The translations under genes and the position numbers were made by a program. A stretch of DNA of 64,000 nucleotides from Actinomycetes bacterium. GTDB taxonomy: Bacteria; Actinomycetota; Actinomycetes; S36-B12. Positions 1 through 64,000 of the stretch are shown one piece after another. Position 1 is the first letter of the stretch; every line of letters starts with the position of its first letter. The notes under the pieces are model-generated. The model saw only the letters and a list, made by a program, of their open reading frames with translations, was not told the origin of the DNA and ran no database searches. The stretch spans positions 62,001 to 126,000 of the forward strand of contig JAHECS010000002.1 of the NCBI GenBank assembly GCA_024641635.1, read 5' to 3'.

Positions 1-540
1 GTCTCGCGCCGACCGGCGCCCGGTCGCGAGCGGGACCTTGCCACGTGGGCCGACGGCGTCTCGGCGGCCGCGGCCGCGTTCCCCGGGCACCTCGCCGCGC
101 GCGTGTACCGACCCGACCCACCAGATCGGGACGACCTTGTCATCGCCTTCACCTTCACCGACGCGTCCTCGCTGTCGGCGTGGGAGGTCAGTGACATTCG
201 CCGTTCCTGGCTCGCGGCGGCCGCGCCGCTGACTCAGGGGGGCCAGCAGACGCACGCTGTCAGCGGGTTCGAGTCGCTGTTCGCCCCCGGCGTGCACGCC
301 ACCGCGTCCCCGCCGCCGCGGTGGAAGACCGCGGTGATCATCGCCCTCGCGCTGTACCCCGCCTCACTGGCCGTCGGGTGGCTGATCACACCCCGGCTCC
401 CGGATCTCCCGCTGCCCGGCCGGGTCCTGGTGTCGACGCTCGTGATCGTGCCCTACATGGTGTGGATCGGCGTGCCCTGGGCCACCCGGTGGATGCAGCG
501 GTGGCTCAACCCGAGTGCCGGTCGAGAGCCGACGCCCTAG
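1..540 (+). CDS. Antibiotic biosynthesis monooxygenase-like membrane protein (5' end missing)
   Basis: The reading frame is open from base 1, so the gene begins before the window; 179 residues are visible. The first ~95 residues look like an ABM-type ferredoxin-like fold: an RxPG-type loop near the start, FPGH and LVIAFTF strands, then a WExSxxRR helix. The rest holds two hydrophobic segments, TAVIIALALYPA near residue 110 and STLVIVPYMVWIG near residue 150. Soluble ABM domains fused to two C-terminal membrane helices are a known small family of unknown role. It is followed convergently, 15 bases on, by the racemase gene. No substrate can be inferred. Confidence 0.72.
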   Translation, partial: VSRRPAPGRERDLATWADGVSAAAAAFPGHLAARVYRPDPPDRDDLVIAFTFTDASSLSAWEVSDIRRSWLAAAAPLTQGGQQTHAVSGFESLFAPGVHATASPPPRWKTAVIIALALYPASLAVGWLITPRLPDLPLPGRVLVSTLVIVPYMVWIGVPWATRWMQRWLNPSAGREPTP

Positions 541-555
541 CAGGGTCGGCGTCGA

Positions 556-1677
556 TCACGAGCCGAGTCGCAGCTCCGTCGACCACACCGTCAGGTCGGC
601 CAGCACTTCGGGGATCGGTTCGACCCCGATGCCAGGCCCGGTGGGCACGTCGAGCTGGCCGTCCCGCAGCACGAACGGTTCGGTCACGTCGACCCGGTAG
701 TAGCGGCTCGACGCACTGGTGTCCCCGGGCAGCGTGAAACCGGGGAGCGCGGCGAGGGCGACGTTGGCCGCCCGGCCGATCCCGGACTCGAGCATTCCGC
801 CGGCCCATACCGGTGCACCGCGACCGCGGCAGAGGTCGTGGATGTCCCTCGCGGTGAGATAACCGCCGACGCGCCCCGGCTTGATGTTGACGATCGTGCA
901 GGCACCGAACTGCAGGGCCGAGTCGGCCGACATGGTCGAGTGGATCGACTCGTCCAGGCAGATGGGCGTCGCGCAGGCCCTTGACATGAGGACGTGCCCG
1001 TACCAGTCCTCCTGATCGAGCGGCTGCTCGTGCAGGAGGAGGTCGAACCGGTCCAGCTGGGCCAGATGCGCCGCGTCGGAGCGCTGGTACGCCTGGTTGG
1101 CGTCGGTCTGCAGCGGAATGTCCGGCCACTCCCGGCGCACGGCCCCGACGGGTTCGATGTCCCATCCCGGCTCGATCTTCAGCTTGATCCGTCGGTACCC
1201 CTCCTCGACGTACCCCGCGACCTCGTCGAGCAGGTCGGTGAGGGACTCCGTCGGGGGGATGCCCACCGACACTCCGCAGTCGACGCTCGTGCGCACGGCA
1301 CCGAGGTAGGAGGCGAGGGACTCGTCGCGCTCACGCAGCCACACGTCGAGCATGGCCGTCGACAGCGCGCACTTCGCCATCGGGTGCCCGCTGACGACCT
1401 CCATGGCCGCGCGCACATCGGCGGGGTCGTCCGCATCCGCGACCTCGACGAGGGCCGGCAGCAGGTGGTCACGCATGACGTCGATGGCGCCGTTCCCGTA
1501 CTCGTAGCTGTAGCCGGGCCACGACATCGTCACGCACTCGCCCCAGCCGCTCACGCCATCGGACGACACCGCTTCGACGAGGATGACGTCGCGCACGCTC
1601 TCCGTGCCGAAGCTGGTGCGGAACGGCCGGACCAGCGGAATGTTGAGCCGGTGCAGCCGGAACAGTTCGATCGCCAT
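556..1677 (-). CDS. N-succinylamino acid racemase / o-succinylbenzoate synthase (enolase superfamily)
   Basis: A 373-residue enolase-superfamily enzyme of the MenC/NSAR branch. The active-site set is complete: KLK with K165 and K167, metal ligands D192 (TDAN), E217 (HEQP) and D242 (LDES), and the second base K266 (NIKPGR). MenC itself makes o-succinylbenzoate for menaquinone; relatives racemise N-succinyl amino acids. No other men gene is nearby, while the upstream gene is a GNAT acyltransferase of the type paired with NSAR and an M20 hydrolase is divergent. I therefore favour racemase over menaquinone synthesis. The ATG shares one base with the TGA of the upstream gene, so translation is probably coupled. 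Dual activity is common in this family and cannot be excluded. Confidence 0.82.
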   Translation of the reverse strand: MAIELFRLHRLNIPLVRPFRTSFGTESVRDVILVEAVSSDGVSGWGECVTMSWPGYSYEYGNGAIDVMRDHLLPALVEVADADDPADVRAAMEVVSGHPMAKCALSTAMLDVWLRERDESLASYLGAVRTSVDCGVSVGIPPTESLTDLLDEVAGYVEEGYRRIKLKIEPGWDIEPVGAVRREWPDIPLQTDANQAYQRSDAAHLAQLDRFDLLLHEQPLDQEDWYGHVLMSRACATPICLDESIHSTMSADSALQFGACTIVNIKPGRVGGYLTARDIHDLCRGRGAPVWAGGMLESGIGRAANVALAALPGFTLPGDTSASSRYYRVDVTEPFVLRDGQLDVPTGPGIGVEPIPEVLADLTVWSTELRLGS

Positions 1678-2480
1678 CAGTGCCTCTCCAGTACGTAGCC
1701 GCCACTCGGACTGACCCCGGTGATCACGTAGCCCTCCTGGAACGCCTCGATCAGTGCAGCACGGACGGCGAAGCGCCAGCCCCGCGCGGCCTCGGGCTCG
1801 GACGCACGAAGCGCGACGATGTCCTCCGGGAGGTCGATGTGGACGACGTCGCGACCCGCGGCGATGAGCTCCACCGAATCGATCGGCAGGAGTGTGCCCA
1901 TCGACGCCGCGTAGACACGAGGCGAATCGAGGCGCCACCACGCGAACAGCCGGTCTGTCGGATCGCCGCTGTTGATGCCGTCGTTCATGCTTCCGTAGAA
2001 GTCGACCTCGAAGCCGTGCACGTCGACGCCGAGCTTGAGCAGGTTCACGCGAGCGTTCCTGCGAACCAGCGGATCGAACGTCCACACGACCGTGTCGAAA
2101 CCGTGTTCGAGGGCCCAGACCCGTTGATGCTTCTTGAGCACCGTCCCGATCTGCTGGTCCCGGTACGGGTCGAGAACCGCGGCCATGTGGGAGTGCAGGT
2201 GGCCGTGCCAGCCGTCACCCACGCGATGGCGCCCGACGAAGGCGAGTGCCGCACCGATCGGCCGACCGTCTCGGTATGCCGCCGAGGCGTAGCCGCCGGC
2301 GTGCACGAGCGCCCGCATGAGGTTCGACGCCACCTGGGTGGACCCGTCCGCGGCTGGCCACACCTCGTCGAAGATACGTCCGGCATCGGCCAGTTCACTA
2401 AGGTCGGTCAAAGACCTCACCTGGACATGAGCGCGCTCCTCCGCCCGGGCGAGATCCGCCTCCGGCGACCAGTCCGTCAC
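1677..2480 (-). CDS. GNAT-superfamily N-acyltransferase paired with the racemase
   Basis: A 267-residue protein resembling the predicted GNAT acetyltransferases (COG3375 type) encoded next to N-succinylamino acid racemases. Visible family features are IFDEVWP near residue 35, an AYRDGRPIGAALAF strand-turn-strand, a GHLHSHMAAV segment, and the acyl-CoA binding helix region YRDQQIGTVLKKHQR. In Geobacillus such a protein succinylates D-amino acids. The GTG start is chosen because a TAnnnT hexamer lies exactly six bases upstream and no ribosome site is visible; the longer open frame upstream runs antisense through the M20 gene. The stop overlaps the racemase start by one base. Confidence 0.75.
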   Translation of the reverse strand: MTDWSPEADLARAEERAHVQVRSLTDLSELADAGRIFDEVWPAADGSTQVASNLMRALVHAGGYASAAYRDGRPIGAALAFVGRHRVGDGWHGHLHSHMAAVLDPYRDQQIGTVLKKHQRVWALEHGFDTVVWTFDPLVRRNARVNLLKLGVDVHGFEVDFYGSMNDGINSGDPTDRLFAWWRLDSPRVYAASMGTLLPIDSVELIAAGRDVVHIDLPEDIVALRASEPEAARGWRFAVRAALIEAFQEGYVITGVSPSGGYVLERH

Positions 2481-2486
2481 CGGACC

Positions 2487-2492
2487 ACCGTA
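2487..2492 (-). promoter_or_regulatory. Leaderless -10 element (TACGGT) for the GNAT gene
   Basis: TACGGT on the minus strand, then six bases, then the GTG at 2480. This TAnnnT-N6-start arrangement recurs in the window and implies transcription starting at the start codon. No clear -35 is seen. Confidence 0.5.
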
Positions 2493-2511
2493 GCGACTGG
2501 GAGAGAACCGG

Positions 2512-3636
2512 ATGCCCGAGACCGACCTGCTGGACCGGGCCCGCGCGATGCTTCCGGCGATGGTCGACGCGGTGGAGGCGCTCGTCAGCGTCGAGTCGCC
2601 CAGCGATGACGTCGGTGCCTGCCTCGCCGTCGTGCAGGAGGCGGTCGGCATCCTGGCCGGCTGGCTGCCGGAGCCCGCCCGGGTCGAGGAGCACAACGGT
2701 CGGCCCGCGTGGCGCTGGGGCCCGAAGCATCCGCGCATCCTGCTGCTCGGCCATCTCGACACCGTGTGGCCGATGGGCACGATCGATCGGATCCCGTTCA
2801 GCAACGACGGCGAGCGGCTGCGGGGTCCCGGCGTGTTCGACATGAAGGCCGGGGTGGTCCAGGGGTGGGCGGCGCTCGCCCTCATCGAGGCGACGGAGCA
2901 GTCGGGCGTCGGCATGCTGCTCACCACCGATGAGGAGATCGGCTCACCCGCGTCCCGTGCCCTGATCTCCTCGGCCAGCGCACGCGCCGAGGCCGTGCTC
3001 GTCCTCGAGCCATCGGCCGACGGAGCGCTCAAGACCGCCCGTAAGGGCACCTCGTGGTACGAGATCGTCCTGAGCGGGCGTGCCGCGCATGCCGGACTGG
3101 ACCCCGAGCGAGGGGTCAACGCCCTGCTCGCCGCTGCCGAGCTCGCGATGACGGCTCATGAGTGGGCCGACACCCGCGCCGGCACCACGGTGACGCCGAC
3201 GCTGCTGACCGCCGGGACGACCGCGAACACGGTGCCTGCCCAGGCGCGGCTGTCCTTCGACGTGCGGGCATGGACCGAGCAGGAGCAGGTGCGCGTGGAC
3301 CGGGCGATCCGGCACTGGACTCCCGAGGGGCAGCCGGCGACAGTGGAGGTCGGCGGCGGCATCGACCGACCCGCGATGGAGGAGTCCGCGGCCGCCGACC
3401 TGTTCATCCTTGCTCAGGGGCAGGCGAGTGCGATGGGTCTCGCTCCGCTCGAACGGCGGGCCGTCGGGGGTGCCAGCGACGGGAACCTCACGGCAGCGGC
3501 CGGAGTGCCGACGCTCGACGGGCTGGGAGCCGTCGGAGACGGTGCGCATGCGGAACACGAGTGGGTGAGCATCGACGGAATGGCCGAGCGCGCTGCGCTG
3601 CTCGCCAGCATCCTCCGCGCAGCACTGTCGTCCTAG
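2512..3636 (+). CDS. M20-family metallopeptidase / N-acyl amino acid deacylase
   Basis: A 374-residue M20 dinuclear zinc hydrolase of the carboxypeptidase G2 group. Zinc and catalytic residues are all present: H81 and D83 in GHLDT, bridging D110 in VFDMK, catalytic E141 and ligand E142 in TTDEE, E166 in LEPS, and a C-terminal histidine in HAEHEW. The dimerisation insert covers about residues 180-290. It is divergent from the transferase/racemase pair with 31 bases between starts, which fits a role as the L-specific N-succinyl-amino acid desuccinylase completing D-to-L conversion. A GGGAGAG ribosome site sits just before the ATG. A general aminoacylase or glutamate carboxypeptidase is the alternative. 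Confidence 0.8.
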   Translation: MPETDLLDRARAMLPAMVDAVEALVSVESPSDDVGACLAVVQEAVGILAGWLPEPARVEEHNGRPAWRWGPKHPRILLLGHLDTVWPMGTIDRIPFSNDGERLRGPGVFDMKAGVVQGWAALALIEATEQSGVGMLLTTDEEIGSPASRALISSASARAEAVLVLEPSADGALKTARKGTSWYEIVLSGRAAHAGLDPERGVNALLAAAELAMTAHEWADTRAGTTVTPTLLTAGTTANTVPAQARLSFDVRAWTEQEQVRVDRAIRHWTPEGQPATVEVGGGIDRPAMEESAAADLFILAQGQASAMGLAPLERRAVGGASDGNLTAAAGVPTLDGLGAVGDGAHAEHEWVSIDGMAERAALLASILRAALSS

Positions 3637-3671
3637 CCGCAGCCGCATTCGCCGGGCCTCACGGCGGCGCC

Positions 3672-3677
3672 TAGGCT
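3672..3677 (+). promoter_or_regulatory. Leaderless -10 element (TAGGCT) for the XPB-like helicase
   Basis: TAGGCT followed by seven bases and the ATG at 3685; there is no ribosome site in between, so a leaderless transcript is likely. Confidence 0.45.
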
Positions 3678-3684
3678 CGAGTCC

Positions 3685-5343
3685 ATGACCGACGGACCGC
3701 TCATCGTGCAGAGCGACAAGACGCTGCTGCTCGAGGTCGATCATGAATCCGCCGCGGACTGCCGGAAGGCGATCGCCCCCTTCGCCGAGCTGGAGCGGGC
3801 GCCCGAGCACATCCACACCTATCGCCTGACCCCCCTGGGACTGTGGAACGCGCGCGCCGCCGGCCACGACGCCGAGCAGGTCATCGACACGCTGCTCCGC
3901 TACTCGCGCTACCCGGTGCCGCATGCCCTCCTCATCGACGTGGCCGAGACGATGGCGCGATACGGACGGCTGCAGCTGAACAACCACCCCGTGCACGGCC
4001 TCGTCCTGCAGTCCATCGACGCCGCCGTGCTCGAGGAGGTCCTGCGCAGCAAGAAGGTCACTCCCCTGCTCGGTGCCCGCGTCGACGAGACGACGGTCGT
4101 CGTCCACCCGAGCGAGAGAGGTCACCTGAAGCAGGCCCTCGTCAAGCTCGGCTGGCCCGCCGAGGACATCGCCGGCTACGTCGACGGCGAGCGCCACGCG
4201 ATCGGCCTCGAGGCCACCGCGTGGCAGCCGCGCCCGTACCAGACCGAGGCTGCCGAGGGCTTCTGGCACGGAGGCTCGGGAGTCGTGGTGCTGCCGTGCG
4301 GGTCGGGCAAGACGATCGTGGGCGCCCTCGCCATGGCACTCGCCCAGGCGACGACGCTCATCCTGGTCACGAACACCGTCGCCGCACGGCAGTGGCGCGA
4401 CGAGCTGCTGCGGCGGACGACGCTGACGGCCGACGAGATCGGCGAGTACTCCGGTGCCCGCAAGGAGATCCGTCCGGTCACGATCGCCACCTACCAGGTC
4501 ATGACGACCAAGCGACAGGGCATCTACCCGCACCTCGAGGTGTTCGACTCCCGCGACTGGGGACTGATCATCTACGACGAGGTCCACCTGCTGCCGGCGC
4601 CGATCTTCCGCTTCACCGCCGACATCCAGTCGCGGCGGAGGCTCGGCCTGACGGCGACCCTCGTGCGCGAGGACGGCCGCGAGAGCGACGTCTTCTCCCT
4701 CATCGGTCCCAAGCGCTACGACGCACCGTGGAAGGACATCGAGAACCAGGGCTACATCGCGCCGGCGGACTGCATCGAGGTGCGGGTGACCCTGCCCGAC
4801 GCCGACCGCATGACCTACGCGATGGCCGAGCCGGAGGACCGCTACCGGCTCAGCGCCTCGGCTCCCGAGAAGCTCCGGATCACCGAGGCCATCGTGGCCC
4901 GCCACACCGACGACCGGGTCCTCGTCATCGGGCAGTACCTCGACCAGATCGCCGAGCTCGGGGAGCACCTCGAGGCCCCCGTCATCACCGGCGAGACCCC
5001 GGTACGGGAGCGGGAGCGACTCTTCGAGGCCTTCCGCAGCGGCGACGTCAGAGTGCTGGTCGTCAGCAAGGTCGCGAACTTCTCCGTCGACCTTCCGGAG
5101 GCGGGCGTGGCGATCCAGGTGAGCGGGACGTTCGGCTCGCGACAGGAGGAGGCCCAGCGCCTCGGGCGCGTCCTGCGGCCGAAGGCGGACGGGCGGTCGG
5201 CCCACTTCTACTCGATCGTCACTCGTGACACGGTCGACGCAGACTTCGCTCAGCACCGCCAGCGCTTTCTCGCCGAGCAGGGGTACGCGTACCGGATCAT
5301 CGACGCCGACGACGTGCACGCTGGTACCTGGGACGTGTCGTAG
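3685..5343 (+). CDS. XPB-like superfamily 2 DNA helicase
   Basis: A 552-residue helicase close in length and layout to the mycobacterial XPB homologue. An N-terminal damage-recognition-like domain (about residues 1-190) precedes Walker A LPCGSGKT near residue 210, the DEVH box near 300, motif III GLTATLVRED containing the RED triplet typical of XPB, and a C-terminal helicase lobe ending in motif VI QRLGRVLRPK near 495. XPB unwinds DNA 3' to 5' and in actinobacteria is a stand-alone protein presumed to act in nucleotide excision repair. It is a single gene, convergent with glpD (18 bases apart). Confidence 0.9.
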   Translation: MTDGPLIVQSDKTLLLEVDHESAADCRKAIAPFAELERAPEHIHTYRLTPLGLWNARAAGHDAEQVIDTLLRYSRYPVPHALLIDVAETMARYGRLQLNNHPVHGLVLQSIDAAVLEEVLRSKKVTPLLGARVDETTVVVHPSERGHLKQALVKLGWPAEDIAGYVDGERHAIGLEATAWQPRPYQTEAAEGFWHGGSGVVVLPCGSGKTIVGALAMALAQATTLILVTNTVAARQWRDELLRRTTLTADEIGEYSGARKEIRPVTIATYQVMTTKRQGIYPHLEVFDSRDWGLIIYDEVHLLPAPIFRFTADIQSRRRLGLTATLVREDGRESDVFSLIGPKRYDAPWKDIENQGYIAPADCIEVRVTLPDADRMTYAMAEPEDRYRLSASAPEKLRITEAIVARHTDDRVLVIGQYLDQIAELGEHLEAPVITGETPVRERERLFEAFRSGDVRVLVVSKVANFSVDLPEAGVAIQVSGTFGSRQEEAQRLGRVLRPKADGRSAHFYSIVTRDTVDADFAQHRQRFLAEQGYAYRIIDADDVHAGTWDVS

Positions 5344-5361
5344 CGCCCGACCCGGATCGCC

Positions 5362-6888
5362 CTAGGCGCGGATGAGCGAGACGTACTCCTCGATCGCGGC
5401 CTGCGTCTCGGCTGCGGACCACGACAGCAGGCCGCCCATGACCTCGGCGACATCGCGAACGGCCACGTCCGTCACCTCGTCGAGGTGCAGCCCCACGCGA
5501 AGGCGTCGGTCCAGCACATCCTCGAGCCGACATGCACCCTCGTCCAGAACGGCGCGGATCACGTCGGCATGGATGAACCGCGCCGCGCCGAGAATCGGCT
5601 CACCCAGGCCGGGGCCGGCGATCACGCTCGACGGCGGGTTGTTGGACGGCGATCCGACCAGTGGGATCTCGCGGGTCGTGCAGGGCATCGCCGTGAATCC
5701 CGCGTCTGAGACGACCGTGTCCACCAGATCCCGGGCCATCACGCGGTAGGTGGTCCACTTGCCTCCCACGATGGCAAGCACTCCGGGAGCGACCCGGACG
5801 ATCCGATGCTCCCTCGTCACCTTCGCCGTGTTCCCACCCACGGCCTGGTCTCGAACCAGCGGTCGCAGCCCGGCGAAGACATAGGTGACGTCGTCCGGCG
5901 TGATCCGGGTGTCGAGGGCCTTGTTCAGCAGTCCCAGCAGGTAGCGGACATCCGCGGCTTCGGGTGCCACCTCGTCAGGTCGGCCCGGCCATGCCGTGTC
6001 GGTGGTTCCGACCAGCCAGTGGGTAGGCGTCGGTAGGACGAACAGGACGCTGGGTCCGGTGGGGATGATGAGCGCCGTCTCGCCATCGATGGCCGTGCGG
6101 GGCAGGCGAACGTGCACGCCCTTGGACCGCATCACGCTGACACCCGCCTGTGACCCGGTGAACAGGGCGGATGCCTCCGGCGCCCACACGCCGGCGCACA
6201 GGGCCACACTCCGGGCAGCGACGGTGAACTCCTCGCCGGTCAGCCCGTCAAGCACGCTGACCCGCCAGCAGCCGTCGGACCCGACCCCGAGACTGCCGAC
6301 CAACGCCGCGTGCGGAACCACGTGCGCACCGCGCTGGGCGGCGGTGCGGGCGATGGCGACCGCCAACCGCGCGTCGTCCATCTGTGCGTCGTAGAACTCC
6401 ATGGCACCGACGAGTGTCTTCCGTCGAAGGCTGGGGAACCTCTCCAGCGCCTCGTCGCGGGAGCGGTGGCGATGCCGGGGCAGCACACCGGACCGGGCGA
6501 GCAGGTCGTAAGCCATCAGACCCGTTCCCATGTACGCGCGCTCCCACACGCGATGGCGCAGGGGCAGCAGGAACGGGAGCGGTCGCACGACGTGGGGGGC
6601 GAGGGTGGTCAGCAGCAGCTCGCGCTCGCGCAGCGATTCCCTGACGAGCGCCACGTTGCCCTGCTGCAGGTACCTGAGCCCACCGTGGACGAGCTGGCTG
6701 GACCGACTGGACGTTCCGCCCGCGATGTCACCCTTGTCGATGAGGCCCACGGACAGCCCACGGGCCGCGGCATCGAGGGCCGTGCCCGTGCCGGTCGCCC
6801 CCGCCCCGACGACGAGAAGGTCGAGGACCTCGGACTGCATCGACAGGAGGGCCGTCGCCCTGGCGGACGGGCCAAGAGAACTCGTCAT
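5362..6888 (-). CDS. glpD: Glycerol-3-phosphate dehydrogenase (FAD-dependent)
   Basis: A 508-residue GlpD-type flavoenzyme that oxidises glycerol 3-phosphate to dihydroxyacetone phosphate at the membrane, passing electrons to the quinone pool. The dinucleotide fold VVGAGATGTGTALDAA starts near residue 26; the family signature GGTSSRSSQLVHGGLRYL follows near 58; KGVHVRLPR and the IVGGKWTTYR motif near 385 are diagnostic. A C-terminal helical domain is present. The ATG at 6888 keeps a short basic lead before the FAD motif. No glpF or glpK lies adjacent, so it appears to be a single-gene unit. Confidence 0.92.
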   Translation of the reverse strand: MTSSLGPSARATALLSMQSEVLDLLVVGAGATGTGTALDAAARGLSVGLIDKGDIAGGTSSRSSQLVHGGLRYLQQGNVALVRESLRERELLLTTLAPHVVRPLPFLLPLRHRVWERAYMGTGLMAYDLLARSGVLPRHRHRSRDEALERFPSLRRKTLVGAMEFYDAQMDDARLAVAIARTAAQRGAHVVPHAALVGSLGVGSDGCWRVSVLDGLTGEEFTVAARSVALCAGVWAPEASALFTGSQAGVSVMRSKGVHVRLPRTAIDGETALIIPTGPSVLFVLPTPTHWLVGTTDTAWPGRPDEVAPEAADVRYLLGLLNKALDTRITPDDVTYVFAGLRPLVRDQAVGGNTAKVTREHRIVRVAPGVLAIVGGKWTTYRVMARDLVDTVVSDAGFTAMPCTTREIPLVGSPSNNPPSSVIAGPGLGEPILGAARFIHADVIRAVLDEGACRLEDVLDRRLRVGLHLDEVTDVAVRDVAEVMGGLLSWSAAETQAAIEEYVSLIRA

Positions 6889-6939
6889 GCGCGGATCACC
6901 CCGTCATCCAGTATGCGCTGAGGACTCGTGCAGTGACGA

Positions 6940-7437
6940 TCAGGCGTGTCGCGGGCGGGGGCGCAGGGCGAGTCGGGCATCGACGTCGAAGCCGAAGTCC
7001 TCGACCGTTCCCATCCCCGGCAGGGGCAGGTGGACCGTGCCCAGGTTCGCCGACCCGACGAGCTCGATCTCCCGCATCGGGTCGTCCGGCGGTCCCACTG
7101 CGGTGATTCTGAGCTCGAGCTCGACGTCGATGGTCCCGGCCACGGCGTGCCCGGTCACGTGCCAGCCACTGGGCATCTCGTCGCCCGAGCCGTCATAGGC
7201 CAGGACGTGCGCATCGTGGCGGGTCACCAGGGTCCGGGCCGCCGCCTGCATGAGGAAGTTCCTCGTGCGGAGCTGGTCGAGCGCCATGCGCAGGGTGAAC
7301 CGCGTTCCCGCGTCGCCGATCTCGAGCTCCCCGCCCGACACCGGAGCGGTGACGTCGACATTGACCAGGCCGATCCGACCGCTGCGCAGCCGGACCTCGG
7401 CTCCGTCGACGGTGTGCACAGCCCAGTCCCCACCCAT
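6940..7437 (-). CDS. YceI-like domain protein
   Basis: A 165-residue protein with a pattern resembling the YceI lipocalin-like fold: repeated short beta strands, an LRTRNFLM turn near residue 55 (YceI proteins have a similar 'lr..dFf' step), WHVTGHAVAGTIDVEL, and a final SANLGTVHLPLPG. YceI proteins bind polyisoprenoid lipids, but this one lacks a recognisable signal peptide and similarity is weak. The ATG at 7437 is preferred; an in-frame GTG at 7455 would add six residues. It may be expressed independently of groEL, whose terminator lies directly upstream. Confidence 0.6.
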   Translation of the reverse strand: MGGDWAVHTVDGAEVRLRSGRIGLVNVDVTAPVSGGELEIGDAGTRFTLRMALDQLRTRNFLMQAAARTLVTRHDAHVLAYDGSGDEMPSGWHVTGHAVAGTIDVELELRITAVGPPDDPMREIELVGSANLGTVHLPLPGMGTVEDFGFDVDARLALRPRPRHA

Positions 7438-7456
7438 GACGCCAGCGTGCCACACG

Positions 7457-7494
7457 CCGAAGGGCGGGACTCCGTGAGGAGCCCCGCCCTTCGG
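7457..7494 (-). terminator. Strong hairpin downstream of groEL
   Basis: Twelve-base perfect arms (7457-7468 and 7483-7494) with a further CTCC/GGAG pairing inside the loop after one mismatch. It lies past the groEL stop and just upstream of the YceI-like gene. There is no long T-tract, which is usual in GC-rich actinobacteria. Confidence 0.65.
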
Positions 7495-7496
7495 GT

Positions 7497-7518
7497 CGTG
7501 CCGGCAACCGCCGGCACG
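7497..7518 (-). terminator. Second hairpin immediately after groEL
   Basis: Nine-base arms (7497-7505 and 7510-7518) around the tetraloop AACC, directly after the groEL stop codon. It forms a tandem pair with the larger hairpin at 7457-7494, so termination is probably shared. Confidence 0.5.
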
Positions 7519-7525
7519 GGGAGGA

Positions 7526-10541
<3,016 letters not shown>

Positions 10542-10616
10542 AGCGAAATCCCTCCGTATCGTCCGGCTGCCATCGTACGGAGTGATGGAAGAAGCTGCCG
10601 AATCGCGACGCGCCGC

Positions 10617-12740
10617 CTAGAGGAACGGGACTATCCGCAGCCCCATGGTCGGCGTCGCGGCCCGCTGCCCGACGGTGTCGACGACGACCGCAGCAACCTG
10701 CACGCGACCCTTGCCCGGCGGGAGGTAGACGCGGAACGGCCGGGCGTCGTCACTCCCGATCGAGCGCCACCGTCCGCCCGGGCGGCGAACGAGGAAGGTG
10801 ACCGTGGACGGGTCGGTTCCAGGCACTGTGGCGCTGAGGCGGAAGGTCCCCGTGACGAAGTCCTTGGCGACCTTGAGCGAGATCGTCGGCTCCGGCGGCC
10901 CGGGCAGCGTGCGGTCGGCACGCAGGACGAGCGACGAGCGCGCCGGCAGGACCAGTGCCACGCCACCGGACGCATCCGACCTCACCGGAGGACCTCCGAG
11001 CAGCGAAGACCACGTGGCATCAGGCGTCGACGTCGGCACGGTCACCGTGGCTGGCGCCCCGCCCGAGTTGAACGCCACGAGGTACTCCGTGCGAGCGGCC
11101 GCATCGATCCGGCTGGCGGCGAACACGCTCCCACGACCCAGTCGCGGAATCATGGCTCCCGACGCCAGAGCGGGATGCGAGCGCCGCAGCCTCGCGAGGG
11201 CGGTGATCCGGGCCTCGATCGGCGACGACTCCCCGAAGGACGATCCCGTTCCTATCGGCGGGCCGCCGATGCGCTCCTCCTGCTGCCAGTCCTGAACCAT
11301 CGTCGGGAACATGTCCTGTCGCGCGCGCTTGTCGGTGCCGTCGCCGGACCCCGTCATCCCCACCTCGTCCCCGTAGTAGACGACCGGAACTCCGCGCGTG
11401 AGGTAGAGGAGGTCGTGCGCCAGCAGCGCCCGCTCGAGCAGCGGCGCGCCGGTCTCCTGGGTGTCGGCAGCCAGGAAGAAGCCGATCCGGCCCATGTCGT
11501 GATTGCCGAGGAAGGTCGTCAGCCCGTAGGCGTTGCTGGTCGCCGAGGTGTAGTAGTCGTCCTCCGCGAACAGGGAGGTGAGCAGCGCCCCACTGGCCCG
11601 GCCGGCGCTGAACTTCCGCACGGCGTCCTGGTACGGGAAGTCGAGCACCGACGGCAGCTGGCGTTCACGCATCGTCTCCGACAGTTGCGCGGCATCGGTG
11701 TCCCAGACCTCGGCGAAGCTGGTGAACGACGGCTTGCCCGCTGCGGCCGCCTCCTGCTGGATGAGCGGCAGCCAGCGGCCGAAGAAGTACGGATCCACGT
11801 GCTTGGCGGTGTCGATGCGGAAGCCGTCGATTCCGTACTTCGTGATCCAGTCGCCGTAGGCATCGGCCAGGGCCCTCACGACCGTCCAGTCCTCGGTCAT
11901 CAGGTCGTCGAGACCGGAGAAGTCCCCGTCCATCTCGCAGCGGCCGACGCAGCTGCCCCAGGAGATGTCGCCGCGGTTGTGGTAGCGGGTCAGCTGATTC
12001 AGCACGGCGGGGGCCTTCGCGCGACGCAGCCCGGGCGAGACGGTCGGGGTCTTGGCGAAGCTTCGCCGTGCGGCCAGCCGGGGGAAGGTGCTGCCGACGG
12101 TGTACGACCATGGGTTGAAGGCTCGCCCCGTGGCGGTGCGGTAGGGCGACCTGCCGAGCGGGACGTAGCTGTTGCCCTCCGGGTAGGAGATGACGTCAGC
12201 GGTGTGGTTCACCACCACGTCGAGGAACACCTTCATGTCGAGCTTCTTCGCACACGACATGAAGGCCGCGAACTCCGCCTCGGTGCCTAGGTGCGGATCA
12301 GGTCGGGTGATGTCGAGGAACCAGTAGCCGTGGTACGCGGCACTCGATCCCTGCACGGTCCGCTGCACGAACGGTGGCGTGATCCAGACTGCCGAGAAGC
12401 CCAGCCTCTTGAGCCTCGCGAGCCCGTCATCGGACGGATCGGCCTCGTCGCACCGCCCGGTGAGCCCGGCCAGGTCCCCCCCGTGGAAGTACGCGTCCGA
12501 CGACGACTCGAACCCGGTCCGCTCCAGGCCGCCGCTCGCGCCGCCGGTGTTGTTCGCCGGATCGCCGTCCCGGTAGCGGTCCGTCATCACGAAGTAGAAG
12601 GCGTCCGAGGCGATCGGCGACCGGACGGACGGGACGGCCAGCGACGTGAGCGCGTCGTCCGCCGACGCCGCTCCCGTCGTGAGCCCAGCCGTGAGCCCCG
12701 CGACGGCGACCGCGACGAGGAGCGGCCTACCGAAGTGCAA
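10617..12740 (-). CDS. Secreted GH13 alpha-amylase
   Basis: A 707-residue exported glycoside hydrolase family 13 enzyme that would cut starch or glycogen outside the cell to feed the MalEFG importer. After a signal peptide ending ASA near residue 27 come the (beta/alpha)8 barrel with LDVVVNHT near 173, nucleophile D310 in GFRID, acid E344 in FAEVWD and the NHD motif at 413-415. A C-terminal all-beta region (about 540-707) resembles domain C plus an Ig-like module. The only plausible start is TTG at 12740, inside the end of the ATPase gene (14-base overlap), with a weak ribosome site; translational coupling is likely. Confidence 0.88.
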   Translation of the reverse strand: MHFGRPLLVAVAVAGLTAGLTTGAASADDALTSLAVPSVRSPIASDAFYFVMTDRYRDGDPANNTGGASGGLERTGFESSSDAYFHGGDLAGLTGRCDEADPSDDGLARLKRLGFSAVWITPPFVQRTVQGSSAAYHGYWFLDITRPDPHLGTEAEFAAFMSCAKKLDMKVFLDVVVNHTADVISYPEGNSYVPLGRSPYRTATGRAFNPWSYTVGSTFPRLAARRSFAKTPTVSPGLRRAKAPAVLNQLTRYHNRGDISWGSCVGRCEMDGDFSGLDDLMTEDWTVVRALADAYGDWITKYGIDGFRIDTAKHVDPYFFGRWLPLIQQEAAAAGKPSFTSFAEVWDTDAAQLSETMRERQLPSVLDFPYQDAVRKFSAGRASGALLTSLFAEDDYYTSATSNAYGLTTFLGNHDMGRIGFFLAADTQETGAPLLERALLAHDLLYLTRGVPVVYYGDEVGMTGSGDGTDKRARQDMFPTMVQDWQQEERIGGPPIGTGSSFGESSPIEARITALARLRRSHPALASGAMIPRLGRGSVFAASRIDAAARTEYLVAFNSGGAPATVTVPTSTPDATWSSLLGGPPVRSDASGGVALVLPARSSLVLRADRTLPGPPEPTISLKVAKDFVTGTFRLSATVPGTDPSTVTFLVRRPGGRWRSIGSDDARPFRVYLPPGKGRVQVAAVVVDTVGQRAATPTMGLRIVPFL

Positions 12741-13908
12741 TTCCCGATTCCAGGTCGAAGAACTGGATCCGGGCGGGGTCGACGTGGATCTGGATCGGGT
12801 CCTCGGTCGTGAAGTGCAGCCGTGGCGGGAAGACGGCGGTGCCCTGGATGTCGGTCGCGTGGCGCAAGCGGCCGACCTCCTCCTCCTCGTTCACCAGTCC
12901 GCTGCCAAGGCGCGACTCGTCGACCGGCGTGCCCTCCAGAGCGAAGGTCACATGCACCGAGGAGCCGAGGGCCTCCGCCAGGACGACATGGGCATTCAGG
13001 GTGGAGTAGCCCTCCCGAGGCTCAGGATGGATGTCCTCCGCGCGGACGCCGACGATGACCTCCTCGTTGTTGCGCGACTGCAGGGCCGAACGTGCGGCCA
13101 CGACATCGCGCGGCACCCAGATCTCCTGAGAGCCGACCTTGAGACGGGCACCCTCATCGTCCAGCGTCAGGCCGGCGTGGAACAGGGTCATCGGCGGGGT
13201 CCCGATGAAGCCGGCGACGAAGACGTTGTCGGGGTTGTCATACAGGTCCTGCGGTGCCGCAACCTGCTGCAGTTCACCGAGCCGCAGCACCGCGACCCGG
13301 TGCCCCATCGTCATGGCCTCGACCTGGTCGTGCGTCACGTACAGCGTCGTGATCCCCATCTGCCTCTGCAGGCCGGCGATCTCGGCGCGCATCTGCACCC
13401 GCAGCTTGGCATCGAGGTTGGACAGCGGCTCGTCCATGAGGAAGAGCTCGGCATCGCGGACGATCGCACGGCCCATGGCGACGCGCTGGCGCTGCCCACC
13501 GGACAGCTGCTTGGGCTTGCGGCTCAGCATGGACGTCAGGTCGAGGAGCCGGCCTGCCCGGCCGACCTTCTCCTTGATCGTCTCCTTCGGCTCGTGGCGC
13601 AGGGCGAGCCCGAAGCCGATGTTGTCCCCGACCGTCATGTGCGGGTAGAGGGCATAGCTCTGGAAGACCATGGCGATATTGCGGTCGCGGGGGCCGACGT
13701 CGTTGACCACCTTGCCCCCGATGCTCACAGTGCCGTCGGTGATGTCCTCGAGCCCTGCCACCATGCGAAGGGCGGTCGTCTTGCCGCAGCCCGACGGCCC
13801 GACGAGCACGAGGAACTCGCCGTCCTCGACGTCCAGGGAGAGGTCCTTCACGGCATGGAAGCCGTTGTCGTAGACCTTGTCGACGTTGTCCAGCACCAGC
13901 TCGGCCAT
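12727..13908 (-). CDS. MsmK/UgpC-type sugar ABC transporter ATPase
   Basis: A 393-residue carbohydrate-importer ATPase. Walker A GPSGCGKTT near residue 38, Q-loop FQSYALYPHM, signature LSGGQRQR near 136, Walker B LFLMDEPLSNLD and the switch histidine in YVTHDQ are all intact. The last ~150 residues are the OB-fold (MOP-like) regulatory domain of MalK/MsmK proteins. It starts two bases after the stop of the intracellular GH13 gene. Actinobacterial importers often share one such ATPase genome-wide, but here it sits inside the mal cluster and presumably drives MalFG. Confidence 0.95.
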   Translation of the reverse strand: MAELVLDNVDKVYDNGFHAVKDLSLDVEDGEFLVLVGPSGCGKTTALRMVAGLEDITDGTVSIGGKVVNDVGPRDRNIAMVFQSYALYPHMTVGDNIGFGLALRHEPKETIKEKVGRAGRLLDLTSMLSRKPKQLSGGQRQRVAMGRAIVRDAELFLMDEPLSNLDAKLRVQMRAEIAGLQRQMGITTLYVTHDQVEAMTMGHRVAVLRLGELQQVAAPQDLYDNPDNVFVAGFIGTPPMTLFHAGLTLDDEGARLKVGSQEIWVPRDVVAARSALQSRNNEEVIVGVRAEDIHPEPREGYSTLNAHVVLAEALGSSVHVTFALEGTPVDESRLGSGLVNEEEEVGRLRHATDIQGTAVFPPRLHFTTEDPIQIHVDPARIQFFDLESGIALR

Positions 13909-13910
13909 GA

Positions 13911-15761
13911 CTACATACCTTCCACTCGCCAGACGCCAGCACCTGCTGACGGGACATCGATGACGGCCTGCTCGGCGACGATCTGCGCCGTGAAGCCGAA
14001 CAGGTGGGAGAGAGAGCGCGCATTCAGGTGCATCAGGGGAACGCGCACCGGCTCCGCCTGACTCCGCGACACGACGACGAGGATCGACTCGCCCGCACCC
14101 TCACGCACGAATGCCAGAGCGTCATTGCCGACATGCACCCAACGCAGTCCGCCCTCCGCCAGGGCTGAGCTGGCCCGGCGGATCCCGAGGAGCGCGCGGT
14201 AGGCCGCCAACGTGTCCATGTCCCAGGCGTTCGGGTCGTTCCACGGGAAGGGGGTTCGGGAGTCCTCGCCCCAGCTGCCGGTCGCGCCGATCTCGTCCCC
14301 CGCGAACACCATCGGCACACCCGGAAGGCCCACCGCCAGCGCCAGCGCGGCGACCTGCCGCTCGTGCGACCCGACGACCGTGCGGATCCGTGCCGTGTCG
14401 TGACTGCCCAGGATGTTCCAGCTCGCGATCAGGGAGCGCCAGGGGATGCGGGCGTGGAAGGCCCGCAGCGAGGCGACCGCCTGCTCGCCCGTGATCACCG
14501 GGACCTGCACGGGCAGGCCGAGGAAGGTCTCGTGGAAGTCGGCCCCGCGCAGCCAGCACCAGACCTGCCGGGTGAAGCCGGCGTAGTTCATCGTGCCGTG
14601 CCAGCCGTCGCCCAGGAGGTCGCCACTGGCGTCATGCCCATGCTCGGCGACGAGCAGCACGTCGTCGCTCTCGAGCGCCATCGCCGACCGGACATCCTTC
14701 GCGAACTCGTGCGTGACGTCCACGGACCCCATCCGCCCGGCCATGTTGGCCACGTCCACGCGCCAGCCGTCCAGGCCAGCGGGCCCACGCAGCCACGACC
14801 GTACGGGGGACTCATGCGACGACACGAGGGCCTCGCGCAAGCCCTCGCTCGTGAGGTCGAACTTGGGCAGGCTCGGGACGTTGCACCAGCACTCGTAGCC
14901 GTGCTGCAGGTCAGCGTCGAACCGGAAGTACTCGCGCTCCGGTGAATCGGGATCCTGGGCGCTCGTGAACCAGGGATGGTGCCGGCCACAGTGGTTCAGG
15001 GTGATGTCCCCGATGACACGCATGCCCCGCTCGTGTGCGTCGGCCACGAGGCGTTCGAGTGCGGCATCGCCTCCCAGCAGCGGGTCGACGGCGGCGAAGG
15101 ACGACGCGTCGTAGCGATGCGTGGACCCCGCCGGGAACACCGGCGTCATGTACAGGACATCGGCGCCCAAGGACGAGACATGATCGAGGTGCCGACGCAC
15201 GCCGTCGAGGTGCCCGCCGAAGTACTCCCGCGGCGTGTCCGGTCCGCGCCCCTGGGGTGCGTCGCTCCAGGATCGAGGCACGGCCCACTCGGGCAGAGCG
15301 ACGCCATCCGGAGGTACTGCCACGCCTTCGTCGTCCCCTGCACGTGCGAAGCGGTCGGGGAAGACCTGGTAGATGACGGAGGCGTAGGTCCAGTCGGGCG
15401 GCGGGGCCGTCGCGCTGACCACGAAGTCCGTGGCATCGGGGACGTCGTGGTCGACGAGGCCCCCGGCTGTCAGCCAGGCGTAGCCGAACGCCCCGCCTGC
15501 GAGCAGCCATCGATAGTGCGTCTCGACGTTCCTCACGTCGATGTGCGCCACCCACCAGACGTCAGAGCCCACCGCCTCCTTGGCCTCGGCCACGACGACG
15601 TGCGGCTCCCCGTCCCGGACCGTTCTCAGCACCACCGTCTCAGGCTGGTGATCGCGGTCGGTCCGCAGGCGCAGCGTCAGTGTGTCGCCTAGGCGCGGGG
15701 ACAGCGTCGACACGCAGAGCGACGACCCGTCGTGGTGCACGCGCAGGGCAAGGGCAGGCAC
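13911..15761 (-). CDS. Intracellular GH13 neopullulanase / cyclomaltodextrinase-like glycosidase
   Basis: A 616-residue GH13 enzyme without a signal peptide, of the neopullulanase/cyclomaltodextrinase/maltogenic group. An N-terminal beta domain (1 to ~120) precedes the barrel: VIYQVFPDRFAR near 132, GDITLNHCGRHHPWF, nucleophile in DGWRVDVANM, acid in LLVAEHGHDA, and GSHDTARI. It probably splits imported maltodextrins to glucose and maltose. The GTG start overlaps the TAG of malG by one base, which fixes the start; the much longer open frame upstream is malG antisense reading. It sits between permease and ATPase genes in the cluster. Confidence 0.9.
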   Translation of the reverse strand: MPALALRVHHDGSSLCVSTLSPRLGDTLTLRLRTDRDHQPETVVLRTVRDGEPHVVVAEAKEAVGSDVWWVAHIDVRNVETHYRWLLAGGAFGYAWLTAGGLVDHDVPDATDFVVSATAPPPDWTYASVIYQVFPDRFARAGDDEGVAVPPDGVALPEWAVPRSWSDAPQGRGPDTPREYFGGHLDGVRRHLDHVSSLGADVLYMTPVFPAGSTHRYDASSFAAVDPLLGGDAALERLVADAHERGMRVIGDITLNHCGRHHPWFTSAQDPDSPEREYFRFDADLQHGYECWCNVPSLPKFDLTSEGLREALVSSHESPVRSWLRGPAGLDGWRVDVANMAGRMGSVDVTHEFAKDVRSAMALESDDVLLVAEHGHDASGDLLGDGWHGTMNYAGFTRQVWCWLRGADFHETFLGLPVQVPVITGEQAVASLRAFHARIPWRSLIASWNILGSHDTARIRTVVGSHERQVAALALAVGLPGVPMVFAGDEIGATGSWGEDSRTPFPWNDPNAWDMDTLAAYRALLGIRRASSALAEGGLRWVHVGNDALAFVREGAGESILVVVSRSQAEPVRVPLMHLNARSLSHLFGFTAQIVAEQAVIDVPSAGAGVWRVEGM

Positions 15762-16666
15762 TACCCCTTCACCGACCCCGCGGTGAGGCCGCCGACGATG
15801 AACCTCTGCAGGAACATGAAGAGGATGACGACGGGGATCGCGGCCAGCAGGGCACCAGCCGCGAACGGTCCCCAGTTCTCCGAGTACTCGTTGGCGATGA
15901 AGCCCTGAAGCCCGACAGCGAGGGTCTTGGTCTCCGGAGTCTGGATGAGGGCGCTGGCGATGATGAACTCGTTGATGGTCCCGATGAAACTGAGCAGGCC
16001 GACGACCGCGAGCACCGGGACGGCAAGCGGGAGGATGATGCCCCAGAACACCTGGCCGTGCGTCGCTCCATCGACCTTCGCCGACTCGTCGATCTCCATC
16101 GGGATCGTGTCGAAGAACCCCTTGATCAGCCACGCGTTGACGCCCATGGCACCGCCCAGGTACACGAGGGTGAGGCCGGACAGGGTGTCGAGCCCGATGG
16201 GCGGGAAGACGTCGCCGATGTTCACCATGATGATGTAGATCGCGGTGAGGCTGAGGAACTGCGGGAACATCTGCACCAGGAGAAGGAACATGAGGCCGAC
16301 CTTGCGCCCCTTGAACCTGAATCGACTGAACGCGTAGGCGGCCCCCGCGGCGATGAGCACGGTGAAGACCGCGGCCACAGTGGCCACGATCATCGTGTTG
16401 ATGTACCAGTTGGCGTACGGCTGGTCGGGGTTGTTGAAGAGCGTCTGGAAGTTGGCGAGGGTCGGCTCCGTCGGGATGATGGCGCTGCTGCTGATCGACG
16501 GATCGTTCGTGAACGCCGCGCTGACGACCCAGAGAACGGGGAAGAGGGCTGCTGCGATCGCCACCCACGCGACGATGTGCCGCCAGCCGAAGGCGCGGAA
16601 CCAGCCGCCGAACGTTCGCCGCTTGGCCTTGGGGAGCGGGGGCGCGGATGCGGTGACGGCGCTCAT
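15761..16666 (-). CDS. malG: Maltose/maltodextrin ABC transporter permease MalG
   Basis: A 301-residue permease with six membrane segments; the first is around residues 31-51. The cytoplasmic EAA loop (IDESAKVDGATHGQVFWGI, about residue 198) docks to the ATPase. The C-terminal FIVGGLTAGSVKG is typical of MalG, whose tail reaches the nucleotide sites. The ATG overlaps the malF stop as ATGA; the stop shares one base with the GTG of the GH13 gene. It forms the heterodimeric channel with MalF. Confidence 0.95.
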   Translation of the reverse strand: MSAVTASAPPLPKAKRRTFGGWFRAFGWRHIVAWVAIAAALFPVLWVVSAAFTNDPSISSSAIIPTEPTLANFQTLFNNPDQPYANWYINTMIVATVAAVFTVLIAAGAAYAFSRFRFKGRKVGLMFLLLVQMFPQFLSLTAIYIIMVNIGDVFPPIGLDTLSGLTLVYLGGAMGVNAWLIKGFFDTIPMEIDESAKVDGATHGQVFWGIILPLAVPVLAVVGLLSFIGTINEFIIASALIQTPETKTLAVGLQGFIANEYSENWGPFAAGALLAAIPVVILFMFLQRFIVGGLTAGSVKG

Positions 16667-18534
16667 GAGCGCTCCTCCCTCAGGGCCTTGGATCGGGCGA
16701 ACGAGATGGCCGAGATGGTTCCGACGATCAGGAAGATGATGATGGAGATCGCACTGGCCAGCCCGAAGTCGTTGCCCTTGCCGGCCGCGAAGGCGATCTT
16801 GTACGTGTAGCTGATGAGGATGTCGGTGGCGCCGGCTACCGAGGAGCCCTCGAGGGCCGGACCACCCCCGGTCAGCAGGTAGATGTTGTTGAAGTTGTTG
16901 AAGTTGAAGGCGAATGACGCCACGAGCAGCGGTGTCAGCGCCACGAGGAGGAGCGGCAGGTTCACCAGGCGGAACACCTGGAAGTTCCTCGCACCATCGA
17001 TCCGGGCGGCCTCCTGCAGCTCGCTGGGAATCGCCTGCAGGGCGCCCGTCGAGACCAGGAACATGTACGGAACGCCGAGCCACAGGTTCACGAGGAGGCA
17101 CGAGACCTTCGCCCAGAACGGGTCGAACAGCCACGGGATGCCCAGCCCGGTCGCCGTGTTGATGGCACCGAAGTCGTCGTTGAGGAGCCCTGCCCACACG
17201 AGGACGGACAGGAAGGCCGGTACCGCGTAGGGGATGATCAGCAGCGACCGGTAGATCTTCTGCCCGCGCATGCCCGGCTTGTTGAGCGCGATCGCCAGCG
17301 TGAGGCCAACCGCGAAGGTCAGGAGCACGGTGAGGATCGCGTAGATGAACGTCCAGATGAAGACGTAGACGAAAGGCCCGCTGACGTCGGGGTCGGTGAG
17401 GATCGAGGCGAAGTTGGACCAGCCGATGTTCTCTCGCCAACCGGGCAGCAGCTCGTCGTCCGGGTTGTCAGGGTTGGTGAAGGACCCCTCCCCGTTGTCG
17501 GTGTACACGACCCCGGTCTCGATGTTCGTGAACGTGTCGGTGGCCGCGTCGTAGACGACGATCGGGGTCAGCTCGATCGCGGACGTGAAACCTTCGGCGA
17601 CGATGTACCCGCCATTGGGGCCCGGAATCTTCACGTCCGCGAGCGTCGTGTCGAGTGACGGGTAGTCCGCCTCCGGGACGGTGGCGTAGCCGGTCACGCC
17701 CGTAACGGTCCCGAACTCGTCGCGCTGCACGTCGCCCGGCGGCACGGGATCCAGACCCTCGTTCGTCCCGATGAAGGTGGGCGGCCAGCCGCCCTCGGGC
17801 TCAGGCACGGCGATGTTCATGTCTCCGCCGTCGAGCGAGGCCTCGGACGACGCCACGTCGGTCGAGACCTCACCGGCGCCGAACTCCGTCTGCACACTCG
17901 CCTCGGGACTCGCCGCCTCCGAACCGCCGAACTCCGTCTGCACACTCGCCTCGGGACTCGCCGCCTCCGAACCGCCGAACTCCGTCTGCACACTCGCCTC
18001 GGGACTGGCCGCCTCCGAACCGCCGAACTCCGTCTGCGTCTCGTCGACGGGGACCTCGCCCAGGTCGGTGCCGTCGGTGAGGGTCTCGTCGAGGGGCTCG
18101 TTCGGCACTTCGGTGAGCGCGAGGACCACCTTCTGGCCCTCGGCGTAGAGCGGGAGCATGTCGTAGCTGACGGCACCGTCGGTCTCGGCGACCGAGTCCG
18201 TCTGGATCGTGTCGATCGCCTCCTCCTTCGAGCCGATGTGGCCCGTGGAGTAGTTGGTGAACGCGATCGCGACCGTGTAGCCGATGGGGATGAGCTGGAA
18301 GATGGTGAGCAGGATCGCCCCGATGATCACGTACTTGCCGGGGATGAATCGCTTGCCCAGGAGGAAGAAGTCGAGCGCCAGGGTGCAGCCGACGAGGACG
18401 ACGAGCATCGCCCAGTTGGCCGTCGACAGAAGCGCTGGGATCGCCCAGATGGCGGCGCCGTTGACGAGGCCGAGGAAGACGAGCTTGAGGATGAGCGCCG
18501 GGGTGCCCCCGAAGCGGGAGATCAGGGCCTGCAT
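16663..18534 (-). CDS. malF: Maltose/maltodextrin ABC transporter permease MalF with large extracellular P2-like domain
   Basis: A 623-residue permease with the enterobacterial MalF topology: three N-terminal membrane helices (about residues 13-36, 41-60, 68-91), a large external loop (about 98-385), then five further helices. ENIGWSNFASILTD after the loop, YRSLLIIPYAVP, the EAA loop LQEAARIDGARNFQVF and NFNNFNNIYLLTGGGP all match MalF. The external loop carries three exact 16-residue repeats beginning QTEFGGSE at residues 167-214 and a degenerate fourth. In E. coli the P2 loop contacts the binding protein. Most Gram-positive MalF proteins have little or no such loop. Confidence 0.95.
   Translation of the reverse strand: MQALISRFGGTPALILKLVFLGLVNGAAIWAIPALLSTANWAMLVVLVGCTLALDFFLLGKRFIPGKYVIIGAILLTIFQLIPIGYTVAIAFTNYSTGHIGSKEEAIDTIQTDSVAETDGAVSYDMLPLYAEGQKVVLALTEVPNEPLDETLTDGTDLGEVPVDETQTEFGGSEAASPEASVQTEFGGSEAASPEASVQTEFGGSEAASPEASVQTEFGAGEVSTDVASSEASLDGGDMNIAVPEPEGGWPPTFIGTNEGLDPVPPGDVQRDEFGTVTGVTGYATVPEADYPSLDTTLADVKIPGPNGGYIVAEGFTSAIELTPIVVYDAATDTFTNIETGVVYTDNGEGSFTNPDNPDDELLPGWRENIGWSNFASILTDPDVSGPFVYVFIWTFIYAILTVLLTFAVGLTLAIALNKPGMRGQKIYRSLLIIPYAVPAFLSVLVWAGLLNDDFGAINTATGLGIPWLFDPFWAKVSCLLVNLWLGVPYMFLVSTGALQAIPSELQEAARIDGARNFQVFRLVNLPLLLVALTPLLVASFAFNFNNFNNIYLLTGGGPALEGSSVAGATDILISYTYKIAFAAGKGNDFGLASAISIIIFLIVGTISAISFARSKALREERS
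17881..18024. repeat. Three tandem 48-bp repeats inside malF
   Basis: Copies at 17881-17928, 17929-17976 and 17977-18024, differing by one base in the third; the first 13 bases of a fourth copy follow at 18025. Each encodes 16 residues rich in Glu, Ser and Ala. Near-identity at DNA level points to recent duplication and likely copy-number variation between strains. Confidence 0.95.
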
Positions 18535-18592
18535 CGTCGTGGACGCTCCTTCACCGGTGGCGCGGGTGGCCGGGGCAAGTCAATCGAAGAAA

Positions 18593-18629
18593 GTGCGGGG
18601 ATCTCCGAACTTTCCGGAGATCCCCGCAC
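18593..18629 (-). terminator. 15-bp hairpin between malE and malF
   Basis: Perfect 15-base arms (18593-18607 and 18615-18629) with a seven-base loop, in the 112-base gap after the malE stop. No T-tract follows. It probably acts as a partial terminator or 3' RNA-stabilising stem that keeps binding-protein mRNA above permease mRNA, as known for malE-malF gaps elsewhere. Confidence 0.75.
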
Positions 18630-18646
18630 CCTGTGTCAGACGGGCG

Positions 18647-19882
18647 TCAGCCCTGAGCGATGGCCTTCTTGACCGTCGCCTGCGCCTGAGCGAAGGACTT
18701 CTGCGCCGGGATGGCGCCCTTGCCCTTGGTGGAGTTCACCCACGCGCCGCCGAGAGCGCCCCAGACGGAGGCCATCTGCGGAACGTTCGGCATCGGCACG
18801 CCACCGGTGCTGGCGGCCGAGAAGGCCTTCAGGACCGGATCGGAGACGGAAGCCGCGGCGATCTTGTTCGCCGGGGTGCGGCCGTCGGCCGCGGCGAGCT
18901 TGGCCTGGAACTGAGCACCGGCCATGAACTGGGTCACCAGGGCGTTGGCCCCGATCTGCACGCCATGCTGCGCGGCGTACTTGGTGACCATCGCGCCCTG
19001 GGCGCCGAGGAACGGCACCGGCGTGATGCCGTTGACCATGGGCGGAACCGTGGTCACGCGGTACTTGAAGGGCAGGGCCTTGATGGCCTCGAGCTCCCAC
19101 GGACCGGTGATCCAGAACGGCGACTTGCCGGTGGTGAAGGCGGTCTTGGCGATGCCGTAGTCGACCTTCGAGTTGATCAGGCCGGTCTTGTTCCAGACGT
19201 TGATCTGGTTCTGGTTCTTGCGGAAGGTCGGGTTGTCGAGGCCCACCGTCTTGACGTTGACGGACCCGGACGGGTTGGTCCCGAAGATGTAGCCGCCGAG
19301 GCCGCTGAACATCGGGTACATGTGGTACGCGTCGCCGTTGGCGCCCTGCGGCACCGCGAACGGCACGGTGACCTTGCCCTTCTTCTTCAGCGCCAGTGCC
19401 TGGGTGCTGAGCTCAGCCCACGTCTTGGGCTGGGTCTTGATCAGGTTCGCGTTCGTGATCATCGCGACGTTCTCGATCTGCGTCGGGATGCCGTAGATGC
19501 CGGATCCGTAGCGGAACCCCTGCAGCGCGAAGGGCGAGAGGGCCTGGATGGTCTTCTTCGGGACGTTCAGGCGGACGATGAGGCCGTTCGCCGCGAGGGC
19601 GCCCGTCCAGTCATGCGCGCCGGAGATGACGTCGGGTGCCGAGGCAGCCGACACCGTGGCGAGATCGTCACGGATCTTGCCGAAGTCCTTGGGCACGAGG
19701 TTGATCTTGTAGCCGGCGTAGCCGCCGCTCAGCACCTCGCGATAGTTGGCGATCCGCTTCTGGTCGACCCAGACGGTGATCTCGTTGCTCGCTGCGTGCG
19801 CCACGGGGGCGGCAAGCAGCGAACCGAAGGCGACGGTGGCTACCACGGGGGCAGCCACGATCGCACGCAGCGACCTGCGCAT
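18647..19882 (-). CDS. malE: Maltose/maltodextrin-binding protein MalE
   Basis: A 411-residue extracellular binding protein. A signal peptide with MRRSLR at its start and a cleavage site after AHA (about residue 30) shows export; there is no lipobox cysteine, so it is predicted not to be lipid-anchored, unusual for a Gram-positive binding protein. ITVWVDQKR, GIPTQIENVAMITN and PNVPQMASVWGA match maltose-binding proteins. The ATG at 19882 has a GAGAGAGGACC ribosome site; the longer frame would start in the leader. It heads the cluster, downstream of a LacI-type operator. Confidence 0.94.
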   Translation of the reverse strand: MRRSLRAIVAAPVVATVAFGSLLAAPVAHAASNEITVWVDQKRIANYREVLSGGYAGYKINLVPKDFGKIRDDLATVSAASAPDVISGAHDWTGALAANGLIVRLNVPKKTIQALSPFALQGFRYGSGIYGIPTQIENVAMITNANLIKTQPKTWAELSTQALALKKKGKVTVPFAVPQGANGDAYHMYPMFSGLGGYIFGTNPSGSVNVKTVGLDNPTFRKNQNQINVWNKTGLINSKVDYGIAKTAFTTGKSPFWITGPWELEAIKALPFKYRVTTVPPMVNGITPVPFLGAQGAMVTKYAAQHGVQIGANALVTQFMAGAQFQAKLAAADGRTPANKIAAASVSDPVLKAFSAASTGGVPMPNVPQMASVWGALGGAWVNSTKGKGAIPAQKSFAQAQATVKKAIAQG

Positions 19883-19984
19883 GCTTGGTCCTCTCTCTTC
19901 GGCCGACAAGGCCGTTTCTGTGAAATTGGGGGCAATGGCCCACCGGAACAATGTGACAGAAATGTAGGCCCGAAGGTTCCCTCA

Positions 19985-19998
19985 TGAAACCGCTTGCA
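19985..19998 (-). promoter_or_regulatory. LacI-family operator upstream of malE
   Basis: TGAAACCGCTTGCA fits the LacI/CcpA-type pattern TGnAAnCGnTTnCA exactly and is imperfectly palindromic (10 of 14 positions). It lies about 103 bases before the malE start, in the 197-base gap between malE and the DUF3263 gene. The nearest LacI-family gene in the window is at 38497-39531; whether it is the partner is unknown. Confidence 0.6.
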
Positions 19999-20080
19999 GA
20001 TCGTTACATGAGAATTGTTACTGAACCGTGATCAAGGGCGTCCTAGTAAAATCGCCAGTCGTACCAACGAAAAGTCCCGC

Positions 20081-20377
20081 TCAGCGGACGTCGAGTTCGA
20101 TGCCCAGTCGGCGCGCCGAGCGAGCCCGCTGCCGAGAGGCGCGCATCCGGCGCAACCGCTTAACCAGCATCGGATCGAAGGCGAGCGCCTCGGGCGTGTC
20201 GATCAGGCCGTTGAGCAGCTGGTAGTACCGGGTTCCGCTCATGTCGAAGAGGTCCCGGATGGCCTGCTCCTTGGCGCCGGCGTACTTCCACCACTGACGC
20301 TCGAACTCCAGGATGCGGCGGTCCCGGTCGCTCAGCGTGGTCGCCTCGTAGTCGAGTGGCGAGCGCGCTGCATCCAT
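20081..20377 (-). CDS. DUF3263 family protein
   Basis: A 98-residue protein with the DUF3263 core LSDRDRRILEFERQWW, KYAGAKEQAIRDLF and YYQLLNGLID, ending in an arginine-rich segment. The family is small, confined to actinobacteria, and resembles a helix-turn-helix DNA-binding fold; its role is unknown. The ATG at 20377 has AGGAGGGA at good spacing and is preferred; an in-frame ATG at 20449 overlaps the stop of the CPBP gene as ATGA and would add 24 residues. It is the last gene before the divergent mal regulatory region. Confidence 0.85.
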   Translation of the reverse strand: MDAARSPLDYEATTLSDRDRRILEFERQWWKYAGAKEQAIRDLFDMSGTRYYQLLNGLIDTPEALAFDPMLVKRLRRMRASRQRARSARRLGIELDVR

Positions 20378-20445
20378 CCCCGGTCCCTCCTGGCTGGCCT
20401 CTGTCTCGGTTCTCGCGTCATCGTAGGGGGTGAATCCCACGGCTG

Positions 20446-21297
20446 TCATTCGCCCTCGCCCGACCCGGCCGATTCCTGGGCCCGCCGCTCGGCCTGACGG
20501 GCCCTCACCGCGCGACGGTGCCGCTCCCGGCGGCGGTCCCGTTCCCTGATGAGCAGCCAGGAGAACGCGTAGCCCAGTCCGTTCGTCGCCCAGTGCAGCC
20601 CCATCGGGGCGAGCACGCTTCCCGACAGCAGTCGCAGACCGGCGAAGAGCACGCCCGCCACCGTCGTCGTGAGGACGCTCAGGGCCACGGCGAGGATGTT
20701 CCCCCGCCTGCCCTCGCCGACCATCGATCCCAGGGCCGGGTTCTGCTCGTGCGTCCCGATGCTCGGGAGGATGTGCCACAGGCCGAAGAGCACCGCGGAG
20801 ATGGCGACGCCCCACACGAGGCCGAACCTGCGGACGAGCATCGACAGGAGAACGGCCCGGAAGGCGATCTCCTCCAGCAGGACGGTGCCGAACGGAACCT
20901 CGATGAGCGCCTGGAACACGACTCGGCTACCGCTGAGGTCACCCATCCGCTCGTCATGGAAGGCGGTCCGGGTGCGGCGGAAGGCCGAGCCGATCAGGTA
21001 GACGGCGGTGACGCCGCCGATGCACACGGCAGCCCAGATGAACCCCGGAAGCAGGTAGGACCAGCCGAGCCCCATGTCGGTCCACGTGTTCCCGTCGAGC
21101 AGGCCCAGCGCCAGCAGGAGGACGGACCCGCCGAACGACCAGAGCAGGTAGTGGGTCTGCGGGGCAACCCGGTTGTTGACGACGTTGAGGACGACAAGCG
21201 TGACGATGACAACCGCGACCGGCCACCAGGCCAGACCGGTCTCCTGCGCGGGAGCGACGATGTCGAACATCGCCTGCCAGTGTAGGTCGATTGCCAT
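20446..21297 (-). CDS. CPBP-family intramembrane metalloprotease-like protein
   Basis: About 283 residues with seven or so hydrophobic segments. The CPBP (Abi/CAAX protease) motifs are present: EEIAFRAVL (the EExxxR motif), FGLWHI and, near the C-terminus, MGLHWATNGLGY. Members act as CAAX-type proteases, bacteriocin self-immunity factors or have no known role. The C-terminus is a highly basic tail. The start is uncertain: ATGs occur at 21303, 21297 and 21270. It is divergent from the kynurenine operon, with the two starts only about ten bases apart. Confidence 0.78.
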   Translation of the reverse strand: MAIDLHWQAMFDIVAPAQETGLAWWPVAVVIVTLVVLNVVNNRVAPQTHYLLWSFGGSVLLLALGLLDGNTWTDMGLGWSYLLPGFIWAAVCIGGVTAVYLIGSAFRRTRTAFHDERMGDLSGSRVVFQALIEVPFGTVLLEEIAFRAVLLSMLVRRFGLVWGVAISAVLFGLWHILPSIGTHEQNPALGSMVGEGRRGNILAVALSVLTTTVAGVLFAGLRLLSGSVLAPMGLHWATNGLGYAFSWLLIRERDRRRERHRRAVRARQAERRAQESAGSGEGE

Positions 21298-21300
21298 ACT
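21295..21300 (+). promoter_or_regulatory. Putative leaderless -10 element (CATACT) for the kynurenine operon
   Basis: CATACT, six bases, then the GTG at 21307. It is similar in spacing to the TAnnnT elements elsewhere in the window, with the first base changed. It overlaps the presumed start of the divergent CPBP gene. Confidence 0.4.
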
Positions 21301-21306
21301 CATCTC

Positions 21307-22053
21307 GTGCCCGAGGACCGCAGCGTGCTCTCCCGATCGGCGCCGCTGCCCCACCGGTCCTGGGACTACGGACAACGTGCCGACCAGACGGTCGATCTCT
21401 ACCTCCCGGAGCCCCGACGGGCCCCCGCACGCGATGCCACCATCGCCCTGGTGCACGGGGGGTTCTGGCGCCCCGAGTTCGATCGCACCCATCTGCGGCC
21501 CATGGCTGCCGAGCTCGCCGGGCACGGCTACCGGACGGCCCTCATCGAGTACCCCCGCATCCCGGGCGATCCGGATGCCAGCCTCGAGGCCGTCGTCCAG
21601 GCGCTGGCGACGCTGCCTCCTTCGGACGACGCGTTGCCTCCCGTCATCGTGGGGCACTCCGCGGGGGGCCATCTCGCCCTGCTCGCCGCTCGAGCAACCG
21701 GCGCCGCCCGCGCATGCCTCGCCCTGGCGCCTGTCGCCGATCTCGGACTCGCCGACCGGCTCGACCTGGACGGCGGCGCCGTGCAGGACTTCCTCGGGGG
21801 GCCTGCCGATGACCGACCGGACCTCGACCCGGCGCTCCTGCCCCCGCCGGTCGTGCCGGTCACGGTGATCCACGGAACCGACGACACCCTCGTCCCGCCA
21901 TCGGTCTCCGCGGGGTACTGCTCGCGCGGGACCTCCCGGTTCGTCGAGCTGGCCGGGACCGCGCACTTCCAGCTCATCGACCCAGCGAGCTCCGCGTGGC
22001 CCACGGTGATCGCGGAACTGGACGCCCTCGCCTCGCCGGGGGGTATTGAATGA
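21307..22053 (+). CDS. Alpha/beta hydrolase, probable kynurenine formamidase
   Basis: A 248-residue alpha/beta hydrolase with the HGGFW oxyanion motif near residue 50 and nucleophile elbow GHSAGG near 118, the layout of esterase-type kynurenine formamidases (HGG[FY]W). A late GTDD aspartate and TAHF histidine complete the triad. It overlaps kynU by four bases (ATGA), which is strong contextual support for hydrolysis of N-formylkynurenine to kynurenine. It is unrelated to the metal-dependent KynB formamidase. A different amide or ester substrate remains possible. Confidence 0.78.
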   Translation: MPEDRSVLSRSAPLPHRSWDYGQRADQTVDLYLPEPRRAPARDATIALVHGGFWRPEFDRTHLRPMAAELAGHGYRTALIEYPRIPGDPDASLEAVVQALATLPPSDDALPPVIVGHSAGGHLALLAARATGAARACLALAPVADLGLADRLDLDGGAVQDFLGGPADDRPDLDPALLPPPVVPVTVIHGTDDTLVPPSVSAGYCSRGTSRFVELAGTAHFQLIDPASSAWPTVIAELDALASPGGIE

Positions 22054-23348
22054 GCAGCGTGACGGACCCCCGCGAGGACCACGCCCTGGAGCTCGACGCG
22101 ACTCCGGACCCGGCGTCCCGGCGCGACGACTTCCTCCTGCCACCCGCAGTCGGGGGCGCGTTCCCACTCACCGCCTACCTCGCCGGAAACTCCCTCGGAC
22201 TCCAGCCGCGAGCCACCCGAGGCGAGCTCATGGCGGACCTCGACGCCTGGGAGCAGTACGGCGTGCACGGGCACAGCGACGCCGACCGACCCTGGATGCC
22301 GTACCACGAAGCGCTTCGCGATCCGGCCGCCCGACTTGTGGGGGCCGAGCCCCGCGAGGTCGTCGTCATGAACTCGCTGACGGTCAACCTCCATCTCCTG
22401 CTGGCCTCGTTCTACCGGCCGACGGCAATCCGGCATCGCATCGTCATCGAGGACTACGCCTTCTCATCCGACTCCTACGCGGTCCGCAGCCACGTCGCAC
22501 TTCGTGGACACGACCCGGACACGGCGGTCCTGCGCCTGCGACCACGGCCCGGTGAGGACGTGCTCCGAACGGAGGACGTCCTGCAGACGCTGCAGGACCA
22601 CGCGCACTCGATCGCGACCGTGATGATCGGCGGCGTCAACTACCTCACCGGAGAGGTCATGGACATGCCGGCGATCACGGCCGCCGGGCACGAGATCGGC
22701 GCCACCGTGGGCTGGGACCTGGCGCATGCCGCCGGCAACATCCCCCTGCACCTGCACGACTGGGACGTCGACTTCGCCGTGTGGTGCTCCTACAAGTACA
22801 TCAATGCAGGCCCCGGCGCGGTCGCCGGCGCGTTCGTGCACTCCAGACACCTCGACGACCCGTCCATCCCCCGCCTGGAGGGGTGGTGGAGCACGGAACC
22901 AACGGCACGATTCGAGATGCGCCCCATCTCCGAGCCGCAGCGCTCGGCCGACGCGTGGTCCATGTCGAACCCGCCGATCTTCGCCATGGGCCCGGTTCGG
23001 ACCTCGCTCGACATCTTCGACGACGTGGGCATGGACGCGCTGCGGGAGCGCAGCCTCCGACTCACCGGCTACCTTCGCGGGCTTCTCGAGGCGATGGCCG
23101 AGCGGACCGGCATCACCATCGTGACCCCCGCGGACGACGATCGGCACGGCGCGCAGATCTCGGTGCGGGTGCCAGCCGACGCGGACGACGTCACGGAGCG
23201 CATGAGCAGCAACTGGGGGGTCGTCGCCGATGACCGCAGGCCGGACATCATCCGCCTCGCGCCCGCACCCCTGTACTGCACGTTCCATGACTGCTGGCGT
23301 GCCGCGGATGCACTCAGCCAGGAACTGACCGGGGAGGGGATCGGATGA
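22050..23348 (+). CDS. kynU: Kynureninase
   Basis: A 432-residue fold-type I PLP enzyme. It has LAGNSLGLQPR near residue 45, the PLP-contacting VGWDLAHAAGN near 217-227, and the Schiff-base lysine in WCSYKYINAGPG near 248; WSMSNPPIF near 305 is typical of kynureninases. It cleaves 3-hydroxykynurenine to 3-hydroxyanthranilate and alanine. The start overlaps the formamidase stop and its stop overlaps the kmo start, so the first three genes are translationally chained. Confidence 0.95.
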   Translation: MSSVTDPREDHALELDATPDPASRRDDFLLPPAVGGAFPLTAYLAGNSLGLQPRATRGELMADLDAWEQYGVHGHSDADRPWMPYHEALRDPAARLVGAEPREVVVMNSLTVNLHLLLASFYRPTAIRHRIVIEDYAFSSDSYAVRSHVALRGHDPDTAVLRLRPRPGEDVLRTEDVLQTLQDHAHSIATVMIGGVNYLTGEVMDMPAITAAGHEIGATVGWDLAHAAGNIPLHLHDWDVDFAVWCSYKYINAGPGAVAGAFVHSRHLDDPSIPRLEGWWSTEPTARFEMRPISEPQRSADAWSMSNPPIFAMGPVRTSLDIFDDVGMDALRERSLRLTGYLRGLLEAMAERTGITIVTPADDDRHGAQISVRVPADADDVTERMSSNWGVVADDRRPDIIRLAPAPLYCTFHDCWRAADALSQELTGEGIG

Positions 23349-24694
23349 AGCCTGTCGACCAGACGCGCATCGTCGTGGCCGGCGCGGGCCTCGTGGGCTC
23401 GTTGCTCGCCTGCTACCTGGGGCGACGTGGCTACGTCGTGGACGTCTACGAGCGCCGGCCGGATCCGCGAACCGCCGAGGTGGAGCGTGGCCGGTCCATC
23501 AACCTGGCCCTGTCCGAACGCGGCCTGGACGCGTTGCGACGCATCGAGCTCGTCGACACCGTCATGGCCCCGGCGCTCCCGATGCACGGGCGGATGATGC
23601 ACGGCGTCGACGGCAGCCTCACGTTCCAGTCGTACTCGGCTGCAGGGGACAGGGCCATCAACTCCATCAGTCGCGGGGCGCTCAACGCGACACTGCTCGA
23701 CGCCGCCGAGGCGACTCCGGGGGTCAGCCTGCACTTCTCGTCCCGGATCGACGCGTACGACCTCGCGGCGAACACCGTCACCGTCGACCAGGACGGCGAT
23801 CGAGCGGAGGTGGCCGCCGACATCGTGCTGGCATCGGACGGCTTCGGCAGCGTGGTGCGACAGACCCTCGAGTCGCTCGGTCGGGTGAGCGTCGTCACGG
23901 ACATGGAGGACTACGGCTACAAGGAGCTGACCATCCCGCCCCGCGACGGCGACTTCGCACTCGACGCCGACGCGTTGCACATCTGGCCGCGGGGGGCGTC
24001 GATGATGATCGCGCTGCCCAACCCGGATCGGTCCTTCACCTGCACGCTGTTCTGGCCGAAGTCCGGTTCGGGAGGTCTTGACTCCCTCACCACGCCCGAC
24101 GAGATCCTCGGCCACTTCACGACCGACTACCCCGATGCCGTCCCGCTCATGCCGACACTGGTGGACGACTACCAGTTCAACCCGGTGGGCCTTCTCGCGA
24201 CTGTCCATTCCGACCCGTGGCAGGCGGACGGCAAGGTCGGGCTCGTGGGCGACGCCGCCCACGCGATCCTCCCCTTCTTCGGGCAGGGCGCGAACTGCGG
24301 CTTCGAGGACGTGGTCGAGCTCGATCGATGCCTGAGCGAGGTGGGCGACGACTGGAACCTGGCCCTGCCGATGTACCAGGAGAGGCGGCGCCACAACGCC
24401 GAGGCCATCGCCCAGCTGGCGAAGGAGAACTTCGTCGAGATGCGCGACAAGGTGGGCTCGCGCACCTTCCTCATGGCACGGAAGCTCGAGCACGGGCTGG
24501 AGCGAGTGCTCCCCGGGCGGTACCTGTCCCGCTACGAGATGGTGTCCTTCACGACGATTCCCTATGCCGACGTCGTCGACCGGTCCCGCCGCCAGCAGCG
24601 CGCGGTGGGCGCCGCCGCCATCGGGATCGTCGTCGGGGTGGCAGCGCTGACGGTGGCGGCCGTCCGCCGAGCCGCGAGGGCGAACGCTCGATGA
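23345..24694 (+). CDS. kmo: Kynurenine 3-monooxygenase
   Basis: A 449-residue class A flavin monooxygenase that hydroxylates kynurenine using NADPH and oxygen. The FAD fold [15 protein letters not shown] starts near residue 10, [11 protein letters not shown] near 51 is a KMO hallmark, and [18 protein letters not shown] near 300 binds FAD and substrate. The last ~30 residues form a hydrophobic helix flanked by arginines ([16 protein letters not shown]), suggesting membrane attachment as in eukaryotic KMO. It overlaps kynU and the RidA-type gene by four bases each. Confidence 0.94.
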
Positions 24695-25107
24695 GCACGC
24701 AGAGCCACCTCGTCGCCGGGAAGGCCAAGCCGCGAGGACGCTTCCCGCACGCGAAACGCGCCGGCGACTTCATCTTCGTGTCGGGCACGTCGAGCCGTCG
24801 CCCGGACGACACCTTCGTGGGGGTCGACACCGTCGACGGCGTGAAAGTTCTCGACATCCGGGCGCAGACACAAGCAGTCATCGAGAACATCCGCGACATC
24901 CTCGTGGCCGCCGGCGCCGACCTGGGTGACCTCGTGCAGGTGACCTCCTACCTCGTCGACATGGCGGACTTCGCCGCCTACAACGAGGTGTACGCGTCCT
25001 TCTTCACCGAGGAGGGGCCGACCCGGACGACCGTGGCCGTGCGCGAGCTGCCCCATCCTGACCTGCTCATCGAGATCCAAGCCGTCGCCTACAAGCCGGA
25101 GGCCTGA
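24691..25107 (+). CDS. RidA-family 2-aminomuconate deaminase
   Basis: A 138-residue YjgF/RidA-fold protein. [31 protein letters not shown] and GPTRTTVAV fit the family; length and operon context match the 2-aminomuconate deaminases (AmnD/NbaF type) of 3-hydroxyanthranilate catabolism. It would release ammonia from 2-aminomuconate to give 4-oxalocrotonate. The ATG overlaps the kmo stop (ATGA). A generic imine deaminase role is the alternative. Confidence 0.85.
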
Positions 25108-25108
25108 C

Positions 25109-25648
25109 ATGACGAACTCCCCTGACACCGAGCTGACCACCACCCTCGACTTCGAGTCATGGCTCGCGGAGCACGGCCCCAACCTCAAGCCGCCAGTAGG
25201 GAACAAGGAGGTCTTCCCGGGCTCCAGCGACTTCATCGTCATGGTGGTCGGCGGCCCGAACCAGCGCACCGACTTCCACGTCGACCCGTACGAGGAGGTC
25301 TTCTACCAGCTCAAGGGCACGATGCACGTGGACCTGCAGACTCCTGACGGACCGGCCACCGTGACCATCGGTCCCGGCGAGATGTGGGTGCTGCCGCGGA
25401 ACATGCCGCACTCCCCGCAGCGCCCGGAGGCCGGCTCGATCGGCCTCGTGTTCGAGCGCCCCCGCGAGCCCGGCGTCCTCGAGCACTTCCAGTGGTACTG
25501 CCCCTCCTGCAACCATCGGATCCACGACGTCGAGCTGCAGGTGACCGACATCGTCACGGACCTCCCTCCCGTGTTCGAGGCGTTCTACGGGGACGAGCAG
25601 GCGCGCACGTGCGATGCGTGCGGCACGCTGCACCCGGGCAAGGGATGA
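25109..25648 (+). CDS. nbaC: 3-hydroxyanthranilate 3,4-dioxygenase
   Basis: A 179-residue cupin dioxygenase that opens the ring of 3-hydroxyanthranilate. Iron ligands are visible as the histidine in TDFHVDP, glutamate in YEEVFYQ and a later histidine in NMPHSP. The C-terminus has a rubredoxin-like pair of CxxC motifs (YCPSCNH and TCDACGTLH) binding a second iron, typical of bacterial forms. It begins one base after the RidA-type gene and overlaps the decarboxylase start. Confidence 0.95.
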   Translation: MTNSPDTELTTTLDFESWLAEHGPNLKPPVGNKEVFPGSSDFIVMVVGGPNQRTDFHVDPYEEVFYQLKGTMHVDLQTPDGPATVTIGPGEMWVLPRNMPHSPQRPEAGSIGLVFERPREPGVLEHFQWYCPSCNHRIHDVELQVTDIVTDLPPVFEAFYGDEQARTCDACGTLHPGKG

Positions 25649-26661
25649 CCCCGACGTCCCCCGTCGTCGACGTCCACTCCCACTACGTCCCGCACGGGTG
25701 GCCCGACCTCGGCGATGCCTGTGGAGGGTCCGGCTGGCCCTCATTGCGCGTCGACTCCGCCACGACCGCGACGATCATGCTCGGGGAGAAGGCGTTCCGC
25801 CCGATCACCGATGCGTGCTGGAGCGCGGACCAGCGGCTGGCCGACATGGACGCCGACGGGGTGGACGTCCAGGTCGTGTCCCCGACCCCGGTCTTCTTCG
25901 CGTACGAGAGGACGGCCGAGCAGGCGGCCACGGTGGCGGGCATCTTCAACGACCTTGCCCTGGAGATCACCCAGCAGGCGACCGATCGGCTGGTGCCCTT
26001 CTGCCAGGTCCCGCTGCAGGACCCCGACGCGGCCTGCCGCGAGCTCGACCGCTGCATCGCCAATGGCCACCGAGGGGTCGAGATCGGCAATCATGTCGGT
26101 GATGTCGATCTCGACGACGAGGGCGTCATCGCGTTCCTCCAGCACTGCGCCACCCAGGACGTGCCCGTGTTCGTCCACCCATGGGACATGCCGACGTCAC
26201 CGCGGTTGGACCGCTGGATGGCGAGGTGGCTGGTCGGGATGCCCGCCGAGACCCACCTGTCGATCCTCGCCCTCGTGCTCGGTGGCGGCTTCGACCGACT
26301 GCCCGCATCCCTGCGCATCGCCTTCGCGCACGGCGGCGGCTCCTTCGCGTTCTGGCTCGGTCGCGCCGACAACGCCTGGCACCAGCGCAACGACGTCGTG
26401 CGCGGACGCAGCGATGCGCCGCCCTCGTCGTACGTCGGACGCTTCAGCGTCGACAGTGTCGTCTTCTCCGAGGCGTCCCTGCGCCTGCTCATCGACACCC
26501 TTGGCGCGGACCGCGTGATGATGGGCAGCGACTACCCCTACCCGCTCGGCGAACGCCCCGCCGGCGACGTCATCCGGCGGTCGCAGCTCAGCGAAGGCGT
26601 GATGGCCGGGATCCTCGGCGCCAACGCGATACGGTTCCTCGGATCACCTGCGTCGTCCTGA
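25645..26661 (+). CDS. nbaD: 2-amino-3-carboxymuconate-6-semialdehyde decarboxylase
   Basis: A 338-residue amidohydrolase-fold decarboxylase (ACMSD). Zinc ligands appear as HSH in VDVHSHYVP near residue 10, a histidine in FVHPWDM, a histidine in AFAHGGG and an aspartate in GSDYPYPLG near 298. It diverts the ring-opened product from quinolinate toward 2-aminomuconate semialdehyde, so the operon is built for catabolism rather than NAD synthesis. The semialdehyde dehydrogenase needed next is not in this operon. The ATG overlaps the nbaC stop. Confidence 0.94.
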   Translation: MTPTSPVVDVHSHYVPHGWPDLGDACGGSGWPSLRVDSATTATIMLGEKAFRPITDACWSADQRLADMDADGVDVQVVSPTPVFFAYERTAEQAATVAGIFNDLALEITQQATDRLVPFCQVPLQDPDAACRELDRCIANGHRGVEIGNHVGDVDLDDEGVIAFLQHCATQDVPVFVHPWDMPTSPRLDRWMARWLVGMPAETHLSILALVLGGGFDRLPASLRIAFAHGGGSFAFWLGRADNAWHQRNDVVRGRSDAPPSSYVGRFSVDSVVFSEASLRLLIDTLGADRVMMGSDYPYPLGERPAGDVIRRSQLSEGVMAGILGANAIRFLGSPASS

Positions 26662-26684
26662 CGAACCCCCGCTAGGAGCCCCAG

Positions 26685-27107
26685 ATGGACATCTCGAGCA
26701 TCAACTGGCTCGCAGTGGTCGCGGCCACCATCGCGTGCTTCGTCGTTGGCTTCCTGTGGTTCGGCCCCAAGACCTTCTACCCGGTCTGGTCGAGAGCCCT
26801 CGGTCGCCCGGCTGACCAGGGGCCGACGGGGAACATGGGCCTGATCTTCGGACTCACGCTTGTTGGCGCACTCGTGCAGGCAGTCGTGCTCGCACTGGTG
26901 ATCGGCCTAGCCCGAGCAGCCGGCACGGACGTGGGACTGCTGGCCGGGGCAGGGTTCGGACTGCTCATGGGCGTCGGGTTCGCGGCGGCCACCTCCCTGA
27001 GTCACCGCCTCTTCGCCGGCCAGGGGCTGAAGGTCTGGGCTATCGAGGTCGGCGGCGACATCGCGCAACTGACCGTGATGGGGGCGGTTCTGGGCCTCTG
27101 GACGTAG
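26685..27107 (+). CDS. DUF1761-type membrane protein
   Basis: A 140-residue protein with four predicted membrane segments: WLAVVAATIACFVVGFLWFG near the start (the FxxGFxWFGP-like DUF1761 opening), LIFGLTLVGALVQAVVLALVIG, LLAGAGFGLLMGVGFAAAT and QLTVMGAVLGLW. Function is unknown for the family. It lies 23 bases after the kynurenine operon and may be cotranscribed. Confidence 0.75.
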   Translation: MDISSINWLAVVAATIACFVVGFLWFGPKTFYPVWSRALGRPADQGPTGNMGLIFGLTLVGALVQAVVLALVIGLARAAGTDVGLLAGAGFGLLMGVGFAAATSLSHRLFAGQGLKVWAIEVGGDIAQLTVMGAVLGLWT

Positions 27108-27136
27108 GTCCAGCCTCCGTAAGGGCGCCCGCGGCG

Positions 27137-28807
27137 TCACGCCTTCCTGCGCGGCTCCCACCGGAACAGCCGCCAGGCGAGAACACCCGCGACGATCCCC
27201 CACGCCGCAACCGCGCCGAGGTGCAGCAGCCATTCGGACCCGATGTCCGCGCCGGAGGTCGTCTGCGCGGCGAGCCAGGCCATGTGACGCAGCGGGAAGG
27301 TCCAGGCGATCGCCGACAGCACGCTCGGCAGGCTGGGCGCGTTGACGAAGATGTCGGAGATCATCGACAACGGGAGCAGGGTCGCGAGGGTGATCGCTAT
27401 GGCCGCCTGCGGGGAGTCCACGACTGATGCGACCAGCATCCCGAGCGCAGCCAGGGTGGCGATGACGACGAGGTAGACCAGCGCGCTCAGGAGCAGGGCC
27501 AGGAGGCCGACCCGCACGCCGAAGAAGATGGCGCCGACGCCGAAGACCAACGCGACGGTCGCCAGGCCGAGGACGACGGCCGCCCCGACCCGACCCACGA
27601 TGTACGTCGATGGCGGCAGCGGAGTTCCACGCAACCGCTTGAGCACGCCCCGCGATCGGTCCTCCACGACGCTCCCGGCGAGGTTCACGTAGGCCATCAC
27701 GGCGACGCCGTAGACGGCGAACACCGCGGCAAGGTACTGCGGCAGGGGCAGCCCACCCCAGGTCGCCTCGCTGCCGTAGATGGCCGAGAAGAACACCAGC
27801 AGGACCACCGGGAACACGACGGCGAAGAACATGGACATGGGATCGCGAACCAGCCCGACGGCCGAGTAGCGGACCTGCCCGACGACCAGGGCCCACCGCG
27901 CGGGTGGCTCGAGACGCGCAGCGGGCGTCATCGAGGAGAGGCGGCGGGTCGGTTCGGGTGCGGGGGTGGAATCGACATCGGCAGCAGGCGAAGCCTGCGC
28001 ACGTCGGCTCCTTCTCGACGGACGAGGCTCCCAGGTGAAGAACCGCAGGGCGATGAGCACGCCGGCAACTCCCCAGGCAGCCATGACGCCCAGGTGGTCC
28101 CAGTAGATGCCACTGCCGGTGAGGTAGGGATTGAAGCCGTCCGCCACCGCGTTCACGAAGTGCTTGAGCGGGAAGACCCACCCGACGGAGGCGAGCCAAT
28201 CTGGCAGCTGGACGATGAAGATGTCGGAGATGAAGGCGAGCAGGATCAGGCCGCCGTTCGTCAGCGCCTGGGTTGCACCCGGGGTTGGGGCGATGGACAC
28301 CGCCGCCATGCCGAGCGCCGCGAAGGAGAACACCCCCACGACGATCGTGAGCAGCACCGCCGGGGCCGTCCGCCAGATGATGTCGACGCCGTAGAAGGCG
28401 ACTCCGATGAGCACGATGAGGAGCAGGGCGACGAAGGACACCACCATGGCGGTGACGAGCCGCCCGGCGAGATGCATCCAGGACGGCAGCGGCGTCGCCC
28501 GCAAGCGCTTGAGGACGCCGGACTGACGGGCGTACGCCACACCGAGCGCCAAGGACACGAACGACGCCATGCAGATCCCGAAGACCGCGAACACCGGCGT
28601 GAGGAACTGGGCGAGCCGGATCCCGGAGCGTTCGTCGAGGACCTCGTTCCCCGCAATCGCACTGATGACGACGAGGAACGTCGTCGGGAACACGAGGGTG
28701 AAGAAGGCGGCGACCGGCGTGCGGACGAACGTGCGGAGGCCATAGCGGGCCTGCCCCCAGATCAGCGTCGCCGCGGCCGGCCGATGGCCGACCTCATGAG
28801 TCGTCAC
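27137..28807 (-). CDS. ABC-2 exporter permease, two homologous domains fused
   Basis: A 556-residue protein built of two similar ABC-2 permease units. Each has the pattern G-Q-x-R-Y, FF-VVFP, an SGVLKRLRATPLP or SRGVLKRLRGTPLP cytoplasmic loop, SDIFI/SDIFV near its fifth helix and a WTFPLRH or WVFPLKH step, followed by a WEPR ending. A proline/alanine linker (about residues 265-300) joins them. It would supply both membrane halves of an exporter with the upstream ATPase, whose gene overlaps by 14 bases. Drug or lipid export is typical; the substrate cannot be told. Confidence 0.87.
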   Translation of the reverse strand: MTTHEVGHRPAAATLIWGQARYGLRTFVRTPVAAFFTLVFPTTFLVVISAIAGNEVLDERSGIRLAQFLTPVFAVFGICMASFVSLALGVAYARQSGVLKRLRATPLPSWMHLAGRLVTAMVVSFVALLLIVLIGVAFYGVDIIWRTAPAVLLTIVVGVFSFAALGMAAVSIAPTPGATQALTNGGLILLAFISDIFIVQLPDWLASVGWVFPLKHFVNAVADGFNPYLTGSGIYWDHLGVMAAWGVAGVLIALRFFTWEPRPSRRSRRAQASPAADVDSTPAPEPTRRLSSMTPAARLEPPARWALVVGQVRYSAVGLVRDPMSMFFAVVFPVVLLVFFSAIYGSEATWGGLPLPQYLAAVFAVYGVAVMAYVNLAGSVVEDRSRGVLKRLRGTPLPPSTYIVGRVGAAVVLGLATVALVFGVGAIFFGVRVGLLALLLSALVYLVVIATLAALGMLVASVVDSPQAAIAITLATLLPLSMISDIFVNAPSLPSVLSAIAWTFPLRHMAWLAAQTTSGADIGSEWLLHLGAVAAWGIVAGVLAWRLFRWEPRRKA

Positions 28808-29705
28808 CGGCGCCTCCCGTCAGCCGGAGGTACACGTCCTCCAGGGTCGGTCGCGACAGCGTGAGGTCCGGCAGCTCGACGCCGTGGTCCACGGCCCAGG
28901 TCGTGATGGTCTGCAGATCACGGGTCGGCTGGGTGGTCTCAACGACGACTCTCGCACCGTCCACCACCACCCCCTGCCCCAACGGCGGAAGGGCGGTCGA
29001 CTCCACGTCCGGCGGAAGGGAGAAGGCGATGACCCCGGTCGTCTCCTCGGCGACCAGGCTCGCCGGGGTCCCCATCGCCACGAGCCTTCCGCCGACGATC
29101 AGGGCCACGCGGTCCGCGAGCCTCTCGGCCTCCTCCATGTAGTGCGTGGTCAGCAGGATGGTGGTGCCGAGTTCCCTCAACGAGGCGATCAGGTCCCAGG
29201 CCCGGCGCCGCGCTCCGGGGTCGAAGCCGGTCGTCGGCTCGTCGAGGAACAGCAGTTCCGGGTCGCCGACCAGCCCGAGGGCGAGGTCGAGCCGGCGTCG
29301 CTGGCCCCCCGAGAGTGTCTTGGTTCGGGCGTCGGCCTTGTCGCCGAGGCCGACGAGGTCGATGACCTCGTCGGGGTCCCGGCGGCGTGGATACAGGCCC
29401 CCGTACATCGTCACCAGCTCACGGACGGAGAACTCCTCGTCGAAGCCAGCCTCCTGCAGCACGACGCCGATCCGCTCGCGGTAGGCCCGGCCGCCGTTGG
29501 CCGGATCGAAGCCGAGGACAGTGACCGAGCCCGACGTGCGTTCGCGATGTCCCTCGAGGATCTCCACGGTCGTCGTCTTGCCGGCGCCGTTGGGTCCGAG
29601 GAGGGCGAAGACCTCACCCGAGCCCACCGTGAAGTCAAGGTCGTCTACGGCCCGGAGATCGCCATACTCCTTGACCAGCCCAGACACGACGATGACGTCG
29701 TCCAC
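28794..29705 (-). CDS. ABC-2 type exporter ATPase
   Basis: About 303 residues of the DrrA/CcmA-type exporter ATPase family. Walker A GPNGAGKTT, the Q-loop VLQEAG, signature LSGGQRRRLD, Walker B LLFLDEPTTGFD and the switch histidine TTHYMEEAE are intact. The C-terminal ~80 residues resemble the accessory region of DrrA-like proteins. The start is uncertain: GTG at 29705 fits the family best, while an in-frame ATG at 29780 would extend almost to the divergent tRNA. It is cotranscribed with the fused permease. Confidence 0.87.
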   Translation of the reverse strand: MDDVIVVSGLVKEYGDLRAVDDLDFTVGSGEVFALLGPNGAGKTTTVEILEGHRERTSGSVTVLGFDPANGGRAYRERIGVVLQEAGFDEEFSVRELVTMYGGLYPRRRDPDEVIDLVGLGDKADARTKTLSGGQRRRLDLALGLVGDPELLFLDEPTTGFDPGARRRAWDLIASLRELGTTILLTTHYMEEAERLADRVALIVGGRLVAMGTPASLVAEETTGVIAFSLPPDVESTALPPLGQGVVVDGARVVVETTQPTRDLQTITTWAVDHGVELPDLTLSRPTLEDVYLRLTGGAGDDS

Positions 29706-29782
29706 GTCGACATTGTCCCGCCGGCGCCGGGCTGATGCAGTCTCAGAACGGGCCGGGAGCGGTGGATATCCTTCATCCACGC

Positions 29783-29854
29783 GCCCCTGTAGCTCAGTGG
29801 TAGAGCAACCGCCTTGTAAGCGGTAGGTCGTCAGTTCAAACCTGACCGGGGGCT
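29783..29854 (+). tRNA. tRNA-Thr (UGU anticodon)
   Basis: A 72-base cloverleaf. The acceptor arm GCCCCTG pairs with CGGGGGC; the D-arm contains AGCTCAGTGGTAGAGC, the anticodon loop is CTTGTAA with anticodon TGT, and the T-arm is GTCAG/CTGAC around TTCAAAC. The discriminator is T and the CCA end is not encoded. It decodes ACA. Confidence 0.96.
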
Positions 29855-29884
29855 CCGCCCCGCACGATCATCGAACCTGAGGGT

Positions 29885-30043
29885 CTACGTGCGCTCGGCC
29901 ATCCCCAGGATCTGCTCGCGCGTCATGGTGCCCGCGAGGTCAGGGTGAGTGGTCTCGACGTGCTGCCCGACGGCGGCGAGGAAGCCCTCCTCGTCCTCGG
30001 CCGTCACTGTCGCACCGCACGCGCATTGAGTCGTCAACGCCAT
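29885..30043 (-). CDS. Small DUF1059-like protein
   Basis: A 52-residue protein with a CACG motif near the start, an acidic DEEGFLAAVGQHVETTHPDL helix and MTREQILGMAE at the end, matching the DUF1059 pattern (Cys-x-Cys-Gly, His-x3-His, TREQ). GAGGAG lies nine bases before the ATG at 30043, better than for the ATG at 30052. The Cys/His arrangement suggests metal binding. Function unknown. Confidence 0.75.
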   Translation of the reverse strand: MALTTQCACGATVTAEDEEGFLAAVGQHVETTHPDLAGTMTREQILGMAERT

Positions 30044-30255
30044 CTCGATCATCTCCTCACGACGAGTCCGTCGTCGGTCGTCGTCGTCCCAACCTACGCC
30101 GCTCCTCGTGCGATTGTGAAGGCCGAGTCGCCGACTCCTACCCGGCGTCTCACCGACACTACGTCCGCACATCGTCAAAATGCATCACAAGCGCACAACC
30201 TGCCCCTAGTCTCCTCACCATCAGGGCATCTGAGCCCCTGCGCGGAGGAGGATCC

Positions 30256-31815
30256 GTGAACGAAAAGATGACAGCAGGCGGCGGCGTCGAATACACGCAC
30301 GCCGGCAAGGACTATTTCGAGAAGCGCGGACTCAAGCGCTATGCGGGAGCGACGGCCCTCTGGGGACTTGGCGTCGCCGCCGTCATCTCGGGTGACTTCT
30401 CGGGCTGGAACTTCGGCATCGGGAACGCCGGGTGGGGCGGCATGCTCGTTGCCACCATCCTCATCGGCCTGATGTACCTGCTGATGATCTACAGCATCTC
30501 CGAGATGTCCGCCGCCATGCCCCACACGGGGGGCGCCTACTCCTTCGCCCGATCGGCCATGGGCCCGTGGGGCGGCTTCATCACCGGATTCGCCGAGACG
30601 ATCGAGTACGTCATCACGACGGCTGTCGTCGGGACGTTCGCCGGGCTCTATGCGGATGCGATCATCCAGGACCTCTTCGACGTCTCCTGGCCGTTGTGGC
30701 TGTGGGTCATCATCTTCTATGCGATCTTCGTGACGTTGAACGCTGCCGGTGCCGCAGCGTCGTTCCGGTTCGCCCTGATCATCGCCATCCTCTCGCTGGC
30801 GGTGCTGGCGATCTTCTTCATCACGGCCCTCGTCTCTGGCTCGGTGGACTTCAGCCGCCTCATGGACATCGCGCCCGAGGAGGGCCAGTCGACGTTCCTG
30901 CCCTATGGCTTCGGCGGCATCTTCCTAGCCATGCCCTTCGCCATCTGGTTCTTCCTCGGCATCGAGGAGCTCCCGCTGGCGGCGGAGGAGACCCACACGC
31001 CGGCCAAGGACATCCCGAAGGGGTCGCTGGCCGGAATGTTCACGCTCCTCGTGTCGGCCTTCCTCGTGCTCATCCTCAATCCCGCTGTGGTGGGATCCGA
31101 GGCCATCGCCGGCAGCGGCGAGCCGATCCTCGACGGCTTCCGCGCCATCTTCCCGAACAGCAGCATCGCGGCACTCCTGTCGCTGATGGCGCTCACCGGC
31201 CTCGTGGCGTCCTTCCAGGGCATCATGTTCGCCGCGGGACGCAACGTGTACTCGCTGTCTCGGGCCGGCTACTACCCGAAGTTCCTGTCCCTCACCGGAG
31301 AGCGCAAGACGCCGTGGGTGGCGCTCCTCGCCAGTGCGATCGTCGGCGTGGTGCTCATCTTCGGGCTCGGCAACATCGCGTACGCGGACGCGGACGACCC
31401 GGCGGTCAGCGCCGCGAACGCCCTGCTCCTCATCGCGGTGTTCGGGGCCGTCATCGCCTACGTACTGCAGATGGTGTCCTTCCTCATCCTGCGCCGGAAG
31501 CTGCCGAACGCGGATCGTCCCTACCGCAGCCCGGTCGGCATCTGGGGCGCCCTCATCGCCGGCATCATCGCGCTGGTGACGCTCGTGCTCATGCCGTTCA
31601 ACACCGACTACCGCAGCGTCATCCTGTGGGTGGCGGTGGTGTACGTCATCGGGCTGGTCCTCTTCGCGGTCTTCGGGCGCAAGCGTCTGGTCCTGTCCCC
31701 CGAGGAGGAGTACGCGATCACCGGCGGCGTCCACGGTCACCCGGAGACGGAGGGCTACGACGTCACCGAGTCGCTCGAGGAGTCGGGCGAGCAGGAGTTC
31801 TTCGACAAGAAGTAG
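30256..31815 (+). CDS. APC-family permease, ethanolamine-permease type
   Basis: A 519-residue permease with about 12 membrane segments. The start, KRYAGATALWGLGVAAVISG then FSGWNFGI, and IEELPLAAEE near residue 237 match the ethanolamine permease branch of the APC family. It has a long hydrophilic acidic C-terminal tail. GTG start with AGGAGGAT just upstream, and a TAGTCT possible -10 about 40 bases before. A terminator-like hairpin follows. It lies 2.2 kb before the glutamine-synthetase-like gene, with an ABC pair in between; import of ethanolamine or a related amine is inferred from both family and context. Confidence 0.85.
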   Translation: MNEKMTAGGGVEYTHAGKDYFEKRGLKRYAGATALWGLGVAAVISGDFSGWNFGIGNAGWGGMLVATILIGLMYLLMIYSISEMSAAMPHTGGAYSFARSAMGPWGGFITGFAETIEYVITTAVVGTFAGLYADAIIQDLFDVSWPLWLWVIIFYAIFVTLNAAGAAASFRFALIIAILSLAVLAIFFITALVSGSVDFSRLMDIAPEEGQSTFLPYGFGGIFLAMPFAIWFFLGIEELPLAAEETHTPAKDIPKGSLAGMFTLLVSAFLVLILNPAVVGSEAIAGSGEPILDGFRAIFPNSSIAALLSLMALTGLVASFQGIMFAAGRNVYSLSRAGYYPKFLSLTGERKTPWVALLASAIVGVVLIFGLGNIAYADADDPAVSAANALLLIAVFGAVIAYVLQMVSFLILRRKLPNADRPYRSPVGIWGALIAGIIALVTLVLMPFNTDYRSVILWVAVVYVIGLVLFAVFGRKRLVLSPEEEYAITGGVHGHPETEGYDVTESLEESGEQEFFDKK

Positions 31816-31839
31816 CCCGTCAAGCACGAACGGGTGTGA

Positions 31840-31874
31840 CGAGGCGGGTCGCGACATGGGCGCGGCCCGCCTCG
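31840..31874 (+). terminator. Hairpin after the permease gene
   Basis: Fourteen-base arms (31840-31853 and 31861-31874) with one G-T pair and a seven-base loop, 25 bases after the permease stop. It separates the permease from the next gene, which has its own -10 element. Confidence 0.65.
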
Positions 31875-31893
31875 CGCGTTCCTGGCGACTGCG

Positions 31894-31899
31894 TACCGT
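31894..31899 (+). promoter_or_regulatory. Leaderless -10 element (TACCGT) for the ABC ATPase
   Basis: TACCGT, six bases, then the ATG at 31906, with no ribosome site between. Confidence 0.5.
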
Positions 31900-31905
31900 A
31901 GCCCC

Positions 31906-32601
31906 ATGCTCGAAGTCCGCGGCATCAGCCGTTCGTACGGCGAGCACGTCATCGTGCAGGACGTCAGCTTCCACGTGGAGCCCGGTCGCATGCTGGCGCT
32001 CCTCGGCCCCAACGGGTGCGGCAAGTCCACCACGCTGAAGGTCCTGTCCGGGGCCATCCAGGCCAGCGCCGGCACGTACACGGTCGACGGGCACGAGGGC
32101 GGCACCGACCATGCGCGACGTGCGACGGGATACGTGCCGGACACCCGCGGCGTCTTCCCTCGCCTGACCGGCGGCGAGCACCTCGAGCTGGCGGCGCGCC
32201 TCCACCACGCGGATGACTGGCGACAGCGGGCCGACGACCTCATCGAGCAGCTGGCCCTCGACGAGGTCGTCGACCTCCCGGCCGGCGCCTACTCGCACGG
32301 ACAGTCCCGGCGACTGTCGATGGCGATGGCGCTCGTCGCACGACCTCCTCTGCTCCTCGTCGACGAGCCGTTCGACGGGGTCGACCTCGAGGGCGTCGAC
32401 ACCATCACGGACCTCCTGATCGAGGCGCGAGCCGAGGGCGCCGCGCTCGTGCTCACCACTCATCTCCTCGACGCCGCCGTCATCGCCGACGAGGTAGCCG
32501 TCTTCCGGCACCACGAGCTGTCCGGGCCGCACCCGACCGGTCAGCTGCTGCAGGAGCACGGCACCCTGCAGGCCGCCTGGAAGCACCTGGCCCACGCATG
32601 A
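31906..32601 (+). CDS. ABC transporter ATPase
   Basis: A 231-residue ATPase with Walker A GPNGCGKST near residue 35 and Walker B LLLVDEPFDGVD near 145. The signature motif is degenerate: YSHGQSRRL replaces LSGGQ. The switch histidine lies in TTHLLDAA. It overlaps the following membrane protein by four bases (ATGA), so the two form an exporter-like pair. Location inside the amine cluster may be incidental, because the permease before it ends in a terminator. Confidence 0.87.
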   Translation: MLEVRGISRSYGEHVIVQDVSFHVEPGRMLALLGPNGCGKSTTLKVLSGAIQASAGTYTVDGHEGGTDHARRATGYVPDTRGVFPRLTGGEHLELAARLHHADDWRQRADDLIEQLALDEVVDLPAGAYSHGQSRRLSMAMALVARPPLLLVDEPFDGVDLEGVDTITDLLIEARAEGAALVLTTHLLDAAVIADEVAVFRHHELSGPHPTGQLLQEHGTLQAAWKHLAHA

Positions 32602-33974
32602 CCAACGCAGCGGCACCGGTCCTGGCCGGGCGCGGCCCCCTGCGCCCGCACCTGTCCGATGCGCGGCTGGGGATGCGCCACCAGTTCCGCAACAGCTGGC
32701 GGATGTCACGCGCCTTCGCCATCGGCGCGATCGTCATGACCGCCCTCATGCACGCCCTGGCCATGCTGACCGCCGCCCTCCACGCGAGGATCGGCACGAC
32801 GGATGTCACCGTCGAGATGGTGCTCCCGCTCGCCGCCGGCCTGTGGTCGGCGCTGGCACTGCTCCCGGCGCTCGGCGGCGGCGAGAGTGACGACCCGATG
32901 GCACTGGCTGCGGCTGGGGCCGGGCGGTCGTTCCGGTTCGGCGCGCGCTTCGCCTCCTCCCTCTCGGACGCCGGGCCCGGGCTGTTCGTGCCAGCGCTGG
33001 CACTCGTCGGCGCGGCGGTCGCCGGCTGGCCCGGCTGGCTGGCCGGACTGGCCCTGGCCTGGAACGGGCTGGCCGTCGGGCAGCTCAGCGGCGCGGCGTC
33101 CGCCATCCTCGTGGCCCGGGTCGGCCCGACGATCGCACTGGTCAGCGTCGCCGCCCTCGTGCTCCTGTCGGCCACCGTCCTTGCCACGACGGGGGTTGGT
33201 CCCGGCGCCTGGTGGCTCGCTGCGACGGCCCAGCCGGGCTACGCCCTCGTTCTGGTCGTCACCGGCCTGCTCGCCCTCGTGGGGGCGTGGGCCCTCAACC
33301 GGCCGGCAGAGCAGGTCGTGCGATCCGGCCGGACCGTCCGGATCCCCAAGACCGAGTTCGCGGCCGTTCTCGTCACCATGTTCATGGGCGTGAGCCGGTC
33401 GGTCATGGCGCGCAGCACCATCGTCACGGCCGTCATCACCCCACTCCTGGTCCGCAGCGCGGGGGCGGTGGTGACGGCCAGCATCGCCTTCTTCGTGACG
33501 GCGGCGGCAGCGGCCGTCCTCGGCGCCAACGGCTTCGCCTACGACGGCGGCGCCTCGGTGTGGCTCCTGGGCAAGGCGTCCCGGCTGCACATGGTCCTCG
33601 CCCGGATGATGACGACGACGGTGTGGGCGCTGCTCCTCGCCGTCGTCGCCGCCGTCAGCGCCGCCCTCGTCGGAGCCGCACCGCCCCTCCGGCTGCTCCC
33701 GCAGCTCGTCCTTGTCGCGATCGCGGCCGCGGCCGCCGGGATCGTCCCCTCCGTCACGCGCCCGGTCGCAACCGACTTCAACTCCTTCCGCGCCCAGCCG
33801 GCTCCGGTGGCGTCGGCGATCGGGACGCTCACACGATCCGTGGTCCTCACGACCGTGGTCCTCGCCGTCTCACTCCCGGTCGCGACCGCGGTCGTCATCG
33901 GCTACACCCTGCTGGCGGTCGGGCACGCACGCTGGCGGATGCGCGACCCCGTCGGCCTGGCCGCCCTCGCCTAG
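32598..33974 (+). CDS. Multispanning ABC transporter membrane protein
   Basis: A 458-residue, strongly hydrophobic protein with around ten predicted segments and few polar loops; one loop at about residue 245-260 carries RIPKTEFAAVLVTMF. It has no recognisable catalytic motif and only general resemblance to ABC-2 type permeases. Coupling to the upstream ATPase gene is the main evidence for its role. No substrate can be suggested. Confidence 0.72.
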   Translation: MTNAAAPVLAGRGPLRPHLSDARLGMRHQFRNSWRMSRAFAIGAIVMTALMHALAMLTAALHARIGTTDVTVEMVLPLAAGLWSALALLPALGGGESDDPMALAAAGAGRSFRFGARFASSLSDAGPGLFVPALALVGAAVAGWPGWLAGLALAWNGLAVGQLSGAASAILVARVGPTIALVSVAALVLLSATVLATTGVGPGAWWLAATAQPGYALVLVVTGLLALVGAWALNRPAEQVVRSGRTVRIPKTEFAAVLVTMFMGVSRSVMARSTIVTAVITPLLVRSAGAVVTASIAFFVTAAAAAVLGANGFAYDGGASVWLLGKASRLHMVLARMMTTTVWALLLAVVAAVSAALVGAAPPLRLLPQLVLVAIAAAAAGIVPSVTRPVATDFNSFRAQPAPVASAIGTLTRSVVLTTVVLAVSLPVATAVVIGYTLLAVGHARWRMRDPVGLAALA

Positions 33975-34054
33975 GCGGACGGACTGCGGCGATCGCCCGC
34001 CATGAGGGGCTCCGGTGCAGTTGAATGCGGCTACCCCCTCAGAGGAGAGACGCC

Positions 34055-35422
34055 ATGGCCCGTCCGCTTCCGCTCACAGCCGAGATGCTCCGCGAGGACG
34101 TCGAGGAAGGCCGGGTCGACACCGTCGCCGTGGCGATCACCGACATGCAGGGACGACTCCAGGGCAAGCGGATCGACGCCGACTACTTCGTCGACGAGGT
34201 CCTCACCGGCTACACCGAGGGATGCAACTACCTGCTCGCCGTCGACGTCGACATGAACACGGTGAACGGCTACGCCATGTCGTCGTGGGACAGCGGCTAC
34301 GGGGACATGGTCATGCGACCGGACCTCGCCACGCTTCACCGGGTGCCCTGGCAGCCCGGCACCGTCGGCGTGCTGTGCGACCTGGAGACCGAGGAGGGTG
34401 AGCCCGTCTACGCGTCGCCCCGTCAGATCCTCCGTCGGCAGCTCGATCGGCTCGATGCGGCCGGCCTCGGCGCCTACGTCGGGACCGAGCTGGAGTTCAT
34501 GGTCTTCCAGGACAGCTACGAGGAGGCGTGGCTGTCCGGCTACCGCGACCTCACGCCGGCGAATCTGTACAACGTCGACTACTCGATGCTCGGCACGGCC
34601 CGCGTCGAGCCCCTCCTCCGCCGCATCCGCCGCTCCATGACGGGGGCGGGCATGATCGTGGAGAGCGCCAAGGGCGAGTGCAATTTCGGGCAGCACGAGA
34701 TCGCCTTCAAGTACCAGAGCGCGCTGCGCACCTGCGACAACCACAGCATCTACAAGACCGGTGCCAAGGAGATCGCCGCCCAGGAGGGCATGGCGCTCAC
34801 CTTCATGGCCAAGTTCAACGAGCGCGAGGGCAACTCGTGTCACATCCATCTGTCCTTCCGCAGCGCGTCCGGTGAGATGGTCATGGCGGATCACCACGAC
34901 GCGGAGTTCGGGCTGTCCGACCTGGGCCGGGCCTTCATCGCCGGGCAGCTCGCCCACGCCCACGAGCTCACGCTCATGTACGCGCCCCAGATCAACTCGT
35001 ACAAGCGGTATGTCGAGGGCTCATTCGCCCCCACGGCCATCCGCTGGGGCCGCGACAACCGCACGTGCGCCTTCCGCCTCGTCGGACACGGCCAGTCCCT
35101 CCGACTCGAGAATCGCGTCCCCGGCGGTGACGTCAACCCGTACCTGGCCGTCGCAGGCATGGTGGCCGCCGGTCTCGACGGGATCGAGCGGAACCTGCCC
35201 CTCGAGGAGGCCTTCGTCGGGAACGCGTACGACAGCGACTCCACCCACGTGCCGTCGACCATGGGCGAGGCGCTGGCCGCCTGGGAGTCCTCGGACTGGG
35301 TGCGCAGCACCTTCGGGGCACAGGTTCACGAGCACTACTCGAACATGGCCCGCATCGAGCTCGCTGACTACGACCGCACGGTGACCGACTGGGAGCGCTT
35401 CCGCTCCTTCGAGAGGATTTAA
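34055..35422 (+). CDS. Glutamine synthetase-like gamma-glutamyl amine ligase
   Basis: A 455-residue type I glutamine-synthetase-fold enzyme of the GlnA3/GlnA4/PuuA class. The N-terminal beta-grasp has [12 protein letters not shown]; catalytic segments are GTELEFMVF (metal glutamates), [21 protein letters not shown] and the [14 protein letters not shown] region. It lacks the C-terminal adenylylation-type loop of true GlnA. Family members join glutamate to polyamines or ethanolamine using ATP. The ATG at 34055 follows a GAGGAGAG site; an upstream in-frame start lacks one. The flanking permease, aldehyde dehydrogenase, SDR and hydrolase favour gamma-glutamyl-ethanolamide or a polyamine adduct as product. 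Confidence 0.88.
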
Positions 35423-35475
35423 TTGGCTCGCACATCGCGTCCACGGGATCCATCCCGACTTCGCCAGGAGCAGCC

Positions 35476-36834
35476 ATGCACGACGTGATCAACCCCGCCA
35501 CGGAGCAAGTCGTCGCTACCGTGCCCTCGACCGACGTGGAAGGCACCGATCGGGCCATCGCGCGCGCCCACGAGGCCCTCGCGGCATGGCAGGCGGTGGC
35601 GCCGGGCGACCGGGCGACTCTCCTGCGACGCTTCTCGGACGTCGTCCGCGACCACGTCGAGGAGCTCGCGCTGCTCGAGGTCGCCAACTCCGGCCACACG
35701 ATCGGCAACGCTCGGTGGGAGGCCAACAACGTCGCCAACGTGCTCGCGTACTACGCCGGTGCCCCCGAGCGGCTGTTCGGACGGCAGATCCCGGTTCCCG
35801 GCGGCATCGACGTGACCTTCAAGGAGCCCGTCGGCGTCGTGGGGATCATCGTGCCGTGGAACTTCCCCATGCCGATCGCCGGCTGGGGCTTCGCTCCGGC
35901 GCTCGCGGCCGGCTGCACCGTCGTCCTCAAGCCCGCCGAGCTCACCCCCCTCACGGCCATCCGAATCGGAGAGCTGGCGCTCGACGCCGGCATCCCCGAG
36001 GGCGTCTTCACCGTCGTCCCCGGCAAGGGCTCGGTGGTGGGACAGCGGTTCGTCGAGAACCCGCAGGTGCGGAAGATCGTCTTCACCGGCAGCACCGCCG
36101 TCGGGGAGCGGATCATGGCCGGCGCCGCGCCGCAGATGAAGCGCATCACCCTCGAGCTCGGCGGCAAGAGCGCGAACGTCATCTTCGCGGATGCCGACCT
36201 CGAGAAGGCGGCGGCGACGGCGCCGTACGGCGTCTTCGACAACGCCGGCCAGGACTGCTGCGCCCGCTCGCGGATCCTGGTCCAGCGATCGGTGTTCGAC
36301 CGGTTCATGGAGCTGTTCGAGCCGGCCGTGAAGGGTGTCGCGGTGGGCGACCCGGCGCTCGAGTCCACCGAGATGGGTCCGCTCATCTCCCGGGACCAGT
36401 ACGACACCGTCGCCTCGTTCGTCCCGGACGATGCCGATGTCGCGTTCCGGGGCGACTGCCCCACCGGGCCGGGCTTCTGGTTCCCGCCGACGGTGCTCGC
36501 CCCGGTGTCCCCGGATGCGACGGCCTTCCGTGAGGAGATCTTCGGCCCCGTCGTCGTCGTCACGCCCTTCGAGGACGAGGCCGACGCCGTCCGGCTCGCC
36601 AACGACTCCGACTACGGCCTGTCCGGGTCGATCTGGACGCGGGACATCGGGCGAGCGCTGCGCGTCTCGCGGGGCATCGAGTCCGGCAACCTGTCGGTGA
36701 ACTCGCACTCGTCCGTGCGCTACTGGACCCCCTTCGGCGGGTTCAAGCGATCGGGTCTCGGCCGCGAGCTGGGCCCGGATGCGCTGGACGCCTTCACGGA
36801 GACCAAGAACGTGTTCATCAGCACCGAGGACTAG
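35476..36834 (+). CDS. NAD(P)-dependent aldehyde dehydrogenase
   Basis: A 452-residue aldehyde dehydrogenase. It has [15 protein letters not shown] near residue 115, nucleotide-binding FTGSTAVG near 200, general base glutamate in [10 protein letters not shown] near 230 and catalytic cysteine in GQDCCARSR near 263. [15 protein letters not shown] closes the fold. It begins 53 bases after the ligase and ends eight before the SDR. In the proposed pathway it oxidises the gamma-glutamylated aldehyde to the acid. It could also serve the aminomuconate semialdehyde step missing from the kynurenine operon, which is less likely given its location. Confidence 0.92.
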
Positions 36835-36842
36835 GAGAGGCC

Positions 36843-37622
36843 ATGTCACAGAGCAAGTGCAGTCGGCTCGAGGGCCGGGTCGCCGTCGTCACCGGCGGGG
36901 GAAGCGGCATCGGGCTGGCGACTGCCCGGCGGCTCGCCGACGAAGGCGCCAAGGTCGTGATCGGCGACATGGACCCGACCAGTGGCGAGGCGGCCGCCGC
37001 GGAGGTGGACGGGCTCTTCGTCCGCACCGACGTGACTGACGCCGACGACGTCGCGACGATGTTCCGTTCAGCCAAGGACACCTACGGCAGCGTCGACATC
37101 GCGTTCAACAACGCCGGCATCTCCCCTCCTGACGACGACTCGATCCTCGAGACCGGCATCGACGCCTGGCGTCGCGTCCAGGAGGTGAACCTCACCAGCG
37201 TCTACCTGTGCTGCAAGGAGGTGCTGCCCTACATGCTCGAGCAGGGCAAGGGCAGCATCATCAACACCGCGTCGTTCGTCGCCACCATGGCGGCCGCGAC
37301 CTCGCAGATCTCGTACACCGCGTCCAAGGGCGGGGTACTGGCGATGTCACGCGAGCTCGGTGTGCAGTTCGCGCGATCCGGCGTCCGCGTCAACGCGCTG
37401 TCGCCCGGGCCGGTCGCCACGCCGCTCCTCATGGAGCTCTTCGCCAAGGACCCCGAGCGCGCGGCGCGAAGGCTCGTGCACATCCCGCTCGGGCGCTTCG
37501 GCGAGCCCGAGGAGCTCGCGGCGGCGGTGGCCTTCCTCGCCAGCGACGACTCGTCCTTCATCACGGCCTCGAACTTCCTGGTCGACGGCGGCATCTCCGG
37601 CGCCTACGTCACCCCGCTCTAG
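36843..37622 (+). CDS. Short-chain dehydrogenase/reductase
   Basis: A 259-residue classical SDR: cofactor motif TGGGSGIG near residue 18, NNAG near 90, catalytic Ser in NTASFVA near 140, Tyr-x3-Lys in YTASKGG near 155-159 and the PG motif ALSPGPVATP. An aspartate after the second strand (IGDMD) suggests NAD preference. In the gamma-glutamyl-ethanolamide scheme it would oxidise the terminal alcohol to the aldehyde. GGAGAGG precedes the ATG. It is the last gene of this plus-strand unit, facing the repeat array. Confidence 0.9.
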   Translation: MSQSKCSRLEGRVAVVTGGGSGIGLATARRLADEGAKVVIGDMDPTSGEAAAAEVDGLFVRTDVTDADDVATMFRSAKDTYGSVDIAFNNAGISPPDDDSILETGIDAWRRVQEVNLTSVYLCCKEVLPYMLEQGKGSIINTASFVATMAAATSQISYTASKGGVLAMSRELGVQFARSGVRVNALSPGPVATPLLMELFAKDPERAARRLVHIPLGRFGEPEELAAAVAFLASDDSSFITASNFLVDGGISGAYVTPL

Positions 37623-37630
37623 CCCTCCCG

Positions 37631-37778
37631 CGAGTGGTCACTGCGCGCAGCCCCTTGCCTACCGCGAGTGGTCACTGCGCGCAGGCTCAAGCGACGCCGA
37701 GTGGTCACTGCGCGCAGGCCCAAGCGACGCCGAGTGGTCACTGCGCGCAGTTCCCCTCATGCGCGTTGTGACCACTCG
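37631..37778. repeat. 33-bp-period intergenic repeat array with inverted terminal copy
   Basis: Four identical 20-base direct copies of CGAGTGGTCACTGCGCGCAG start at 37631, 37665, 37698 and 37731, spaced by 13-14 bases (two spacers nearly identical, GCnCAAGCGACGC). An inverted, slightly diverged copy at 37761-37778 can pair with the last direct copy over 11 bases plus a further five. The array fills the gap between convergent genes, so it probably acts as a bidirectional terminator, or is a multicopy intergenic element. Confidence 0.9.
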
Positions 37779-37781
37779 CGA

Positions 37782-38492
37782 TCAGTGATGTGCGGCGAAG
37801 GCCTCCGCCGCTGCCACGAACGCACGCACCAGGGGCAGGTCGGACTCCCGGCGATCCGGGTGCTCGGGGTGCCACTGGACGCCGACGCAGAAGTCGGCAG
37901 CCGGGTCCTCGCAGGCCTCGATGGTCCCGTCGGCCGCCCAGCCGGTGACCCGGAGCTCCCCCGGCGAGTCCACCGCCTGGTGGTGGGAGGAGTTCACCAC
38001 CACCGGGTCCGTTCCGTACACGGCGGCGGACACCGAGTCGCTCGCGAATCGGGCCTCGTGATCGACGAAGGCTCCCGGACGCTCGCGATGGACGATCGTG
38101 CCGGGCGCGTCGGGCAGGTGCTGGATCAGCGTGCCGCCGTGGGCAACGGCCATGATCTGCAGGCCTCGGCAGATGCCGAGCACGGGCATGCCGAGCTCCC
38201 GGGCGCGGGTGTACAGGGCGAGCTCTGAGGCGTCCCGGCTGGCACGCGGGGCGTCCGCGGTCTCGTGCGGAGCGGCCGAGTAGCGCGAAGCATCGATGTC
38301 CGCGCCACCGGCCATGACGAGGCCGTCGAGCCGGTCGAGAGCGGCCACGTCCGGGTCCGGGGGCAGCAGCACGACGGTGGCCCCGCCCGCCCTGAGCAGG
38401 TCCACGTACCACTCGGGGATGAGCACGGCGGGCAGCTCCCAAGCGCCCCATCGGGCGGGCTCGAGGTAGCAGGTGAGGCCGACGACGGGCAT
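37782..38492 (-). CDS. Class I glutamine amidotransferase-like gamma-glutamyl hydrolase (PuuD-type)
   Basis: A 236-residue peptidase C26-type hydrolase. The nucleophile Cys lies in GICRGLQIM near residue 110, and the His and Glu of the triad in QWHPEHP near 210; GGADIDASRY matches PuuD-like enzymes, which cleave gamma-glutamyl amides after oxidation. It would release glutamate and the oxidised amine product. It is convergent with the dehydrogenase genes, four bases after the LacI gene, so probably cotranscribed with the regulator. Confidence 0.88.
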   Translation of the reverse strand: MPVVGLTCYLEPARWGAWELPAVLIPEWYVDLLRAGGATVVLLPPDPDVAALDRLDGLVMAGGADIDASRYSAAPHETADAPRASRDASELALYTRARELGMPVLGICRGLQIMAVAHGGTLIQHLPDAPGTIVHRERPGAFVDHEARFASDSVSAAVYGTDPVVVNSSHHQAVDSPGELRVTGWAADGTIEACEDPAADFCVGVQWHPEHPDRRESDLPLVRAFVAAAEAFAAHH

Positions 38493-38496
38493 GGCC

Positions 38497-39531
38497 CTAC
38501 GCCCCCTCGACGAACGCCGGCCCGGTCGACGCCCGGACCACGAGCTCGGGGCGGAAGACGAACTCGTCGCGAGGCGCCGGAGTGCCGTTGATGCCGTCCA
38601 GCAGCGCCTGCACCGCCGCGGTTCCCATGGCCGTCACCGCCTGGCGCACGGTGGTGAGGGGCGGGTCCGTGAAGGCGATGAGGCGCGAGTCGTCGTAGCC
38701 GACGACCGACACGTCCTCCGGCACCCGCAGCCCCCGCTGCCGGATCGTCCGGATGGCGCCGAGGGCCATGAGGTCCGATCCGCAGACGATCGCAGTGACG
38801 CCCAGGCCGAGCAGGTGGTGCGCGGCCGCCTGGCCACCCTCCAGCGCGAAGAGCGAGTGGGCGACGAGCCCGGCGGCCTCCTCGGCAGGCATCCCGGTCT
38901 GCCGGGTCATCGCATCCACGAAGGCCGCCCGCTTGCGGACGACGGGGACGAACCGGATGGGTCCGACCGCGAGCCCGATCCGACTGTGACCCATCGAGAC
39001 CAGGTGGGTGACCGCGAGGTCCATCGCCGTCGCGTCGTCGTCGGAGATGAACGGCGCGTCGATCCCCTCCGCATAGCCGTTGACGAGAACGATCGGCAGC
39101 CCCCGCTCGACGAGGACCCGATAGGCGGAATGATCCGCCGTGGCATCGGCGTGCATACCGGACACGAACACGATGCCGGCGACGCCCCGGTCGAGCAGGA
39201 GCTCGACGTACTCGTCCTCGGTCACTCCCCCTGGTGTCTGCGTGCACAGGACCGGCGTGTAGCCGTGCTGCGCCAGCAGGGTCTCCATCACCTGCGCGAA
39301 CGCCGGGAAGATCGGGTTCTCCAGCTCGGGCACGATCAGGCCGACGAGCCCGGAGCGGCCGCGAAGCCGCAGGGGTCGCTCGTAGCCGAGGACGTCGAGC
39401 GCGGTCAGCACCGCCTGGCGGGTGACCGTCGACACCCCCGGCCGGTCGTTCAGCACCCGGGAGACGGTGGCCTCGCTGACGCCGGCCTGCTCGGCGATGT
39501 CCGAGAGGCGCGCCCTGGGGTTCTCGCTCAC
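38497..39531 (-). CDS. LacI-family transcriptional regulator
   Basis: A 344-residue repressor. The N-terminal helix-turn-helix has LSDIAEQAGVSEATVSRVLND and the hinge YERPLRLRG; the sugar-binding-protein-like core starts GLVGLIVPELENPIF and shows VVGYDDSRLIAFTDPPLTTV near residue 280. GTG start with TAGGCT six bases upstream, so the transcript is probably leaderless. It may control the neighbouring hydrolase and amine genes, or the maltodextrin cluster, whose malE has a LacI-type operator; the sequence does not decide. Confidence 0.92.
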   Translation of the reverse strand: MSENPRARLSDIAEQAGVSEATVSRVLNDRPGVSTVTRQAVLTALDVLGYERPLRLRGRSGLVGLIVPELENPIFPAFAQVMETLLAQHGYTPVLCTQTPGGVTEDEYVELLLDRGVAGIVFVSGMHADATADHSAYRVLVERGLPIVLVNGYAEGIDAPFISDDDATAMDLAVTHLVSMGHSRIGLAVGPIRFVPVVRKRAAFVDAMTRQTGMPAEEAAGLVAHSLFALEGGQAAAHHLLGLGVTAIVCGSDLMALGAIRTIRQRGLRVPEDVSVVGYDDSRLIAFTDPPLTTVRQAVTAMGTAAVQALLDGINGTPAPRDEFVFRPELVVRASTGPAFVEGA

Positions 39532-39537
39532 GACGGC

Positions 39538-39543
39538 AGCCTA
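39538..39543 (-). promoter_or_regulatory. Leaderless -10 element (TAGGCT) for the LacI gene
   Basis: TAGGCT on the minus strand followed by six bases and the GTG at 39531. The 48-base divergent gap to the DUF4032 gene must hold both promoters. Confidence 0.5.
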
Positions 39544-39579
39544 TGGCCACGTCGAACCGCGACGTGCAAGGCTGCGGGC

Positions 39580-40845
39580 GTGCGACTCACCGGAAGCCTC
39601 CAGGAGCCGGAGCTGGCCTTCCTCCCCTGGAGCGTGCCGCTCGAGCAGTGGCCCGACGACATCGTGGTGGCGCTGCCGCGCGGCATCTCCCGGCACATCG
39701 TCCGGTTCGTGCGGCTGAACGGCGTCGCGTACGCCGTCAAGGAGGTGGAGGAGCACTTCGCCGTGCGCGAGTACGAGCTGCTGTTCGACCTGCAGCGGCG
39801 CGGCCTGCCGACCGTCGTGCCGGTCGGCATCGTGCTCGACCGGGAGGACGCCGCCGGCGAGGACCTGCCGGCCGCCCTCATCACCCGCCATCTCGAGTTC
39901 TCCCTGCCCTACCGAGCCCTCTTCTCGTCCAGCCTGCGCCTGGAGACCGCGAACCGGCTCCTCGACGCCCTCGCCGTCCTCCTCGTCCAGCTGCACCTCG
40001 CGGGCTTCTCCTGGAACGACTGCTCCCTGTCGAACACCCTCTTCCGGCGCGATGCCGGGGCCTTCGCCGCGTACCTCGTCGACGCCGAGACCGGTGAGCT
40101 CCACCCCGAGCTGTCCGGCGGCCAGCGCACCTACGACATCGAGACGGCGTCCACGAACGTCGCCGGAGAGCTCATGGACCTCCAGGCGGGTGGCCGGCTG
40201 CACGACGGCATCGACCCGATCGTCACCGGGGTCAGCCTGCACACCCGGTACGACGGCCTCTGGGGTGAGGTCACCGGACCCATCGTGATCACACGGACGG
40301 ATCGGTACCCCCTCGAGGCACGGGTCCGGCGCCTCAACAGCCTCGGGTTCGACGTCGCGGAACTGCAGGTCAGCACGCAGGCGGACGGGCAGCACATCAC
40401 GGTGGCCCCAAAGGTCGTCGACTCCGGACACCACTCCCGGCGCCTCATCCGCCTCACCGGCCTCGACGTCGAGGAGAACCAGGCGCGGCGCCTGCTCAAC
40501 GACCTCGACTCCTTCCGGCTCAAGATCGGCCTCGGCCCGGAGGACGAGGAGTTCGCCGCCCACCGATGGGTCACGGAGCGGTTCGAACGCGTGATGTCCG
40601 AGGTTCCCCCCGCTCTGCGCGGGAAGCTGGAGCCCGCCGAGATCTTCCACGAGGTCCTCGAGCACCGGTGGTTCATGTCCGAGCGCGAAGGCGCCAGCGT
40701 CCCGTTCGGCGAGGCGATCACCGACTACGTGACCACGATCCTGTCGGCCAAGCCGGACGAGCAGGCCGTCCTCGGCTCACGCGCCGGCACCCCGAGCGAC
40801 GACACCGCGGCCCTCCGGATCGTCATGCCCATGGATCCGCCGTGA
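39580..40845 (+). CDS. DUF4032 protein with kinase-like N-terminal domain
   Basis: A 421-residue soluble protein. The first ~175 residues resemble a WaaP/Kdo-kinase-type fold with the expected catalytic signs: AVKEV with Lys54, an EYELL helix with Glu64 or Glu66, WNDCSLSN with Asp147 and Asn152, and VDAE with Asp168. The remainder is the DUF4032 region, including SLGFDVAELQVS and a late HRWFMSERE. The GTG at 39580 was chosen because the frame upstream runs through the LacI gene. Its TGA overlaps the antiporter GTG (GTGA). Substrate unknown; a protein or small-molecule kinase is inferred. Confidence 0.82.
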   Translation: MRLTGSLQEPELAFLPWSVPLEQWPDDIVVALPRGISRHIVRFVRLNGVAYAVKEVEEHFAVREYELLFDLQRRGLPTVVPVGIVLDREDAAGEDLPAALITRHLEFSLPYRALFSSSLRLETANRLLDALAVLLVQLHLAGFSWNDCSLSNTLFRRDAGAFAAYLVDAETGELHPELSGGQRTYDIETASTNVAGELMDLQAGGRLHDGIDPIVTGVSLHTRYDGLWGEVTGPIVITRTDRYPLEARVRRLNSLGFDVAELQVSTQADGQHITVAPKVVDSGHHSRRLIRLTGLDVEENQARRLLNDLDSFRLKIGLGPEDEEFAAHRWVTERFERVMSEVPPALRGKLEPAEIFHEVLEHRWFMSEREGASVPFGEAITDYVTTILSAKPDEQAVLGSRAGTPSDDTAALRIVMPMDPP

Positions 40846-42029
40846 TCGACGGACTCGCGTCCCTCTTGGCCATCGCGGTGATAGCCGCCGTCGTACCCAT
40901 GATCGTCGGGCTGTTCAACATCCGGGTCGCGGAGGTCGTCCTCCTCCTTGGCGGAGGCATCCTCTTCGGGCCGGAGCTCCTCGGCCTCATCAGGGTCGAC
41001 GCCCCGATCGAACTCCTCTACGAGCTCGGCCTCGGCATGCTCTTCTTCATGGCCGGGCTCGAGCTCGATCCCCAGGCGATCTCGGGCCGCGGCGGAAGGC
41101 TCGCGGCCAGGGGCTGGTTCATCTCGCTGGCGCTCGCACTGTCGCTCGGCGGCCTGCTCGCCTTCGGCACCGTGAGCTTCGACAGCATCGGCTTCGCCAT
41201 TGCCCTGACGTCGACGGCCCTCGGCACGCTGCTTCCCGTCCTTCGTGACAGCGGCGAGCTCGGCACCCCCTTCGGGCGCCTGTTCATGGGTGCCGGGGCA
41301 TGGGGGGAGCTCGGACCCATCGTCGCCATCGCGATCCTGCTGGGCTCCAAGTCGAAGTTCGCCGCGATCCTCACCCTCATCGCGTTCGGTCTCGTCGCCC
41401 TGCTGCTGGCGTGGGTGCCCGCCCGACTCGCCACCGAGAGGATCCGCGCCATCCTCGACCGCGGTCACCACACCTCGTCGCAGACCGCCATCCGATTCAC
41501 CATGCTCCTGCTCATCGGGCTGCTCGCCATCTCCGGCTCGTTCGGGCTCGACGTGGTCCTCGGTGCCTTCGCCGCCGGCATGATCGTCCGCCGACTTGCG
41601 CCACCGTCCGGGGATTCCCTGCTCATGACCCGCATCGAGGCAATCGCCTTCGGCTTCCTCGTTCCGATCTTCTTCGTCGTGTCCGGTGCCAACCTCGACG
41701 TCCTCGCCATCGTCGAGAACCCGCTCGGCCTGGCAGTCGCCGTCCTCCTCCTGCTCCTCGTGCGCGGGCTCCCCCAGTACTTCCTCTACCGGGGGCTCAT
41801 TACCGACCGCCTGCACCGAGCGCGGTTCGCCCTGCTCGTCGCCACCGGATTGCCGATCATCGTGGCGGTGACGAGCCTCGAGGTACGGCAGGGCCTCATG
41901 AGCAGCAGGAGCGCGGCGATCCTCGTCGGGGCTGGGGCGCTCTCCGTCCTGGTCTTCCCGCTGCTGGGCAACCGGCTCGTGCGGGGCAGGCCGCCCCTTG
42001 CTCAGGACCTGGCGGCGAAGACCGACTGA
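40842..42029 (+). CDS. CPA2-type monovalent cation/proton antiporter
   Basis: A 395-residue membrane protein with about 12 segments. GLGMLFFMAGLELDP near residue 65-80 and the unwound-helix features (ALTSTALGTLLPVL near 125, GLDVVLGAFAAGMIVRR near 230) match CPA2/KefB-like exchangers; LELD carries the family aspartate. It lacks C-terminal RCK domains, so regulation may come from elsewhere, possibly the translationally coupled kinase-like DUF4032 protein. Its end overlaps convergent rlmB by 28 bases. Confidence 0.88.
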   Translation: MIDGLASLLAIAVIAAVVPMIVGLFNIRVAEVVLLLGGGILFGPELLGLIRVDAPIELLYELGLGMLFFMAGLELDPQAISGRGGRLAARGWFISLALALSLGGLLAFGTVSFDSIGFAIALTSTALGTLLPVLRDSGELGTPFGRLFMGAGAWGELGPIVAIAILLGSKSKFAAILTLIAFGLVALLLAWVPARLATERIRAILDRGHHTSSQTAIRFTMLLLIGLLAISGSFGLDVVLGAFAAGMIVRRLAPPSGDSLLMTRIEAIAFGFLVPIFFVVSGANLDVLAIVENPLGLAVAVLLLLLVRGLPQYFLYRGLITDRLHRARFALLVATGLPIIVAVTSLEVRQGLMSSRSAAILVGAGALSVLVFPLLGNRLVRGRPPLAQDLAAKTD

Positions 42030-42958
42030 AGGACGATGCCGGCGGCGACCGACGCGTTGAGCGACTCGACGCCGCCCGCCATCGGGATGCTCACGCGCCA
42101 GTCGCAGGTCTGGCCGACGAGCCTGGACAGTCCGGCGCCCTCGGCTCCCACCACGATCACCACCGGATCGGTGAGCACGTCGCGATCCAGACCGCCGAGG
42201 TCCACGTCGGCGTCCGCCGCGAGCCCGATGACCGTGAATCCGGACTTCTGCAGCCCCTCGATGGTCCGGGTCATGTTCGTCACCTGGGCGACGGGGATGC
42301 GGGCCAGGGCACCGGCCGAGGTCTTCCATGCGGACGCCGTCACGCCCACCGATCGCCGGGTGGGCACGATGATCCCGTCCGCGCCGAAGGCCGCCGCCGA
42401 GCGTGCGATCGCGCCGAGGTTGCGCGGGTCGGTGACCCCGTCCAAGGCGACCAGCAGCGTGCCCGAGGTCAGCGCGGACAGATCCGCGTACTGGTACTCG
42501 GGCACGGTGAGCACGAGTCCCTGGTGCACGCCCCCCTCGGCCATGCGGTCCAGCTCGGTCTTCGGCGCCTCGAGGATGGGGATGCCCTTCGCGACAGCGA
42601 TGCGCATGATCTCTCGCCAGCGGTCGTCGGCGTCTGCCTTGGACTGCACGTACAGGCCCGTTGCCGGGATGCCGGCACGGAGTGCCTCGACGATGGGATT
42701 GCGGCCCATGAGCAGGCTCCCCGACGACCGGCGCGAACTCGACGATCGCCCCGTTCCGCGCTTGCTCGCACCCGACTCGGCGCGCTTCTTGGCCGCCCGA
42801 TCGCGCCGCGCGGCGGGGTGGTGGGGGCGCTCGGTCGCCTTGGGCGTGGGCCCGCGGCCCTCGAGCTTGGCCCGCCGCTGACCGCCCGATCCGACGGTCG
42901 CGCCCTTCTTGCTCCCCGTCTTGCGCATGGCTCCGCGCCGCTGAGAGTTGCCTGCCAT
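42002..42958 (-). CDS. rlmB: 23S rRNA (guanosine-2'-O)-methyltransferase RlmB
   Basis: A 318-residue SpoU-family knotted methyltransferase. A long basic, disordered extension (1 to ~80) precedes the substrate-binding domain (LMGRNPIVEALRAG) and the catalytic domain: LVALDGVTDPRNLGAIARSA near 165, VVGAEGAGLSR near 265 and IPMAGGVESLNASVAAGI near 290. It methylates a conserved guanosine of 23S rRNA. Fourteen bases separate it from cysS, and this cysS-rlmB order is conserved in actinobacteria. The ATG at 42958 includes the basic tail, as in relatives. Confidence 0.93.
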   Translation of the reverse strand: MAGNSQRRGAMRKTGSKKGATVGSGGQRRAKLEGRGPTPKATERPHHPAARRDRAAKKRAESGASKRGTGRSSSSRRSSGSLLMGRNPIVEALRAGIPATGLYVQSKADADDRWREIMRIAVAKGIPILEAPKTELDRMAEGGVHQGLVLTVPEYQYADLSALTSGTLLVALDGVTDPRNLGAIARSAAAFGADGIIVPTRRSVGVTASAWKTSAGALARIPVAQVTNMTRTIEGLQKSGFTVIGLAADADVDLGGLDRDVLTDPVVIVVGAEGAGLSRLVGQTCDWRVSIPMAGGVESLNASVAAGIVLQSVFAARS

Positions 42959-42972
42959 GTCCGTCCTTCCCG

Positions 42973-44379
42973 CTAGTCCAGCGACCAGCGGACACCGTGC
43001 GCGGTGTCCTCGACACGGATGCCGATTCGGTCGAGGTCGTCGCGGATGGCGTCTGCCGCCGCGTAGTCCTTGCGCGCACGGGCCTCGGTCCGCTGGGCCA
43101 GCACGACCTTCACGAGCGCGTCGATCACGTCGACGTGCCGGTCGCCGCCGCCCGAGCCGGCGCTCGCCCAGGGTTCCGACCACGGATTGAGGCCCAGCAC
43201 GTCGACCATCGCCAGGACCGCGTCGAAGGCGTCGGCGACCCCGGCCGCGTCGTCGGCGGCCAGCGCCGCGTTGCCCTGTCGGACGTGCTCGTGGACCACG
43301 GCCAGCGCCTGTGGAACGGCGATGTCGTCGTCCATCGCCTCGTCGAAGGCCGCCGGGCGTGCGTCAGCCCGGATCGCGGGAGGTGCGCTGATCCCCTGCG
43401 ACTCTCGGGCCCGCTCGAGGAAGCCCTCGATCCGACGGTAGCCCTGACCGGCCTCGGCCACGTTGTCGTCCGAGTACTCGAGCATGGAGCGGTAGTGCGA
43501 GCCGGCCAGGTAGTAGCGCAGCTCGACGGGACGGACCCGCTGCACGACCTCGTCGACGAGGAGGGAGTTGCCGAGGGACTTGCTCATCTTCTCGCCCGCG
43601 GTCGTCACCCAGGCGTTGTGCAGCCAGTAGTTGGCGAAGCCGTCACCCGCCGCCTTCGACTGGGCGATCTCGTTCTCATGGTGCGGGAACACCAGGTCGA
43701 GTCCGCCGCCGTGGATGTCGAAGGCCGGCCCGAGGTACTTCGCCGCCATGGCCGAGCACTCGACGTGCCATCCAGGCCTGCCGCCGCCCCAGGGCGTGTC
43801 CCACGCCGGCTCGCCGGGCTTGGCCGCCTTCCACATGGCGAAATCCCTGGGATCACGCTTTCCTGCGGCCGCCGAGTCACCCGACTCCAGCATGTCGTCG
43901 AGGCGCTGCCCACTCAGCGCGCCGTACGCCCCATAGGACTTCACGTCGAAGTAGACGTCCCCTGCGGCTGCGTACGCGTGGCCGGCGTCGATGAGCCTCT
44001 GCATGAGGGCCACCATCTCGGGGATGTGCCCTGTCGCCCGGGGTTCGTAGGTCGGCGGCAGGCAGCCGAGGACGTCGTAGGCCCGGGCGAAGGCGCGCTC
44101 GTTCTCGATCGCGACGACCCAGTACGGGATCCCCGCCTCGGCCGCCTTGGCGATGATCTTGTCGTCGATGTCGGTCACGTTGCGCACGAATGAGACGTCG
44201 TAGCCCCTGGCCGTGAGCCAGCGGCGGATGACGTCGAAAGCGATGCCACTGCGGATGTGCCCCACGTGCGGAGCCGCCTGGACGGTGGCCCCGCACAGGT
44301 AGATGCCCGCCTTGCCGTCCTGGATCGGGACGAAGTCCCGGACGGAGCGGGTTGCGGTGTCGTAGAAGCGCAGGGCCAC
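42973..44379 (-). CDS. cysS: Cysteinyl-tRNA synthetase
   Basis: A 468-residue class I synthetase. The HIGH-type motif is PHVGH near residue 37; zinc ligands appear as the Cys in [16 protein letters not shown] and HHENE; KMSKS is at about 270. It is longer and more complete than the related MshC ligase of mycothiol synthesis. The GTG start is supported by TAGGGT exactly six bases upstream, giving it its own leaderless promoter despite lying in the conserved carD-ispD-ispF-cysS-rlmB array. A broken gene separates it from ispF. Confidence 0.96.
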
Positions 44380-44385
44380 ACGCGA

Positions 44386-44391
44386 ACCCTA
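44386..44391 (-). promoter_or_regulatory. Leaderless -10 element (TAGGGT) for cysS
   Basis: TAGGGT on the minus strand, six bases, then the GTG at 44379. Confidence 0.5.
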
Positions 44392-44440
44392 CCGAGGAGG
44401 TCGACGGGCTCCCGGACCTCGCCCGGGAGAGCCGCACTCG

Positions 44441-44858
44441 TCAGTCGAGCCAGCGCGACTCCGTGGCGAAGGCCACCTTGTCGACGGCCTTGCGCTGCAC
44501 CGACGTGAGGTTCTTCGCGCCGTCGGAGAAGTAGTTCGTGATGATGATGGTGTCGTTGAGCAGCGAGTAGACGGAGTACACGGTCGTTGCGCCGTCGTTG
44601 TCGGTCCACGTGTTCGAGCCCGTGCCCGTGCACTTCTTGATCTTCTTCGTGAGCGTGTCGAACGCCTTGATCGCCTTCGACGCGCTCGCATGCGGTGAAC
44701 TCGATTGCAGCCGTGAACGTCCCGAGGCTCGTGGGGATGTCGGAGCGGTCGATCATGTGGCTCGCGGCATAGGAGTATGCGTCACGGTCGTACGCGGAGG
44801 CCGGCGGAGCGACGGCAGCGACGAGGGCGGACCCGGCGAACGCAGCAGCGGCACCCAC
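44441..44858 (-). pseudogene. Secreted protein gene with a frameshift
   Basis: The first part (from a GTG at 44858) encodes a hydrophobic export signal ending PPASA, then SYAASHMIDRSDIP and SLGTFTAAIEFTAC. At about 44681-44690 coding shifts by one base into another frame that continues sensibly: ASKAIKAFDTLTKKIKKC, TVYSVYSLLNDTIIITNYF and AFATESRWLD with a TGA at 44441. Neither frame alone gives a sensible protein, so one base appears gained (or two lost). The signal lacks the usual basic start, so the 5' end may also be damaged. Family not recognised; a sequencing error is possible. Confidence 0.7.
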
Positions 44859-44897
44859 GGCAACGAGTGATCACGAGAACCCGCTGGGAGGACGACG

Positions 44898-45392
44898 TCA
44901 GGCTGGCTGCACGGACGCCACTGCAATGGCGGCCAGGCCCTCGCCCCGTCCCGTCAGACCGAGCCCGTCGGTCGTCGTCCCGGACACCCGCACGGGGGCG
45001 CCGACCGCGGCACTCAGCACGTCCTGGGCCTCCTGCCGGCGACTGCCGACCCTCGGGCGGTTGCCGATGACCTGGACGCTGGCGTTGCCGATGACGTAGC
45101 CGGCCTCACGGACGAGTGCGGCGGAATGGCTCAGCAGGGACACCCCGGACGCCTGCGACCATGCCGGGTCATCCGTGCCGAAGACCGAGCCAAGGTCTCC
45201 CAGGCCCGCCGCGGAGAGCAGTGCGTCGCACAGTGCGTGGGCTGCGACGTCAGCGTCGGAGTGGCCCGCCAGACCCGTCTCGTCCGGCCAGAGCAGGCCC
45301 GCCAGCCACAGCGCGCGGCCGTCGGCGAAGGCGTGGACATCGGTGCCGATCCCGACAAGGGGGAACGGATGACTCCCTGACTCAGCGGTCAT
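44898..45392 (-). CDS. ispF: 2-C-methyl-D-erythritol 2,4-cyclodiphosphate synthase
   Basis: A 164-residue enzyme of the MEP isoprenoid pathway. Metal-binding GTDVHAF near residue 15 and [13 protein letters not shown] near 41 carry the Asp and His ligands; the C-terminal [17 protein letters not shown] is the family signature. It forms a trimer that cyclises CDP-ME 2-phosphate. The ATG follows the ispD stop by one base, as in many actinobacterial genomes. Confidence 0.96.
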
Positions 45393-45393
45393 C

Positions 45394-46134
45394 TCACACG
45401 GCGCCCGTGGCTCGGCGACGCGCGAGGAGGGCCTCGGCGATGACGACGTCGAAGGGGCGCGTCACCTTGAAGGCTTCCTCGTGACCGGGGACCACATGAA
45501 CGGGCACGCCGAGCCGTTCCACCAGTCCGGCGTCGTCGGTCGCCGCGGCCTCGTCCAGGTCGGCGGCCGCATGCGCCTGCTGGAGGACCGACCGCTGGAA
45601 GCCCTGCGGGGTCTGGATGGCACGCAGCGGGGTTCGGTCGACGGTGCGAACGACATCGGAGTCGTCATCGACCTGCTTGATGGTGTCCACGACCGGAAGG
45701 CCCGGGACGACCGCCGGATGACCGCCTCGCACCGCGGACACGACCGAGGTCACGACGTGCTCCGGCACCAGCGGCCGGGCGGCGTCGTGGACGAGGACGA
45801 CGTCCACGTCGTCGGGCAGCATCAGGAGCGTCCGGGCCACCGAGTCCTGCCGGGTGGCGCCACCGGTGACGACGACGACGTCTGCCGGGACATCCTGCTC
45901 GGACAGCATCGCCGACACGCTGTCGACCGCGTCCTCCGGGGCTGCGACCACCACCAGATCGACCGTGCGGCTCGCGGCGAGCGCGCGGACGGCATGGACG
46001 AGCATGGGAATCCCGCCCAGCGGGCGAAGCGCCTTGGGTGCCCCGGGGCCGAGGCGTTCACCCCGGCCAGCAGCCGGCACAAGGGCGGCCGTGCGACCGG
46101 GTCGTGCGTCGCCACCCGGTTCCGCGGATGCCAC
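45394..46134 (-). CDS. ispD: 2-C-methyl-D-erythritol 4-phosphate cytidylyltransferase
   Basis: A 246-residue nucleotidyltransferase of the MEP pathway. [11 protein letters not shown] near residue 20 with the later GAPKAL binds [14 protein letters not shown] near 115 and RAIQTPQGF near 165 are family motifs. The GTG at 46134 is the first start after the carD stop; no strong ribosome site is visible, so the start could be slightly further in. It is followed at once by ispF and probably cotranscribed with carD. Confidence 0.94.
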
Positions 46135-46148
46135 GGTGGGGTCGGCGG

Positions 46149-46631
46149 CTAGGAGGCGAGGACTTCGTCGAGGATGGCCTCTGCCTTGTCCTCGTTGGTC
46201 TTCTCGGCCAGGGCGAGCTCGCTGACGAGGATCTGCCGGGCCTTGGCCAGCATCCGCTTCTCGCCGGCCGACAGGCCGCGCTCCCGCTCCCGCCGCCACA
46301 GGTCACGAACCACCTCGGCCACCTTGATGACATCGCCCGAGGCGAGCTTCTCGAGGTTCGCCTTGTAGCGCCGCGACCAGTTGGTGGGCTCCTCGGTGTA
46401 CGGCTGCCGCAGGACGTTGAACACGCGGTCCAGTCCCTCGGCGTTCACCACGTCGCGAACACCCACGAGATCGACGTTGTCGGCGGGGACTCGGACGGTC
46501 AGGTCGCCTTGGGCAACACGGAGAACCAGGTACTCACGGTCCTCGCCCTTGATCGTCCGGATCTCTACTGCTTCGATGACGGCCGCCCCGTGGTGCGGGT
46601 AGACAACCGTGTCGCCGACGTTGAACGTCAT
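46149..46631 (-). CDS. carD: CarD-type RNA polymerase-binding transcription regulator
   Basis: A 160-residue global regulator that binds the RNA polymerase beta subunit and stabilises open complexes, especially at rRNA promoters. The RNAP-interaction domain ([37 protein letters not shown]) is followed by the helical DNA-binding domain ([18 protein letters not shown], a conserved tryptophan near residue 85, [15 protein letters not shown]). Length matches the mycobacterial protein. The ATG at 46631 is chosen; the frame extends nine codons upstream without support. It is divergent from lpqE. Confidence 0.96.
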
Positions 46632-46720
46632 AGAGTGGGGCCCCTTTCCAAGGACCACAAGGTTATCACGGGCCGGTGACTCCGATTCCGGGCCTGCTCC
46701 TGTCCGACGGCTCGCTTCGC

Positions 46721-46726
46721 TACTCT
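46721..46726 (+). promoter_or_regulatory. Leaderless -10 element (TACTCT) for the lpqE-like gene
   Basis: TACTCT, seven bases, then the GTG at 46734, without a ribosome site. Confidence 0.45.
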
Positions 46727-46733
46727 GTGCCCC

Positions 46734-47234
46734 GTGAAGCGCACCCGTCTCGCCGCCGCCGTCCTGCTCGTCGCCGCCGTCCCGGCTCTCGCCGGTTGCT
46801 TCAACGGGCAGGACGCCACCACGACATCACAGGCCAGCATGAACTCCGGCAATGGCGTCGACGCCGAGCAGGGCGCGATCCACATCGAGGGCGCCACGCT
46901 CGTCCTGGGCCCGGAGGGCTCCGGCACAGCGACGCTGGTCGTGCGCATCGTCAACACCGGCGCCGAGGACGATGCCCTCACGTTCGCGACCATCAACGGC
47001 ACGCAGTCGACGATCGTCCAGCCGACGTCGACCGACAACGGCACGCTCGTCCCGGGCGCATCCATCTCGTACGGGTTCGAGTCCGACGGACGGATCGACG
47101 CGGCAGCGCTCGACGTGCCGGTGTCCAGCTACGTACCGGTACAGCTGGGCTTCGAGAAGGCCGGACTGGTGGAGCTGTCCGTCCTGACGGTGCCGCCCAC
47201 CGGCTACTACGAGGGCATCACGCCCGCGTCATAG
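46734..47234 (+). CDS. lpqE: LpqE-type lipoprotein
   Basis: A 166-residue lipoprotein. The signal [15 protein letters not shown] ends in the lipobox LAGC, so Cys22 should be lipidated. The rest is a beta-rich domain ([22 protein letters not shown]) resembling copper-chaperone-like DUF461/PCuAC folds, without the Met/His copper residues. Its position divergent from carD-ispD-ispF-cysS matches lpqE in Mycobacterium; function there is not established. It also shows that this organism does use lipoprotein export. Confidence 0.8.
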
Positions 47235-47276
47235 TCCGAGGACCTGAGCGGTCGCGACGGCTTGAGACGAGCCGGC

Positions 47277-47957
47277 CTACGGCTCGAACTTGTACCCGAG
47301 CCCGCGCACGGTCACGAGGTGCACCGGATCCGCGGGATCCTCCTCCACCTTGGCGCGAAGCCGCTTGACGTGGACGTCCAGGGTCTTGGTGTCCCCGACG
47401 TAGTCGGCGCCCCAGACCCGATCGATGAGCTGAGCGCGCGTCAGCACCCGCCCGGCGTTGCGCACCAGCAGTTCGAGCAGGTCGAACTCCTTCAGCGGCA
47501 TCGCCACCTTCTGGCCCCGCACCGTGACGACGTGTCGCTCGACGTCCATCCGGACCGGCCCGGCCTCGATGGTCGAGGGCAGGAGCTCCTCCGGCTCGCC
47601 GTGCCGTCGAAGCACGGACCGCACCCTGGCAAGGAGCTCGCGGGACGAGAACGGCTTGGTGACATAGTCGTCCGCACCGATCTCGAGCCCGACCACCTTG
47701 TCGATCTCGCCGTCCTTCGCCGTCAGCATGATGATCGGCACCTGCGACGTCGTTCGGATGATGCGGCAGACCTCGAGTCCGGACTGACCCGGCAGCATGA
47801 GGTCGAGCAGGATGAGGTCGGCGCCCTTCTGGTCGAACAGCTCGATCGCGACGTTTCCGTCGACGGCCACGTCGACCTCGTAGCCCTCACGGCGCAGCAT
47901 GAAGGCCAACGCCTCGGAGAAGGACTCCTCGTCCTCGACGACCATGATTCGGGTCAC
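47277..47957 (-). CDS. regX3: OmpR-family response regulator RegX3
   Basis: A 226-residue two-component regulator controlling the phosphate-starvation response. The receiver has VVEDEES near the start, phosphoacceptor Asp in LILLDLMLPG near residue 51, MLTAKDG and YVTKPFS; the C-terminal winged helix has MPLKEFDLLELLVRNAGRVL and DVHVKRLRAKVE. The GTG at 47957 overlaps the senX3 stop (GTGA) and has AGGAGAGG upstream, fixing the start. Convergent with lpqE. Confidence 0.95.
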   Translation of the reverse strand: MTRIMVVEDEESFSEALAFMLRREGYEVDVAVDGNVAIELFDQKGADLILLDLMLPGQSGLEVCRIIRTTSQVPIIMLTAKDGEIDKVVGLEIGADDYVTKPFSSRELLARVRSVLRRHGEPEELLPSTIEAGPVRMDVERHVVTVRGQKVAMPLKEFDLLELLVRNAGRVLTRAQLIDRVWGADYVGDTKTLDVHVKRLRAKVEEDPADPVHLVTVRGLGYKFEP

Positions 47958-49090
47958 GTGCGTGCCTCTCCTACTGGGGTGCTGAAGACTCCGAGGGCGA
48001 GCCGCTCCTCCGACGACGTGCTGGTGGAGTCGTAGGCGGGCAGCCGCAGGGTGAAGGTGGATCCGACGCCGAGCTCGGACCACACCGTGCACTCCCCGCC
48101 ATGGTTCTGGCTCACATGCTTGACGATGGCGAGCCCCAGACCAGTGCCGCCCGTCACCCGCGACCGAGCGGGGTCGACGCGGTAGAAGCGCTCGAACACG
48201 CGATCCAGGTCGTTCGACGCGATGCCGATGCCCTGGTCCTTCACGGCCACCTCGACGATCGAGTCGGCGTTGCGGACGCCGACGGCGACCCGGGTGTGGC
48301 TCGGCGAGTACGAGATGGCGTTCGCCAGCAGGTTGCGCAGCGCCGCGAGGAGCTGACTCTCGTCACCGTAGACGAGTCCGCCTGTCGGGTCGCCGACGAC
48401 GATCTCGATGTCCTGCCGGGCGGCCAGGGTCCGCACCTCGTCGACCGCACGCCGCACGAGCTCGTCGACGTCGACGACCTCGGCACGGGTGAGCGGGTCG
48501 TCCCCTTGCAGGCGGGAAAGGTCGATGACGTCCTGCACCAGGTGGCTCAGTCGCGATGCCTCGATCTGCATGCGCTCGGCGAAGTGGCGAACCTGGTCCG
48601 AATCGTCGCTTGCGGCGAGAACCGCCTCGGCGAGCAGCGAGAGGGCGCCGACCGGGGTCTTGAGCTCGTGACTGACATTGGCCACGAAGTCCCGGCGGAC
48701 GACGTCGACCCGCCGCTCCTCCGCGAGGTCGTCGATGAGCACGAGGATGGCGCCCGTGCCGAGGGAAGCCACCCGGACCCGCAGCTCGAGCAGCTCGCGT
48801 CCGAGCGGTGGCCGGCGAACGCGCATCTCCTGCTCACGGGGATGCCCATCGTCGGCGACCCGCTCGATGAGATGCCGGATGTCCGGGATGGTGACGAGAT
48901 CGCGATTGACGAGTCCGAGACCCGTGGCACGGGCATTCGCGCGAAGCACCACGCCGTCGGGCGCCACGACGAGGGACGCCGACGGAAGCACGCTGAGGAC
49001 CCGGATGACCTCGTCGGGCACGGCGGGTCGCGACGCGCTCCGGACGCGCCGTTCGGCGCGTTGCTCCGGATCAGTGACACGAGGCTGCAC
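47954..49090 (-). CDS. senX3: SenX3-like sensor histidine kinase without membrane helices
   Basis: About 378 residues. A PAS-like domain (VLSVLPSASLVVAPDGVVLRA, about 30-130) leads to the phosphoacceptor His in FVANVSHELKTP near residue 160 and the ATPase domain with NLLANAISYSP, DQGIGI and TGGTGLGLAIVK. Known SenX3/PhoR homologues begin with one or two membrane helices; here the frame upstream of the PAS region contains none, and phoU starts within 190 bases. The start is uncertain: GTG at 49090 is used, and the frame stays open to 49210. Regulated with regX3, probably from the PHO-box region. Confidence 0.88.
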   Translation of the reverse strand: MQPRVTDPEQRAERRVRSASRPAVPDEVIRVLSVLPSASLVVAPDGVVLRANARATGLGLVNRDLVTIPDIRHLIERVADDGHPREQEMRVRRPPLGRELLELRVRVASLGTGAILVLIDDLAEERRVDVVRRDFVANVSHELKTPVGALSLLAEAVLAASDDSDQVRHFAERMQIEASRLSHLVQDVIDLSRLQGDDPLTRAEVVDVDELVRRAVDEVRTLAARQDIEIVVGDPTGGLVYGDESQLLAALRNLLANAISYSPSHTRVAVGVRNADSIVEVAVKDQGIGIASNDLDRVFERFYRVDPARSRVTGGTGLGLAIVKHVSQNHGGECTVWSELGVGSTFTLRLPAYDSTSTSSEERLALGVFSTPVGEART

Positions 49091-49171
49091 CAGGCAAGGA
49101 TATGAGGGGCGGCCTCTGCCAGCCGCCAGTCCGGCGGCCTCGGCCACAGGATTCACACAGGGTTCCGCACC

Positions 49172-49211
49172 GAGCACCGGATGTTCACCCCTCGTCTGCC
49201 TCCCGTTCACC
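49172..49211. promoter_or_regulatory. PHO-box-like direct repeats between senX3 and phoU
   Basis: Two perfect GTTCACC units at 49183-49189 and 49205-49211 lie 22 bases apart, twice the 11-base PHO-box period. In register are weaker units GAGCACC at 49172 and GTCTGCC at 49194. RegX3/PhoP of actinobacteria bind such repeats. The site lies about 67 bases before phoU and between the divergent kinase and phoU genes. Confidence 0.6.
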
Positions 49212-49277
49212 CAGCCCCAGCGTCCCGTTGCCGGGGCGCCCTACAGTTGCCCGATAACCGCCGCAACGAGGGACACG

Positions 49278-49937
49278 ATGGACTCCGAATTCCAGGAACG
49301 GCTCACCACGGTGAACGGCGAGCTGGTGCAGATGACCCGACTCGTGGGCTCGGCCATGAACCGGGCCACCCAGTCCCTTCTCGACGCGGACCTGACGATG
49401 TCAGAGTCCGTCATCGCCGCCGATGCCCAGATCGACATGCTCGCGAGCGACATCGAGGAGCAGTGCTTCGACCTCATCGCCGCCCAGCGGCCCCCGGCCG
49501 AGGACCTGCCCTTCGTCATCGGCGCCCTCCGCATCGCCGCATCCCTGGAGCGCATGGGAGACCTCGCTGAGCACGTGGCCAAGCAGTCGCGGCTGCGCTA
49601 TCCACGCCTGTCCATCCCCCAGGAGCTCCGCGGCACCTTCGCCGAGATGGGCGGGCTGGCGGAGGCCATCGTCTCGAAGACGGGCGCGGTCATCGCCACC
49701 CAGGATGTCTCGCTGACGGCGGACATCGCCCGGCACGACCAGGAGATGGACCGCCTCCACCGCGAGCTGTTCACCATCGTGCTGTCCTCGAGCTGGTCCC
49801 ACGGCGTCGAGGCCGCCATCGACGTGACCCTGCTGTCGCGGTACTACGAGCGCTATGCCGACCACGCCGTCTCGGTCACGCGCCGCGTCGTCACGATCGT
49901 GACGGGCGCCCCGTACGTGGGCGTTTCCCTCGTCTGA
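49278..49937 (+). CDS. phoU: Phosphate-transport regulator PhoU
   Basis: A 219-residue all-helical PhoU: two three-helix-bundle repeats, each with the metal-binding E(D)xxxD pattern, seen as RIAASLERMGDLAEHV near residue 90 and LLSRYYERYADHAVSV near 190. PhoU links the Pst transporter to the sensor kinase. No pst genes lie in the window. It is divergent from senX3-regX3 across the PHO-box-like repeats. Confidence 0.95.
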   Translation: MDSEFQERLTTVNGELVQMTRLVGSAMNRATQSLLDADLTMSESVIAADAQIDMLASDIEEQCFDLIAAQRPPAEDLPFVIGALRIAASLERMGDLAEHVAKQSRLRYPRLSIPQELRGTFAEMGGLAEAIVSKTGAVIATQDVSLTADIARHDQEMDRLHRELFTIVLSSSWSHGVEAAIDVTLLSRYYERYADHAVSVTRRVVTIVTGAPYVGVSLV

Positions 49938-50039
49938 GCGGAGCACGCCAGCGCAGCACTCCGGGTGGCCGCGCCGCCCGGAATAGGCAAGACTTCGCCA
50001 CGGTTGGGACCGAGGAGCCGACGAGAGGGGGCGACGCGC

Positions 50040-51350
50040 ATGACGATGTCGTCGATCCTCACCGCTCGTCGGTCGCCACGGCCCCGTCGCGTCGCCGTCC
50101 TGTCGATCCACACCTCCCCCCTCGACCAGCCCGGCACGGGCGACGCCGGCGGCATGAACGTCTACATCGTGGAGACCGCGCGACGCCTCGCTGAGTCGGG
50201 CGTCGAGGTGGAGATCTTCACTCGAGGGACGTCGTCGTCCCTGCCGCCAACCGTCGAGATGGCGCCCGGCGTCACCGTGCGCCACATCACCGCCGGCCCG
50301 TTCGAGGGCCTGCTGAAGCAGGACCTGCCCGGACAGCTCTGCGCCGTCACGGCGGGCGTGATGCGCGCCGAGGCGGCCCGGCCCGAGGGCTGGTTCGACC
50401 TCATCCACTCCCACTACTGGCTGTCGGGGCAGGTCGGCTGGCTGGCGTCCGAGCGGTGGAACGTCCCGCTCGTCCACTCCATGCACACCATGGCGAAGGT
50501 CAAGAACCGGGACCTGGCCGAGGGCGACGCCCCTGAACCCACGATGCGCCTCATCGGGGAGGAGCAGGTGGTGGCGGCCTCCGACCGGTTGATCGCGAAC
50601 ACCGACGACGAGGCCCACGAACTCGTCGACCTCTACGGCGCGGACCCGCACCGCGTCGATGTCGTTCACCCCGGCGTGGACCTCGACCTGTTCAGTCCCG
50701 GCGACGTCGCAGGGGCGCGACGCCGCCGCGGCCTGGCCGAGGACGCTGTGGTGCTCCTCTTCGTCGGGCGCATCCAGCCGCTGAAGGCGCCCGATGTCCT
50801 CGTGCGCGCGGCCGCCGAGATGGTCGCCCGAGACCCGTCCCTGCGTCGCCGGCTCGTCGTCGTCGTCTGCGGCGGTCCCTCAGGGTCGGGCCTGTCGCAA
50901 CCGACCGCGCTCATCGACCTGGCCCGCGAGCTGGGCATCGCTGATCTCGTCCGCTTCGAGCCACCATCGGATCGGGCCACGCTCGTCGACTGGTACCGCG
51001 CGGCCGACGTGGCCGTGGTCCCCTCCCACTCCGAGTCCTTCGGGCTCGTGGCCGTCGAGGCGCAGGCGTGCGGGACGCCTGTGGTCGCCGCCGCCGTGGG
51101 CGGGTTGCGGACCGCCGTCGCCGACCACGTCTCGGGACTGCTCGTCCACGGTCACGACCCCCGGGACTTCGCCACGGCCATCACGTCGATCACGGCACAG
51201 CCTCGCCTGCGCGGGGAGCTGTCGGCCGGCGCCCACATGCACGCCGCGGCGTTCGGCTGGTCTTCGACCACGGCCGGCCTGCTGAACAGCTACTCCGCGG
51301 CCATGGCCAACGCGGCAGTGGGCACCGCGGTCGCCGCCGTTCCCTCGTGA
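50040..51350 (+). CDS. mshA: D-inositol-3-phosphate glycosyltransferase MshA
   Basis: A 436-residue GT4-type glycosyltransferase catalysing the first step of mycothiol synthesis, UDP-GlcNAc plus inositol 3-phosphate. Diagnostic segments are [20 protein letters not shown] near residue 21, [35 protein letters not shown] near 240 and the nucleotide-binding [22 protein letters not shown] near 325. GAGAGGGGG lies before the ATG. It overlaps the YbjN gene by four bases (GTGA), a conserved arrangement. Confidence 0.96.
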
Positions 51351-51853
51351 GCGTCCCCTCCGCGGAGGAGACGATCCGGGCCTTCCTCGCCGACTCGGAC
51401 CTCCCGTGGGAGGCGAGCGCTCCCGGGACGTTCGTGGTGACGCTTCCAGGGCAGAACAAACTGCGCACGACCGTGGCACTGACCGTGGGCGACCACGCCG
51501 TCACCGTCAACGCCTTCGTGGCCCGCCACCCCGACGAGAACGACGAGGCCGTCTTCCGCTGGCTCCTCGAGCGCAACCGCCGCATGTACGCGGTGGCGTT
51601 CGCCGTCGACCACCTCGGGGACATCTACCTCGTCGGGCGGGTGCCCCTGTCGTCGATCACCGATGACGAGCTGGACCGGCTGCTCGGGTCCGTGCTCGAG
51701 TACGCGGACGGCTCGTTCAACACCATCCTGGAGCTGGGATTCGCCTCCGCGATCCGTCGCGAGTGGCAATGGCGCATCGACCGGGGCGAGTCCACCGCGA
51801 ACCTGGCCGCCTTCGCGCACCTGGCGGAAGCTCCGCCATCGCTGGGCGACTGA
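51347..51853 (+). CDS. YbjN-domain protein
   Basis: A 168-residue protein of the YbjN/type III chaperone-like fold: [16 protein letters not shown] at the start, [21 protein letters not shown], and [20 protein letters not shown] before a [10 protein letters not shown] strand. The gene following mshA in many actinobacteria is of this family; its role is unknown, with a chaperone-like or regulatory function suspected. Translationally coupled to mshA. Confidence 0.85.
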
Positions 51854-51883
51854 CCGGGCAGCGCCATGCGGCAGGATGGGACC

Positions 51884-52651
51884 ATGACGACCGCCTCCGC
51901 CCCCTACACCCTGATCCTGCTCCGCCATGGCGAGAGCGACTGGAACGCCAAGAACCTGTTCACCGGCTGGGTGGACGTCGACCTCAACGAGAAGGGCCTC
52001 CGCGAGGCGCAGCGAGGTGGGGAGCTGCTGGCCGAGGCGGGTCTCCTGCCCGATGTCGTGCACACCTCACTCCTCAAGCGGGCGATCAAGACCTCGCAGA
52101 TCGCCCTCGAGGCCTGCGATCGCATGTGGATCCCCGTCGTCCGCAACTGGCGGCTCAACGAGCGGCACTACGGGGCCCTCCAGGGCAAGAACAAGAAGGA
52201 GACGCTCGAGGCATTCGGCGAGGAGCAGTTCATGCTGTGGCGCCGCTCCTACGACGTGCCGCCGCCGGCGATCGATCCGGACGACGAGTGGGCCCAGACC
52301 GACGACCCCCGCTATGCCGGACTCCCGCCCGAGGCCCGGCCGGCAACCGAGTGCCTGGCCGACGTCGTGCGCCGCCTGATCCCCTACTGGCAGGACGTAA
52401 TCGTCGCCGACGAGCTCCGTGCCGGCAGGACGGTCCTGGTCGCAGCTCACGGCAACTCGCTGCGCGCGCTGGTCAAGCATCTTGACGGCATCTCCGACGA
52501 GGACATCGCCGCCCTGAACATCCCCACCGGAATCCCGCTGGTGTACCGCCTCGACGAGAACCTCAAGCCGATCGTGGCCGGCGGCGAGTACCTCGACCCG
52601 GAGGCCGCGGCGACCGCGGCGGCTGCCGTCGCGGCCCAGGGCAAGAAGTAG
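51884..52651 (+). CDS. gpmA: 2,3-bisphosphoglycerate-dependent phosphoglycerate mutase
   Basis: A 255-residue dPGM glycolytic enzyme. The phosphohistidine lies in [10 protein letters not shown] near residue 17; [22 protein letters not shown] and the second catalytic His in [15 protein letters not shown] near 190 are all present. A run of alanines ends the protein. The ATG at 51884 has AGGATGGG upstream; an in-frame ATG at 51866 would add six residues. It follows mshA and the YbjN gene as in Mycobacterium. Confidence 0.96.
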
Positions 52652-52653
52652 CC

Positions 52654-53385
52654 GTGCCGTCCGCAGCCCGCACGCACCGTCTCGAGCTGGCGGACTCCAC
52701 GCTGCGCGAGTGGGATGCCACTGTCCTGTTCAGCGATCCCGAGCTCGGCATCGTCCTCGACCGGTCGGCCTTCTACCCAGGCGGGGGCGGCCAGCCGCCG
52801 GACCACGGGGTGCTGCTGTGGGGCGGAGTCCAGACGCGGATCGTCGACGTGCGCCGAGGAGACGACCTCCACCTCGTGCCCGCGGACGGGGACCCGCTGC
52901 CTCCCATCGGTACGGCGGTCCGGGGCGCCATCGAGGACGAACGCCGCACCGCACTCATGCGGACGCACTCGGGACTGCACCTGCTGAGCGGCGTCGTCTT
53001 CCGCGACTTCGGCGCACTCGTCACCGGGTCGAACATGGATCCGCTCACCGGGAGGCTCGACTTCAACCTCGACGCCGTGCCGCCGGGGTTCAAGGAGTCC
53101 GTCGAGGAGGCGTGCAACGCCGAGGTGGCGGCCGACCGGGCGATCGAGGCGTACGACCTCAGCCGCGACGACGCCTTCGCCATCCCCGACATCATCAGGA
53201 CCGCCACGAACCTCCTGCCCCCCAACCTCGAGATCGTGCGGATCGTCGACATCAAGGGCCTCGACGTTCAGGCCGACGGTGGCACGCACGTCGCGTCCAC
53301 CCGGCAGATCGGCGACATGCGCGTCCTCAAGGTCGAGAACAAGGGCAAGGGCTTCCGGCGGATCAGGGTGTCACTACAGGGCTGA
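52654..53385 (+). CDS. AlaX-type alanyl-tRNA editing protein
   Basis: A 243-residue stand-alone homologue of the AlaRS editing domain that would hydrolyse mischarged Ser- or Gly-tRNA(Ala). SAFYPGGGGQPPDHG near residue 38 and zinc motif HSGLH (H105 and H109) are typical. The second zinc motif reads DGGTH at 208-212, with Asp where AlaRS editing sites usually have Cys; this may still bind metal. It starts two bases after gpmA and overlaps convergent macro-domain gene by 12 bases. Confidence 0.88.
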   Translation: MPSAARTHRLELADSTLREWDATVLFSDPELGIVLDRSAFYPGGGGQPPDHGVLLWGGVQTRIVDVRRGDDLHLVPADGDPLPPIGTAVRGAIEDERRTALMRTHSGLHLLSGVVFRDFGALVTGSNMDPLTGRLDFNLDAVPPGFKESVEEACNAEVAADRAIEAYDLSRDDAFAIPDIIRTATNLLPPNLEIVRIVDIKGLDVQADGGTHVASTRQIGDMRVLKVENKGKGFRRIRVSLQG

Positions 53386-53904
53386 GCAGGCAGCCGCGAA
53401 GGCCTCGAGGGCCTCGCGATCCGCAAGCACGAATCTCACCAAGGTGATGCCGGAGTCGGGGTGCCCGTCGCGAAACGCCGCTATCGCGCCGAGCGCGACC
53501 GGGGCAGCCTCCGTCGGGGACCAGCCGAACGCACCGCAGGAGATCGCGGGAAAGGCGACCGACGCCGCGCCGACCCCCGCAGCGACCTCCAGGCTGCGCG
53601 CGTGACAGGAGGCCAGGAGGGTGGCCCCTCCGTCAGGGTGCTCCCAGCGTCGAGGCCCGACGGTGTGGACGACCCACGTCGCGGCCAGGTCACCGCCTGA
53701 CGTGGCGACGGCTTCGCCCGTGGGCAGCCCGTCGCGATGCGACGTGCTCCGGATGCGTCGGCACTCCTCGTCGAGCACCGGTCCGGCGGCTCGGTGGATG
53801 GCCCCGTCGACGCCTCCGCCACCGAGCAGGGACGAGTTGGCCGCGTTGACGACGGCATCCACGCGCTGAGCCGTGATGTCCCCGCGGACCGTCTCGATCC
53901 GCAT
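53374..53904 (-). CDS. Macro-domain protein (ADP-ribose / O-acetyl-ADP-ribose processing)
   Basis: A 176-residue protein that is a single macro domain. GDITAQRVDAVVNAANSSL and GGGGVDGAIHRAAG at residues 8-40 form the MacroD-type ADP-ribose site; PTGEAVATSGGDL, WVVHTVGP and AFPAISCGAFGWSP follow. MacroD enzymes remove ADP-ribose from protein side chains or deacetylate O-acetyl-ADP-ribose. It lies two bases after the DUF2516 gene and could be cotranscribed with it. Confidence 0.93.
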   Translation of the reverse strand: MRIETVRGDITAQRVDAVVNAANSSLLGGGGVDGAIHRAAGPVLDEECRRIRSTSHRDGLPTGEAVATSGGDLAATWVVHTVGPRRWEHPDGGATLLASCHARSLEVAAGVGAASVAFPAISCGAFGWSPTEAAPVALGAIAAFRDGHPDSGITLVRFVLADREALEAFAAACSAL

Positions 53905-53906
53905 GG

Positions 53907-54194
53907 CTACCAGCGACGCGAGGTGATCTCGATGATCTTGGTCCGGATGTCGAAGACGTAGATGAGCGCCACCACGATGCCGGCCAGGCCGATGAGGTTG
54001 AGGGTGAAGCCCGGGAAGAAGCCCGTCCCCGCGGCGAGCCCGGTGAGGATGAGCCACAGTGCCTTGCTCTGCCGCCCCACCGCCGGGAAGGCCTGAGCCG
54101 GGCGCCGGACGCAGTCCACGAAGGCGAAGGCCTTGAGCGCGAGCGTCACGACCCACAGGGCGAGGAGGACGAGGCCTTGAACGGTGTCGAACAC
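53907..54194 (-). CDS. DUF2516 membrane protein
   Basis: A 95-residue protein with two or three hydrophobic segments (VQGLVLLALWVVTLALKAFAFVD, ALWLILTGLAAGTGFF, LIGLAGIVVALIYVFD) and the DUF2516-type DCVRRPAQAF segment. Function unknown. In Mycobacterium the gene after hbhA has this type, matching the order here. GTG start supported by TAGCGT six bases upstream. Confidence 0.85.
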   Translation of the reverse strand: MFDTVQGLVLLALWVVTLALKAFAFVDCVRRPAQAFPAVGRQSKALWLILTGLAAGTGFFPGFTLNLIGLAGIVVALIYVFDIRTKIIEITSRRW

Positions 54195-54200
54195 CCCTCC

Positions 54201-54206
54201 ACGCTA
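54201..54206 (-). promoter_or_regulatory. Leaderless -10 element (TAGCGT) for the DUF2516 gene
   Basis: TAGCGT on the minus strand, six bases, then the GTG at 54194. A strong terminator lies just upstream, so this gene needs its own promoter. Confidence 0.5.
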
Positions 54207-54225
54207 ATGCAGATCCGCGTCGGCG

Positions 54226-54268
54226 CATGACGAAGGGCCGCACCCTGGGGGTGCGGCCCTTCGTCATG
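54226..54268 (-). terminator. 19-bp perfect hairpin terminator
   Basis: Nineteen-base perfect arms (54226-54244 and 54250-54268) with a five-base loop, seven bases after the stop of the pentapeptide-repeat gene. It is the strongest stem in the window. No T-tract follows on the minus strand. Confidence 0.8.
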
Positions 54269-54274
54269 GCAGCG

Positions 54275-54748
54275 TCAGACGCCGACGGCCTCGCGGAGGA
54301 GGTCGACGGTGTGGGACACGTTGCCCCTCACGGTCTTGGCCGTTCCGGCGACGCGGTCCTTGGCCTGCGTGGTCATGGCGCCCATGTCAGGAAGCTTGAC
54401 GTCGAACTTCGGCAGCTCCACCTTGGGCAGCTCCACCTTCGGCATCTCGAACTTCGGCATCTCGACCTTGGGCATCTCGAACTTCGGCAGCTCCACCTTG
54501 GGCAGCTCCACCTTCGGCATCTCGAACTTCGGCAGCTCCATCTTCGGCATGGTGAACCGCGATCCGCTGTCCTTGGCCACGGACGTGGCCTTGGCCGTGG
54601 TGGCCTTGGCGGTGGTAGCGGCCTTCTTGGTGGTCGACTTGGCGGCCGTGGCCGCCTTGCTCGTGGTCTTCTTGGCCGCGCTGGCCGCCTTCGTGGAGGT
54701 CTTCTTCACACGCTCGGTCGGGCGGGCGTTGGTGCTCTCGGTGCTCAT
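54275..54748 (-). CDS. Lys/Ala-rich protein with ten PKxEx pentapeptide repeats (HbhA position)
   Basis: A 157-residue protein in three parts. Residues 1-60 are rich in Lys, Ala and Thr, like histone H1 tails. Residues 68-117 are ten five-residue repeats, mostly PKVEL, PKFEM or PKVEM. Residues 118-157 form a short helical end. There is no signal peptide. Gene order (HTH regulator, this gene, DUF2516) equals that of hbhA in Mycobacterium, whose product also has a Lys/Ala-rich tail, but the repeat core is unlike HbhA coiled coils. DNA binding, cell-surface adhesion or a structural role are all possible. The start overlaps the HTH stop. Confidence 0.8.
   Translation of the reverse strand: MSTESTNARPTERVKKTSTKAASAAKKTTSKAATAAKSTTKKAATTAKATTAKATSVAKDSGSRFTMPKMELPKFEMPKVELPKVELPKFEMPKVEMPKFEMPKVELPKVELPKFDVKLPDMGAMTTQAKDRVAGTAKTVRGNVSHTVDLLREAVGV
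54398..54547. repeat. Ten 15-bp units encoding PKxEx pentapeptides
   Basis: 150 bases made of ten 15-base units differing mainly at the variable codons; higher-order copies of about 75 bases (PKFEM-PKVEL-PKVEL order) are visible, which suggests expansion by block duplication. Confidence 0.9.
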
Positions 54749-55173
54749 CGTTCTTCCTCTCGGTGTTCCATCTCGGGACTGTGGGAATCCATGGGGTCAG
54801 CCGGCCGCTCTGCCTCGTCGCGCTCCGCCTGTGCCCGGTTCTCGGCCTGGAAGGCCGCGTAGATCTGCAGGATCGTGGCCCGCTGGCGCTCGGAGAGCGT
54901 CGCGTCGGCGGCGATCGCGGTGGTGACCGCCTCGTCGCCGTCCCTCTGATCGAGGATGCCCGCCTGGACGTACAGGGTCTCGGCGGAGATCCGCAGGCCC
55001 TGGGCTATCCGGCCGAGGATCTCGGCGCTCGGGCGGCGAAGGCCCCGCTCGACCTGGCTGAGGTAGGGGTTGGAGACGTCTGCCGCCTTGGCAAGCTGAC
55101 GCAGCGACATCTGCGCCTGATCGCGCTGATCCCGGATGAAGTCACCCAGTCCGCTGACGTCGATGCGTGCCAT
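54745..55173 (-). CDS. XRE-family helix-turn-helix regulator
   Basis: A 142-residue protein with an N-terminal HTH (LGDFIRDQRDQAQMSLRQLA, then VSNPYLSQVERGLRRPS at about residues 30-50) and a helical C-terminal half rich in Glu and Ala that may oligomerise. It matches the regulator upstream of hbhA in Mycobacterium. The ATG at 55173 is preceded six bases upstream by GATACT, giving a likely leaderless transcript. It overlaps the repeat-protein gene as ATGA, so the two are coupled and it may regulate itself. Confidence 0.88.
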   Translation of the reverse strand: MARIDVSGLGDFIRDQRDQAQMSLRQLAKAADVSNPYLSQVERGLRRPSAEILGRIAQGLRISAETLYVQAGILDQRDGDEAVTTAIAADATLSERQRATILQIYAAFQAENRAQAERDEAERPADPMDSHSPEMEHREEER

Positions 55174-55179
55174 GACTCC

Positions 55180-55185
55180 AGTATC
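55180..55185 (-). promoter_or_regulatory. Putative leaderless -10 element (GATACT) for the XRE regulator
   Basis: GATACT on the minus strand, six bases, then the ATG at 55173; first base deviates from the TAnnnT pattern. Confidence 0.4.
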
Positions 55186-55267
55186 CACGACATGCTTGCA
55201 ATTGCAAACACGGGCGCTAGCAGGAGCAAGCGTGACGTTCCTCACCTCGTGCGGCGTCGCGCGGCGG

Positions 55268-56221
55268 CTAGGCGAGCGGCGAGGACACCTGTCCGACCAC
55301 GTCGTCGCCGCCGGGGACCGGGATGGTGAGGAAGGGCTCCAGGGCCGACCGATCGACGCCCATCCCGGCCAGGATGGCCGCGACGGCGACCTGCCGGGCG
55401 CGCTCGGACCCGTCGTCGACCTTCACCGCGATCGCCCGGCCGTCGGCGAAGGAGGCGATCCCGACTCCCTCGAACCCGTTCTTCGACGCCAGCCCGGGGA
55501 CGGCCTTCATGAGTCTGGTGACGTCGGAGTACTGACCGCCCACGAACTCCGGGTAGGCCGTCATCGCCGTCCACACCCGCCGCTCGGGCGAGTGCGGCTC
55601 GCCGGCCGCGGAACGCGCCATCGACCGGGCCAGACCGGTGATCGACACCGCCATGACGGGCGCCCCGCAGCCATCGACCCCCAGCTGCCGGACCTGCTCG
55701 CCGGCCAGAGCCTCGACCTGCCAGCGGATGGACTGCTGCAGGGGATGGTCGGGCTCCAGGTAGGTGTCCACCGACCAGCCGTTCACCACACAGGTCAGGA
55801 GCATGGCGGCGTGCTTCCCGGAGCACGTCATCGCCAGTCGCGACGGGCGCCGGTTCTCGCAGACCCACACGTCGCGCTCCTGCGGATCGAGCGGGAAGTC
55901 CGCCGGGTTCTGCAGTGCGTCGGTGGTCAGGCCCGCCATGCCGAGGATCTCGTGGACGCCGGCCAGGTGGGCACGCTCCCCACCGTGCGAGGAGACGGCG
56001 AGCGCAAGGAGGTGGTCCGGCAGGTCCAGCCCGTGACGGACCAGGGCCGCGGCCTGGGCCGGCTTGGCTGCCGATCGGGGGAAGATGACGCGGTCGGGAT
56101 CCCCCCAATGCCGGATCACCTCACCCGTGGCGTTCACCACGACGGCGTGCCCGGTGTGGATGCTCTCGGTGAACCCGTTCCTCGTGTACGTCGCAAGCAC
56201 GGCGGGGGGCGGGGACGTCAC
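55268..56221 (-). CDS. Asparaginase II family protein
   Basis: A 317-residue protein of the asparaginase II (Rhizobium-type, PF06089) family: [18 protein letters not shown] near the start, [15 protein letters not shown] near 52 with the conserved SxxK, AVSSHGGE near 80 and [12 protein letters not shown] near 135 with a second Ser/Lys pair. Such enzymes hydrolyse L-asparagine by a mechanism distinct from type I/II amidohydrolases. The GTG at 56221 excludes upstream sequence that overlaps the divergent dtd gene; 26 bases separate them. Confidence 0.87.
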
Positions 56222-56247
56222 TGCCGAATGATGGCACGCTGGCGCGC

Positions 56248-56712
56248 ATGCGAGCGGTGGTACAGCGATCTCAGGGCGGGTCAGTGACGGTCGAGGGGGC
56301 CACGGTGGGCGCCTTCCAGGGTCCCGGGCTCGTCGTGCTCGTCGGCGTGACTCATGACGACACATCGACAACGGCGGTTCGCCTGGCGGACAAGATCTAC
56401 GACCTGCGGATCTTCGGTGCCGAGCACTCCTCCTCCGCGATCCCCGAGGGGGGGCCGCGCGAGCTGTCCGCCTCAGACCTCGGACTGCCCGTGCTCGTCA
56501 TCAGCCAGTTCACCCTCTACGGCGACACCCGCAAGGGCCGACGGCCGACGTGGGACGCGGCGGCCCCAGGCCCGGTAGCGGAGCCGCTCGTCGCCGCGGT
56601 GGCCGATCGGCTCCGGGAGCGCGGGGCGGACGTCTCGACCGGAGTCTTCGGCGCTGACATGAGGGTGGCACTCGTCAACGACGGCCCGGTGACGATCCTG
56701 CTCGAGGTCTGA
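56248..56712 (+). CDS. dtd: D-aminoacyl-tRNA deacylase
   Basis: A 154-residue DTD that removes D-amino acids from tRNA. Active-site motif [15 protein letters not shown] near residue 88 and the cross-subunit motif [11 protein letters not shown] at the C-terminus (Gly-Pro pair) are both intact. MRAVVQR is the standard start. It acts on the same class of molecule, D-amino acids, as the racemase set at 556-3636, though the two are far apart. Confidence 0.95.
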
Positions 56713-56736
56713 CGGGGGCCGCGACCGTCTCGCCGG

Positions 56737-57774
56737 TCAGGGGAGGACCACGGGCTCCTGCGCAGCGGCGATCTCGGTCGATGATGCCGGGTCTCGGACC
56801 ACCGCGGGGGCGTCCAGTGGTGCCGTCCTCTTCACGACGGCCGTGGCGATGGGGCCGAGCTCGTGGTGCCAGGCCGCCGTGCCCAGCCAGCCGACGTCGC
56901 GTCCGTCCACGAGCACGGGCGATCCGTGCGCGGGCAGGTGCTCCTCGCTCCCGTCGAGATGAAGCAGGACGAGCCGCCTCGGCGGGTGTCCCAGGTTGTG
57001 CACCCGGGCGACCGCCTCCTGCCCGCGGTAGCAGCCCTTGGCGAGGTGGACACCGGGGCCGATCCAGCCCACCTCGTGCGGCAGCGTGCGGTGGTCGGTC
57101 TCCAGCCCGAGCCTCGGCACGGCCGCAGCGACGCGCAGCGCCTCGAGGGCCCATGTGCCCGCCAGGTCAGGGAAGGCGCCACGTCGCGCCTGGACGTCAC
57201 CGATCGGGACGACCACCTCGCGGCCGACGAACGCTGCAGGGCGCTGCCCGACGTACTTCCCAGCGTCGCCACCCCGGTCGGTCCCCGCGGCGACCCGACC
57301 CCGACCGGCGAAGTCCGCCGGAACCAGCCACGTGACCACCTCGCCGTCGGACTCCCAGACCGGCTCCCACACGACGCCGTACTCCGCTGAGCGGTCCTCG
57401 ACCTGGACGCGCAGCATGAACTGCATGGACCTCAGGTAGTCCGTCAACGCTGCCGCCGTCCCCGGCTGGAGCACGAGCCAGGTGGACTCACCGTCGTCCA
57501 CGACGTGCAGCTCGTGCTCGACGTGCCCGTGCGGACTCAGGATGAGGGCCAGCGCCGACTCTCCCGGGGCGAGGCCCTCGAGTCCCTGCGTCGTGAGGCT
57601 GTGCAGCCAGGTGAGGCGATCCGGTCCGGTCACCGTCACGACGCCGCGGTTGGAGAGGTCGACGGCGGCGGACCCGGCGAGGATCATTCGCTGCTCGCGC
57701 AGGGGTTCGCCGAAGTGCCAGGGCACTCCCAGGTCGGCACTGCCCTCGGGCGGCGGAACGGCTGCGCCGCTCAC
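56737..57774 (-). CDS. ygfZ: YgfZ/GcvT-like folate-binding protein
   Basis: A 345-residue homologue of the tetrahydrofolate-binding protein that supports iron-sulfur cluster assembly. The signature KGCYRGQEAVARVHNLG (K-G-C-Y-x-G-Q-E) is at about 250; GVVTVTGPDRLTWLHSLTTQ near 45 and WALEALRVAAAVPRLG are also family features. The GTG start overlaps the Fur-family stop (GTGA). Adjacent ygfZ and Fur genes are common in actinobacteria. Confidence 0.93.
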   Translation of the reverse strand: MSGAAVPPPEGSADLGVPWHFGEPLREQRMILAGSAAVDLSNRGVVTVTGPDRLTWLHSLTTQGLEGLAPGESALALILSPHGHVEHELHVVDDGESTWLVLQPGTAAALTDYLRSMQFMLRVQVEDRSAEYGVVWEPVWESDGEVVTWLVPADFAGRGRVAAGTDRGGDAGKYVGQRPAAFVGREVVVPIGDVQARRGAFPDLAGTWALEALRVAAAVPRLGLETDHRTLPHEVGWIGPGVHLAKGCYRGQEAVARVHNLGHPPRRLVLLHLDGSEEHLPAHGSPVLVDGRDVGWLGTAAWHHELGPIATAVVKRTAPLDAPAVVRDPASSTEIAAAQEPVVLP

Positions 57775-58217
57775 AGCGGGTCGTCTGGCTCGGGTTCGAA
57801 CGACCGGTCCTTGCAGTCGGCGCACAGCCCGTGCACGCTCACGTGCGAGATGTCGGTCCGGAAGCCGAACTCGGCCTCGAGTGCGTCGACGAAGCCCGCT
57901 GCGCGGCTGGCGGGGACGCTCTGAACGGCCTTGCACCGATCGCACACGAGGTGGATGTGGGTGTGCTCGTCGACGGCGTGGTAGGTGGGCGGCCCGTGCC
58001 CGATGTGCGCGTGGGTCACCAGGCCGACATCCTCGAGGACCTCGAGCGTGCGATAGATGGTGGACAGGTTGACGCCGCTGGCCGTGCGCTGAACCTCGAC
58101 GAGGATCTCCTCCGGCGTTCCGTGCCGCAGGTGCTCGACGGCCTCGAGCACGAGCTGCCGCTGCGGGGTGATGCGGAAGCCCTGGTCGCGCAGGCGCCGC
58201 TCCCAGCCCTCGGTCAC
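57771..58217 (-). CDS. Fur-family metal-dependent repressor
   Basis: A 148-residue Fur-type regulator. The winged helix has GFRITPQRQLVLEAV near residue 13 and NLSTIYRTLEVLEDVGLV near 50. Structural zinc motifs CDRC and CADC are present, along with the metal-sensing HAVDEHTHIHLVC segment. The set fits Fur or Zur; zinc versus iron cannot be decided. Its GTG overlaps the upstream nitrobindin-like gene, forming a four-gene chain (small membrane protein, nitrobindin-like, Fur, YgfZ). Confidence 0.93.
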   Translation of the reverse strand: MTEGWERRLRDQGFRITPQRQLVLEAVEHLRHGTPEEILVEVQRTASGVNLSTIYRTLEVLEDVGLVTHAHIGHGPPTYHAVDEHTHIHLVCDRCKAVQSVPASRAAGFVDALEAEFGFRTDISHVSVHGLCADCKDRSFEPEPDDPL

Positions 58218-58777
58218 GACGGGTCCTCCGCGGCGGCGCCATCCGGCTCGACCCGGTTGAGGGACGCGGCCAGGTGGTTGACCAGCGACTCCCCCACCGC
58301 AGCCATGTCGAACGTCCACAGCAGCCGACCCTCGACCAGCCCGTAGAGCCGATGGCCCTGCGAGTAGTCCTTGGCGCTGGGCGATCGCGTCACGACGTCG
58401 GTGCGGAGCTCGGCCCGGGCGCCCGTGATCACGGCGTTCTCCAGCGCCGTCACCTCGAGGGATCCGTGCCACTGCTCGGCGTACCCGGTGGGGTGCGCCA
58501 GCACGAGCTCGATCTCGTTGTCCGGCCGAGGGCGCCAGAACCCGGCCTCTGTCGCCAGGGGTCGCACGCGTTCGCCGTCGTCATCGAGGAGCCATGACCG
58601 GGACAGGTAGGACAGGAACGGACGGCCGTCGGTGCTGAAGACGACCTCCTGGCCGAAGCGGAAGTCCTCGATCGTGGGGTACTGCCCCGTGCCCACCCCG
58701 ACCCAGCGCCCGATGAGCCATGACAGCGGGCGGAGGTCCTCGGGAACCTCGACACCCGAGCCGTCCGGGGCAAGCAC
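58214..58777 (-). CDS. Nitrobindin-like heme-binding beta-barrel protein (FABP family)
   Basis: A 187-residue protein of the DUF1794/nitrobindin family, implicated in peroxynitrite isomerisation. WLIGRWVGVGTGQYP near residue 20 is the GxWxGxG signature; FLSYLSRSW, ETGFW-type TEAGFWRP and AHPTGYAEQWHG follow. A proximal heme histidine is expected near the C-terminus, where a GHRLYG and a VNHLAASLNR occur. The GTG start immediately follows the stop of the 33-residue membrane protein gene. Confidence 0.88.
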   Translation of the reverse strand: MLAPDGSGVEVPEDLRPLSWLIGRWVGVGTGQYPTIEDFRFGQEVVFSTDGRPFLSYLSRSWLLDDDGERVRPLATEAGFWRPRPDNEIELVLAHPTGYAEQWHGSLEVTALENAVITGARAELRTDVVTRSPSAKDYSQGHRLYGLVEGRLLWTFDMAAVGESLVNHLAASLNRVEPDGAAAEDPS

Positions 58778-58879
58778 CTAGCCCTGTCCCTTGAACAGCT
58801 TGTAGACCACGTAGAAGGCGAACCATCCGGCGGCCGCCATGGCGATCACCAGGAGACCCGTGTAGAAGACCTCGACCAT
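58778..58879 (-). CDS. 33-residue single-pass membrane protein
   Basis: The frame from the ATG at 58879 encodes 33 residues: a short acidic start (MVEVF), a hydrophobic helix around LLVIAMAAAGWFAFYVVY, and a basic end KLFKGQG. Its TAG abuts the GTG of the nitrobindin-like gene. Three signs favour a real gene: codons are third-position GC-rich, TAGGCT lies exactly six bases before the ATG as at other first genes here, and the hydrophobic pattern is coherent. Function unknown; it may anchor or regulate a membrane complex. Confidence 0.62.
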   Translation of the reverse strand: MVEVFYTGLLVIAMAAAGWFAFYVVYKLFKGQG

Positions 58880-58885
58880 GGCTGC

Positions 58886-58891
58886 AGCCTA
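58886..58891 (-). promoter_or_regulatory. Leaderless -10 element (TAGGCT) for the small membrane protein operon
   Basis: TAGGCT on the minus strand, six bases, then the ATG at 58879; identical to the element before the LacI gene. Confidence 0.5.
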
Positions 58892-58928
58892 GCCGTCGCG
58901 TCGTTGGGCGTCGTGAGGAGCGCGGGCG

Positions 58929-59402
58929 TCAGCGAGCCCGAAGCCGGGCGCCCAGCAGGTACATCTCGCACCCGAGGCAGAAGTTGAAGGCGGCGTTGAG
59001 GAACGCCGCCGCCAGGGCGAAGGCGATGGCCACGGTGGCGACGACCGGAACGCCGAGAACCGAGGCTATGAGCGCGATGACCATGAACACGAGGCCGACG
59101 GCCTGTGCGAACCGGGGCGGTGCCGCGTCCTCGAGCTCAGCCGGTGGCGTGAGGCGAGGGCGGACGAGCCTGCGGTACACGATGCCGTAGGGCTGTGCCT
59201 GCAGTCCGACGAGCGCGCCCAGAGCGAAGACAAGGGTCTGCCAGGCGATCAGGACGAAGCCGGCCGGGGTCCCGACGAGGACGAGGGCCACCGCGAGGAC
59301 GACCGTCGTCACCGCCCCGCCGAAACGGGGGCCACGTGGGTCGACCTGCTCACGCGTGCAGTCGCCAGCACCTGCGCTCGTCCTGTCGATCGTGGAACTC
59401 AT
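58929..59402 (-). CDS. DUF4395 membrane protein
   Basis: A 157-residue protein with four predicted helices in two pairs: GAVTTVVLAVALVLVGTP with FVLIAWQTLVFALGAL, then AVGLVFMVIALIASVLGVPV with AFALAAAFLNAAFNFCLGCEMY. RVDPRGPRF-type entry and the NxxFNFCLGC ending define DUF4395, often encoded beside thioredoxin-like proteins, as here. The Cys pair may take part in a redox relay. The ATG at 59402 has AAGGAGG at ideal spacing. Confidence 0.87.
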   Translation of the reverse strand: MSSTIDRTSAGAGDCTREQVDPRGPRFGGAVTTVVLAVALVLVGTPAGFVLIAWQTLVFALGALVGLQAQPYGIVYRRLVRPRLTPPAELEDAAPPRFAQAVGLVFMVIALIASVLGVPVVATVAIAFALAAAFLNAAFNFCLGCEMYLLGARLRAR

Positions 59403-59515
59403 GGCACCTCCTTCGGCCGTAGCGATTGCGAGAAACCTAGGGTCCTGCTCCCGTCGCACGGCCTGGGGTGCCGCAGCAACGAATGCGTGTCTGCTGCAAA
59501 AGGTTCGCAGCGATG

Positions 59516-60034
59516 TCAGATCTCGAAGTCCGGTGATCCCGGCATGAGGTCGCCCAGGGCCGCGATGACGTCCGCCTTCCGTGGCTGCCCGCTCGCGTGC
59601 TTGCGCACCGTCCCCTGCGAGTCCAGGAACAGCACCGTCGGCGTGCGCCGGATGTCGAGGGCCCGGACCAGGTCGAGGTTGTCCTCGGCGTCGATCTCAA
59701 CGTGGGAGACGCCGGGAACGAGGACGGTGACCTCCTCGAGGATCCGACGCGTCGCCCGGCACGGCTGGCAGAAGGCGCTGGAGAACTGGACAACGGTCGC
59801 CCGCTCGCCCATGCGGCCCTCGAGCGCAGCCGCGAGCGCCGCGACCGCGGGGGTGGGGGCGTCGGCCTCGATGTCGACCGGAGGGTCATCGTCGGCGGCT
59901 GGCACGACCCCGGTCAGGGCTGGCGACGGCCCCGCGTCCCTCGCCTCGCGGATCCGTCCGGACGACCTCTGGAACCAGAGGCCGAACACGGTGGCGACGC
60001 CGAGCACGCCCAGAACGACCCACAGACCCGTCAT
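59516..60034 (-). CDS. Membrane-anchored thioredoxin-like protein
   Basis: A 172-residue protein. An N-terminal anchor (GLWVVLGVLGVATVFGLWF) is followed by a ~45-residue acidic linker and a thioredoxin fold with SSAFCQPCRATRR (redox CQPC near residue 90) and the cis-Pro segment RRTPTVLFLD. It probably works as a thiol-disulfide exchanger at the membrane, perhaps with the adjacent DUF4395 protein. The ATG overlaps the alpha/beta hydrolase stop. Confidence 0.88.
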   Translation of the reverse strand: MTGLWVVLGVLGVATVFGLWFQRSSGRIREARDAGPSPALTGVVPAADDDPPVDIEADAPTPAVAALAAALEGRMGERATVVQFSSAFCQPCRATRRILEEVTVLVPGVSHVEIDAEDNLDLVRALDIRRTPTVLFLDSQGTVRKHASGQPRKADVIAALGDLMPGSPDFEI

Positions 60035-60816
60035 GTCCGATCCGAACCTCTCGCACCCGCGGTGCATTCCCGGACCCATGCTCCTATCCGATCGAGGATC
60101 TCGGCGGACACGGCCGACTCCGCGTGGCCGAGATCCGGCTCGATCCACAGGTCAGCCCTCGTGCCGGCACGTTGAGCCGCCGCGTGGATGGCCCGCGGGT
60201 GCTCCAACGGGAAGTAGTGGTCAGCGTCGCCGTGCACGACGAGCAGCGGAATCCCGGGCAGCCGTTCGGCGGCCTCGACGGGCGTGATCGGCAGCGGCTC
60301 GCTCCAGCCGCGGCCGCTCACGCGGGTCCCGCGCAGCCGCATCACCGCCCGTCCCGGCTTGGTCTCGACCATGACGTGCGCGATCCGCATGATCCGGGTG
60401 CCCCGGTAGTACCAGAAGGCCGGGGCGCTCACGCTCACGACTCCGTCAACTCGCCCGGGTCCATCGGCCATCAGCGCCGCCTCCCGAAGGACGACGGCAC
60501 CCCCGAGGGAGAACCCGACGGTGACGACCGTCCGGTAGCCCAGCTCTCGGGCCCACGCGACCGCCGCCTCGACGTCGTGGACCTCCTCGTCGCCGACCGT
60601 GGTGGCCCCGGCGGACCGACCATGCCCCCGCATGTCGATCGCCACGACCCCGCCGTGGGCCGCCAGCCCCTGGATGACCTTCTGGACCCGCTGCTGCCGC
60701 CAGTTCCCGGTGAAGCCGTGCACGACGACCATGCCCAGCTCCCGGTCCGCCGAGGGCACGTGGACCGCACTGAGGCGCACGCCGTCGGACGTCGTCAGGG
60801 TGCGGGTCTCGGGCAC
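60031..60816 (-). CDS. Alpha/beta hydrolase
   Basis: A 261-residue soluble hydrolase. VVVHGFTGNW near residue 32 is the oxyanion region, GFSLGGAVVL near 102 the nucleophile elbow, VHGDADHYFP carries the acid, and DLGHAES the catalytic His. The fold resembles acylglycerol lipases and esterases, but the substrate is not evident. It is the first gene of a two-gene unit with the thioredoxin-like protein and is divergent from glnR. Confidence 0.85.
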   Translation of the reverse strand: MPETRTLTTSDGVRLSAVHVPSADRELGMVVVHGFTGNWRQQRVQKVIQGLAAHGGVVAIDMRGHGRSAGATTVGDEEVHDVEAAVAWARELGYRTVVTVGFSLGGAVVLREAALMADGPGRVDGVVSVSAPAFWYYRGTRIMRIAHVMVETKPGRAVMRLRGTRVSGRGWSEPLPITPVEAAERLPGIPLLVVHGDADHYFPLEHPRAIHAAAQRAGTRADLWIEPDLGHAESAVSAEILDRIGAWVRECTAGARGSDRT

Positions 60817-60926
60817 GGCGCCATTCTCCCCCCGCCGTTCACCTGAGTCCGACCGAGGAGCCCTCCCCGCTGGTGGCGTACCCTGTGCGCAACCGCTCGC
60901 GGGTGAGCGGGTTCAGGAGGTGATAC

Positions 60927-61658
60927 ATGCGGCTGATCCTGCTCACGCGCGCGATGGAGCCCTCCGCCGAGGTCCTCCCTGCGCTCAGCCTCCTGGCGCA
61001 CCACGTCCGCACCATGCCGGCCGAGGCGACCGCACTGCTGAACGCCCCGGCCTGCGACGCCCTGCTGGTGGACGGCCGCCGGGACCTCCCCGCCGTCCGG
61101 GGACTGACGCGACTTCTCCGCCAGACCGGGATCGACGTGCCACTGATCCTCATCACCACCGAGGGCGGGCTGGCTGCGATCCAATGGGACTGGGGGATGG
61201 ACGACGTCATCGTCGACACCAGTTCGCCCGCCGAGGTCGAGGCACGCCTGCGCCTGGCCATCTCCCGGTTGCAGGAGACCTCGGGCACGACGACGGAGAT
61301 GCCCGAGGAGATCCGCAGCGGCGAGCTGCACATCGACGAGGGCACGTACACCGCCAAACTGCGCGGCCGCACACTCGACCTCACCTTCAAGGAGTTCGAG
61401 CTGCTCAAGTTCCTTGCGCAGCATCCGGGCCGGGTCTTCACCCGCGCGATCCTGCTGCAGGAGGTCTGGGGCTACGACTACTTCGGCGGTACCCGCACCG
61501 TCGACGTCCACGTGCGCCGCCTCCGCGCCAAGCTCGGCACCGAGCACGAGGCTCTCATCGGCACCGTCCGCAACGTGGGCTACCGCTTCGTGCCCGCCGG
61601 CACCGACGCGACGACGCGGGCCACGCTGGCGGACGAGTCCGCCGACGTCCTGTCCTGA
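60927..61658 (+). CDS. glnR: GlnR-type orphan response regulator
   Basis: A 243-residue OmpR-family regulator of nitrogen metabolism. The receiver is atypical: [20 protein letters not shown] carries the conserved Asp, but other acidic-pocket residues of true receivers are lacking, as in Gln[20 protein letters not shown] is a GlnR hallmark. The winged helix has [20 protein letters not shown] and [12 protein letters not shown]. No kinase partner is adjacent. An AGGAGGTGAT ribosome site precedes the ATG. The glnR-mshD order matches Mycobacterium. It is a candidate regulator of the glutamine-synthetase-like gene at 34055. Confidence 0.93.
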
Positions 61659-61668
61659 GCGCCCGCCG

Positions 61669-62592
61669 ATGACCAGCGGCTTCACCATCGAGGCCCGACC
61701 TCGCCTCGACTCCGACACGGTCCCCGACCTCGTCGCCCTGGTCGAGCGCGCCACGGAACGTGACGGCCTTCGCCCGCTCTCGGAGCACGTGTGGCTGCAC
61801 CTCAAGGAGGGCGGCGACGAGCGCGGTCAGCACCTCATCGCCCGCAGCCGCGACGGCGACGTCGTCGGCTACGCCCACATCGACGTGACGGATGAGGTCG
61901 AGGGCCCGAGCGCCGAGGTCGTCGTCGACCCCGACGCGCGTCGCCACGGCCTCGGGCGGCAGCTCGTGCAGGAGCTCATCGGTCACTCGCCCGACGGCCG
62001 GCTGCGGCTCTGGGCGCACGGGGAGCATGCCGGGGCGGCCGAGCTCGCGACCAGCATGGGCTTCACCCGCGCCCGCGTGCTGTGGCAGATGCGTCGATCC
62101 CTCTACTCACCCCTTCCCCGCCCTTCGCTGCCCAAGGGGGTCGTCATCCGGCCGTTCCGCGTCGGGCACGACGAGCAGGCCTGGCTCGAGGTCAACACCC
62201 GCGCCTTCACCCACCTGCCCGACCAGGGGCAGTGGACGCGAGCGGATCTCGACCTTCGGATCCATGAGCCGTGGTTCGCCGCTGACGGCTTCCTCATGGC
62301 ATGGCGGGAGGATCGGCTCGTCGGCTTCCACTGGACCAAGGTGCACGGCGGCACGTTCCACGACGGCCACCAGCACCCGCCCATCGGCGAGGTCTACGTG
62401 GTCGGGGTCGACCCGGACGAGCGTGGCCGGGGCCTCGGTCGCGCCCTCACGCTCGTCGGCCTGCGGCACCTCCGGGCCCTGGATCTCAGCCAGGCGATGC
62501 TCTACGTCGACGCGACGAACACGAACGCCATCTCGCTGTATGAGGGGCTGGGATTCGTCAGATGGGACACGGACGTGCTGTTCCGTCGCTGA
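61669..62592 (+). CDS. mshD: Mycothiol synthase (MshD)
   Basis: A 307-residue protein of two tandem GNAT domains that acetylates the Cys-GlcN-Ins precursor in the last step of mycothiol synthesis. The N-terminal domain has VVVDPDARRHGLGRQLVQEL near residue 85; the C-terminal catalytic domain has EVYVVGVDPDERGRGLGRAL near 245 and FHWTKVH. It starts ten bases after glnR, so probably cotranscribed. With mshA it shows the window belongs to a mycothiol producer. Confidence 0.94.
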   Translation: MTSGFTIEARPRLDSDTVPDLVALVERATERDGLRPLSEHVWLHLKEGGDERGQHLIARSRDGDVVGYAHIDVTDEVEGPSAEVVVDPDARRHGLGRQLVQELIGHSPDGRLRLWAHGEHAGAAELATSMGFTRARVLWQMRRSLYSPLPRPSLPKGVVIRPFRVGHDEQAWLEVNTRAFTHLPDQGQWTRADLDLRIHEPWFAADGFLMAWREDRLVGFHWTKVHGGTFHDGHQHPPIGEVYVVGVDPDERGRGLGRALTLVGLRHLRALDLSQAMLYVDATNTNAISLYEGLGFVRWDTDVLFRR

Positions 62593-62649
62593 TCGACCGC
62601 CCCGCACTTGCCGTCACGTCGTTGGCCTCATTGTGGGAACATTCAAAGC

Positions 62650-64000
62650 GTGACCACGTCCTCCATGACCCCGACAGCTCAAGCGGCGGTGGCCTCCACG
62701 ACGGCTGAGGGCGACGCTCCCGAGAAGACCGCGCCCGAACCGCTCCCCGCCGACCGCTTCCTCGACCGAGAGCTCTCCTGGCTGGCCTTCAACCAGCGCG
62801 TGCTCGAACTCGCCGATGATGACGACCTGCCGATCCTGGACCGGGCCAAGTTCCTCGCCATCTTCGCCAGCAACCTCGACGAGTTCTTCATGGTGCGGGT
62901 GGCCGGACTGAAGCGGCGCATCGCGACCGGCATCGCGGTCCGCGCAGCGAGCGGCTACACCCCGCGCGAGGTACTCGAGAACATCTGGGAGCGCACCTAC
63001 GAGCTCCAGCGCGAGCAGGCGCGGCTGTTCAACGACGTGGTGATGCCCGATCTCGAGGCCCAGGGCATCGAGCTGCTGCGCTGGGACGAGCTGACCCCGG
63101 CGGAGAAGGCCGAGACGGAGCTGTTCTTCGACGCGAAGGTGTTCCCGGTCCTCACGCCGCTGGCCGTGGACCCCTCGCACCCGTTCCCCTACATCAGCGG
63201 TCTCTCCCTCAACCTCGCCGTCGTGGTGCGCAACCCGGTCACCGGCACCGAGCTGTTCGCTCGCGTCAAGGTGCCGCCCCTGCTGCCGCGGTTCGCCGAG
63301 GTGGGACCGGCGCGCTTCGTCCCGCTCGAGGACATCATCGCCGCGCACCTGCACACGCTGTTCCCCGGAATGGAGATCCAGCAGACCCACAACTTCCGCG
63401 TCACGCGCAACGAGGACGTGGAGGTGGAGGAGGACGACGCCGAGAACCTCCTGAAGGCGCTCGAGCGCGAGCTCATGCGCCGCCGCTTCGGGCCGCCCGT
63501 GCGCCTCGAGGTCGAGGAGTCCATCGACCCGCACGTCCTCGAGCTGCTCATCGACGAGCTCGGCGTGAACGAGTCCGAGGTGTTCCGGCTGCCCGGCCCG
63601 CTCGACCTCACGGGGCTGTGGACCCTGTACGCCCTCGACCGCGACAAGCTCAAGCAGCGCAAGTTCGTCCCGAAGACCTCCCGGCAGCTCGCCGAGGTCG
63701 AGACGGCGTCCGCGCCCGACGTCCTCGCCGTCATCCGGGAGCGGGACGTCCTGCTCCACCACCCGTATGACTCCTTCTCGACGAGCGTGCAGCTGTTCCT
63801 CGAGCAGGCGGCCCGCGACCCGCAGGTGCTGGCGATCAAGCAGACCCTCTACCGCACGTCAGGCGACTCCCCGATCGTCGATGCCCTCATCAACGCCGCA
63901 CAGGCCGGCAAGCAGGTCCTCGCCCTGGTCGAGATCAAGGCACGGTTCGACGAGCAGAACAACATCGAGTGGGCGCGCAAGCTCGAGGAGGCGGGCGTTC
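62650..64000 (+). CDS. ppk: Polyphosphate kinase (3' end beyond window)
   Basis: The first 450 residues of PPK1, which reversibly makes polyphosphate from ATP; the frame is open to the window end. After an Ala/Glu-rich lead of ~35 residues come [57 protein letters not shown] (N1 and N2 domains) and the catalytic-domain strands LLHHPYDSF and [10 protein letters not shown]. The autophosphorylated His lies downstream. The GTG at 62650 is chosen; an ATG at 62665 is possible. Proximity to glnR, phoU and regX3 fits phosphate control. Confidence 0.95.

Follow-up and report, generated by a model that had tools for sequence, protein, structure and literature searches.

The DNA analysed here, referred to as the window, is a 64,000-nucleotide stretch of an actinomycete draft genome of 3.06 Mb in 82 contigs (GCA_024641635.1, contig JAHECS010000002.1, positions 62,001 to 126,000). 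The only DUF4032 gene of this genome, which encodes a predicted atypical kinase, lies on its forward strand (39580..40845; 421 amino acids, GTG start), and several near relatives of its product come from records titled Candidatus Nanopelagicales. The gene order at the locus is LacI-family regulator (38497..39531, minus strand; divergent from the DUF4032 gene and 48 nucleotides from it), DUF4032 protein (plus), KefC-like cation/proton antiporter (40842..42029, plus; 395 amino acids), RlmB 23S rRNA methyltransferase (42002..43183, minus), and CysS cysteine-tRNA ligase (42973..44379, minus). The rlmB gene is convergent, overlaps the 3' end of the antiporter gene by 28 nucleotides, and is a recurrent neighbor of DUF4032 genes; cysS is a conserved flank that we used to mark the site. 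The DUF4032 frame runs from the GTG at 39580 to a TGA at 40843-40845, and the antiporter starts with the GTG at 40842; the stop and start codons thus share the GTGA at 40842..40845, as described in the original prediction, which was made from the DNA sequence.

What Pfam names DUF4032 is the C-terminal part of the protein. PF13224 matches residues 227-388 (40258..40743) with an E value of 2.8e-64 and 216.3 bits against a cut-off of 23.8, making the protein a full member of the family. The N-terminal part is kinase-like, with the fold extending over about residues 1-234, and here PF06293 (Kdo/WaaP) matches residues 51-173 (39730..40098) with an E value of 1e-7 and 32.1 bits against a cut-off of 21.3; the KdkA model NF002475 gives 23.3 bits, far under its cut-off of 142. 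We aligned the protein with 45 other DUF4032 proteins that are 45 to 86% identical to it, many of them from lineages that lack the antiporter. G35, K54 (39739-39741), E64, D147 (40018-40020), N152, and D168 (40081-40083) are invariant in 46/46 sequences. Judging by the kinase pattern, the last five are presumably the strand-3 lysine, the helix glutamate, the catalytic aspartate, the asparagine, and the metal-binding aspartate, and the earlier statement that these kinase residues are retained was correct.

An AF2 model of the protein, built with the 46 sequences (pLDDT 85.7, pTM 0.84), has the two lobes of a protein-kinase-like fold of the WaaP/Bud32 type. Its best Foldseek match is WaaP (6dfl, E value 9.3e-10), with a probability of 1.00 for both WaaP and Bud32, and VIA-align superimposes it on PRPK (Z 13.3, rmsd 3.5, 192 residues), WaaP (Z 11.7, rmsd 5.3, 201 residues), and an aminoglycoside phosphotransferase (Z 11.6, rmsd 3.9, 181 residues). 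Model, search, and superposition therefore agree on the kinase fold that had been proposed for this protein. The highest VIA-align scores are those of the Bud32/PRPK kinases of KEOPS (Z 12.0-13.3 over 191-194 residues), which are 13 to 14% identical to the DUF4032 protein and lack its DUF4032 domain. The heptose kinase WaaP/RfaP and the Kdo kinase KdkA (PF06293) likewise share the kinase fold but not the additional C-terminal domain. In the WaaP profile alignment, D147 falls on a WaaP aspartate and D168 on a later one, whereas a histidine stands where the DUF4032 protein has Asn152; to our knowledge, no lipopolysaccharide is expected in actinobacteria. Modeled alone, the DUF4032 domain (pLDDT 84.0, pTM 0.65) had no significant Foldseek match in the PDB (best E value, 0.16), a result obtained with a model and no proof of a new fold.

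The protein could instead be a pseudokinase or a nucleotide-binding scaffold that carries out no phosphotransfer. The Kdo match in Pfam is only moderate, WaaP is a marginal match in a sequence search of the PDB (E value 0.049), and the model has low confidence at residues 32-36, the nucleotide loop. Full invariance of catalytic positions is not usual in pseudokinases, however, and the five catalytic positions and G35 never vary in the alignment; we regard this alternative as very unlikely. Because the active-site residues are unchanged in all of these relatives, the protein is likely to be an active enzyme, as the original prediction suggested.

The antiporter consists of the membrane domain only. 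PF00999 covers residues 13-375 of 395 (127.5 bits against a cut-off of 26.2), extending over its whole length as in KefC and NapA, and is its sole Pfam match at an E value of 0.01. Pfam found no C-terminal RCK (TrkA-N) domain in the 395 residues, which sets the protein apart from Kef systems, including KefC, and bears out the claim that it lacks a cytoplasmic regulatory domain of its own. With the CPA2 model TIGR00932 it scores 96.6 bits, below the cut-off of 238.3, and we therefore filed it under PF00999 only and named it KefC-like. Among PDB profile matches, KefC is nearest (E value 1.2e-21; NapA, 7.8e-11). The Gln-Asp of KefC and the Asp-Asp of NapA align with Gly155-Glu156 of the antiporter (codon 156, 41307-41309), so that neither form of this ion-site motif is present; Gly-Glu occupies the position in 40/40 antiporters of the family, and Asp237 is invariant in the same 40. 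We take Gly-Glu at this position to be an uncommon variant of the ion site. The genome holds five PF00999 genes, and a BLAST search of the antiporter against the other four proteins gave nothing better than an E value of 3.

The original prediction raised the possibility that the DUF4032 protein is a kinase-like controller of ion exchange. A dedicated controller of this kind would phosphorylate the antiporter, or bind it in a nucleotide-dependent manner, and so replace the missing RCK domain; if the coupling were functional in this sense, a soluble atypical kinase would stand in for a transporter's regulatory domain. The lack of such a domain in the antiporter and the invariant active site of the kinase agree with this idea, as does the arrangement of the two genes in relatives. 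We collected 21 DUF4032-antiporter junctions, including that of the window and after dropping 7 duplicate loci. Both genes point in the same direction in all 21, with a 4-nucleotide overlap in 8 and a 1-nucleotide overlap in 2, and the predicted coupling thus recurs in several relatives (10/21 overlapping). Gaps of 2-16 nucleotides separate the genes in 4/21, gaps of 66-264 nucleotides in another 4/21, all from a related family (L100, L102, L103, and L104), and the remaining 3/21 have a DUF4032 gene that is broken or reduced to a remnant. One of the eight 4-nucleotide overlaps, L058, has a frame break inside DUF4032. L005 (6293-8816), which belongs to the record of L108, has DUF4032 followed by two antiporter copies in tandem, of which the nearer one shares 4 nucleotides with DUF4032.

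The pair is not unique to the window. In an even set of 148 genomes of the window's order, 44 encode DUF4032 and 58 the antiporter (matches to the window protein at an E value of 1e-20 or better, some of them distant: G016, 45% identity; G027, 41%; G037, 35%). Counting the overlap of the two sets by hand, we found both genes in 27 genomes, the antiporter without DUF4032 in 31, DUF4032 without the antiporter in 17, and neither in 73. The two genes are adjacent on one contig in 21 of the 27, although in three of these (G011, G109, and G043) DUF4032 is broken or a remnant, and perhaps also in G056, whose match values equal those of G011. In the other six (G005, G024, G027, G029, G074, and G123) they lie on different contigs, which in G024 may be due to contig ends. 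Mere neighborhood, that is, close packing of genes that share no function, would account for the 66- to 264-nucleotide gaps and for antiporters that, in the absence of DUF4032, adjoin lacI or other genes, but sits poorly with a common direction in every junction and overlap in ten; we give it little credence.

The two genes nevertheless part repeatedly. Over half of the antiporter genomes of the order (31/58) lack DUF4032, and 22 of these 31 are at least 90% complete; the other nine are below 90%, so some DUF4032 genes may have been missed. Conversely, 17/44 DUF4032 genomes lack the antiporter. Among 20 fetched genomes of the 31 with the antiporter only, it adjoins rlmB, as in the window, in 17 (exceptions: L081, L086, and L088). 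In four genomes (L089-L096), DUF4032 is found at rlmB and the antiporter on another contig, and in L058, L101, L105, and L106, an intact antiporter lies beside a DUF4032 gene that is frame-broken, stopped, or a remnant, although an assembly error can produce such a frame break in a draft genome. On an unrooted tree of CysS and RlmB for 43 loci (seven duplicate loci dropped beforehand, broken DUF4032 copies counted as absent), DUF4032 changed state at least 10 times and the antiporter 5 times. Independent pairs on this tree gave no significant co-loss (median P of 0.125), in a test that is biased because presence of one or both genes was the criterion for choosing the 43 rows. The very close relatives L066 and L076 differ in that only L066 has kept DUF4032. 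The partners are thus not kept or lost together as those of a dedicated pair would be, and an antiporter that depends on the kinase is not expected where the genes separate so often.

Outside the order we did not find the antiporter as a neighbor. Order membership was assigned by record title, by the order sample, and by similarity, and loci with short flanks (L109-L137) were left out; the antiporter was found at 0/86 of the resulting DUF4032 loci by tblastn and at none by profile at an E value of 1e-5, and among the loci seen it neighbors DUF4032 only in the window's order. The kinase active site is just as invariant in antiporter-free lineages. Given this distribution, an obligate controller is unlikely, and a dedicated role, which our results do not support, seems distinctly improbable. 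An accessory influence of the DUF4032 protein on the antiporter is possible in close relatives of the window's genome.

DUF4032 itself is more widespread, occurring in 62/296 sampled genomes of the phylum (58 above the family cut-off), and the PF13224 family was also found in the Thermus, Deinobacterium, and C. glutamicum controls. Of the outside-order loci with enough flank, 25/83 have a gene for a UgpC/MsiK-type sugar ABC ATPase immediately before DUF4032, in the same orientation (8/38 in the even phylum sample, 7 of these 8 from the window's class, and 17/45 among loci found by similarity). The 3.06-Mb genome of the window encodes five UgpC-type ATPases at 46% identity or more, a density at which far fewer than one such neighbor would be expected by chance in 83 loci. 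The rlmB gene is directly downstream and convergent in 19/86 (4/40 even, 15/46 similarity-found), and the 5.5 kb upstream of DUF4032 contain otsA in 22/76 (3/35 even versus 19/41 similarity-found). Many of these loci come from related genera, and the counts are therefore not independent events. Further recurrent neighbors are glpX fructose bisphosphatase and enolase; others carry no sugar theme (enoyl-CoA hydratase, methionine-tRNA ligase, universal stress protein, and a dynamin-like protein). The order in L138, L139, and L142 is OtsA, OtsB, LacI, UgpC, DUF4032, RlmB, CysS, with other genes interspersed in places, and the LacI regulators of these loci are 60 to 73% identical to that of the window. 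Inside the order, UgpC is directly upstream of DUF4032 in 5/24 nonduplicate loci, including L100, L102, and L104, where the antiporter gene follows DUF4032; rlmB comes next in L102 and L104, but 3 kb later in L100. L015 and L017 have UgpC, DUF4032, and RlmB and lack the antiporter.

Trehalose is an osmolyte, and its synthesis genes near DUF4032 in some lineages, together with the coupling seen in relatives, raise the alternative that kinase and antiporter both function in osmotic or ionic adaptation without direct contact, the coupling serving joint production alone. Against this shared stress operon, otsA is upstream so rarely in the even sample that the trehalose link appears to be mainly a trait of nearer relatives, and many genomes hold just one gene of the pair. 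The co-occurrence of otsB with DUF4032 is mild (53/62 DUF4032 genomes versus 164/234 others, counted by hand and uncorrected for kinship). Searches of the window's genome returned no otsA or otsB family match, which led us to reject trehalose as the function of DUF4032 there and to assign the trehalose context to other lineages. We consider this alternative rather unlikely.

C. glutamicum IpsA (PDB 3H5T) is a LacI regulator whose gene often lies near otsAB (PMC3899939). The window's LacI protein was not identified as IpsA, since 3h5t is not among the 44 PDB-search sequences at an E value of 1e-20 or better.

We favor, tentatively and at a little less than an even chance, the interpretation that DUF4032 proteins function as active atypical kinases in the uptake or metabolism of carbohydrates and that they became coupled, within the window's order, to an inserted antiporter. 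The WaaP/Bud32-like half would be catalytic, with the C-terminal DUF4032 domain probably binding a substrate or partner, and the enzyme would most likely phosphorylate either a small sugar-type compound or part of the machinery that imports sugars. The older neighborhood would have comprised a UgpC/MsiK-type ABC ATPase gene, DUF4032, and then rlmB and cysS on the opposite strand, in some lineages extended by otsA-otsB and by a LacI regulator gene. The antiporter gene may then have inserted between DUF4032 and rlmB in the window's order, after which UgpC would have disappeared from this site in the lineage of the window and repeated losses of DUF4032 would have followed; as the tree is unrooted, we infer the direction of these changes from the outside-order loci. 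Tight coupling would have arisen in closer relatives of the window's genome. It suggests that the two proteins are probably made together, presumably without direct interaction, and neither would need the other. In comparison with other bacteria, the kinase gene has stronger ties to genes of sugar uptake than to ion exchange, and its pairing with the antiporter in one group of aquatic-type actinobacteria therefore looks like a local arrangement of genes. Counter to this interpretation, gene neighborhood is indirect evidence and the loci are not independent, some neighbors carry no sugar theme, the window's genome has no otsA or otsB and holds its best UgpC homologue on another contig, DUF4032 and otsB co-occur only mildly, and the overlap in ten junctions argues for some shared purpose.

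DUF4032 is a conserved yet unstudied kinase-like family. Our literature search, which had most subscription journals outside its reach, returned no paper that uses the name DUF4032, none that joins lipopolysaccharide kinase, trehalose, and actinobacteria, and none that joins MsiK ABC transporter, kinase-like protein, and Streptomyces. A complete kinase active site and, in many lineages, a sugar-import ATPase as neighbor point to a first function that can be tested for this family. It is conceivable, but highly improbable in our view, that DUF4032 proteins are transporter-associated atypical kinases that act with UgpC/MsiK, the common sugar-import ATPase, across many actinobacteria and were recruited to the antiporter, with its missing regulatory domain, in the window's order, where the sugar or energy state would set cation/proton exchange by phosphorylation.

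Two DUF4032 loci, L052 and L062, come from records titled Tissierella and Natronospirillum. The gene order of L052 equals that of the Varibaculum loci L048-L050, and the titles may therefore be wrong or the bins contaminated. Within the window, about 25 kb upstream of the DUF4032 gene, an ABC ATPase gene (12727-13908) encodes a protein with 58% identity over 309 residues to a DUF4032-linked UgpC and is accompanied by an ABC permease gene (16663-18534).
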